From IMG/VR virus record IMGVR_UViG_3300035698_002801, positions 1-39,168 of that record: a DNA stretch of 39,168 nucleotides; one strand, written 5' to 3'. Under the pieces are notes generated by a model that was not told the DNA's origin, ran no database searches, and saw only the letters and a program-made list of their open reading frames with translations. This document shows, one piece after another, positions 1-39,168 of this stretch; position 1 is the stretch's first letter, and every line of letters begins with the position of its first letter. This stretch comes from a virus. The translations under genes and the position numbers were made by a program.

Positions 1-1
1 A

Positions 2-373
2 ATGAATATTATGAATAATAAAAAACAAAATGATATAGAGGACGTAAACATTAAAAAGCTTAGTGCACAAAACTTAGAAAATTTGTTTTATGTTTATAAA
101 AAAGAAAATGGTCAATATTTTTATAATATATTAAAAACTGTTAACTTTCCAACTGATATTAATCCTGATATGTATTGTAGTTATGAAACAAAACCTAAAG
201 ATAGTTGGCCATTAATTGCATATAATTATTATAAAGATGTTAGATTGTGGTGGATAATTTGTTCTACAAATAATATAACTAATCCCGTTAAACAACCAGA
301 ATCCGGTACAGTAATAAAGGTTCTTATTCCAGATGTTGTTCGTGAAATATTAATTAAAATTAAGGATTCTTAA
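2..373 (+). CDS. 53: Baseplate wedge protein, T4 gp53-like
   Basis: This is a predicted baseplate wedge subunit. The central motif WPLIAYNYYKDVRLWWIIC (about residues 69-87) followed by NITNP, then a short IKVLIP strand and a hydrophobic C-terminal helix, is the typical core of gp53/LysM-like baseplate proteins. In such proteins a folded 'slow walk' segment is followed by a LysM-like end. At 123 residues it is shorter than T4 gp53, so it may be mostly the conserved core. The ATG sits at the window edge, so no ribosome binding site can be seen and the true start could lie upstream; a second ATG lies three codons in. It is followed after one base by the gp27-like gene, which fits a baseplate operon. 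The family assignment rests on motif recognition only. Confidence 0.8.
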   Translation: MNIMNNKKQNDIEDVNIKKLSAQNLENLFYVYKKENGQYFYNILKTVNFPTDINPDMYCSYETKPKDSWPLIAYNYYKDVRLWWIICSTNNITNPVKQPESGTVIKVLIPDVVREILIKIKDS

Positions 374-374
374 G

Positions 375-1934
375 ATGGCGGATATAAATGAGAATGTTCA
401 ACAAAATATTACTAGCACCCCTGCCGGAGAAAAAGCAGCTAGTGGACAATTATTTAATATAATAGTTACCTTTGATAATCATACATCAGAAAAATATATC
501 CTTCCTACTAATGACATAAATGAATTAGCGATAGAAGAGGATCTTTTAGATTGGGTATATAAAGGATATATTATTTACAAAAATATGTATGAAAGTTTGG
601 AAAGAAATACCGATCCAGACGCATGGTTTTATAGAATGGATTCTCGTGACGAGATTAATATAAAAGTTAAACCTATTGCTGATGAACCTATGAGTTCTGA
701 TTTTCCAGAAGAAGTATGGGAAATGAATTTAGATTTTATTATATATGATACAGAAGATTTGCCCGCTGCTGATTTTGCTTCTAAAATAAAAAAAATATAT
801 TTTTGGGATAAACGTTATCAAATGATGTTAGACAAAAAGATTTATTGGAGTACAGTAACAGCGCAAAATCTTAAAAATGCTTCACATTTAACTGATAATA
901 CACGTAGTATGTTTACTGGTGATGCAATAAAGTATTTAATTAGTAATTCTAAAGCTGGTGGATATGAAGATACTATAGATGAAGAGAATTGGGATAAAGG
1001 AAGTACAAAAAGATTTTATACTTCTCCTATTCATAATAGTATTACAGACGATTTAAAATATTTTATTAATAACCATTTAAGCGAAGAACATGATGATATT
1101 GTAGTTATGAAATATAATAATCGAATTGAAAAAAAGTTTCAGCTTATCCCTATGCACAAATTTTTTGATAATGCGGGAAATAAAGCTGCTGAATATGATG
1201 AGAAAGGAAAAATTATAGATGGTACCGGTCCCGGCAAATGGCAATTAGAACATTATTTTTTTGAGGATACAATCGCAGAAGCTACAATGACTAATCCATA
1301 TAGATCACCTACAATTGACAAGTTGAATTTTAAAATTGATATTAAGATTGGTGATTGGAACAAAATTATAGCATATGAATTTACTGATATGTCTGGCATT
1401 GATAATAGTAAAGCTCTTGTTAGTAAACCGGTATATTCTTATTATTTTCCTGATGGAACCTTTAAAGTAGATTATGAAAAAAATGAGATACAAGCAGTTA
1501 AAGCAGATTTTAAAAAGATATATACTGATAAACTTTTACCCGCTGGAAAAGCAGTTCCTATTTTTACATTAAATAAAACTAAAACGAATCAAATAAATAT
1601 AATTCCTGAATTTACGTTTTGTAATACTGGTGGTAACTATAATATTAAAAATAGACTTATTAAAGGTAGAGGAAAAATATTATTTGGGGGATTATTTCTT
1701 AATGAATTTATTAAATTTAGAGTTAACGGATCTCCCCATAGAACGGTCGGAAAATTTATTGGTGTTGATAGAAAAACTAGTGATGATACCCTTAAGTTTG
1801 ATAATAAGATTTGTGGTCAATGGCTTGTTACAAATGTTAAACATATATGGAATCATAATAGATATGTTAATGATATTTGTGCGGTTAAAACTCATATGTA
1901 TATAGGTAATAATATAAATGAAGGAATTGAATAA
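375..1934 (+). CDS. Baseplate hub protein, gp27-like
   Basis: This is a predicted tail hub protein of 519 residues. Its C-terminal part (about residues 450-510) carries a pattern I associate with gp27/late-control-D-like hubs: FRVNGSPHRTVGKFIGVDR, then GQWLVTNVKHIW, then an AVKTH strand. The N-terminal part is acidic and of mixed composition. The order gp53-like, this gene, an unknown gene, then a gp5-like spike supports a hub role, because gp27 is the partner of gp5 in T4. The protein is longer than T4 gp27 (391 residues). The start has an AAGGA sequence inside the end of the preceding gene. Its stop overlaps the next start as TAATG. Another phage baseplate or tail-tip protein remains possible. 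Confidence 0.65.
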   Translation: MADINENVQQNITSTPAGEKAASGQLFNIIVTFDNHTSEKYILPTNDINELAIEEDLLDWVYKGYIIYKNMYESLERNTDPDAWFYRMDSRDEINIKVKPIADEPMSSDFPEEVWEMNLDFIIYDTEDLPAADFASKIKKIYFWDKRYQMMLDKKIYWSTVTAQNLKNASHLTDNTRSMFTGDAIKYLISNSKAGGYEDTIDEENWDKGSTKRFYTSPIHNSITDDLKYFINNHLSEEHDDIVVMKYNNRIEKKFQLIPMHKFFDNAGNKAAEYDEKGKIIDGTGPGKWQLEHYFFEDTIAEATMTNPYRSPTIDKLNFKIDIKIGDWNKIIAYEFTDMSGIDNSKALVSKPVYSYYFPDGTFKVDYEKNEIQAVKADFKKIYTDKLLPAGKAVPIFTLNKTKTNQINIIPEFTFCNTGGNYNIKNRLIKGRGKILFGGLFLNEFIKFRVNGSPHRTVGKFIGVDRKTSDDTLKFDNKICGQWLVTNVKHIWNHNRYVNDICAVKTHMYIGNNINEGIE

Positions 1935-3088
1935 TGTCAATTATGCCGTCAACCGAAGATAAAGCCAAAGTAAAACAAAAGGCAATTGAAACGTATAATG
2001 ATACATTAGACAATGCCAAAACAACTATGATTACGATCATAAAAGATAAGATATATTCAATTATAAAAAGTTGTTTTATTATTCCACTATCAATTAATCA
2101 AATAATAATTGCTATAAAAACAATTAAAGATACCTCTAAAGATGCGGTAACAACATATCAAAACACAAAAGAATCTGCTGATACTATTAAAGCTATTGGT
2201 ACAGATACTATAACTGCTGCCGCTACTAAAAAGACAGTAGAAGAGTATAAAAACAATAAACTTAATTCTGATCCTATTAATGTAAATGCTGGAGTTGAGG
2301 AACAAGAACAAATATTGGCTACAGTTGATCCAGAAATTGAACCAGATAATACTAATGCTGGGCTTCTGTTAAAATTTAATGGTGCAAAAGTTAAACTTAA
2401 TTCCATTGAAGAATTATATACAATTGTAAAAAAGATTAATAATAAACTTTCAACTGAATCTGTTGCATCTACTAGAACATGGGTACATAAAATTTTACAT
2501 ACCCATCCACTATTAGACAAAAAAATAACCAATTTAGAATTCTTTAAAGAAACGTCAAGTGAAACTGGATCAACGTATATTATGTATACACCAGATACTC
2601 AAACATTGGCATTAGAAGATTGGGGAAGTGGATTAGCGCAACCATTAAGAAGAATATTAGAATCTAAAATGGACAATCACACTTATAATATTATAAACGA
2701 TAATTATTATAAGTTAAATTTAGGAATGACTAGAAATATATCTACCGAATATTTTGATGCTCGTAAAAATCCAAATAATAATGTGTTAAATAAGAGTATA
2801 TTATCTAATGATTTTCATATTGTTGGTGATTATACATTTAGAGAAGATCACATGGAAAATAATGAATTAGCGTTATATTTAATGACAGCACTTATAAATA
2901 TTGTTGGTGGATCAGGTAGATTGATAAATTGGTTATCATCAGTAAATAATTATGAAACTGCAATATGTAAAGGTGTTATTATAAATGTTGAAGGTGATAA
3001 AGTAATCGTTAATATTAAAGGTGATAAAATTGGTGTTATTGCTACCGTTATTGATGAAACACTAATAACACCAGGAAAACATAACTAG
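1934..3088 (+). CDS. Baseplate/tail protein of unknown function
   Basis: I do not recognise this 384-residue protein. Residues about 36-66 form a long hydrophobic, isoleucine-rich helix, and residues about 66-130 are Ala/Thr/Lys-rich and likely helical. The last 40 residues have a beta-strand pattern (KGVIINVEGDKVIVNIKG), such as occurs in small OB or SH3-like barrels. It lies between the predicted hub and the spike in a co-directional operon, starts by TAATG overlap and has AAGGAAT upstream. This points to a virion tail-tip or hub-associated structural protein. The hydrophobic helix might be a membrane-active or tape-measure-contacting segment, which is inference only. Confidence 0.55.
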   Translation: MSIMPSTEDKAKVKQKAIETYNDTLDNAKTTMITIIKDKIYSIIKSCFIIPLSINQIIIAIKTIKDTSKDAVTTYQNTKESADTIKAIGTDTITAAATKKTVEEYKNNKLNSDPINVNAGVEEQEQILATVDPEIEPDNTNAGLLLKFNGAKVKLNSIEELYTIVKKINNKLSTESVASTRTWVHKILHTHPLLDKKITNLEFFKETSSETGSTYIMYTPDTQTLALEDWGSGLAQPLRRILESKMDNHTYNIINDNYYKLNLGMTRNISTEYFDARKNPNNNVLNKSILSNDFHIVGDYTFREDHMENNELALYLMTALINIVGGSGRLINWLSSVNNYETAICKGVIINVEGDKVIVNIKGDKIGVIATVIDETLITPGKHN

Positions 3089-3106
3089 ACTAATTAGGAA
3101 ATATAA

Positions 3107-5227
3107 ATGAATATACAATATACTGGCTCATATCTTGGTATAGTCGTACAAAATGATGATCCAGAACATAGAGGTAGAGTAAAGGTATTTGTTCCCCATA
3201 TATCTGTAACGCTGTATGATAATTGGAATGAAAATAAGAAAGATAAAAAATTCAAATTTCCAGATTCTATAACTAATCCCGATATCATAGCTATTATGGA
3301 ACCATTAAAAGAGGTTCTTCCTTGGGCAGAATGTGCCGCACCATTGTTTGGTGGTAATGCAAGTGGTAGATATAATGCTAATAAAACTAAAGGAACCACA
3401 TCAGATTCAAATTATTGGAAAGATAACGTATTTCAAGAGGGTAATAGACCAATACAAAATTTTATTGGTAATAATGTATATTCTGACGCATTTTCAGAAA
3501 CTGGAAAGAATGATAATAAGTTTGTTAATCAATATTCATGTCAATATACACCATCTAATTATTCTAATTTAGCTAAGGGATTGTTTACTATACCTAATGT
3601 TGGTTCACATGTATGGATATTTTTTGCTGGTGGTGATGCAAACATGCCGGTTTATTTTGCCGCATCTTATGGGGAAGAAGATTGGAAACGAATATATACA
3701 TTAGATCAGACCAAAGAAGATACATTTACATCAACAGATTATCCCGGTGCCTATGAAAATATATCTACTAACGAAACTGCTGTTGAAGCTGATAAACGAA
3801 CATTTAGATCTAAAACTGTTTTTAATAGTAATAAACATAGTATTGAACTTATAGATACAGACAATAGAGAAATTCTAAAAATGACACATTTCTCTGGATC
3901 ATTTAAAGAGTTTTGTAATCATACTAATATAGAACTTGCCACAAACAATGATCAAAAAATGGTTATTGGTGATCAATTTTATACTGTTCAAAAAAATCAA
4001 AGTTTATATATTGGTAATACTCAAGAAATGATAATTACTGGTGATAGATATAAAACTATTGGGCCTAAAAAGTATGAAAACGCAGCAAAGATTTTAGAAA
4101 TACTTAGAGAAATTCATGAATATAAACGATTATTTAATGGAATGAGAGCGAATACAGATACCCCTGGTGAGGTATCATCTCATCAACGTAGATCTGGAAC
4201 ATTTAACCCATGTCCAGCTTGTGGTGGAGTGCCATATACACCTGCTACATGGACTATTCAACCAATTAATTTTTTTGCTCCTTTAGTAACACAAGAATAC
4301 TTAAATACCGGCAATTTTCTTGAGACTGAAAATACCATTGGTTATTGGCTTGGAAGTAAATGTGCGGTCTGTAATGGAACAGGATTAAGTCCATCTACAC
4401 AAGATGGAGATTGGGATATAGACCCAAGTAAAGTCCCTGGTGGCGCATTAGATGAGTTAATAAAAGAGAAAACCCCAGAATTAATGAATTTACAAAAAAC
4501 TCTTGGTGAAGGTGACGAGATTAGTGTTATTGCAAAAAATAAAATTGAAACTATTGGTCTTGTGGTAAATGATCTTAAATCATTTAGAGTTGATCCAATT
4601 GGCAAATTAAGAATTGACGGTGTTAATGTTGCATTAGAAGGTACATATTCAACATTTAAACCATCACCTCATGTAGAATATGTTGATGTTGATGATATTC
4701 CAGGTGGAGATTATAATTTAACTTGCGGAAATAAGTATAAACTTCTTGTAGGTGCTAACGGTATTAACATAAAAACTTTTGGCCCTATAGATATGTATGG
4801 ATCAATAGTAAATTTAGTTGGAGAACAAGTAAATATATCTTCTCAAAATGAAGTTCTTATTGATGGTGGTGAACGATTTTCTATTCGTGCAAGAAAGATT
4901 TCACTTATTCCCATCGAGCATCAACCAGTAGTTATTGACGGACAAATGCACGTTACTAGAAATGCAATTATAGGTGGAGGGTTATTTGTAGAAGGTGAAA
5001 TAGGTATGCTTCATATGACTTCACCATTTGAATATTATGCAACAGAACCTGAAACGGGTAGTATAGTAAGTCTTCCAAATGATTCAACAACTGGAGTTGC
5101 CCCTCATTCGCATGTTATACCACCACATACCCATATGTATAAACATAGTGCTGTTACCTTTCTACCAACCAAAGAAGCTGTAAGAGATAGTATGAGAACT
5201 CAAGGGGGTAATATTAATGACGAATAA
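3107..5227 (+). CDS. 5: Baseplate central spike, gp5-like, with inserted zinc motif and no lysozyme domain
   Basis: This is the predicted membrane-puncturing spike below the tail tube. Residues about 3-85 form an OB-fold start (YLGIVVQNDDPEHRGRVKVF), and about residues 160-200 complete it with IPNVGSHVWIFFAGGD, both typical of gp5/VgrG-type spikes. No T4-type lysozyme domain is visible. The middle contains two cysteine pairs, C369-x2-C372 (CPACGG) and C419-x2-C422 (CAVCNGTG), resembling a DnaJ-like zinc site. The C-terminal third is rich in short Gly/Val/Ile strands consistent with a beta-helix, and ends in a His-rich tip (HSHVIPPHTHMYKH) that may bind metal. AGGAAAT precedes the ATG. The end overlaps the next gene by 11 bases. 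Confidence 0.8.
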   Translation: MNIQYTGSYLGIVVQNDDPEHRGRVKVFVPHISVTLYDNWNENKKDKKFKFPDSITNPDIIAIMEPLKEVLPWAECAAPLFGGNASGRYNANKTKGTTSDSNYWKDNVFQEGNRPIQNFIGNNVYSDAFSETGKNDNKFVNQYSCQYTPSNYSNLAKGLFTIPNVGSHVWIFFAGGDANMPVYFAASYGEEDWKRIYTLDQTKEDTFTSTDYPGAYENISTNETAVEADKRTFRSKTVFNSNKHSIELIDTDNREILKMTHFSGSFKEFCNHTNIELATNNDQKMVIGDQFYTVQKNQSLYIGNTQEMIITGDRYKTIGPKKYENAAKILEILREIHEYKRLFNGMRANTDTPGEVSSHQRRSGTFNPCPACGGVPYTPATWTIQPINFFAPLVTQEYLNTGNFLETENTIGYWLGSKCAVCNGTGLSPSTQDGDWDIDPSKVPGGALDELIKEKTPELMNLQKTLGEGDEISVIAKNKIETIGLVVNDLKSFRVDPIGKLRIDGVNVALEGTYSTFKPSPHVEYVDVDDIPGGDYNLTCGNKYKLLVGANGINIKTFGPIDMYGSIVNLVGEQVNISSQNEVLIDGGERFSIRARKISLIPIEHQPVVIDGQMHVTRNAIIGGGLFVEGEIGMLHMTSPFEYYATEPETGSIVSLPNDSTTGVAPHSHVIPPHTHMYKHSAVTFLPTKEAVRDSMRTQGGNINDE

Positions 5228-6143
5228 ACCAACCTTCTTAAATAGAACTAGTGAAGCACCATCTCCTAATTATATTGATCAAGCTAATGAGCAAATCAAA
5301 AAAAATGGAACAATTAATATAGATAGTTCTACCTATAAAAATGCTATTATTCAATATAACGCTGGACTACTTAAAGGAACCATATATCGTTTAGATGTAC
5401 CAGAAGGATTTTGTGGATATATTGATCCTAATACCGGAGAATTTAGAGTAGAGGCAGATCCATTAGTTAATGATTTAAATAATAACGCATTTTATCCAAA
5501 TACTACAACGATTACACCAGAACCTTCTAGTAACCTTATTACACCATATCCAATTGATGAATGTCTTGAAAATGGATTACCGGGATCATATGAATACACA
5601 GAAAAAGTATGTGGTGTAGAAGATGGTGATAATACATGTAGTGGTATTCAATGGTTCTCTGGTGGCGGTGATGCAACAAGTGATGCTGGTACAGCATCAT
5701 TATCACAAGATATATGTAGTGATGGTCCGGGTATAAATTCTAATACTGGATTAGCGGCATCAAGTCCAATTGGTGGTATTACCGGAGAATATCCACCTGA
5801 ATGTTGGTTAGCCGCAACTATAAAGGCCCGTGAATTATATCCTATAAACATTAATGTTGACTATTCTGACTGGTTAAATCCAAAAGAGAATAATGATACT
5901 GGTGCGGGTTATACATTTTTTTCAATAGGTAATAAACTTGGGGCATTTATTTCATATGACTTCTTTTTTAATGTAAATGATCCATCTGGTCATACAGGCG
6001 CAAAATACTTCAAAGAATCTGGATTAAAAGTGACGGTAGCTTGGAATACTAAACTTCTAGAGATTGAAAGTGTAATAGCTACAAAGATGTGGGAATTTAA
6101 CCCATGTAAAGGCTCAAATTGTCCTGTAATTGACAACGAATAA
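5217..6143 (+). CDS. Tail-tip associated protein of unknown function, cysteine-rich
   Basis: This is not a family I recognise (308 residues). The N-terminal 80 residues include a YRLDVPEGFCGYIDPNTGEF segment. The centre (about 130-200) is Gly/Ser/Asp-rich with many cysteines, eight in the whole protein. The C-terminal 100 residues look like a beta-sandwich ending in a CKGSNCPV motif. It overlaps the 3' end of the spike gene by 11 bases, with a G-rich ribosome site, so it is translated with the spike and is probably a virion component such as a spike or fibre accessory. It is the last + strand gene of this block; the next gene is convergent and only two bases away, with no clear terminator hairpin between them. 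Confidence 0.5.
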   Translation: MTNKPTFLNRTSEAPSPNYIDQANEQIKKNGTINIDSSTYKNAIIQYNAGLLKGTIYRLDVPEGFCGYIDPNTGEFRVEADPLVNDLNNNAFYPNTTTITPEPSSNLITPYPIDECLENGLPGSYEYTEKVCGVEDGDNTCSGIQWFSGGGDATSDAGTASLSQDICSDGPGINSNTGLAASSPIGGITGEYPPECWLAATIKARELYPININVDYSDWLNPKENNDTGAGYTFFSIGNKLGAFISYDFFFNVNDPSGHTGAKYFKESGLKVTVAWNTKLLEIESVIATKMWEFNPCKGSNCPVIDNE

Positions 6144-6145
6144 TA

Positions 6146-6433
6146 TTATTCTGTGTGCATAAGTACATATCTAAGAAGTTCAATAACAGCATCCTCATCT
6201 TTATTGTTTTTAGCATGATGTATTACTACTCTATCACCGGCTATGTCATAACCTATTAACATATAATTATTAAAATATTCAGTTAATATTGTTTTAACAA
6301 TATTAACTGATTCTTCTGTATTTAATTTTTTATATATCTTTTGAAGAGTCTCATTAGATGACGTATTAGATATAGATTTATTGGTTAATCTTTTTTCTGT
6401 TTTTTCTGTAAGATTTAATATAGGCGATATCAT
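6146..6433 (-). CDS. Small protein of unknown function
   Basis: This is a 95-residue protein starting MISPILNLTEK. I chose the ATG at 6433 rather than the upstream ATG at 6487, because a TAGGAT ribosome site lies just before it, overlapping the stop of the preceding gene, and because the longer version would overlap that gene by 41 bases. The second half has a strand-turn-strand pattern (YMLIGYDIAGDRVVIHHAK) followed by an acidic helix. No catalytic motif is evident. It is the last gene of the clamp/gp32 cluster and ends two bases from the convergent tail operon. Confidence 0.5.
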   Translation of the reverse strand: MISPILNLTEKTEKRLTNKSISNTSSNETLQKIYKKLNTEESVNIVKTILTEYFNNYMLIGYDIAGDRVVIHHAKNNKDEDAVIELLRYVLMHTE

Positions 6434-6446
6434 ATAATTATTTATC

Positions 6447-6767
6447 CTAATTGTTAATATATTTTTTAGATTTATTATTAATATCAAATTCTACCAAATA
6501 TGTAATAAATGTTTTAATAGAACTAGTTTCAAGTTTAAATCTACCAGGAATAAACTTTCCACCATCATACAACTCAAAACATGACCGTCCTATTACTGGA
6601 TCATTTTTATGACATGTTACAAATATTGATGCACATCCAGGATCAAGTATCACGGTCCATGCCCTAGAATCTAATAATGAATATCCAGTAAAAACCGGAT
6701 TAATAACATAACCATTTTCTCTTAATCTTTTAATGAAATAACTTAATGATGTTAATTTATTTGTCAT
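6447..6767 (-). CDS. Small conserved-looking protein next to the clamp gene
   Basis: This is a 106-residue protein with a basic N-terminal helix (SYFIKRLRENGYVIN) followed by beta strands (SRAWTVILDPGCASIFVTC). Its compact, motif-dense look and its place directly downstream of the sliding clamp suggest a conserved phage core accessory protein, but I cannot name a family. The gene follows the clamp by eight bases and has only a weak AAAGAAT ribosome site, so it may be translationally coupled to the clamp. Confidence 0.5.
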   Translation of the reverse strand: MTNKLTSLSYFIKRLRENGYVINPVFTGYSLLDSRAWTVILDPGCASIFVTCHKNDPVIGRSCFELYDGGKFIPGRFKLETSSIKTFITYLVEFDINNKSKKYINN

Positions 6768-6775
6768 AATATTCT

Positions 6776-7510
6776 TTATTTCTTTAATGATGAAACAATA
6801 TATTGTAATGTATGATCATCACTTTCAAACTTAAACATAATAATTTTATTTTTTGTATTTATTTTTGTAAAAATATTACCATCTAATCCATAAAACATTT
6901 TAAATATCTCTAAATCAATAAGTATTGGTTTTTTAATTTCTACACCACTAAATTCATCAGTAATAAAATATGATACACTATCTATATTTGCAATATTTTT
7001 ATCTGTTAATTCTGCATATACATTATCATCTTTCATATAGAAATATATTTTATTTGAATCTGTTGCAAAAGTAGCACCCTTTATAATATCAGAAGACTTA
7101 TCTTTTGTTATTATAAAATCAGAATCAAACATTAAACTTTTAATCTTATTTATTGATACAGGAGTCTTACTAATAACACCATCTTGTAAAAGATGATATT
7201 TAAATTTCATATTTAAACTATTATATTCTATATTATTTGAATTTATTTCTAATTCTATTTCATCATTATTAATACATTTAAACATTCTAATAAGTTTATT
7301 AATATTAGATATATTTAATGTTACTTCATTTTCTGACCCAATATCAGATATTGTTTTTATATTAGCATATAAAATTGGATTAGAATCATTTGTTGTAACT
7401 ATACTCTGTATATGATCTGGATATATAGATATAACACATCGTTCTGCTACTTTAGATATAGGAGAAAGAAACTTATATATTAATACTGATTTGTTTATTT
7501 TTATTTTCAT
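6776..7510 (-). CDS. 45: DNA polymerase sliding clamp, gp45-like
   Basis: This is the predicted trimeric PCNA-like clamp that tethers gp43 to DNA and, in T4, also activates late transcription with gp55. The 244-residue length is close to T4 gp45 (228). The repeated beta-alpha pattern, the N-terminal start MKIKINKSVLIYKFLSPISK and the C-terminal DDHTLQYIVSSLKK strand are typical. In T4 the clamp lies between the clamp loader and gp46; here it lies near gp32, and no clamp loader (gp44/gp62) is present in the window. The ribosome site is a modest AGAAAGAT. Confidence 0.8.
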   Translation of the reverse strand: MKIKINKSVLIYKFLSPISKVAERCVISIYPDHIQSIVTTNDSNPILYANIKTISDIGSENEVTLNISNINKLIRMFKCINNDEIELEINSNNIEYNSLNMKFKYHLLQDGVISKTPVSINKIKSLMFDSDFIITKDKSSDIIKGATFATDSNKIYFYMKDDNVYAELTDKNIANIDSVSYFITDEFSGVEIKKPILIDLEIFKMFYGLDGNIFTKINTKNKIIMFKFESDDHTLQYIVSSLKK

Positions 7511-7532
7511 TTATTATCTTTCTTATTAACGA

Positions 7533-7802
7533 TTACCGTTTACCTTGTGGTTTATTTTTTATGGCTTTTATATCTTGGGTTAATTTAGATATTAGTTTAT
7601 CTATAGAGAATAGTTTTATAGATAATTTTTTTATAGTTTTTTCTATAACTTTTATACGAGAATCCATTTTACGATCACTTGGAGTGTTAAAAAACGGTTT
7701 CTTAAATAATTTTTTAGCGTTTTTTCCACCAATCTTAGTATTAAATAATGTAATATCATCTATATTTTGAAAAGATTCTTTCCATATATCATAATCATCC
7801 AT
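7533..7802 (-). CDS. Small basic protein with helical C-terminus, unknown function
   Basis: This is an 89-residue protein, very lysine/isoleucine-rich. Residues about 48-82 form a long amphipathic helix with heptad-like spacing, a possible coiled coil, before a basic tail. It starts by TAATG overlap with the preceding gene and has a good AAAAGGAAAT ribosome site. It is co-transcribed with the clamp and gp32. No function is inferred. Confidence 0.5.
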   Translation of the reverse strand: MDDYDIWKESFQNIDDITLFNTKIGGKNAKKLFKKPFFNTPSDRKMDSRIKVIEKTIKKLSIKLFSIDKLISKLTQDIKAIKNKPQGKR

Positions 7803-8299
7803 TATAATTTCCTTTTTTTATATCTAGGTTGAATCTTACCATGTTTCATAATAAGATCAAGTTTATTATTAATTGTTTTTAACATTTTTAGTATAGTATC
7901 ATCATTTACCGATTGAGAAGGGTTATAAGATTGAAGAGGCGAAACAGTATGGACATGTTCCGTTGGACATGTTATCGGGGCAGTGTGATATTGTATTGCT
8001 TTTTTCATTTTAGTATCTTGGGTATCCATTGGAATCATTAATTCTTTAAGATCTACAGATTCAGTTCCTACTATTTCTGATCCACTAGGTCTTGATTTTG
8101 GTTCGTTTATTATATCATAAGATGCTATAGAATTTGTAGTTTGTGTAGGTGTTCTAATAGAAGTTAAAAATTCTGCTGGATGTATTCGTAAAGCAGAACC
8201 CGTAGATGATTTACATATTGTGGTTTTATCAACAACATTTAATTGTCCACCAATAAATCCGGCAAGTTCCGCAGCGGCTATATCATCTTGTCTTGACAT
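7802..8299 (-). CDS. Protein of unknown function between gp32 and gp45
   Basis: This is a 165-residue protein not assigned to a family. Residues 1-20 are an Ala/Gly-rich helix (DDIAAAELAGFIGGQ). The middle is low-complexity and polar, rich in Ser/Thr/Pro. The C-terminal 40 residues are a helix (ILKMLKTINNKLDLIMKHGK) with a basic end. A strong TTTAGGAGAAT ribosome site lies before the ATG, just downstream of a long hairpin that separates it from gp32. The structure suggests a partly disordered linker or scaffold-like protein. Confidence 0.55.
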   Translation of the reverse strand: MSRQDDIAAAELAGFIGGQLNVVDKTTICKSSTGSALRIHPAEFLTSIRTPTQTTNSIASYDIINEPKSRPSGSEIVGTESVDLKELMIPMDTQDTKMKKAIQYHTAPITCPTEHVHTVSPLQSYNPSQSVNDDTILKMLKTINNKLDLIMKHGKIQPRYKKRKL

Positions 8300-8314
8300 A
8301 ATATTCTCCTAAAC

Positions 8315-8343
8315 GAGTGGTTAAGGGATTTCCTTAACCACTC
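8315..8343 (-). terminator. Strong hairpin after gp32 gene
   Basis: A perfect 12-bp inverted repeat (GAGTGGTTAAGG / CCTTAACCACTC) with a 5-base loop lies six bases past the gp32 stop on the transcribed strand. It is followed by CGTTT rather than a long U-run, so it may be a weak terminator or an mRNA 3' end stabiliser that sets gp32 expression apart from downstream genes. T4 gene 32 is also followed by a transcription terminator. The next gene has its own ribosome site right after the hairpin. Confidence 0.6.
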
Positions 8344-8349
8344 ATTATA

Positions 8350-9258
8350 TTAAAGATCCTTCATTAAATCATCTAGTTTATCTTGTACCTCTTTATCTTC
8401 TAATGAATTATCAATTGATGAATCACTACACTGTTCCGTTTCTACCGTTTTATTTATTGATTTAGATTCGGTAGATTCGTTACTTAGAGTCTTAACATCA
8501 CCAGAACTGTTAACATGTGTTCCAGCGGTATTTGAAGTAACTTTAACTGTAACTTCGCAGAAAAAATGTGTATCAAGAAGATCTTTAACTTCATTACCAC
8601 TCTTACTCTCAAAGATATGTTCTAACTCAAATAGAGATTCATAAAGTTCATCAAGTTTAGCAGTATTTAACCCATCGATTTTACTTTCACGCAAAAACTT
8701 AGATGATACATAAGTTGGATATCCACCATCATTTTTTTCAACCGCAATACGAAGATTACACCCTTCATCAGTCAAATCAAAGATTCTAGAACCAAATTCG
8801 TCTTTATCTACCCCTTGCGTAGCATCATGAATAATCTTATCAAGCTGTTTACCATAACGAATAACTTTAATTACGCCATTATTTTCTGAATTTATAGGAT
8901 CTTTTACCACATACACATTTGTAAGCCATTGTTCTTTACGTCCTAATAGTTTTGCGTTAACTTTATCTTCATCATCACCACGATAAAGACGTACACGTTC
9001 TTCACAAATAGGACAACGATCTCCATATGTACCTGGACATACACAACTTACAAATTGTCCCGTTGCTAAACTTTGCCACCCATGACTATAATAATGATAT
9101 ATCGTCTTTGAAATATCATCTACATTTGGAATCAACCGCACTACATAATTATTACCAATAGCGGTTTTAAGAATATCCTTAAAATTACCACTTGATCGTT
9201 GATTCGCCATTGATTCCTTCAATTTATCAAACATTGTTGCTGAAAATTTATTACTCAT
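8350..9258 (-). CDS. 32: Single-stranded DNA-binding protein, gp32-like
   Basis: This coats single-stranded DNA during replication and recombination. Residues about 30-45 (TAIGNNYVVRLIPN) start the OB-fold. The zinc site is visible as H55 or H59 with C72/C74 and C82-x2-C85 (CPIC), matching the His-Cys3 arrangement of T4 gp32. The core continues to about residue 235. The C-terminal 60 residues are Ser/Thr-rich and end in an acidic tail (DKEVQDKLDDLMKDL), the part that recruits partner proteins in T4. Length is 302 residues, against 301 in T4. The AAAAAGGAAAT ribosome site is preceded by an A-rich heptamer-repeat leader. Confidence 0.92.
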   Translation of the reverse strand: MSNKFSATMFDKLKESMANQRSSGNFKDILKTAIGNNYVVRLIPNVDDISKTIYHYYSHGWQSLATGQFVSCVCPGTYGDRCPICEERVRLYRGDDEDKVNAKLLGRKEQWLTNVYVVKDPINSENNGVIKVIRYGKQLDKIIHDATQGVDKDEFGSRIFDLTDEGCNLRIAVEKNDGGYPTYVSSKFLRESKIDGLNTAKLDELYESLFELEHIFESKSGNEVKDLLDTHFFCEVTVKVTSNTAGTHVNSSGDVKTLSNESTESKSINKTVETEQCSDSSIDNSLEDKEVQDKLDDLMKDL

Positions 9259-9357
9259 ATCTATTTCCTTTTTTATTTAGTATTCTATCATTTAACATTT
9301 ATCGTTTATCGTTTATCGTTTATATTATACTTCCATATATATCTCCTTTTTATTTTT
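9259..9357 (-). promoter_or_regulatory. gp32 leader with heptamer repeats
   Basis: On the transcribed strand this 99-base gap carries AAAGGAG, a TATAAT-like box (in 9318-9329), then three perfect AAACGAT-type heptamers and a partial fourth (9298-9323), then TGTTAAATGATAG and the gp32 ribosome site. The leader is A-rich with little predicted structure. T4 gp32 represses its own translation by binding a pseudoknot and an unstructured A/U-rich leader, so an autogenous operator is a reasonable inference. An 18-mer here is shared at 17 of 18 positions with the repeats before the GMP reductase gene. No convincing -35 box was found. Confidence 0.45.
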
Positions 9358-9906
9358 TTAAATATTCTTCCAATGATCATTTCTTATATATTTACTTGCA
9401 AACTTATTTCGATTTATTGCCTCTTTACATATCTCTAATGTTTGATGTCTAACATATTGAAGTACAAATCCATTTCGTTTTACCGCATCTATACATAACT
9501 CTGATGTTTGATTTCTTACATATTTGAGAGACATTACATTCTCATTAATACCCGCCATACATATATTTTCTGTTTGTTTTTTTACAAACTTAAGTGCATC
9601 TCCATTTTGTTTAACCGCTTCTAAACATATTTTTGGTGTTTGCTTTTTTACATATTTAAGTGCAAGCCCATTTTGTTTTACACCCGCCAAATATATTTTT
9701 GGTGTTTTATATTTTACATGTTTAAGTGCAAACCCATTCCTTTTTACCGCTTCTAAACATATTTTTGGTGTTTGTACCTTTATATAATTAAACGATAACT
9801 TATCTTGTTTATCAGTTATTTTCTTAAAACATAAATGTTTTATTAAATTTTCAAAATCTTTAATTTTCATATTTTTTATATCATTATTATCTTTATAATA
9901 TAACAT
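9358..9906 (-). CDS. 22-residue repeat protein (DUF4116-like)
   Basis: This is a 182-residue protein. After a 44-residue N-terminal part, six tandem 22-residue repeats fill residues 45-176 with the pattern QTPKICLEAVKxNGxALKYV. This resembles DUF4116 repeats, known from giant viruses, some intracellular bacteria and phages, and predicted to form helical repeats for protein binding. The DNA shows the matching 66-bp period with base divergence between copies, so the array is not brand new. There is no Shine-Dalgarno. A TTGACA/TATATT promoter overlaps the first ATG (9906), so the functional start may be the internal ATG at 9870 (MKIKDFENLIK). The role is unknown; an anti-host or scaffold function is only a guess. 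Confidence 0.7.
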   Translation of the reverse strand: MLYYKDNNDIKNMKIKDFENLIKHLCFKKITDKQDKLSFNYIKVQTPKICLEAVKRNGFALKHVKYKTPKIYLAGVKQNGLALKYVKKQTPKICLEAVKQNGDALKFVKKQTENICMAGINENVMSLKYVRNQTSELCIDAVKRNGFVLQYVRHQTLEICKEAINRNKFASKYIRNDHWKNI

Positions 9907-9925
9907 ATATTTATATAAATGTCAA
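9897..9925 (-). promoter_or_regulatory. Sigma70-like promoter with extended -10
   Basis: On the - strand a perfect TTGACA (9920-9925) is followed by a 17-base spacer and TATATT (9897-9902), with TGT directly before the -10 hexamer. The predicted start of transcription, near 9890, lies inside the annotated 5' end of the repeat protein gene, which supports the later ATG at 9870. Confidence 0.55.
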
Positions 9926-9932
9926 TAGATAA

Positions 9933-10682
9933 TTATTTTATAAGTCCACCATTTATATTATATGAATGTGCATTACACCAGTCATTTATATCATCATCAC
10001 TAGCATGTTTTTGTGCCGCTATTATTGGCAATTTCATAAAATCTTCTTTTGATAAATCATCATCACTATTTACACCAAAACTACTTTCACGTTTTCTAAT
10101 AGTATTTACCTCAGGATATGGATTATACCAACTATCTTTAAATAATTCAAATGCTTCTGTTTCACAGTTTATTTGGTTATATGGGGATAACGATGGACGT
10201 AGTCCAAAACTTGTATATAACCGTACAGCATCTTTTTTCATAGCTATCATGCCAACTTCAATAGAGTTTGATATATTACGTGTTTTAGATACATATCTTG
10301 GTGCCATTACTTGTTTTGTACTATCCATAAATCTATGTAAATTTGATATAAGATCAACACCAAGTAATGTTCTACATTGTATATGAATTAATATATCAAA
10401 TTCTTTATTAATAAGTGCTTCCCAACATCCCGTAATAAATCCATTACGAAAATAATTCCAATTTTTAGAATATGGTCTTGTTTTTGTTATACCATTTTGT
10501 ACTAATGAAATATCATTAAAAGGATTAAATGCGGGATCACTATATGTTCCTGTTGACATAAAGATATATGGATCATTACAGAAATATCGTATTCTATTTC
10601 TCCATTCTTCAAGAGATGGTTTTAAATAATTAGATTGTCCCTGAGAATCCCAATTACATACCCCATAAACAAGTATCTTCAT
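9933..10682 (-). CDS. Putative glycosyltransferase (GT-A like), unassigned
   Basis: This is a 249-residue protein starting MKILVYGVCNWDSQGQSNY. It has features of nucleotide-sugar transferases: an initial beta strand, a helix-rich acceptor half and a central FDILIHIQCRTLLG segment where a DxD-type motif would be expected but is not clear. It is followed by an MAPRYV...EVGMIAMKKDAVR segment like those in phage and bacterial glycan-modifying transferases. It lies next to an ArnA-type sugar-nucleotide dehydrogenase, which supports a glycan role. AAAGGAAT precedes the ATG. The family is uncertain and it could be a non-catalytic relative. Confidence 0.45.
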   Translation of the reverse strand: MKILVYGVCNWDSQGQSNYLKPSLEEWRNRIRYFCNDPYIFMSTGTYSDPAFNPFNDISLVQNGITKTRPYSKNWNYFRNGFITGCWEALINKEFDILIHIQCRTLLGVDLISNLHRFMDSTKQVMAPRYVSKTRNISNSIEVGMIAMKKDAVRLYTSFGLRPSLSPYNQINCETEAFELFKDSWYNPYPEVNTIRKRESSFGVNSDDDLSKEDFMKLPIIAAQKHASDDDINDWCNAHSYNINGGLIK

Positions 10683-10702
10683 ATGTTATTCCTTTTGTAT
10701 AA

Positions 10703-11731
10703 TTACCGATTACCTTTATGAGCACTAAAAGATGTAAATTTATTTATGCCGTTTAATACAGTCAATCTAATTGTTTCATCTAAGTCTATTTTTGCTTTCC
10801 AATTAGTTAGTCGTTCCATCTTAACAGCACTAAATAATCTACGAATACTATCTTCATAACCAATTCCATATAACGTTTTACCATCTATATATTCTATTGG
10901 TAGCGGAGTAATACCAGTTATATCTTGAAATACTCGTGTCATACGTTCTGCTAATTCAGTAATTGTTATTTCATTATTAGAATTACCAATATTTAAAATT
11001 TCTCCAGTACATTTATTCCAATTATTTATAACCGAAATTATACCATCTACAGCGTCATCAATATATGTATAACAACGTTGTTGTGTTCCAGGGGTTACAA
11101 CTTGCATGGATTTATTAGCAAATAACGCATTAAGAAAACAACTAGGTACTCGTGGTATCCAAGTTTTATTTTCAATGTTATTTATAGAAGGCAACCAATC
11201 CATATCATGACTAATAAAATTAAATGGTCGTAATATACAACAATTCATTTTACTAGATAAAATATAATTATCTAATAATAGTTTACTAGTAGCATATATC
11301 CAACGTGATTTAGTAGCTGAACCAAATGTACAGTTTGACTCTTCTGTGTATGGTTCTGACCAAGTTTTACCATAGGTTTCTGACGTACTAAAATGTATAA
11401 ATGGAATTTTTGTTTTATGTATACTATCTATAATATCTTTATTAACCATAAAATCTAAATTAAATGTTTCTATTGGATGTTTTACATAATAACTTGGTGT
11501 TGCAACCGCAACGCAATTATAAATCATATCTGGTTTAAATTCTTCTATCGCCCAATGCATAGATTGTTTAGTATCATTAGACAAGTTTAATTTTATATAT
11601 ATACCACCACTATTATTATTTGTACGAATTCGATTAATATCTATACATGTAACAATATCATTCATTATTACATGTTTATCTCTCATATGTGAACCTATAA
11701 ATCCATCTCCACCTAATATTAATACTTTCAT
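10703..11731 (-). CDS. NAD-dependent sugar-nucleotide dehydrogenase/epimerase, ArnA C-domain type
   Basis: This is an extended short-chain dehydrogenase of 342 residues. It has the NAD-binding GGDGFIG (residues 7-13), the STSETYG active-site serine region (115-121) and the catalytic Y146-x3-K150 (YATSK). The segments RWIYATSKLLLDNYI, ILRPFNFI and TQQRCYTYIDDAVDGI look most like the dehydrogenase/decarboxylase domain of ArnA, which converts UDP-glucuronate to a UDP-4-keto-pentose. A UDP-xylose synthase or epimerase activity is an alternative. It overlaps the gene before it as ATGA and is followed by the glycosyltransferase-like gene, so it probably supplies an activated sugar for it. Confidence 0.75.
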   Translation of the reverse strand: MKVLILGGDGFIGSHMRDKHVIMNDIVTCIDINRIRTNNNSGGIYIKLNLSNDTKQSMHWAIEEFKPDMIYNCVAVATPSYYVKHPIETFNLDFMVNKDIIDSIHKTKIPFIHFSTSETYGKTWSEPYTEESNCTFGSATKSRWIYATSKLLLDNYILSSKMNCCILRPFNFISHDMDWLPSINNIENKTWIPRVPSCFLNALFANKSMQVVTPGTQQRCYTYIDDAVDGIISVINNWNKCTGEILNIGNSNNEITITELAERMTRVFQDITGITPLPIEYIDGKTLYGIGYEDSIRRLFSAVKMERLTNWKAKIDLDETIRLTVLNGINKFTSFSAHKGNR

Positions 11732-12381
11732 ATAGTTTTATCTATAACTCCTTTTATGCGCTTAAGTCCCTCTTTAATTATTCTTTGAGCATTTGTAGAT
11801 GTATCATATTTATTTTTATATGTTATAAGAGACGTTGCAATATTTCCTAACAATAAATCTAATTCATCATTAGGTGTACTTCGTATTATATCAAAAATGT
11901 TTGGAAATGCAAACATAACATATATACTTATATTATGTAATTTAACATCTTTCATCCATGTATATGTAACAGAATTTGAATATGTAGGATACTTTTCTAA
12001 TGGTATTTTATTTTTTATACAATACATTCCAATAAATCGTAAAGAGTCTTTTATAAATTCTATATAGTTTTTAGAATCTGGAGATTCTTCTTGTAATTGT
12101 TGCATATAAACTCTATAGGCACCAATTGCTTTTTGTGTTGTAAAAAATTTTAAATCGATATATTCTATATCTTTATATAATATAAATGGAGCTAAAAAGA
12201 ATCGATCCGGTTTAATTTGTGGAAATTGATTAAAAAGTCTACATAGTTTACTAATATTAGTATGTGCCAATGTATTTTCAAAATCATCAAAGTTTTTTCT
12301 AAGTGTATACGGTTTATTTCTACTACTTTTAGAAATTTGTAGATACATATTATATATATATTTTTCGTGGGTTGATATCAT
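11728..12381 (-). CDS. Possible helicase loader, gp59-like
   Basis: This is an all-helical, basic 217-residue protein, the same length as T4 gp59. The order of features resembles gp59: an N-terminal YIYNMYLQISKSSRNKPY helix, then a central RFFLAPFILYKDIEYIDLKF segment, a YRVYMQQLQ helix, and a C-terminal half with a hydrophobic helix and an ITYKNKYD region. gp59 loads gp41 onto gp32-coated DNA, and gp41, gp32 and UvsX all lie nearby. The similarity is judged by eye and weak, so other phage helical proteins are possible. A promoter with TTGACT and TAGCAT ends only six bases before the ATG and there is no Shine-Dalgarno, so the transcript may be nearly leaderless. Confidence 0.42.
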   Translation of the reverse strand: MISTHEKYIYNMYLQISKSSRNKPYTLRKNFDDFENTLAHTNISKLCRLFNQFPQIKPDRFFLAPFILYKDIEYIDLKFFTTQKAIGAYRVYMQQLQEESPDSKNYIEFIKDSLRFIGMYCIKNKIPLEKYPTYSNSVTYTWMKDVKLHNISIYVMFAFPNIFDIIRSTPNDELDLLLGNIATSLITYKNKYDTSTNAQRIIKEGLKRIKGVIDKTI

Positions 12382-12387
12382 CTTTAT

Positions 12388-12416
12388 ATGCTATCACACG
12401 TTTAATACTAAGTCAA
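12388..12416 (-). promoter_or_regulatory. Sigma70-like promoter with extended -10, doubled TTGACT
   Basis: TTGACT (12411-12416) and TAGCAT (12388-12393) are 17 bases apart on the - strand, with TGA directly before the -10 hexamer. A second TTGACT lies 11 bases upstream (12422-12427). The string TGTGATAGYAT is shared with the region at 17124. The -10 box lies six bases before the downstream ATG. Confidence 0.5.
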
Positions 12417-12430
12417 TAGTAAGTCAATAA

Positions 12431-12754
12431 TTATGTTATTTTTCCAATATGTTCAAGTTTTGTTTTTATTATTTTACTTTTGCAAAGTACTGGAAATCTA
12501 ACAATCAACTTATAAAACAATGTATGTATTTCATCTATACCAGTAAGAGCCTTAAAACATTCTCTATGGTTTTCACTTTTTAATAGTTCAATTAAAAACA
12601 TAGTTTGATTAATTCTTTTATTTTTTAACATTGAAATTAAAGAACCAAAATGTAATAATATCATATCAAATTCTGCCTCTTCTATTTTATATAAAGGATT
12701 ATTATTATTAATTGTTTGTAATATTGCATTATTAATATATATATCGTTATTCAT
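12431..12754 (-). CDS. Small helical protein of unknown function
   Basis: This 107-residue protein is predicted to be mostly alpha-helical (DMILLHFGSLISMLKNKR, then MFLIELLKSENHRECFKAL) and has no signal peptide or catalytic motif. It lies between the DHH phosphoesterase and the gp59-like gene, where T4 has small transcription regulators such as gp33, but I see no gp33 similarity. There is no Shine-Dalgarno. A TTGACA at 12781-12786 and a TATATA-like run sit just before the ATG, so the real start may be later or the message may be leaderless. Confidence 0.5.
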   Translation of the reverse strand: MNNDIYINNAILQTINNNNPLYKIEEAEFDMILLHFGSLISMLKNKRINQTMFLIELLKSENHRECFKALTGIDEIHTLFYKLIVRFPVLCKSKIIKTKLEHIGKIT

Positions 12755-12782
12755 ATATATATTTATACAAAATATTTAAATG

Positions 12783-13673
12783 TCAAATAATAGTTAATTT
12801 TTTAGTAAATTCTATAAACGTATCTGTTATTCCACTACCACTTGAATATTCATGTCCATAACCGTCAGCTAAATCATATGCTAATTTTGCTAAATCTACA
12901 GTATTAACACTTCTACGATAACTAACATGATTACTATTTATATTAATTATAATAGAAACATCAGCATTATAATCGTTTAATAGTATATCGGAAACTTCAT
13001 TAATACATTCAGTTGAAAATGTGGAACATACATAATATGAGTTGCCTTGTATCTCAACATTTCCTCCATATACTTTAAGATTTTCTTTAATAGTTTTTAT
13101 TTTATTAGCATGTAATTTAATAATATTTTCTTGTTCAACCGTAAATCCATTAAAACCATTTATAAATGCTTTTATAAACGATTCAAATTTATTATTATTA
13201 ATACCCCAAAATATAGTATTTAAGTTATATGAATCAGGGAGTGTTAACGCATATGAATCATAATCGTTTGCTAATATTATAAGATGTTTTTGTGCATTTG
13301 TAATTTTTAAATTAAATAATTTTATAAACACCTTATATGCAAGTTTACATGCAGATGGATATTCTAATATAACAGTTAAAGCCTTACTATATGTATTATT
13401 ATCATGTCCTTTATGATGATCTATAATAAATATATTATTATGATCTATAAGATCCTTATCGTTAAAAACACCTAAATCCATTATAAACACGGTCTCATAA
13501 TCCTCAATATTATGAGTTAAAAGCCATTTTGTATAATGCTCTCTAAAATTTTGAACCGTTGTTGGTATATATTCAATATTATATTTTGGAAATGCCCATC
13601 GAACTGTAAGATATGAAACTATTCCATCTAGATCCCAATGAGTCCATACCATTATTTTCTTATCATTTATCAT
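12783..13673 (-). CDS. DHH-family phosphoesterase
   Basis: This is a 296-residue protein with the DHH superfamily motifs: THWDLDG (H12, D14, D16), an aspartate in FIMDLG (D66), DHH (D85-H87) and a C-terminal GYGHEYSSGSGI resembling the DHHA1 GGGH motif. Members are Mn2+-dependent phosphoesterases such as RecJ exonuclease, NrnA oligoribonuclease and c-di-AMP phosphodiesterases. At 296 residues it is nearest in size to NrnA/Orn-like enzymes, so oligonucleotide or cyclic-dinucleotide degradation are candidate roles; the latter could counter host signalling defence (inference). A good GGGAGAAA ribosome site is present. Confidence 0.8.
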   Translation of the reverse strand: MINDKKIMVWTHWDLDGIVSYLTVRWAFPKYNIEYIPTTVQNFREHYTKWLLTHNIEDYETVFIMDLGVFNDKDLIDHNNIFIIDHHKGHDNNTYSKALTVILEYPSACKLAYKVFIKLFNLKITNAQKHLIILANDYDSYALTLPDSYNLNTIFWGINNNKFESFIKAFINGFNGFTVEQENIIKLHANKIKTIKENLKVYGGNVEIQGNSYYVCSTFSTECINEVSDILLNDYNADVSIIININSNHVSYRRSVNTVDLAKLAYDLADGYGHEYSSGSGITDTFIEFTKKLTII

Positions 13674-13697
13674 ATTTTATTGTTTCTCCCAAATGTT

Positions 13698-15083
13698 TTA
13701 TTTACTATCTGTATTATTTACTATTTGTGTTATTGAATTTTCAACTAAATCAAGGTTACTATTTGAAACAGAAGTTTCATTCATACTTTCTATACGTAAA
13801 GTATCATAAGATATTTTAAATGCTTCTTTTCCAAAGTTTTGTCCAAATCTATTCTTTTGACAACTCATATGAATAATACCAAGTTGTTTATCATTTTCAT
13901 CTGACCATATTGCAAATTGTGCATCTGCCGTCATTGAAAGCCCTATAGATTCACTAGTATTTTCTAATCCAGGATCAGCCTTACCTACAGCATCTCTGTT
14001 AAGCTGTGTTGCCGTAACAATAGGACATTCAAATAAATATGATAATGCACGAAGTTGTTCCGTAACTGCTTTAACATCAGCATAAGAATTTCCACTTATA
14101 AGAGTTGGATTAAGAAGATTTACATAATCAATTATTATTACATCTGGTTTAATCTTTTTCTTTTGTATAAGCTTTTCTATATATGCTCGAATATGACTTA
14201 CTGTTATAGTTTTTGGTGCATATTCTTTTATGAATAGATTTCCTTTTGGATTCATAATCGTAAAATCATTCACAAAATCTTTTAAACCTGATGTTTCATC
14301 ACAAAGCTTTCCAATTGGAATCATTGATAATTGACTACTTAATCGTTTTGAATACATAAATTCTGACATCTCAAGTGATATTATAATTACAGTTTTATTT
14401 TGTTGAACAATATTAGTTGCAAGATTTCCAAGAATAATAGATTTACCAGAATTAGTTACACCACTAAATACATAAAGTGCCCTACCATCTGCTAATAATC
14501 CGCCACCTAATATTGTATCCAACCACGCATATTTAGTTGATGTATATTGATGTGTTACTGTTAAATCATTAATATGAGTATCAATATCTTTAAAGAAATC
14601 ATGACCAAGATCATCCACAAGAGAAATATTACATGCTTTTGTAAATAAATCTAATGTTTCTATAGTGCTTACAGACGAATTTTCATCCGAATAATCTATT
14701 AATGTGGTTTGTATAGCTTCATATACAGCCCGCTCTCTAAAAAATTGTTCTGTGTTAGTTAATAATTCATCTATATTATATTTTGTATTTAGTGTTTTAA
14801 ATGACGCAAGCACATGTAGAAATGAATCTCGTTCTTTATCTGTAGATAAATGTAATTTAATCTCTGTTGGAGTTGGAATAGTTTCATGAATATTATAAAA
14901 GGTACGTATTACATTAAAAATAGTACGTATATTAATATCTTTAAAAAAGATTGGACTTGCTATATCTATAATTGATGTTAAGTATGATTCATTAAACATT
15001 GCATTATATGCAATGATAGTCTCCATAAATTCCATATCTAATGTATTTTTCTTGTGCTTCTTGTGTTTCTTTGATGGTACCAT
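13698..15083 (-). CDS. 41: Replicative DNA helicase, gp41/DnaB-like
   Basis: This is the hexameric 5'-3' replicative helicase. The N-terminal domain (about 15-160) is helical. The RecA-like motor domain follows, with Walker A GVTNSGKS (208-215) and Walker B VIIIDYVNLLNP (aspartate 319). The 461-residue length is close to T4 gp41 (475). It starts with a basic KKHKKHKK patch and has AAAGGA upstream. It is adjacent to uvsX, as in many T4-like phages, and would work with gp32, gp43 and a loader. Confidence 0.9.
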   Translation of the reverse strand: MVPSKKHKKHKKNTLDMEFMETIIAYNAMFNESYLTSIIDIASPIFFKDINIRTIFNVIRTFYNIHETIPTPTEIKLHLSTDKERDSFLHVLASFKTLNTKYNIDELLTNTEQFFRERAVYEAIQTTLIDYSDENSSVSTIETLDLFTKACNISLVDDLGHDFFKDIDTHINDLTVTHQYTSTKYAWLDTILGGGLLADGRALYVFSGVTNSGKSIILGNLATNIVQQNKTVIIISLEMSEFMYSKRLSSQLSMIPIGKLCDETSGLKDFVNDFTIMNPKGNLFIKEYAPKTITVSHIRAYIEKLIQKKKIKPDVIIIDYVNLLNPTLISGNSYADVKAVTEQLRALSYLFECPIVTATQLNRDAVGKADPGLENTSESIGLSMTADAQFAIWSDENDKQLGIIHMSCQKNRFGQNFGKEAFKISYDTLRIESMNETSVSNSNLDLVENSITQIVNNTDSK

Positions 15084-15095
15084 TTAGTTGTCCTT

Positions 15096-16214
15096 TCAAC
15101 TGTTTATTAAATCTTGTACTTCTGTATATAGACTATCATTAATAATACTATAAGACACATGATTTTTCAATGCAATTTCTAAATCAGGAAGTATATAAGA
15201 ATCCCAAATTGTTTTATCATCTCTGAATGTCTTTTTAAATCCAAGCTTAGTACCAGATGATGTTACATATGTATTACCTGTACGAGTAATAACTCCATAT
15301 TCTTCGGCCATTTCAAGCAATCCTGAATATTTATACAATCCAGTTTTAAAATTTAAATACATATAAGTGTCAAGAAATGGTGGTATAAATCTATTTTTTA
15401 TACACAACGCCTTAAGATTCACACCTTTAATTTTATGAGCCATAGGAATAAATTTTTCCTTTTCATCAACACCTATCTTTTCTTGAGTAACAGTTAATTG
15501 TACAAGCAACGATGATAAATACAATGGACCTTTACCACCAGCTTGATTTTTTATTAATGAAGGAAACATAGATGTGGGATCATCATAAATATGATTTGTA
15601 AAAATTAATGTTGCATTAGCCATTGCACATTTATGCGTTAACACCCGCATCATACTCTTAAGAGACTTTGCCCTCATTCCCATATCAACAGCATCTTTCC
15701 CTTTTTTAGCATCTGCTATTTCTTTAGCCGATGCAAGATTTCCTAATGAATCAATTCCTATTACTACTTTACCATGTAGAGATTTATCAATAATAATATT
15801 ATCTAAGAATGTTCCTATCTGATTTCTACATTCTTCTACTGTAGCTACAGGATTTACCTTTATCTTATCGGGATTTGCACCAACATTACGTGACATCTGA
15901 GGGTCATATGCATTTTCCGTATCCCATATTACACCCCACATATCAGAATCTTCCTTTTGAGCATTAGCAATAATCTTATTAAGTATAAGCGTTTTACCTG
16001 AACCCGTTGGTCCAACTAAACCACTAATTTTTCCCTTAGGAATTCCACCATATAATGATCCAGAAACTATTGCATTCAATGCCATTGATCCCGTATCAAT
16101 ATAACCATTACCTACAGATAATGCGTTTTCAGAAAGAGTAACACTATATTCATTCATTTTATGTAATTCATCAAAAGCAGCTTTTAATCCACTTAATATT
16201 TCTTTTTTACCCAT
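15096..16214 (-). CDS. uvsX: RecA-like recombinase UvsX
   Basis: This is the strand-exchange ATPase of phage recombination-dependent replication. Walker A is GPTGSGKT (68-75), and the RecA core is recognisable through VVIGIDSLGNLASAKE (Walker B) and the LIFTNHIYDD segment. At 372 residues it is close to T4 UvsX (391). It lies between the gp41 helicase and a small gene in front of gp43, with UvsY and gp32 also encoded in the window. The AAGGAAT ribosome site is well placed. Confidence 0.93.
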   Translation of the reverse strand: MGKKEILSGLKAAFDELHKMNEYSVTLSENALSVGNGYIDTGSMALNAIVSGSLYGGIPKGKISGLVGPTGSGKTLILNKIIANAQKEDSDMWGVIWDTENAYDPQMSRNVGANPDKIKVNPVATVEECRNQIGTFLDNIIIDKSLHGKVVIGIDSLGNLASAKEIADAKKGKDAVDMGMRAKSLKSMMRVLTHKCAMANATLIFTNHIYDDPTSMFPSLIKNQAGGKGPLYLSSLLVQLTVTQEKIGVDEKEKFIPMAHKIKGVNLKALCIKNRFIPPFLDTYMYLNFKTGLYKYSGLLEMAEEYGVITRTGNTYVTSSGTKLGFKKTFRDDKTIWDSYILPDLEIALKNHVSYSIINDSLYTEVQDLINS

Positions 16215-16230
16215 AATTATTCCTTAATAT

Positions 16231-16647
16231 TTAATCATTATCAAACAATTTAATTGTTGGGGTAGATTCGTTAGAATCAATAGGTGCGGTAGGTGTTGAA
16301 ACCTCACCTATACTTGCAAATAATTGTTCATATTGAATACTTATCTTAAAATCTAATGTAATATCACCCTCAGACATTGTTATATTTTTCTTATTATATT
16401 TAAAATGTACAGGTTCTTCTTTTGCCGCTAAGAATTCTCTAAAAAATAGAGGAAATAACTGTAATGCCATACGTTGTATCGGTTTACCATCAGGCCCCGT
16501 AGCCTGTTGTGGTATAATATTTACAACAGCAGGATTTTTAATTGTAATTGTATCATCTGTTTCTGCCGTCATATCTCCAATAATTGTTCTACCAATAGTA
16601 TCTAAGAATACTACTAACTTTTTACTTGTTTTATCTATTTTTGTCAT
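16231..16647 (-). CDS. Conserved-looking small protein next to uvsX
   Basis: This is a 138-residue protein. Residues 8-45 have a strand pattern (KLVVFLDTIGRTIIGDMTAE, then TITIKNPAVVNII) like the first half of an Sm/LSm or small barrel fold. A Met/Leu/Phe-rich helix and a short C-terminal acidic tail ending IKLFDND follow. Small proteins of this kind lie beside uvsX and gp43 in T4-like marine phages, but the function is unknown. The ribosome site is TAGGAG. The first 45 bases of this gene and its leader have a close copy at 17061-17125. Confidence 0.6.
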   Translation of the reverse strand: MTKIDKTSKKLVVFLDTIGRTIIGDMTAETDDTITIKNPAVVNIIPQQATGPDGKPIQRMALQLFPLFFREFLAAKEEPVHFKYNKKNITMSEGDITLDFKISIQYEQLFASIGEVSTPTAPIDSNESTPTIKLFDND

Positions 16648-16833
16648 GTTTATCTACTCCTATTTTATCATCATTATCATCATTATCATCATTATAATCA
16701 ACACCTTTAAGAGTCTTATGTAACCTATCCATTTTTCTGCTAGTTTATTAAACCTAGACACATATTCAGAAGAAATGGCATACATATTAAATATATCTGC
16801 AATTTTGATAGCTCTTTCAACACGAGTTTTCGT

Positions 16834-16861
16834 ATTAATTCTTTCTCATTAATTCTTTCTC
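16834..16861 (-). repeat. 14-bp perfect tandem duplication
   Basis: Two adjacent exact copies of ATTAATTCTTTCTC (+ strand) lie inside a small coding region. Fourteen is not a multiple of three, so the second copy shifts the reading frame. Direct tandem repeats of this size can expand or contract by slippage. Confidence 0.9.
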
Positions 16862-16918
16862 TCTCATTACTTTTTTCAATATTAATTTCTATAGGTTTAA
16901 CGTTTGTTTGTCGTTTAT

Positions 16919-16954
16919 GACGGTTTAGATGTTTACGACGGTTTAGACGTTTAC
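16919..16954. repeat. Two 18-bp near-identical direct repeats
   Basis: GACGGTTTAGATGTTTAC and GACGGTTTAGACGTTTAC are adjacent and differ at one base. They encode the repeated Asn-Arg-Arg-Lys/His stretch in the broken small gene and keep the frame. Confidence 0.8.
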
Positions 16955-17060
16955 GATTTCTTAATATAGTAAAAAAACCATATGTTATAATATTTTTATA
17001 TGTTAGCTTTAAAATTTTATTTTTTGAATATAGAAAATTCATATATTCATCATCTGACAT

Positions 17061-17148
17061 TTTAACTTTTTACGTAGTTTATTTATTTTATTTATTTTTG
17101 TCATATTTACTTCTACTTTTATAATACTATCACATTAAAATATTAAAA
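17061..17148 (-). promoter_or_regulatory. Intergenic region with promoter and a copied gene start
   Basis: On the - strand a TTGATT (17147-17152, overlapping the gp43 stop) and TAGTAT (17124-17129) are 17 bases apart, with TGA directly before the -10 hexamer. Downstream, an ATG at 17104 begins a sequence nearly identical to the leader and first codons of the 138-residue gene at 16647. It runs into a stop after 21 codons, so it looks like a leftover or duplicated gene start, not a functional gene. Confidence 0.5.
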
Positions 17149-20100
17149 TCAACCTAATAATTCTAATAAATCACATTCAGTTTCTTTAGTTGGATTATTT
17201 AATGTCCAACCAACCGCATCATATAATCGTTTTACCGCAGGTGTTACATTTTTATTAAACATAAAAACCTTATCTATATTTACGTCAAATTCTTTTGGAT
17301 ATATATCTTTAAATGCAATACTTTTAATATTATATTTATTTGGTTCGACATAAAACGTTTTTATATCATCACCTGATACTATTTGTTCATATTTTTTTCT
17401 TATTCCTAATATATAAAGTAAATGATTATAGTATATAGCAGATTTTACATGTCGAGGGGTTCTATTTCCTATTGTAAATCCATTAGCCATATTTTCAAAT
17501 TTTTCATAATTATTAATACCAGTAGGTGTTGCAATATCTTCAACATTAAGTTGTAAATATTCTTCATATGCTTGTCTAAATGCTTCATCAGTTTTCTTTT
17601 TATTTCTAGTTGTTAACATAGTTTTTGAAATATATTTAATAAGTGGTTTAACCTTTTTTGGAATTCGAATACTAACAACTTCAACGCCAGTATATTTAAT
17701 TTCTTTTTCTGGATCAGGTTTAAATCCATCAACGTCTAATACATGTAAAATATATCGTTTCTTTTCTAGAAATAACCCAGAATTACAAATAGTTTCACGT
17801 TTAAATACAAATCTAGGATCTTTAATATTACAAGTATTAGTTGCCCAAGTACCAATTTTAGTATTTAATTCATGTTCCATACCTTCTATAATTTCATACG
17901 CATCTTTTGTTATATCACCATTCTCATTTGCTAACTTCTTATTAACTTTTTTCAATATTGGATCAATAGTAATATATACACTATTATGTACTAATATATC
18001 ATTAGCAAAAAATGTATGATCAGTATTATCTTCCATTTCTATATCATACACATATTCATGATCAAAAGTGCCAATACATTTAACTGATTCAGTTTCAGAT
18101 ATATCATATCCAAAGTTTTTTTTGGTCATCATTTTATCATCAGATTTTATATCTTTAGGTGGTACCCGAATCAGTTCACCGTTTCGTATGACTATACAGT
18201 TATGATCTTCAGTCATTACAACCGATTTCCCATTTACAGAAACTTTATATTTTTTCTTAGTAACTTTATGACGTATTAAATTTTTAACTTTTCTAAAGTC
18301 AACAAAGTTAATTTTACTAATAAATGTTAATATATTAAGATCCTTATTTTTTAGTGATATTAACTCATGACCATGACTTGTTATTTTTTTATTATCTATA
18401 TCATATAGGTTATATAAATCTTCCATAGAAAATTCTCCTTTATTAGAAATAATTTTCGTTTCTGAAGAATATGAATCAGTATCTCCATAAATCGTACAAT
18501 CTTCGGTAACTCCATACTTATGTTCTACAAATCTATTAATAATATCCGAAGATTCTTTAATACATGCCTGTCCAGTAAGTGTTACACTTGCGGCGGCATC
18601 AATATCATAAAATGGACTATGTTTATTTGCAAACGCACCATATAATCGATTCATAAGAATTTTCAAAGTATACTGCATAACATCTAATTCAATTATAGCC
18701 TTAGTATGAACGATATACATATCAGATCCCTTATTACAATGTTTTATGTCCACTTTATGCTTCTTTAACTTTTTCTGATTTTCTAATCGCTCACTATAAA
18801 TAGAATCTAAAAGTTCTGGGCAAAATCCTTTATTCTTTTGATGATATATAATCTTAGCTTTTGTTATTGCAAGTTGCTCAGTTTGAACCCATTGTTTAAA
18901 TTGCGTATGTGGTAATTCATATATTTTGTCATTGACAAGTCTAACTTCTACAGTAGAATCTGTTTTATTAATTATTTTACCAATTTTTGTTTCAGGAGAA
19001 ATGTTTGCACTAATAATAGTATTTGGATATAGACTATTAGCATCAAAACTTACAATACTGTCACGAAGTCCACGTTGAGGTTCTCTTACAAATCCACCTT
19101 CATAATTTGCCACATCTGTTATCGGAAATGTAGGAATGATCATACCCTTATTTAACGCTTTAAGTGCCATAGCACCCGTTACGATTGCAATGGTACCTAG
19201 TGCCTGTTCAAAACTTGTATAACCCATATACGCTAATTTACGAACGATTTGAAGATAATGTAGAGCCTCTTCTAATTCAACTAAAATATTAACATCTTGA
19301 ATATTGTATTCACAAAACTTTTGCCAATTATTATCAGCAAATGCGGGCAAATTAGATGCGGGAACCGGATTCTTATTTTGATTTAATTCTATTTCCCCAA
19401 TAAAATCTAATGTATATCTTTCCCGTTTTTCTCTTGAGAATGTTTTATAAACAGCCATATAATCTAAATGACTTATTCCTTTTATATACCAATGATCTTC
19501 ATGTTTTCCATATTTTGTTATTACATTTTCTCTACAATATAATTCTTTAACTGGCGAAAGATTATTCGCCATACTTTCTCCAAGTATTAGTTTAATTCGA
19601 TTAATAATATATGGAATATCAAAACTTTCAGAATTCCAACCAGATATAATATCAGGATAATTAGATCTCCAGAAATTTATAAAGTTAATTAACAACTCAG
19701 ATTCAGACTTACATTTAACATATGTAACATTATTTGCAGGAATATAATTTCCGCCATTTTTTCCACCAGTTCCCCAAGTATAAAATCGCTTTGATATTGA
19801 ATCATAAATTGTTATAACATTTATTGGATCAGGGGCAGTTTTTGGATTTGGAAAATCTCCAGGAGAATACGTTTCAATATCAAGAAAGAATGTTTTTAAT
19901 GGATATTGAAAAAAATTAGCATCGCCATTTTTTGAACCAAACATATCAATTAAAAATTGTTGTTCTGTTGGAATATTATAAAATACCCGTTTAAGTCCAG
20001 AATGTTTGATATATTTATCACGATCCCAAGAATTTATAAACGATTTTTTTGCTAATTTAGTATTATAAATAGACAACGCATCAGGATTTGATTCGTTTTC

Positions 20101-20214
20101 AACATAAATATATGGTTTAACTGGAATAGTTAGAGTACATCGTTTACCTTTATCATTCCATGTCCATAGGGTAATATTGTTTTTTGGTATATTATAATAT
20201 AAGTTTCTATACAT
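17149..20214 (-). CDS. 43: DNA polymerase, family B, gp43-like, with intein
   Basis: This is the replicative DNA polymerase with 3'-5' proofreading exonuclease. ExoI is FFLDIETYS (D112, E114), ExoII is SGWNSESFDIPYI and ExoIII is YNIQDVNIL. Polymerase motif A is SFDANSLYPN, motif B is ILMNRLYGAF, and motif C YGDTDS is split by an intein at residue 581. Removing the 164-residue intein leaves an 857-residue enzyme, near T4 gp43 (898). The start ATG has GAAAGGATG upstream and a TTGACA box behind it. It is followed by uvsX and gp41 in the same direction. Activity depends on splicing, because the insertion lies between the catalytic aspartates and the rest of the palm. Confidence 0.93.
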   Translation of the reverse strand: MYRNLYYNIPKNNITLWTWNDKGKRCTLTIPVKPYIYVENESNPDALSIYNTKLAKKSFINSWDRDKYIKHSGLKRVFYNIPTEQQFLIDMFGSKNGDANFFQYPLKTFFLDIETYSPGDFPNPKTAPDPINVITIYDSISKRFYTWGTGGKNGGNYIPANNVTYVKCKSESELLINFINFWRSNYPDIISGWNSESFDIPYIINRIKLILGESMANNLSPVKELYCRENVITKYGKHEDHWYIKGISHLDYMAVYKTFSREKRERYTLDFIGEIELNQNKNPVPASNLPAFADNNWQKFCEYNIQDVNILVELEEALHYLQIVRKLAYMGYTSFEQALGTIAIVTGAMALKALNKGMIIPTFPITDVANYEGGFVREPQRGLRDSIVSFDANSLYPNTIISANISPETKIGKIINKTDSTVEVRLVNDKIYELPHTQFKQWVQTEQLAITKAKIIYHQKNKGFCPELLDSIYSERLENQKKLKKHKVDIKHCNKGSDMYIVHTKAIIELDVMQYTLKILMNRLYGAFANKHSPFYDIDAAASVTLTGQACIKESSDIINRFVEHKYGVTEDCTIYGDTDSYSSETKIISNKGEFSMEDLYNLYDIDNKKITSHGHELISLKNKDLNILTFISKINFVDFRKVKNLIRHKVTKKKYKVSVNGKSVVMTEDHNCIVIRNGELIRVPPKDIKSDDKMMTKKNFGYDISETESVKCIGTFDHEYVYDIEMEDNTDHTFFANDILVHNSVYITIDPILKKVNKKLANENGDITKDAYEIIEGMEHELNTKIGTWATNTCNIKDPRFVFKRETICNSGLFLEKKRYILHVLDVDGFKPDPEKEIKYTGVEVVSIRIPKKVKPLIKYISKTMLTTRNKKKTDEAFRQAYEEYLQLNVEDIATPTGINNYEKFENMANGFTIGNRTPRHVKSAIYYNHLLYILGIRKKYEQIVSGDDIKTFYVEPNKYNIKSIAFKDIYPKEFDVNIDKVFMFNKNVTPAVKRLYDAVGWTLNNPTKETECDLLELLG
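17983..18474 (-). mobile_element. Mini-intein in DNA polymerase motif C
   Basis: This is a 164-residue in-frame insertion (residues 581-744). It starts with serine directly after YGDTD and ends with a VHN, followed by extein serine (VHN|SVYITI). The first block is SYSSETKIIS; a block B-like MTEDHN contains the conserved histidine; near the end are the strand EYVYDIEMEDNTDHTFFAND and the LVHN splice motif. No homing endonuclease domain fits in the length, so it is a mini-intein with a Ser nucleophile and a Ser +1 residue. YGDTD/S is a known polymerase intein insertion point. Confidence 0.9.
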
Positions 20215-20243
20215 TAAAGCATCCTTTCGTTATTAGAATATCA

Positions 20244-20272
20244 ATAGTCGCATAAATATATATAATTGTCAA
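20244..20272 (-). promoter_or_regulatory. Possible promoter of gp43
   Basis: TTGACA (20267-20272) and GACTAT (20244-20249) are 17 bases apart on the - strand, with TGC just before the -10. The -10 is poor, but the spacing and TGN match the other promoters in the window. Transcription would begin near 20237, upstream of the gp43 ribosome site. Confidence 0.35.
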
Positions 20273-20282
20273 ATTAAATAAT

Positions 20283-21563
20283 TTATTCTGGATTATATTG
20301 ACGTAATGCTTTACGGTTAGAATCACCATATTTTGTAAAATATAACTCTAAATATTGATCAAGATGATCATCTAACCACATTGTATCTGCATATTCTCTA
20401 CTATCTTTAGATATTTTCATATAATATGCTTGATCTTTAGTTAAGCGTTTAAGATGGTCTATCAGATCATCACCACTTTTAAACCTTAATGGTGCATCTT
20501 TATATGTTATCATATCCTGATATACGCCTGGAAGTCCTTGATACGCAGCTTCTAGAAATTTAATATTACTTTTGGCCCTATTAAAATGACAATCCATTAA
20601 TGGAGCAATACTAGCGGTAAGATTAAGATCATACATAGCTTTTGGATAATTTATAAATGATGCCCATGATGCATGTTCTATTTCTCCACTATCAATAAAC
20701 GGTTTAAGAGGTAATGGATAACACCCCATCATAACCCATTTATAGTCTTTTCTTGTTGCTATTATTTGTTTAACGATATGTGTAAAATCATCCTTTTGAC
20801 CAGTTCTGTTTGTCACATCTATATGTGTACCAGACCCACAATATCCAATTCTTGGACGTTTTTTATGTTTATCAAAATTTTCGGCAAGTCTACTTTTATT
20901 ATATAATCCATCAGCCCACATTTTAGGTGCCATATTAGGAATAACGGTTATATTAGGATTACCAGTTTTATCACGATAATAATTCTTCATATATTCACAA
21001 GTAACAGATATTTCATCTGATTCTTGCATAATTGATACAGCACTTTTAAGAATTTCTTCTTGTTCAAACGCAACCTTACATCTATTAAAATCTGGAATAT
21101 CATCTTTAAAAATAATATCATCAATTTCATATATAATCTTAAAGTTTAATTTTTGTGAACCTTCCTTAAGAAATTTAACAAATTGTAATTGCATAGGTGT
21201 GGCTTGTCGTTGTAATCTAACAGCTTTTAGACCACTATAAAATCTTCCATCATGCACCATTGTAGTTAATCCATTAATAATAGCCTGTTGTGTTCCATTA
21301 AGTAATAATTCAGGCCATAACATTCTCCAAAATCCACAACCACCATAATCAGCATAATAATTAAGTGCACGATTTAGAGTAGCCCCCGGCATTGGTAATG
21401 GTGGTGGTTTAATACCAACTCGTTTTTGACCTACTACAGTCGTTTGTGGAATTCCTATTGGCATTCCTAATGGCGCAAACGGAATCCCAATATTCTGTGG
21501 ACTATATGAAATTTTTGATTGTGTCTGTGTCTGTGTCTGTGGCATTTTAAACTTTAAACTCAT
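20283..21563 (-). CDS. Glycosyltransferase, GT-B/GT4-like, T4-type phage family
   Basis: This is a 426-residue transferase. After a 55-residue low-complexity Pro/Gln/Gly-rich start (with a TQTQTQ repeat) come YYADYGGCGFWRMLWPELLL, IIYEIDDIIF, ITVIPNMAP, RIGYCGSGTHIDV, YKWVMMGCYPLPLKPFI and IKFLEAAYQGLPGVYQD. The last group is the nucleotide-sugar binding part of GT-B enzymes. The pattern matches a family I know from T4-like marine phages near gp43. The likely role is modifying DNA, virion or host glycans. The ribosome site AAAGGAGAT is strong. Its 5' end overlaps the stop of gp46 by ATGA, which suggests coupled expression. Confidence 0.75.
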   Translation of the reverse strand: MSLKFKMPQTQTQTQSKISYSPQNIGIPFAPLGMPIGIPQTTVVGQKRVGIKPPPLPMPGATLNRALNYYADYGGCGFWRMLWPELLLNGTQQAIINGLTTMVHDGRFYSGLKAVRLQRQATPMQLQFVKFLKEGSQKLNFKIIYEIDDIIFKDDIPDFNRCKVAFEQEEILKSAVSIMQESDEISVTCEYMKNYYRDKTGNPNITVIPNMAPKMWADGLYNKSRLAENFDKHKKRPRIGYCGSGTHIDVTNRTGQKDDFTHIVKQIIATRKDYKWVMMGCYPLPLKPFIDSGEIEHASWASFINYPKAMYDLNLTASIAPLMDCHFNRAKSNIKFLEAAYQGLPGVYQDMITYKDAPLRFKSGDDLIDHLKRLTKDQAYYMKISKDSREYADTMWLDDHLDQYLELYFTKYGDSNRKALRQYNPE

Positions 21564-23386
21564 AATATCTCCTTTGTAAATCCATAGTTAGTTATATCAC
21601 CAACCGTAGTAAACCCATTTCTTTTTTCTAAAAATATAATATCATTAATATCCGATTCTATTGCAATTGATTTATGACTTATTATATAAGCAGCTTCATT
21701 ATATTTCTTTATTCTTTCTCGTATTATTTCTAGAAAACATTCAATTCCTTTATTATCTAAACTAGTATCTAAGATTTCATCATAAAATGTAACATTTAAA
21801 GATGTGTTTCCTTGTAATCTTCTTATATCCATAAAAGTAAAAAGTATTGCCAAATCTATTCTTTTTCGTTCACCACCAGAAAAATTATTATATGAACATT
21901 CTTGTCCTTTATCATTTATTATTTGTTCACCAAAATATTCATTAAACTTAAATTTACAAGGAGCATCTAACCTAATAAGATAATATGCAAGTTTTCCGTT
22001 TACTATTTCTAACAGTTTTTTAACTATAAATGATTTTACACCTTCTTCAGAAACAATATGTTTTACTACTTCTAATATATTCAATCTATCTTTTAATTTA
22101 GTTATTATCTTTTTTAAACCTATAACCCTATTATTAGTATCTAATATTAACACATCATATGTATTTAATTCATCTTTTAATACTTTTATATCAATCTTTA
22201 ATTGTTTATTCCAAATATTCAATTGAACAATTCGATTATTTATATCTTTATTATATTCTATATCATTATTCAACATATTAATATTATTTCGTTGTTTATC
22301 AATTGCGTTTAAACAACTATTTTTAAAATCATCAAGATCTTGTTGTAATTTAGTATTATCCTTAATATCTGTTTTTATTTTTAATATTTCATCATTAATA
22401 TTTGTAATCTTCTTTTTTCGATTTATTATGTCATCAGTTGTAAATAGACGTTTGCATTTATCACACATATCACCAAATTTATTTAATCTACTAATATCTA
22501 GTTTTTTTACATTAATTTTTTCTTCTTTTATTGCAATATCCCTTATATATTTTCTAATATCATGTTGAATAGATGTCTTTTTATGTTCTAACAATTTTAT
22601 GTTATTAGTAAACTCATTTAAAGCAGACTCATTAATAATTTTAATTGTATTATTAAGTCTTTTTAATTCTTTATCATTATTAACTTCTCTACTTAATAAG
22701 ATTTTAAGTCTATTTTCTTTATATTCATCATTTTTATGTTTTTGAATCTTATAAATATTCAACGTATTTTCTACTTCATTAAGTTTAATGTTTTCAATAT
22801 CTATTTCATTATTAACTTCATTATATCGTTTTCTCTCTTCTAAAAGCATATCTTGAAATATACCAAGATTAAAAAGTCCTTCACAGAACTTTCGTTTTTC
22901 AACTTTCCTTTGTGCCATAAAAGGAATAGTACCATTAACCGTCATAATAACACTATTTTTAAATACTTCTGGAGTAGCATCTATTATTTTACATACCTCT
23001 TCTGTTGTTTTTACAATAGAAGACTTAGTTGCATCAACCCCATTTATCTCTAAATAAACCTTTGTTGGTGAAATTTTACGTTCTAATATATATTGTGTTG
23101 ATATATTATTTTCTATTACACAAAATTCTAGTTTTACCGTACAATTCTTCTTATTTATATTATTAATAATTTCTTCTTTTTTCAATTCTCTTATGGTTGT
23201 GCCAAATAAACAAAAATATAACGCATCTATAATAGTACTTTTACCAACACCGTTTTTAGAATCTTCTTTGTCTAAATTTATACCAGTTATTATATTAAGA
23301 CCCGTATTGAATTCAATCAATACAGCGTCTTTTCCAACACTAAGAAAATTTTCTATTTCTATTTTTTTAAAATTTATTTGTTTCAT
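21560..23386 (-). CDS. 46: Recombination nuclease ATPase subunit, gp46/SbcC/Rad50-like
   Basis: This is the ATPase partner of gp47 that resects DNA ends for recombination-dependent replication. The N-terminal Walker A is NGVGKST (45-51). A long coiled coil spans about residues 185-440, with the zinc-hook CDKC (C308, C311) in its middle. The C-terminal part has the SGGERKR signature (503-509) and Walker B VTFYDEILD (532-540). At 608 residues it is slightly longer than T4 gp46 (560). No Shine-Dalgarno is evident. In T4 genes 46 and 47 are adjacent; here gp47 lies 8.4 kb away. Confidence 0.93.
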   Translation of the reverse strand: MKQINFKKIEIENFLSVGKDAVLIEFNTGLNIITGINLDKEDSKNGVGKSTIIDALYFCLFGTTIRELKKEEIINNINKKNCTVKLEFCVIENNISTQYILERKISPTKVYLEINGVDATKSSIVKTTEEVCKIIDATPEVFKNSVIMTVNGTIPFMAQRKVEKRKFCEGLFNLGIFQDMLLEERKRYNEVNNEIDIENIKLNEVENTLNIYKIQKHKNDEYKENRLKILLSREVNNDKELKRLNNTIKIINESALNEFTNNIKLLEHKKTSIQHDIRKYIRDIAIKEEKINVKKLDISRLNKFGDMCDKCKRLFTTDDIINRKKKITNINDEILKIKTDIKDNTKLQQDLDDFKNSCLNAIDKQRNNINMLNNDIEYNKDINNRIVQLNIWNKQLKIDIKVLKDELNTYDVLILDTNNRVIGLKKIITKLKDRLNILEVVKHIVSEEGVKSFIVKKLLEIVNGKLAYYLIRLDAPCKFKFNEYFGEQIINDKGQECSYNNFSGGERKRIDLAILFTFMDIRRLQGNTSLNVTFYDEILDTSLDNKGIECFLEIIRERIKKYNEAAYIISHKSIAIESDINDIIFLEKRNGFTTVGDITNYGFTKEIL

Positions 23387-23410
23387 AAGTTTTTAAAATT
23401 AAATGTAATA

Positions 23411-24223
23411 TTATATAATTTCGTTAAGTTCACCATATGACACCGTTATAGCAGTTTCAATATCTATAGGAGTATAAAATTTCAACAATTTATCAATATT
23501 CATTACATTATTCACTAAATATAAATTTTCTCGTTCTCTTAATTGTTTTGCTGTATTAATACCTATAATATCTAATCCACACCAAATCGCTATTCTTGCT
23601 ATTGTAGCTGACCCAATTTGTGCTACATTAAATATACCACATTGCTTCGCTAAAATCAATTCTTTTGTTGCACCAACTATAGTTGAAGTAGATGTAATAC
23701 TATCACACTGATCCCCTGTATATGTATTAAAGTTTGGAAGCTTACATAAAAGATTATTCTTGTTCTTAATATCACTAAAATATAATCGTGGACGTAATAT
23801 TAAATCTGTTTGATGATTACATCCTTGTTCACCAACCCATTTAGTAATAGTATAATTACAATGTGCGGATATAAAATCAGTTTCTTTATTATCTTTTGTT
23901 GTATCATCATATAAACAACCCGTAGATATATGTACAAATTTTTTATTATTACGATTACAAAGAGAACTTAAAATATTTGGAAGTTTACCATTAATATATA
24001 ATGCTTCTTTAAAATTATTTTTATCTTCACACCATCGTGTATTAGATTTACCTATACAATTTACAACAACATCAGCATGTTCTATAATATTTTCTAATTG
24101 TTTATTATCTATATCTTTTGGAGATTTACCAGCATCAAATTTATCTCTTCCCCATACGTTAAATCCATGACGTTCAAACTCTGTTCCTAAATACCCCTTA
24201 CCTAATACTAATATTTTATTCAT
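23411..24223 (-). CDS. NAD(P)-dependent sugar reductase, RmlD-like
   Basis: This is a 270-residue short-chain dehydrogenase with nucleotide-binding GKGYLG (8-13), an NCIGKSNT substrate segment, HISTGCLY at about 98-105 (catalytic Ser/Thr) and Y124-x3-K128 (YTITK). The compact size and sequence order fit dTDP-4-dehydrorhamnose reductase-like enzymes, which make a deoxysugar nucleotide. The substrate is unproven. The ribosome site AGGAGAAAGG is strong. It is the first gene downstream of the glycan/purine block, near gp46. Confidence 0.7.
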   Translation of the reverse strand: MNKILVLGKGYLGTEFERHGFNVWGRDKFDAGKSPKDIDNKQLENIIEHADVVVNCIGKSNTRWCEDKNNFKEALYINGKLPNILSSLCNRNNKKFVHISTGCLYDDTTKDNKETDFISAHCNYTITKWVGEQGCNHQTDLILRPRLYFSDIKNKNNLLCKLPNFNTYTGDQCDSITSTSTIVGATKELILAKQCGIFNVAQIGSATIARIAIWCGLDIIGINTAKQLRERENLYLVNNVMNIDKLLKFYTPIDIETAITVSYGELNEII

Positions 24224-24255
24224 CCTTTCTCCTATTAATTAATATTTCAATAACA

Positions 24256-24738
24256 TTAATTCTTATTTATTCTATTATTAACCATTTTGTCTTCCGTTTT
24301 TATCCAATTATTATTTATCTTTTCAAAAAATATAAAGTGTTTCAACTTAACATTAAAGAATAATTCATTAATAGTATATATAGTATCCTTTTCATGTCTA
24401 TTTGACGACTGAACATCCCTCATTTTAGCTAAACAAAACGCATCATAATTATTATTAAATAACATATATAACTCTGATGCATTTTTGTGTTTTCTATATG
24501 GTACATCAACTGTTGGATAATATACAGGCCAAGACTTCCCTTTCCAAGGAGTTTTATGTTCAGCTTCTACTTTTATCCATGTATTATTAAAGAATATCTT
24601 AAGATCATACGTATACGAATCAGTATCCTGCAAATCTACGTTATATCCATTAGATTCCCAAAACATTTTAGCTTCTAATTTAGCTTTAGAATCATGTTTA
24701 TTATAATCTAATTTTGAAAATGGTTTATAATTTTTCAT
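24256..24738 (-). CDS. Possible PD-(D/E)XK nuclease-fold protein
   Basis: This is a 160-residue protein. Residues about 20-62 give a helix, then the strand-turn-strand YDLKIFFNNTWIKVEAEHK, which contains an Asp and an EAExK spacing like the D-(x)n-ExK active site of restriction-endonuclease-fold proteins. WKGKSWPVYYP and a basic middle follow. I cannot confirm catalysis and the family is unassigned. It starts by TAATG overlap with the GMP reductase-like gene and is co-transcribed with it. A DNA repair or modification-dependent nuclease role would be inference. Confidence 0.4.
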   Translation of the reverse strand: MKNYKPFSKLDYNKHDSKAKLEAKMFWESNGYNVDLQDTDSYTYDLKIFFNNTWIKVEAEHKTPWKGKSWPVYYPTVDVPYRKHKNASELYMLFNNNYDAFCLAKMRDVQSSNRHEKDTIYTINELFFNVKLKHFIFFEKINNNWIKTEDKMVNNRINKN

Positions 24739-25763
24739 TAATTTTTACTTTCGACTTTTCCACCACTACCTATTTTTATAAAATTACATTTTTCTTTATA
24801 TTCTATTAGATTAGATGCACCTACATATGAACATGCAGATTGAATTCCTTCTTTAATTTCTCTAAGTAAAAATTTAACATGATCTCCAAGATTAACTTCT
24901 TCAGTTACACCTTCTACAAATTCTGGTCTATTATTAGAATCTCCCTTATTAGTACCAGCAGCAGAACCACCATGTACTTTATAACGACTTCCATCTTTAC
25001 GTTTATAAACGTTTCCAGGAGTTTCCATACAGCCAGAAAAGAATGAACCAAGCATTATTTGATCAGCAAATTTAAGTGCCTTTGTAATGTCACCAATAGT
25101 TTTAATTCCACCATCAGCTATAATAGTTGGTCCATCATTACATAACTGTTCGTTATATATATTTTCTAATGCCCAAAGTTGTGGAACTCCTACACCAGTA
25201 TTTGTTCTAGTCTGACAATATGCCCCTGGTCCAATACCTACTTTAACGGCATTAGCCCCCCAATTTCCTAAATCTAGGTATCCCTGAGAAGTAGCTATAT
25301 TACCAGCAATTACAAAAATATCATTATATTCACTTTTAATATAGTCAATAGTTTCTTTCATCATTATACTGTGACCATGTGCAATATCAATACAAAAATA
25401 TCTAGCTCCCACATTGTATAACGCCTGAAATCGTTCTTTATTATCTCCATTAACACCAATAGAAACTATACATGATTTACGATGTTCTTGATTTGTATCA
25501 GGCAAACTTGTACAATTACTTGTTAATTTAAAATCTGATACTGATTCTTCAATAGAATTAAATCTATGTAAAACTCCAAGTGCTCCACGAGTTTTTATTT
25601 CAGCAGCCATACGAGGACCAGTAATACTTTTCATATTAGCAGATAATATAGGTATATTAATATCTATATTTCCTACTGATGTCGAAATATTAACATCTTT
25701 ACGTGATCTAATTTCTGAATACTTTGGTTCTATTAAAACATCATTAAATGTATACGTTTCCAT
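24738..25763 (-). CDS. GMP reductase/IMP dehydrogenase family enzyme
   Basis: This is a TIM-barrel purine enzyme of 341 residues without CBS domains, close to E. coli GuaC (347). It starts YTFNDVLIEPKYSEIRSR, has GALGVLHRF, the catalytic loop GIGPGAYCQTR (C183; GuaC and IMPDH usually have GPGSxCTTR), IIADGGIKTIGDI, LGSFFSGCMETPG and a C-terminal ACSYVGASNL. The last motif and the absence of CBS favour GMP reductase, which converts GMP to IMP. This could feed adenine nucleotide synthesis for an AT-rich genome (inference). Transcription would start from a strong promoter, and five 23-bp repeats form the leader. Confidence 0.8.
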   Translation of the reverse strand: METYTFNDVLIEPKYSEIRSRKDVNISTSVGNIDINIPILSANMKSITGPRMAAEIKTRGALGVLHRFNSIEESVSDFKLTSNCTSLPDTNQEHRKSCIVSIGVNGDNKERFQALYNVGARYFCIDIAHGHSIMMKETIDYIKSEYNDIFVIAGNIATSQGYLDLGNWGANAVKVGIGPGAYCQTRTNTGVGVPQLWALENIYNEQLCNDGPTIIADGGIKTIGDITKALKFADQIMLGSFFSGCMETPGNVYKRKDGSRYKVHGGSAAGTNKGDSNNRPEFVEGVTEEVNLGDHVKFLLREIKEGIQSACSYVGASNLIEYKEKCNFIKIGSGGKVESKN

Positions 25764-25884
25764 TATAACTCCTTTATTGTTTATATTATAACTCCTTTAT
25801 TGTTTATATTATAACTCCTTTATTGTTTATATTATAACTCCTTTATTGTTTATATTATAACTCCTTTATTGTTTATATTATAAC
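25764..25884 (-). repeat. Five perfect 23-bp tandem repeats plus a partial in a gene leader
   Basis: Five exact copies of a 23-base unit (+ strand TATAACTCCTTTATTGTTTA plus TAT) run from 25764 to 25878, with a six-base partial after them. On the transcribed strand each unit contains AAAGGAG (Shine-Dalgarno) and TATAAT. The array lies directly before the ATG of the GMP reductase-like gene, so only the last Shine-Dalgarno is correctly placed. Confidence 0.95.
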
Positions 25885-25905
25885 ACAACAAATATATTTT
25901 TTCAA
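25877..25905 (-). promoter_or_regulatory. Strong promoter upstream of the 23-bp repeats
   Basis: TTGAAA (25900-25905) and perfect TATAAT (25877-25882) are 17 bases apart on the - strand, with TGT directly before the -10 (extended -10). The predicted transcript starts near 25870, so about four and a half repeats lie in its leader. Confidence 0.6.
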
Positions 25906-25917
25906 TGAAATATAAAA

Positions 25918-26631
25918 TTATATTAATGTGTTAATAAAATTTTCATGGTTATTAAATAATGTAAACTTTCCAATTGGTAATGGATATTCCCAGCCTTCTC
26001 GGTCAAATCCATTAGTACTTGGCGGTGTTAAAACATTTACTCTCCCACCTACCGCACACATTAAATGCATATCACCGGTATTCACACCAATATATTGTTT
26101 AACAACCGAGTATATTGCGGCAGTTTGTCTAATATCTACATCTTTAAACGGTATAGTATTATTAAATAATGTGAAATTATTTGATATTCCAAATTGTAAT
26201 ATAGTTCTTTCTTTTGAAAGGGCATCTATTTTAGTTCTCCATTTTTCCATAGAAAATTCTCGTATATGTTTACATCTTTTAGATGTATTTGGAACAAATA
26301 TAATTGGATTTTTATAATATTTAAGTTCATTTTCTGCCCATTTACGTTCTTCTTCTGATATTTTTACATACGGAGTTATATCAGCATTTGGTTTTCCCAT
26401 ACCACGGAGTTTTCTACGTGCAAAATGCCCACCACCAACATCTTTTGTTATAAATGGCGTTGATGTTAATACTACTTCTGCTATACCATTAAATATATTA
26501 CTAAATTTAGTTGCTGCGAAGGTTAATTCGACTATAGAATTAGGAAACTCTCTACATAAAGGAGTTAATAGTAAAATATCTCCTAATCCAGAAGCATATG
26601 GATATGTTCCTATTCGTTTTCTATCTATCAT
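25918..26631 (-). CDS. Heptosyltransferase-like glycosyltransferase (GT9)
   Basis: This 237-residue protein begins YPYASGLGDILLLTPLCREF, the usual G-x-GD-x-L-x-x-TPL start of ADP-heptose transferases. A NPIIFVPNTS strand and then a YIGVNTGDMHLMCAVGG region follow, the nucleotide-sugar binding part. It is shorter than typical GT9 enzymes (about 320-350 residues), so it may be a minimal version. It overlaps the methyltransferase gene by four bases (ATGA). It probably transfers a sugar to a surface or phage glycan. Confidence 0.65.
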   Translation of the reverse strand: MIDRKRIGTYPYASGLGDILLLTPLCREFPNSIVELTFAATKFSNIFNGIAEVVLTSTPFITKDVGGGHFARRKLRGMGKPNADITPYVKISEEERKWAENELKYYKNPIIFVPNTSKRCKHIREFSMEKWRTKIDALSKERTILQFGISNNFTLFNNTIPFKDVDIRQTAAIYSVVKQYIGVNTGDMHLMCAVGGRVNVLTPPSTNGFDREGWEYPLPIGKFTLFNNHENFINTLI

Positions 26632-27125
26632 TTTTTAACACTTACTATAATCATATTTGCATTAAACGAATTCATATTATTAATTAAATTATGATGCTCA
26701 AAGCTAATATTCATTATCTCCATACCATATAATATTAAAAGTTGTTTCAAATCTTCAACTTTAAATGCACATTTATGAAAATTTCCCTCCATTTCTTGTC
26801 CACCAAATACCATATTAGAAAATATATCTGAATTCCATATTCCAATAGATAAACATTCTATTTGTTTATTAATATCTGGGGTTTTAATATATAATTTACC
26901 ACCAGATTTAAGAAGTGATATCCACATTTTCAGTATAGATTTTACCTTTCTATGTGATATATGTTCTATTACATCCGATGCAACAATTTCATCTATAGAA
27001 TTTACTTTGTATACATCATTTAATTTTTCTATATCTATTTTTTTAACTCGTGAAGTGTCATAAAACAGATCAATGTTATCATAACCATTCCTAATATCTT
27101 TACCACATCCTAAATTAAGTTTCAT
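26628..27125 (-). CDS. SAM-dependent methyltransferase, class I
   Basis: This is a 165-residue methyltransferase with MKLNLGCGKDIRNGYDNIDL at the start (motif I and the acidic residue of motif II), VASDVIEHI (motif IV) and LKSGGKLYIKTPD. These are hallmarks of methyltransferase type 11. I chose the ATG at 27125 because GAGGAAAT lies well placed upstream and an earlier TTG at 27170 would overlap the preceding gene. Its substrate is probably a sugar or glycan intermediate, given its neighbours, but a nucleotide or lipid is possible. Confidence 0.75.
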   Translation of the reverse strand: MKLNLGCGKDIRNGYDNIDLFYDTSRVKKIDIEKLNDVYKVNSIDEIVASDVIEHISHRKVKSILKMWISLLKSGGKLYIKTPDINKQIECLSIGIWNSDIFSNMVFGGQEMEGNFHKCAFKVEDLKQLLILYGMEIMNISFEHHNLINNMNSFNANMIIVSVKK

Positions 27126-27135
27126 TTTTATTTCC

Positions 27136-28227
27136 TCATTTCCAACATACATAAAATGCCCTATCAGCAAGTGTTGTTATATGCTTATAGTTAAGATTAA
27201 GATCTTTAAACATAGTTTCGTAATATGATTTAGTATTTATACTTTTAATTGTACCAGAATTTATCACAGTTGGTATAGCACTTATTCTAACTTCTATTAT
27301 AAGAGCTTTTTTATTTTCTAATACAGTAGAAAGAAACTGATAAGGATTATCAATATGATGTAAAATAGAAAGAAGCATTGCAAAATCATATTTTTTATAA
27401 TTAATAATATCATCTTGCCATTTATTAATACTAAAATTAATATCGTTTTTATTAAGCTTATTCTTCATAAGCAATCCCCTAATAATTCTACCAGTTTCTA
27501 AGTCTATACCATTCATAGGTATACCTAACATTGAGTTCGCAAAAAAGGTATATGCACCTTCTGCACATCCCACATCAATTCCATTAGTTAATGGTATTTT
27601 TAAACTTTTAATATATTCAAAACATTGTGTAAGTTGACTATATTTATATGTTTTATTAAATTCTACAAATTCTTCTTCTTTAAACCAAGGTGATCTGTTT
27701 TGTATAGTTTGAAATGACGACCAAAAATTATTATCGTATAATGAATTAAAATATTTAACGTAATTAATCGGTGTGTTCATGTGATAAAAACTATAAACGT
27801 TTGATATTACCTTTTTATTTAAGTTTTTACAAGCGACTACTCTATGATGTCCTTCAAAACAATGAATCTTTTTCAATTCAGGATCTTCCAAAAACCCTAT
27901 ATTAATAGGGGCATCACTTGTATAATGCTTTGTACAAATAATAGGTGTAGTTTGTCCTTTAACTTTAATAGAATTTACTAATTTGTCTGAACTATATTCA
28001 TTTAAATCTTTTCCTGTTGGTATCTTTAAATATGATGTTGCTGGTATAGTAGTTGAATCGAGAGTTGTTTTATTTATATCATAAACTAAACAAATTTGAT
28101 TAACATCTTTTGGTGAACCCATTGTTGAATTCTTATAAAAATACCAGGGTTTATATAAATCTCCTATTTGACACTTATCTGGATGTATTTCTTTATGTAA
28201 TAGCCTATTATCATCTTTAATTCTCAT
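27136..28227 (-). CDS. ParB-like domain fused to a methyltransferase
   Basis: This is a 363-residue two-domain protein. Residues about 60-150 look like the ParB N-terminal/sulfiredoxin-like fold, ending in CFEGHHRVVACKNL (GHHR box at 126-129). Residues about 210-363 are a class I methyltransferase with GIDVGCAEGAYTFFA (216-230), an acidic GIDLETG and MLLSILHHIDNPY (motif IV). ParB-like domains in phage enzymes often bind CTP or a nucleotide, or act as modification enzymes, so a nucleotide- or sugar-modifying activity is plausible; this is inference. The ribosome site AGGAGAT is strong, and the spacing to the next methyltransferase is ten bases. Confidence 0.65.
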   Translation of the reverse strand: MRIKDDNRLLHKEIHPDKCQIGDLYKPWYFYKNSTMGSPKDVNQICLVYDINKTTLDSTTIPATSYLKIPTGKDLNEYSSDKLVNSIKVKGQTTPIICTKHYTSDAPINIGFLEDPELKKIHCFEGHHRVVACKNLNKKVISNVYSFYHMNTPINYVKYFNSLYDNNFWSSFQTIQNRSPWFKEEEFVEFNKTYKYSQLTQCFEYIKSLKIPLTNGIDVGCAEGAYTFFANSMLGIPMNGIDLETGRIIRGLLMKNKLNKNDINFSINKWQDDIINYKKYDFAMLLSILHHIDNPYQFLSTVLENKKALIIEVRISAIPTVINSGTIKSINTKSYYETMFKDLNLNYKHITTLADRAFYVCWK

Positions 28228-28235
28228 TATATCTC

Positions 28236-28619
28236 CTAATATTTCTCATATTCTTTTTCTTCTTTTATTTCTGAATTATATATTTTATTTATTTCTGATT
28301 TATAATAGAAACGTAAATCGTTTGTTGTATAAACACCCCGTGCTAATTTAATAAATTCAATATCAAACGTTTTATCCTTATCTTTTTTACGAATATTATC
28401 TTCTATATTCCAAAGTCGTTGATTAATATCCACTAACTGTGTCATATATATATCAATACCATCTAAATATAAATCATTTAACGTTTTAGTTAAACTATTA
28501 AACTCTTTAAGTATATTTCTTAATTTATCTTTATCGTTAACGTTAATAAGTTTTACTTTAAGAATAGAAATCTTATCAACTAATTCTCCAAGTGATATTG
28601 TTGTTTGTATATTTATCAT
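28236..28619 (-). CDS. DUF6165-like protein
   Basis: This is a 127-residue protein matching the pattern ISLGELVDKISILKVKL near the N-terminus, RLWNIEDNIRKK in the middle, then FIKLARGVYTTNDLRF and an EEKEYEKY end. I associate this with DUF6165, small helical proteins that occur next to glycosyltransferases and surface polysaccharide genes. The function is unknown. Neighbours on both sides are sugar and methyl transferases. No clear Shine-Dalgarno lies before the ATG, and a 21-codon ORF ends on the start codon. Confidence 0.65.
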   Translation of the reverse strand: MINIQTTISLGELVDKISILKVKLINVNDKDKLRNILKEFNSLTKTLNDLYLDGIDIYMTQLVDINQRLWNIEDNIRKKDKDKTFDIEFIKLARGVYTTNDLRFYYKSEINKIYNSEIKEEKEYEKY

Positions 28620-28681
28620 GTTGTTCTTAATGTATATTCAATATGTAATTGCGCTCCAACACCAGGAAGTACTTTATCCAT

Positions 28682-28722
28682 GAACTACCCAACCACTAAA
28701 GATGTCGGGGTTTTACGCTCCC
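28682..28722 (-). mobile_element. Possible relic of an IS605/TnpB-type right end
   Basis: On the - strand a G-rich string leads into CCCCGACAT, CTTTA, GTGGTTGGG and TAGTTCA. A hairpin of six pairs with a CTTTA-containing loop ends in GGGTAGTTCA, resembling the 3' hairpin and end of IS605/IS1341 elements and of TnpB guide RNAs. No transposase or TnpB gene is in the window, so this would be a remnant or a stand-alone palindromic element. The base composition is more GC-rich than the surroundings. A chance hairpin cannot be excluded. Confidence 0.4.
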
Positions 28723-28736
28723 TTTAATAAAACATA

Positions 28737-29534
28737 TTATCTTCCTAGTTTAACTACTTGTGTATTATCTTGTACCCAACAAAAATAATCTTTTAACATT
28801 ACAGGAAACGTTTTTTGGTCTTGAAGTCGTTTCCATCCATCCACTGCCCCCTTATAACCATAATAATTTTCTTTAAACTGTAATTGTTCTTCATACATAT
28901 ATGCATAATGCATAAATCCCCATCCTAATTTTATTGTTTCTTTCTTATTATATAATTTAATATTTGATATATCAAGTAGCGGTGGTTCATGACTTTTCCA
29001 TTTAGTTTTATTTTTTATTATCCAAAGACGATTCCATTCATATGGCATATCACCATAACAATTTTCTCCTGTAAGTATAAGATTCTCCCCTACAAAAAAG
29101 TTACATTTAAATTGAAGCATAGAATTAACCGTTTGTATATCACACCATGAAAACATATTATTAAGAATCTTTGAAGACCAAAATTCATCCATATCTATTT
29201 CCATGAGAATAGAATTCTCTATATTATCAATAAATGAATTACACATTTCTATTTTACCATTCCAAAATCTATGTTTTCCATTAATAATTGGAGGACGTAT
29301 AATTTCAATTTTATCATTATTAATGGCATTTAAATATTCATATGTACCATCTGACGACATATTAATATTATTTAGATATTGCATAGGAATTTCTTTACAC
29401 CATGACGTACAATTAATTGATTTAGCTGGACCTTCAATAATATACCATTTATCAAAATATTGAGGAATAATTTCAAGTTGTCTTGGAAGAAATCTCATAC
29501 CGTTAAATGCTAATGTAAATGCTACTTTTTTCAT
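28737..29534 (-). CDS. Glycosyltransferase-like protein (GT-A)
   Basis: This is a 265-residue protein beginning MKKVAFTLAFNGMRFLPRQL with a central SILMEIDMDEFW that carries a D-x-D motif, and a WKSHEPPLL segment near the acceptor half. Such features suit GT-A transferases, but the family is not clear. I chose the ATG at 29534, which overlaps the TGA of the preceding gene as ATGA, although an ATG four codons earlier (29546) is also open. It ends 14 bases before the possible IS605-like hairpin. Confidence 0.55.
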   Translation of the reverse strand: MKKVAFTLAFNGMRFLPRQLEIIPQYFDKWYIIEGPAKSINCTSWCKEIPMQYLNNINMSSDGTYEYLNAINNDKIEIIRPPIINGKHRFWNGKIEMCNSFIDNIENSILMEIDMDEFWSSKILNNMFSWCDIQTVNSMLQFKCNFFVGENLILTGENCYGDMPYEWNRLWIIKNKTKWKSHEPPLLDISNIKLYNKKETIKLGWGFMHYAYMYEEQLQFKENYYGYKGAVDGWKRLQDQKTFPVMLKDYFCWVQDNTQVVKLGR

Positions 29535-30226
29535 ACTTTTATCCATTTATTTCTAAGTGTAGGCGTTATTTTGTATGGTGAACGTATAATAAAATATTTT
29601 GAATTAGAAATATTAAGTTGCTCTACCATATTAGCGATACAACTATCTACTAAAACCAATTTATTTGCTTGTTCTAAAATCATTAACCAATCAAATATAC
29701 TATTAGTTTCATTTGTTAACGTTATTATATTAAAGTTATCTATATTATCAAATTTAATTTCTCGTTTAAATCCTGAACCTTCACAATGATACACTATATA
29801 TTTATTGTTATTGTTACACAATTTATTATAAAGTTTTAATTCATTATCTGTATTCCTATTAATATCTAATACCCATTTTTTATCAAATGGAACATTAGCA
29901 ATTTTATATTTTAATTCATCAAATGGAATATTTTGTGAATCAAATAATAATGTAGTATCAGGAGTATTTGGATAGCTAAATGCAAGCTCTAAACGTTTAC
30001 AATCTATTACATTGTTTCGTGCCTCATTAATACATTTCCATAAATTATTAGTAATAGGAACAAAATTAACGTAATCTATATAATCTTGAAAATGTTTTAT
30101 ATAATTATAACATATAGGCCATATTATTTTATACCCTAAATCATAATAATATTTTGCAATTGGTAAACATATTACTATGTCACCAATTCTTCCAGGTTGT
30201 ATAATTCCTATACGTTTTTCATTCAT
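29531..30226 (-). CDS. GT9-like glycosyltransferase, N-terminal type
   Basis: This is a 231-residue protein with a start similar to GT9 enzymes (IGIIQPGRIGDIVICLPIA). A variable middle and a KLVLVDSCIANMVEQL segment in place of the usual GD-x-HL nucleotide-sugar site follow. It may be a degenerate relative or a specialised transferase. It is co-directional with four other transferase genes and ends in an ATGA overlap with the next. No strong Shine-Dalgarno is present. Confidence 0.55.
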   Translation of the reverse strand: MNEKRIGIIQPGRIGDIVICLPIAKYYYDLGYKIIWPICYNYIKHFQDYIDYVNFVPITNNLWKCINEARNNVIDCKRLELAFSYPNTPDTTLLFDSQNIPFDELKYKIANVPFDKKWVLDINRNTDNELKLYNKLCNNNNKYIVYHCEGSGFKREIKFDNIDNFNIITLTNETNSIFDWLMILEQANKLVLVDSCIANMVEQLNISNSKYFIIRSPYKITPTLRNKWIKV

Positions 30227-30236
30227 GAGTTTTACA

Positions 30237-30968
30237 TTAAAATTTAGACCAATTAGGATCGATTTTTAAATAGTTTGATAATATTATTATATCTTCTTTC
30301 CGTTGTGGTTGCATAGTTTTCCACATTTCATCACTATCTCTTTCATGATTATTACTTAACATTCGTTTAGCAGTATCATCTATCTTACGTCCACCAAAAA
30401 CAAAATGATTATGATGTATAAGAATATTTGATTTATATACAACACGATCAAAAACATTAAAATGTGCATACATCCAATTATCAGAATAATTTATTAAAAA
30501 TTCTGGTCTTGTAAAATATCCCATGACATCATAATATTTTCTATGAACAAATGCATTAACACTTAATTTAGGTCCATGATATCCATCATTACAATGAACT
30601 AATTTTATACAATCTTTTGGTAATTTATCACCAGTAAATTCATTTAAGATTTCTGTATCCCATGAATTAGTTTTGAATATCATATCATCACCAATATATC
30701 CAAAAATTTCATCTTTGCAATTTTTAGCTAAAATATTCCATATATTATTTATGCCAATAAATTTTCCATCATTATGAATAGGAATAATATTAACAAATGG
30801 AATTGCATCAGCTATTTTATACGCAATTTCTCTTGTTGGATCATCATCATCTATTCCAAAATATAAATTTATATTGTTTATATCATCTACTGATGTAATA
30901 ATAGATGAAATTAACGTAAGTTGTAAATTTAATCGTTTTCTACTTGGTATTAATAGTCCTATTTTCAT
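30237..30968 (-). CDS. Glycosyltransferase family 2-like protein
   Basis: This is a 243-residue protein starting MKIGLLIPSRKRLNLQLTLI with LYFGIDDDDPT and EIFGYIGDDMIF, acidic motifs typical of GT2-like folds. I moved the start to 30968, because the ATG there follows a TAATG overlap with the upstream gene and the longer frame would overlap by 94 bases. A YFTRPEFLINYSDNWMYAHF segment and a histidine-rich IHHNHFVFGG could form the acceptor side. The sugar is unknown. Confidence 0.6.
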   Translation of the reverse strand: MKIGLLIPSRKRLNLQLTLISSIITSVDDINNINLYFGIDDDDPTREIAYKIADAIPFVNIIPIHNDGKFIGINNIWNILAKNCKDEIFGYIGDDMIFKTNSWDTEILNEFTGDKLPKDCIKLVHCNDGYHGPKLSVNAFVHRKYYDVMGYFTRPEFLINYSDNWMYAHFNVFDRVVYKSNILIHHNHFVFGGRKIDDTAKRMLSNNHERDSDEMWKTMQPQRKEDIIILSNYLKIDPNWSKF

Positions 30969-31813
30969 TATAATATTTTTCTCGCATAGTTTTTTTGAAT
31001 ATCTTCTAAAATAGCCATTACATTTTGTGACGGTATATCTGGAGTTTGTTGTGGATACCATCCATGTAAATATTTATAGAATTCCATACCTTCACGAAGA
31101 TTTTTATTCCATTCTGGAGTTTTAGCAATTGAACTTTTTTCAATACAACCCTCAATATCACTAAGATACTTCCAACTCTCCGCAATATCTGCAAACCACC
31201 AGAACGGAGGATGTAACCTTGCTTTAATAATTCTATATGTTAATTCTACATGTTCCCATGCGTTATGAAAGTGTTCATCGTGATATCCAATGGCCTTGAT
31301 AACATTTTTATAAAAATATGTAAATGCACCTACACTATTTGGATATAATGCCAATTCAATTCCATCTCCATATTCAACAATTTGTCTTGGATTAGGGGGC
31401 GAATGTTGATCTAACTCTTGACGGGTATTAATCATCATTGGTTCATTAGTCTTTTGCTTTCTATTAGCTGGACCTTGTAACGCATAATTCAAATGCCATA
31501 TACCACTTGCTTCTGCGGTATGAATATATTGTTCAAATACAGTTTCGTTTTTAATAAGTACATCATCTTCCATAATAAATATATGATCACATCCTTTTTG
31601 AATAAGATGCCTCATTGCATCATTCTTACTTATTCCAACACCTTTATTTCTCGTATGTTGAATAACTTCATTACCAAGATATATGTTATTATTATATTGC
31701 GAACCATCGTTAACAATTATAACTTCATCAATACTTGGTACTAAAGGTAAACTTTCTGATAATCTATCTTCGGCATTACATGTAATTATTCCTAATCCTA
31801 TTTTATTTTTCAT
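30968..31813 (-). CDS. Glycosyltransferase family 2 protein
   Basis: This is a GT2-type protein of 281 residues. It has IGLGIITCNAEDRL, VIIVNDGS (nucleotide-binding strand), NKGVGISKNDAMRHLI and IFIMEDDVLI (an acidic metal-site motif). I chose the ATG at 31813, with the AAGGGGTGAT ribosome site that overlaps the gp47 stop, over an earlier ATG at 31846. It has a Trp/Tyr-rich C-terminal region (PPFWWFADIAESWKYL), common in acceptor binding. It is immediately downstream of gp47. Confidence 0.75.
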   Translation of the reverse strand: MKNKIGLGIITCNAEDRLSESLPLVPSIDEVIIVNDGSQYNNNIYLGNEVIQHTRNKGVGISKNDAMRHLIQKGCDHIFIMEDDVLIKNETVFEQYIHTAEASGIWHLNYALQGPANRKQKTNEPMMINTRQELDQHSPPNPRQIVEYGDGIELALYPNSVGAFTYFYKNVIKAIGYHDEHFHNAWEHVELTYRIIKARLHPPFWWFADIAESWKYLSDIEGCIEKSSIAKTPEWNKNLREGMEFYKYLHGWYPQQTPDIPSQNVMAILEDIQKNYARKIL

Positions 31814-31814
31814 A

Positions 31815-32867
31815 TCACCCCTTATTGCATATTTCATATAATTCATATGTTTCGTCTAAAATTAAATCTTTATCGTTATATTCTGTCATTTTAATAAATT
31901 CATTAATAGACTTTTTAATATCTACAGCAGTAAATTCATATTTTGACTCGTCTACTGATACAGTATTTGCTAATTCATAATCTATTTTTAATGATCTTGC
32001 TCCATATTTATCAAAACTAGAAGTAAACAACATTAATTTATCTATATCTTTTATTTCTTGATCTACTATAAAACTTACAAAATTATTTTTAAACTCTTTT
32101 CGTATATCGTTTGTAACTTTGCCCATTGATGTTATTTCAGACATACGTATTTTTTTATGTTGTGGTGATTTTGTGTTTTCTATAAATTCGTATTTGCCTG
32201 TTGGTATATTAAGATAATAATATCCTTTTGAATCAGTTCCACAATCACCCCAATCTAATTCATATGGACTACCAACATAAAGTATTCTTCCATGTTTATA
32301 TTTTCTATCTGTTCTTAAATGAAAATGACCCGTTATAATCATAGGAGCTTTCTTTAAAAGATTAGATGCACTTAAACCCTTAGTACACACTTTACTTTTT
32401 GATATATTAAAACCATTAATTGCTAAATGTCCAAATATATAATCACTTTTTGGTATATTTTCTATATATGTTCCCCACGGACAAAATACAAGTTTCTTTC
32501 CAAAAACATTATATTCTTCTATTACATCAATAATATTAATATTATTCCAACCAGAAAAAAGTGATAAAGAATGTATATCAGACCTATCTTTATAATAGGC
32601 ATCATGGTTTCCAACTATAATATTAATATTAAAATCTTTCCACTTAGTAAATAATTCATTCATAACATGTAAAGATTGTACACAAATCTCTTCTCTATCA
32701 TCATTAACATCACCACAAATGATAATATCTTTAATATTGTCATTTTTAAGTTGTTGTTTGAATTGATCTGCAAATTCAAGTGTTATTTTATGCCATTCTG
32801 AACTATTTTGATGTTTACCAATATGTATATCAGATACTATAGCAACCCTTTCATTTTTAATCTTCAT
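31815..32867 (-). CDS. 47: Recombination nuclease, gp47/SbcD/Mre11-like
   Basis: This is the nuclease partner of gp46. Phosphoesterase motifs are SDIHIG (D13, H15), CGDVND (D53), GNHD (86-89) and a later GHFHLR, all typical of Mre11/SbcD. The start at 32867 (MKIKNERVAIVSDIH) puts the first motif at the expected distance; it overlaps the end of the sigma gene by 11 bases and has no strong Shine-Dalgarno. In-frame ATGs at 32903 and 32927 are less likely. The protein has 350 residues, close to T4 gp47 (339). The subunit partner gp46 is 8.4 kb away. Confidence 0.9.
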   Translation of the reverse strand: MKIKNERVAIVSDIHIGKHQNSSEWHKITLEFADQFKQQLKNDNIKDIIICGDVNDDREEICVQSLHVMNELFTKWKDFNINIIVGNHDAYYKDRSDIHSLSLFSGWNNINIIDVIEEYNVFGKKLVFCPWGTYIENIPKSDYIFGHLAINGFNISKSKVCTKGLSASNLLKKAPMIITGHFHLRTDRKYKHGRILYVGSPYELDWGDCGTDSKGYYYLNIPTGKYEFIENTKSPQHKKIRMSEITSMGKVTNDIRKEFKNNFVSFIVDQEIKDIDKLMLFTSSFDKYGARSLKIDYELANTVSVDESKYEFTAVDIKKSINEFIKMTEYNDKDLILDETYELYEICNKG

Positions 32868-34428
32868 AGGAGTGCCCAGTTTCGTTATTAACGCTATTTT
32901 CATCATTATTATCACTAATTTGATCATCTGGTATATTACCAGTATTAATTAGAGTTTCATATACTTCTGATTGATACCCAAGTATTGCCTCGTGATTTCG
33001 TTTTTCTTTTTTTATTCGATTACAAAACGCATTAAATGCAATTTTAGTATAATAAGAAAACGGATTTCCCTTTTCTGGACTAAATTTTTTATTCCATAAT
33101 GCTTTAAACATTTTTTCTATTGCATCACCTATCATCTCTTCTTTATATGTATTTCCTGTTATATAAATATTTCCATTACGTCTACAAATAAATGTACCAT
33201 AATCTGTTTTTGGACACCATACCGTTCCGTTATAATATGTAGTTGCTACGTTAATATTAATGGATTTATTTTCTGAGTTGCCACCATGAAAATCTATAGA
33301 TTCTCCTTTACATGTATATTTTGGCTTATAATATATATGTACAATGTAATTATCATTAACTGTTAATTCAGTATATGTTGTTAACCCTGATAATGTACAT
33401 AATGCAACAAAACTATCAATATGATGTTTATCTAAATGAGTATACGACCAAAAAATAGGATTAGATGTTGTAGATTCCTTCTTATACCATATATCATTAT
33501 CTATTATTGTTTGTATTAATAACCTTTTCTGAGATTGTGTTATTGAATTTATAAACATATAACTTAATCTTTTATTAGGAGCTAATGTAATTATATCAGT
33601 AGCAACACCACCAATTATTTTAAATTCAATAATATCTTTTTCGTTATTTCTAGAATATTCTGTAAAGTTAACATTTAGTGCATTTAATAATATTCGAATC
33701 TTATCTGAACATATACCATAATTCTGAAATATTGTAACATAATTATTTGTTTCTATAAAATAACTACCGCTTGTTACAGCCAAACCAATTAGCTTTATAA
33801 ATGAATCCTCATATTGAATAGACGTATCTGACGTTACCGGTAATCCCATTAATTGAATGTTATCCATAGATGTAATATATTCAACAGATGTAAGTTTATT
33901 ATTAGTAACAAACTTATGACCCGTAGTAACTAAAGCATCTAATCCCGACGTAGTTAAATGATGCATATTACCATTATATGATGTATTAATAAACATATCA
34001 TTGATTTTAGACCATTTTAACAATTTATTATAAACATCATATGATAAAATTGTATCATCTACTGTTATATCTTTATAATTTAACCACCCACGTTTACATA
34101 ATGCCTCAGTTTCTTCATCAACACAATAATTTATAAAGTTAGGAGCAAACCCAAGACGATTTGCTATATCACTAATAGATTTAGCAAGTTCTTCTGTAAG
34201 TTTATCATCATTATAGAATTTAAGTATTTGTGTTTCAAAAACTGCTTTATCAATATAGTTTTCTTTCTTCTTTCTTCCACGTTTCTTTTTAACTAACGGA
34301 TTCATAAAGCTTTTTGGATCATTTAAATCCATAGATTCTTCTTTATAATCATCTTTTGTTAATTTAATAGACCCAGATGCCCCAACAATTTCTTCTAAAT
34401 CAGTGTTCGTTAATTTCCTTGATTGCAT
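32857..34428 (-). CDS. 55: Late sigma factor, gp55-like, with intein
   Basis: This is the predicted phage late-transcription sigma factor of 523 residues, of which 325 are an intein. The N-extein (1-101) has a basic KKKRGRKKK patch and ISDIANRLGFAPNFINY. The C-extein resumes at TYKEEMIGDAIEKMFKALW and continues with NPFSYYTKIAFNAFCNRIKK, matching the region-2-like core of gp55; together they make 198 residues (T4 gp55 has 185). The acidic C-terminal tail could bind the sliding clamp. It overlaps uvsW by 29 bases and gp47 by 11 bases, and has an AAAAGGAAAA ribosome site. It would direct late promoters with gp45. The intein must splice out for a working factor. Confidence 0.85.
   Translation of the reverse strand: MQSRKLTNTDLEEIVGASGSIKLTKDDYKEESMDLNDPKSFMNPLVKKKRGRKKKENYIDKAVFETQILKFYNDDKLTEELAKSISDIANRLGFAPNFINYCVDEETEALCKRGWLNYKDITVDDTILSYDVYNKLLKWSKINDMFINTSYNGNMHHLTTSGLDALVTTGHKFVTNNKLTSVEYITSMDNIQLMGLPVTSDTSIQYEDSFIKLIGLAVTSGSYFIETNNYVTIFQNYGICSDKIRILLNALNVNFTEYSRNNEKDIIEFKIIGGVATDIITLAPNKRLSYMFINSITQSQKRLLIQTIIDNDIWYKKESTTSNPIFWSYTHLDKHHIDSFVALCTLSGLTTYTELTVNDNYIVHIYYKPKYTCKGESIDFHGGNSENKSININVATTYYNGTVWCPKTDYGTFICRRNGNIYITGNTYKEEMIGDAIEKMFKALWNKKFSPEKGNPFSYYTKIAFNAFCNRIKKEKRNHEAILGYQSEVYETLINTGNIPDDQISDNNDENSVNNETGHSYED
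33151..34125 (-). mobile_element. Intein with degenerate LAGLIDADG domain in the late sigma gene
   Basis: This is a 325-residue insertion (residues 102-426). It starts with Cys in CVDEETEALCKRGWLNYKDI (block A) and has a histidine in the block B-like DALVTTGHKF. It ends with FICRRNGNIYITGN before extein Thr (GN|TYKEE), so the +1 residue is Thr. The centre resembles a LAGLIDADG/DOD homing endonuclease: LIGLAVTSG at intein residues 112-120 and LLIQTIIDND at 202-211. The first motif has Ser where a catalytic Asp is expected (VTDG), so cutting activity is probably lost. Confidence 0.85.

Positions 34429-39168: not shown

Follow-up and report, generated by a model that had tools for sequence, protein, structure and literature searches.

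The window, which is the whole stretch of 39,168 nucleotides that we analysed (IMG/VR virus record IMGVR_UViG_3300035698_002801), carries on its minus strand a single open frame of 523 residues (32857-34428) that matches PHROG_234, the phage late sigma factor family, with E=3.8e-17. The match improves to E=9.9e-24 once residues 102-426 are omitted and the flanking halves are joined, and the joined halves also match T4 gp55 in PDB entry 7d7c (E=2e-8). Assignment to gp55 rests on this sequence match, which includes sigma region 2, and on three clamp-contact acids, E431, D435 and E438, which align with E70, D74 and E77 of T4 gp55 in the 7d7c alignment. From the gp55 match we predict that the product serves late transcription together with the sliding clamp. 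The features of the gene are as follows:

32857-34428, minus strand: gp55-type late sigma factor precursor, 523 aa, made up of extein, intein and extein (PHROG_234, PDB 7d7c, homologue in phage B23)
34126-34428, minus strand: N-extein, residues 1-101, ending in APNFINY (aligned with the intein-free relative L115, and with T4 gp55 up to Y63)
33151-34125, minus strand: intein, residues 102-426, 325 aa, from Cys1 to Gly-Asn (975-bp insertion relative to L115, shared splicing residues, fold)
33805-34125, minus strand: Hint (splicing) domain, N-terminal part, residues 102-208, with block B T168/H171 (alignment and model)
33253-33804, minus strand: degenerate LAGLIDADG homing endonuclease domain, residues 209-392 (I-DmoI, PI-SceI and PI-PfuI folds, lost positions, absence from mini-inteins)
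33769-33771, minus strand: Ser220 (AGC) at the first catalytic acid position (Glu in 67 of 75 alleles, Asp in 1 of 75)
33493-33495, minus strand: Asp312, the second catalytic acid, kept, with Ile313 rather than Gly as the next residue (Asp in 68 of 75 alleles)
33151-33252, minus strand: Hint domain, C-terminal part, residues 393-426, containing WCPKTDYGTFICRRNGNIYITGN (block F Cys in 75 of 75 alleles, terminal Asn in 74 of 74 readable)
32857-33150, minus strand: C-extein, residues 427-523 and stop, beginning TYKEEMIGDAIE (PDB alignment; clamp-helix contacts of PMC7892883)

Neighbouring genes encode UvsY-like and UvsW-like (helicase) proteins, gp47/SbcD, gp46/SbcC, a DNA polymerase, UvsX, a DnaB-like helicase and a single-strand binding protein, a neighbourhood that fits a T4-like replication and late-gene cluster. 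The virus is a bacterial virus related to T4, and it is without a close named relative, its replicative helicase reaching at most about 31% identity to the best phage records among the matches listed. Interspersed among the replication genes are several that resemble genes for glycosyltransferases, nucleotide-sugar epimerases and dehydrogenases (30237-31846, 20283-21563, 10703-11731 and 23411-25763), and these sugar-synthesis genes look as if they had been inserted into the T4-like core.

The empty site and the splicing domain

In the uncultured collinear relative L115 the same gp55 gene is free of an intein. When the 975 bp were removed from the window in silico, the two sequences aligned at 72% nucleotide identity over 4.7 kb with a gap-free junction, and the L115 gp55 frame is continuous through the insertion codon (TTTATTAATTAT|ACGTATAAAGAAGAA), which is the best single piece of evidence that the insert is an intein. 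Many other gp55 genes are likewise uninterrupted: the best 80 joined-extein matches among short-type genes are all intein-free as judged by match span, and 79 of 79 readable nearest C-exteins of the long type are empty, both counts being nearest-match samples rather than estimates of prevalence. The window is one metagenomic contig, which might suggest an assembly artefact or chimera, but independent contigs and the isolate B23 have this insert at the identical codon, and L115 supplies the collinear gene without it. The independent same-site copies already refute an artefact, to which we attach practically no credence.

Synechococcus phage B23 (MN695335.1, b23_0289, QGT54902.1) has an intein in the same gene at the same insertion codon with 42% identity to the window, but differs in having intact endonuclease acids (LVGWVITEG, VNADG) and Ser at +1. 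In its record the B23 gene product is called a hypothetical protein and bears the remark "phage T4-like gp55"; its intein is unannotated, and neither the record nor the B23 paper (PMC7171214) mentions one.

Further alleles were collected by scanning IMG/VR environmental contigs with alignments, which is a partial sampling; a two-sequence alignment used as query recovered them, and a single-sequence pattern search of the viral contigs gave no match. Short gp55 genes contributed alleles L004-L008, and the larger set was found in a second, longer gp55 family (PHROG_12791), giving 75 distinct aligned same-site sequences with the window and B23 included. All 75 share Cys1, the block B His and the block F Cys. 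The terminal Asn is present in 74 of 74 readable alleles, and the +1 residue is Thr (62 alleles) or Ser (12 alleles) wherever it can be read.

The window itself carries the class 1 splicing residues C102, T168/H171, N426 and T427. We rejected assignment to class 3 since Cys1 is present in all 75 alleles and the window's aligned block B stretch contains no Trp; of the class 3 WCT triplet (B12, F4, G5), the block F Cys is present but the complete triplet is not. A penultimate His is usual in class 1 inteins but is not obligatory. Gly occupies this position in the window and in 73 of 74 readable alleles. According to PMC5050341, mycobacteriophage class 1 inteins often lack the penultimate His, Gly, Lys or Ser replaces it in other phage class 1 inteins, and one mycobacteriophage intein with a penultimate Gly splices well, better than its own His mutant. 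The penultimate Gly is thus no obstacle to splicing. The Bethlehem RDF intein described in the same paper shares with the window a class 1 nucleophile at position 1, a penultimate Gly and an endonuclease domain, but its host protein is an RDF and not a sigma factor.

Sequence models of Pfam and NCBIfam made no intein call for the insert. An AlphaFold model (mean pLDDT 80, with values around 90 for most of the intein) has the Hint fold, with a beta-rich N-terminal part at pLDDT of about 90, and Foldseek matched it to inteins with E down to 4e-11. The best PDB matches are TliVMA, PI-SceI and PI-PfuI, all inteins with endonucleases, followed by I-DmoI. The top fold matches, PhoVMA/TliVMA (PMC8966425; PDB 7qst, 7qss, 7qsu), reside in an archaeal ATPase gene and are not close in sequence. 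Inteins of phage portal, terminase, DNA methylase and thymidylate synthase genes show about 21-28% identity (tblastn) or weak family matches and differ from the window in gene and insertion site.

These results bear out most of what an earlier note had read from the DNA, namely that a 325-residue intein at 33151-34125 splits a gp55-like late sigma factor: the extein halves match PHROG_234 and 7d7c, the middle segment is predicted to adopt the Hint fold, the intein-free gene of L115 is joined at the same codon, and the translation confirms the N-terminal Cys, the C-terminal Gly-Asn and the extein Thr.

We propose that the entire frame is translated as a single precursor from which the Hint domain would cut itself out by means of Cys1, the block B Thr/His pair, the terminal Asn and the +1 Thr, with residues 101 and 427 being ligated to give a working gp55. 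Splicing of the gp55 precursor is predicted from its conserved residues. The missing penultimate His might instead indicate that the insert splices no longer, so that gp55 would be inactive or would function as two pieces or with the insert retained. We regard this as very improbable as every other splicing residue is retained, the Gly-Asn end is common to 73 of the 74 readable alleles and is found on a phage intein that splices when tested, and Hint conservation is not significantly reduced (see below). In addition, the clamp-binding residues of the C-extein are conserved, and gp55 therefore appears to be under selection.

Decay of the endonuclease domain

The domain between the two Hint parts has a LAGLIDADG-helix fold, as indicated by its matches to I-DmoI, PI-SceI and PI-PfuI. 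An active endonuclease of this type has two catalytic acids, and in the window these positions hold Ser220 and Asp312. The first motif reads LIGLAVTSG, as the earlier note had reported; its Ser stands as described, but the note's "catalytic Asp place" does not, for the usual acid at this position is Glu (67 of 75 alleles). The second motif, which that note had left aside, keeps its Asp and has Ile in place of Gly. Neither Glu codon shares a base with the Ser220 codon, AGC, at any position, and a single base-call error is therefore not the explanation of the substitution. Moreover, a conserved QK pair has become His-Leu.

In order to compare the two domains we scored each row against the positions on which 85% or more of the remaining alleles agree, and counted the losses. 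By this measure 17 of 44 conserved endonuclease positions are gone from the window, against 8/44 in L004, 11/46 in L005 and 4/45 in B23 (23/135 pooled, p=0.006); a stricter threshold gave 13/36 versus 10/108 (p=0.0004). In the Hint domain the excess was not significant (10/60 versus 22/181, p=0.38). This pattern suggests that the endonuclease is decaying and the splicing part is being maintained, although the contrast is a moderate one because short-lineage alleles are in general more distant from the family consensus. Losses of endonuclease positions exceed those of the window only in L113 and L112, neither of which has the acids.

The note's proposal of a likely dead homing endonuclease thus gains comparative support, and we consider the enzyme to be probably dead, on the basis of one catalytic residue and the excess loss of conserved positions in a domain that is still full length. 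Retention of D312 and of the entire fold, together with the open frame, might be taken to mean that the endonuclease is still active with an altered active site, or nicks one strand. The open frame carries no weight here because a stop or frameshift within it would destroy gp55, and the second acid leaves room for a weak or nicking activity. Residual activity is nonetheless improbable in our estimation, given Ser at a position that is Glu or Asp in 68 alleles, the change of Gly to Ile in motif 2, the altered QK pair and the 17 of 44 conserved positions gone. The PhoVMA intein, likewise documented with a degenerate LAGLIDADG domain, is a precedent in which loss of the active-site acids accompanied loss of cleavage (PMC8966425).

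Alleles of the gp55 site and the homing cycle

In the homing-cycle model, invasion of a site by an intein is followed by fixation and then by loss of the endonuclease, after which the intein may become smaller or disappear (PMC8966425). The gp55 site is empty in L115 and many other genes; it holds full inteins with both acids in B23, L004, L005 and most long-type alleles, and full-length inteins whose acids are lost in the window, L088, L112 and L113 (first and second positions being Asn/Ala, Phe/Thr and Phe/Asn, respectively, in the last three). The endonuclease domain is partly deleted in L014 and is absent from the mini-inteins of L008 and L017. In the long-type gp55 of L017 (2428-3864), a short, unrelated-looking linker follows LSGNYSQLELDENLSLALSKV in the endonuclease's place. 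As judged from these sequences, the whole homing cycle is represented among the alleles of this one site.

We suggest that the intein formerly moved by homing into intein-free gp55 genes, which its LAGLIDADG endonuclease cut at the conserved NY|TY site, and that in the window phage cleavage has very probably been lost while splicing is retained. The gp55 protein is essential in T4-like phages, and splicing would be retained for this reason. The window intein would thus sit in the degeneration stage of the cycle. Taken together, we hold with high confidence that this is a class 1 intein in the gp55 of a T4-related phage, that it would splice out, and that its endonuclease, very probably without cleavage, is degenerating.

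Repeated jumps of the intein between short and long gp55 families had been expected, but the five short-gp55 inteins form one clade in the Hint tree (support 99/95), so that frequent crossing between families is unsupported.

The earlier note had also called an intein in a phage late sigma factor unusual. This holds for isolates, as B23 has the only gp55 intein among the matches listed from 50,697 phage records (a mini-intein allele may have escaped), but not for environmental contigs, with about 75 alleles. Matches in the genome collection at 21-26% identity look like distant inteins, with no same-site gp55 intein identified among them, and L031 and L033 from that collection are intein-free gp55 genes. 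We found no report of an intein in a late sigma factor in the open literature searched, though one may already be mentioned in other sources such as intein databases, and the entries examined in the intein-host table of PMC5050341 include no transcription factor. What is new is the host gene and the insertion site; the element itself is of a known kind.

Two candidates were set aside. ENKO_296 of Klebsiella phage fENko-Kae01 at first resembled a gp55 intein close to a sliding clamp, but was read from its sequence as an intein in a metallophosphatase; this unannotated intein lies in a metallophosphatase-like protein, after GNH (L003, 2773-4350). L016 holds a related intein whose host protein is not gp55-like; the match (1993-4584) is 36% identical to the window protein, and the N-terminal part of the host protein appears ParB-like by eye.

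With active-looking, point-mutated, half-deleted and mini-intein alleles among the 75 or so, and many empty genes, at one site of one essential phage gene in two gp55 families, the alleles form an unusually complete natural series that covers every homing stage and is well suited to tests of how viral inteins decay and are lost. It also suits the question of whether late transcription is limited in its timing by splicing of the precursor. Intein-bearing gp55 genes may be deposited as hypothetical proteins, as in B23, which is a warning for annotation.

Splicing and late transcription

The insertion point falls between the residues that match Y63 and T64 of T4 gp55, six residues before E70 of helix H3. 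In T4 gp55, E70, D74 and E77 of this helix bind the clamp helices of RNA polymerase (PMC7892883). An insert six residues ahead of the polymerase-binding helix means that splicing must precede gp55 function, and with the conserved clamp-binding acids beside the insert the precursor should not bind polymerase properly.

Unspliced gp55 should therefore be inactive, and only in this trivial way would splicing gate late transcription, as had been claimed; the sequence and comparative evidence gave no sign of delayed, sensed or regulated splicing. A stronger version would have the intein kept as a regulated switch whose splicing awaits a cue (temperature, redox state or replication, for instance) and thereby sets the time of late transcription. 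The location near the H3 clamp contacts and the expected inactivity of the precursor are compatible with such a switch, other inteins are documented to splice conditionally (PMC5790916, PMC6195587), and endonuclease-less inteins persist at the gp55 site (L008, L017). But the sequence indicates no sensor, and the best 80 short-type matches and all 79 readable nearest long-type genes are intein-free; with so many relatives lacking it, the intein is dispensable. Homing and decay account for the pattern without a regulatory role, and we judge a switch to be quite unlikely. Slightly less likely still is a post-translational timer in which conditional splicing of the gp55 intein would control the onset of late transcription, perhaps jointly with an intein in the DNA polymerase; if this were true, replication and late genes would both be switched on by protein splicing.

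This second intein (17983-18474, minus strand, 164 residues) lies inside the DNA polymerase frame 17149-20214, in motif C of a family B polymerase (YGDTD|SYSSET...ILVHN|SVYI). It matches Pfam Intein_splicing with E=1.2e-4, below the curated cut-off, and is too short to hold an endonuclease domain. A search of viral contigs for polymerase relatives of the window found none, and related phage polymerase inteins exist, such as that of Tenacibaculum phage PTm1, which is annotated as intein-containing.
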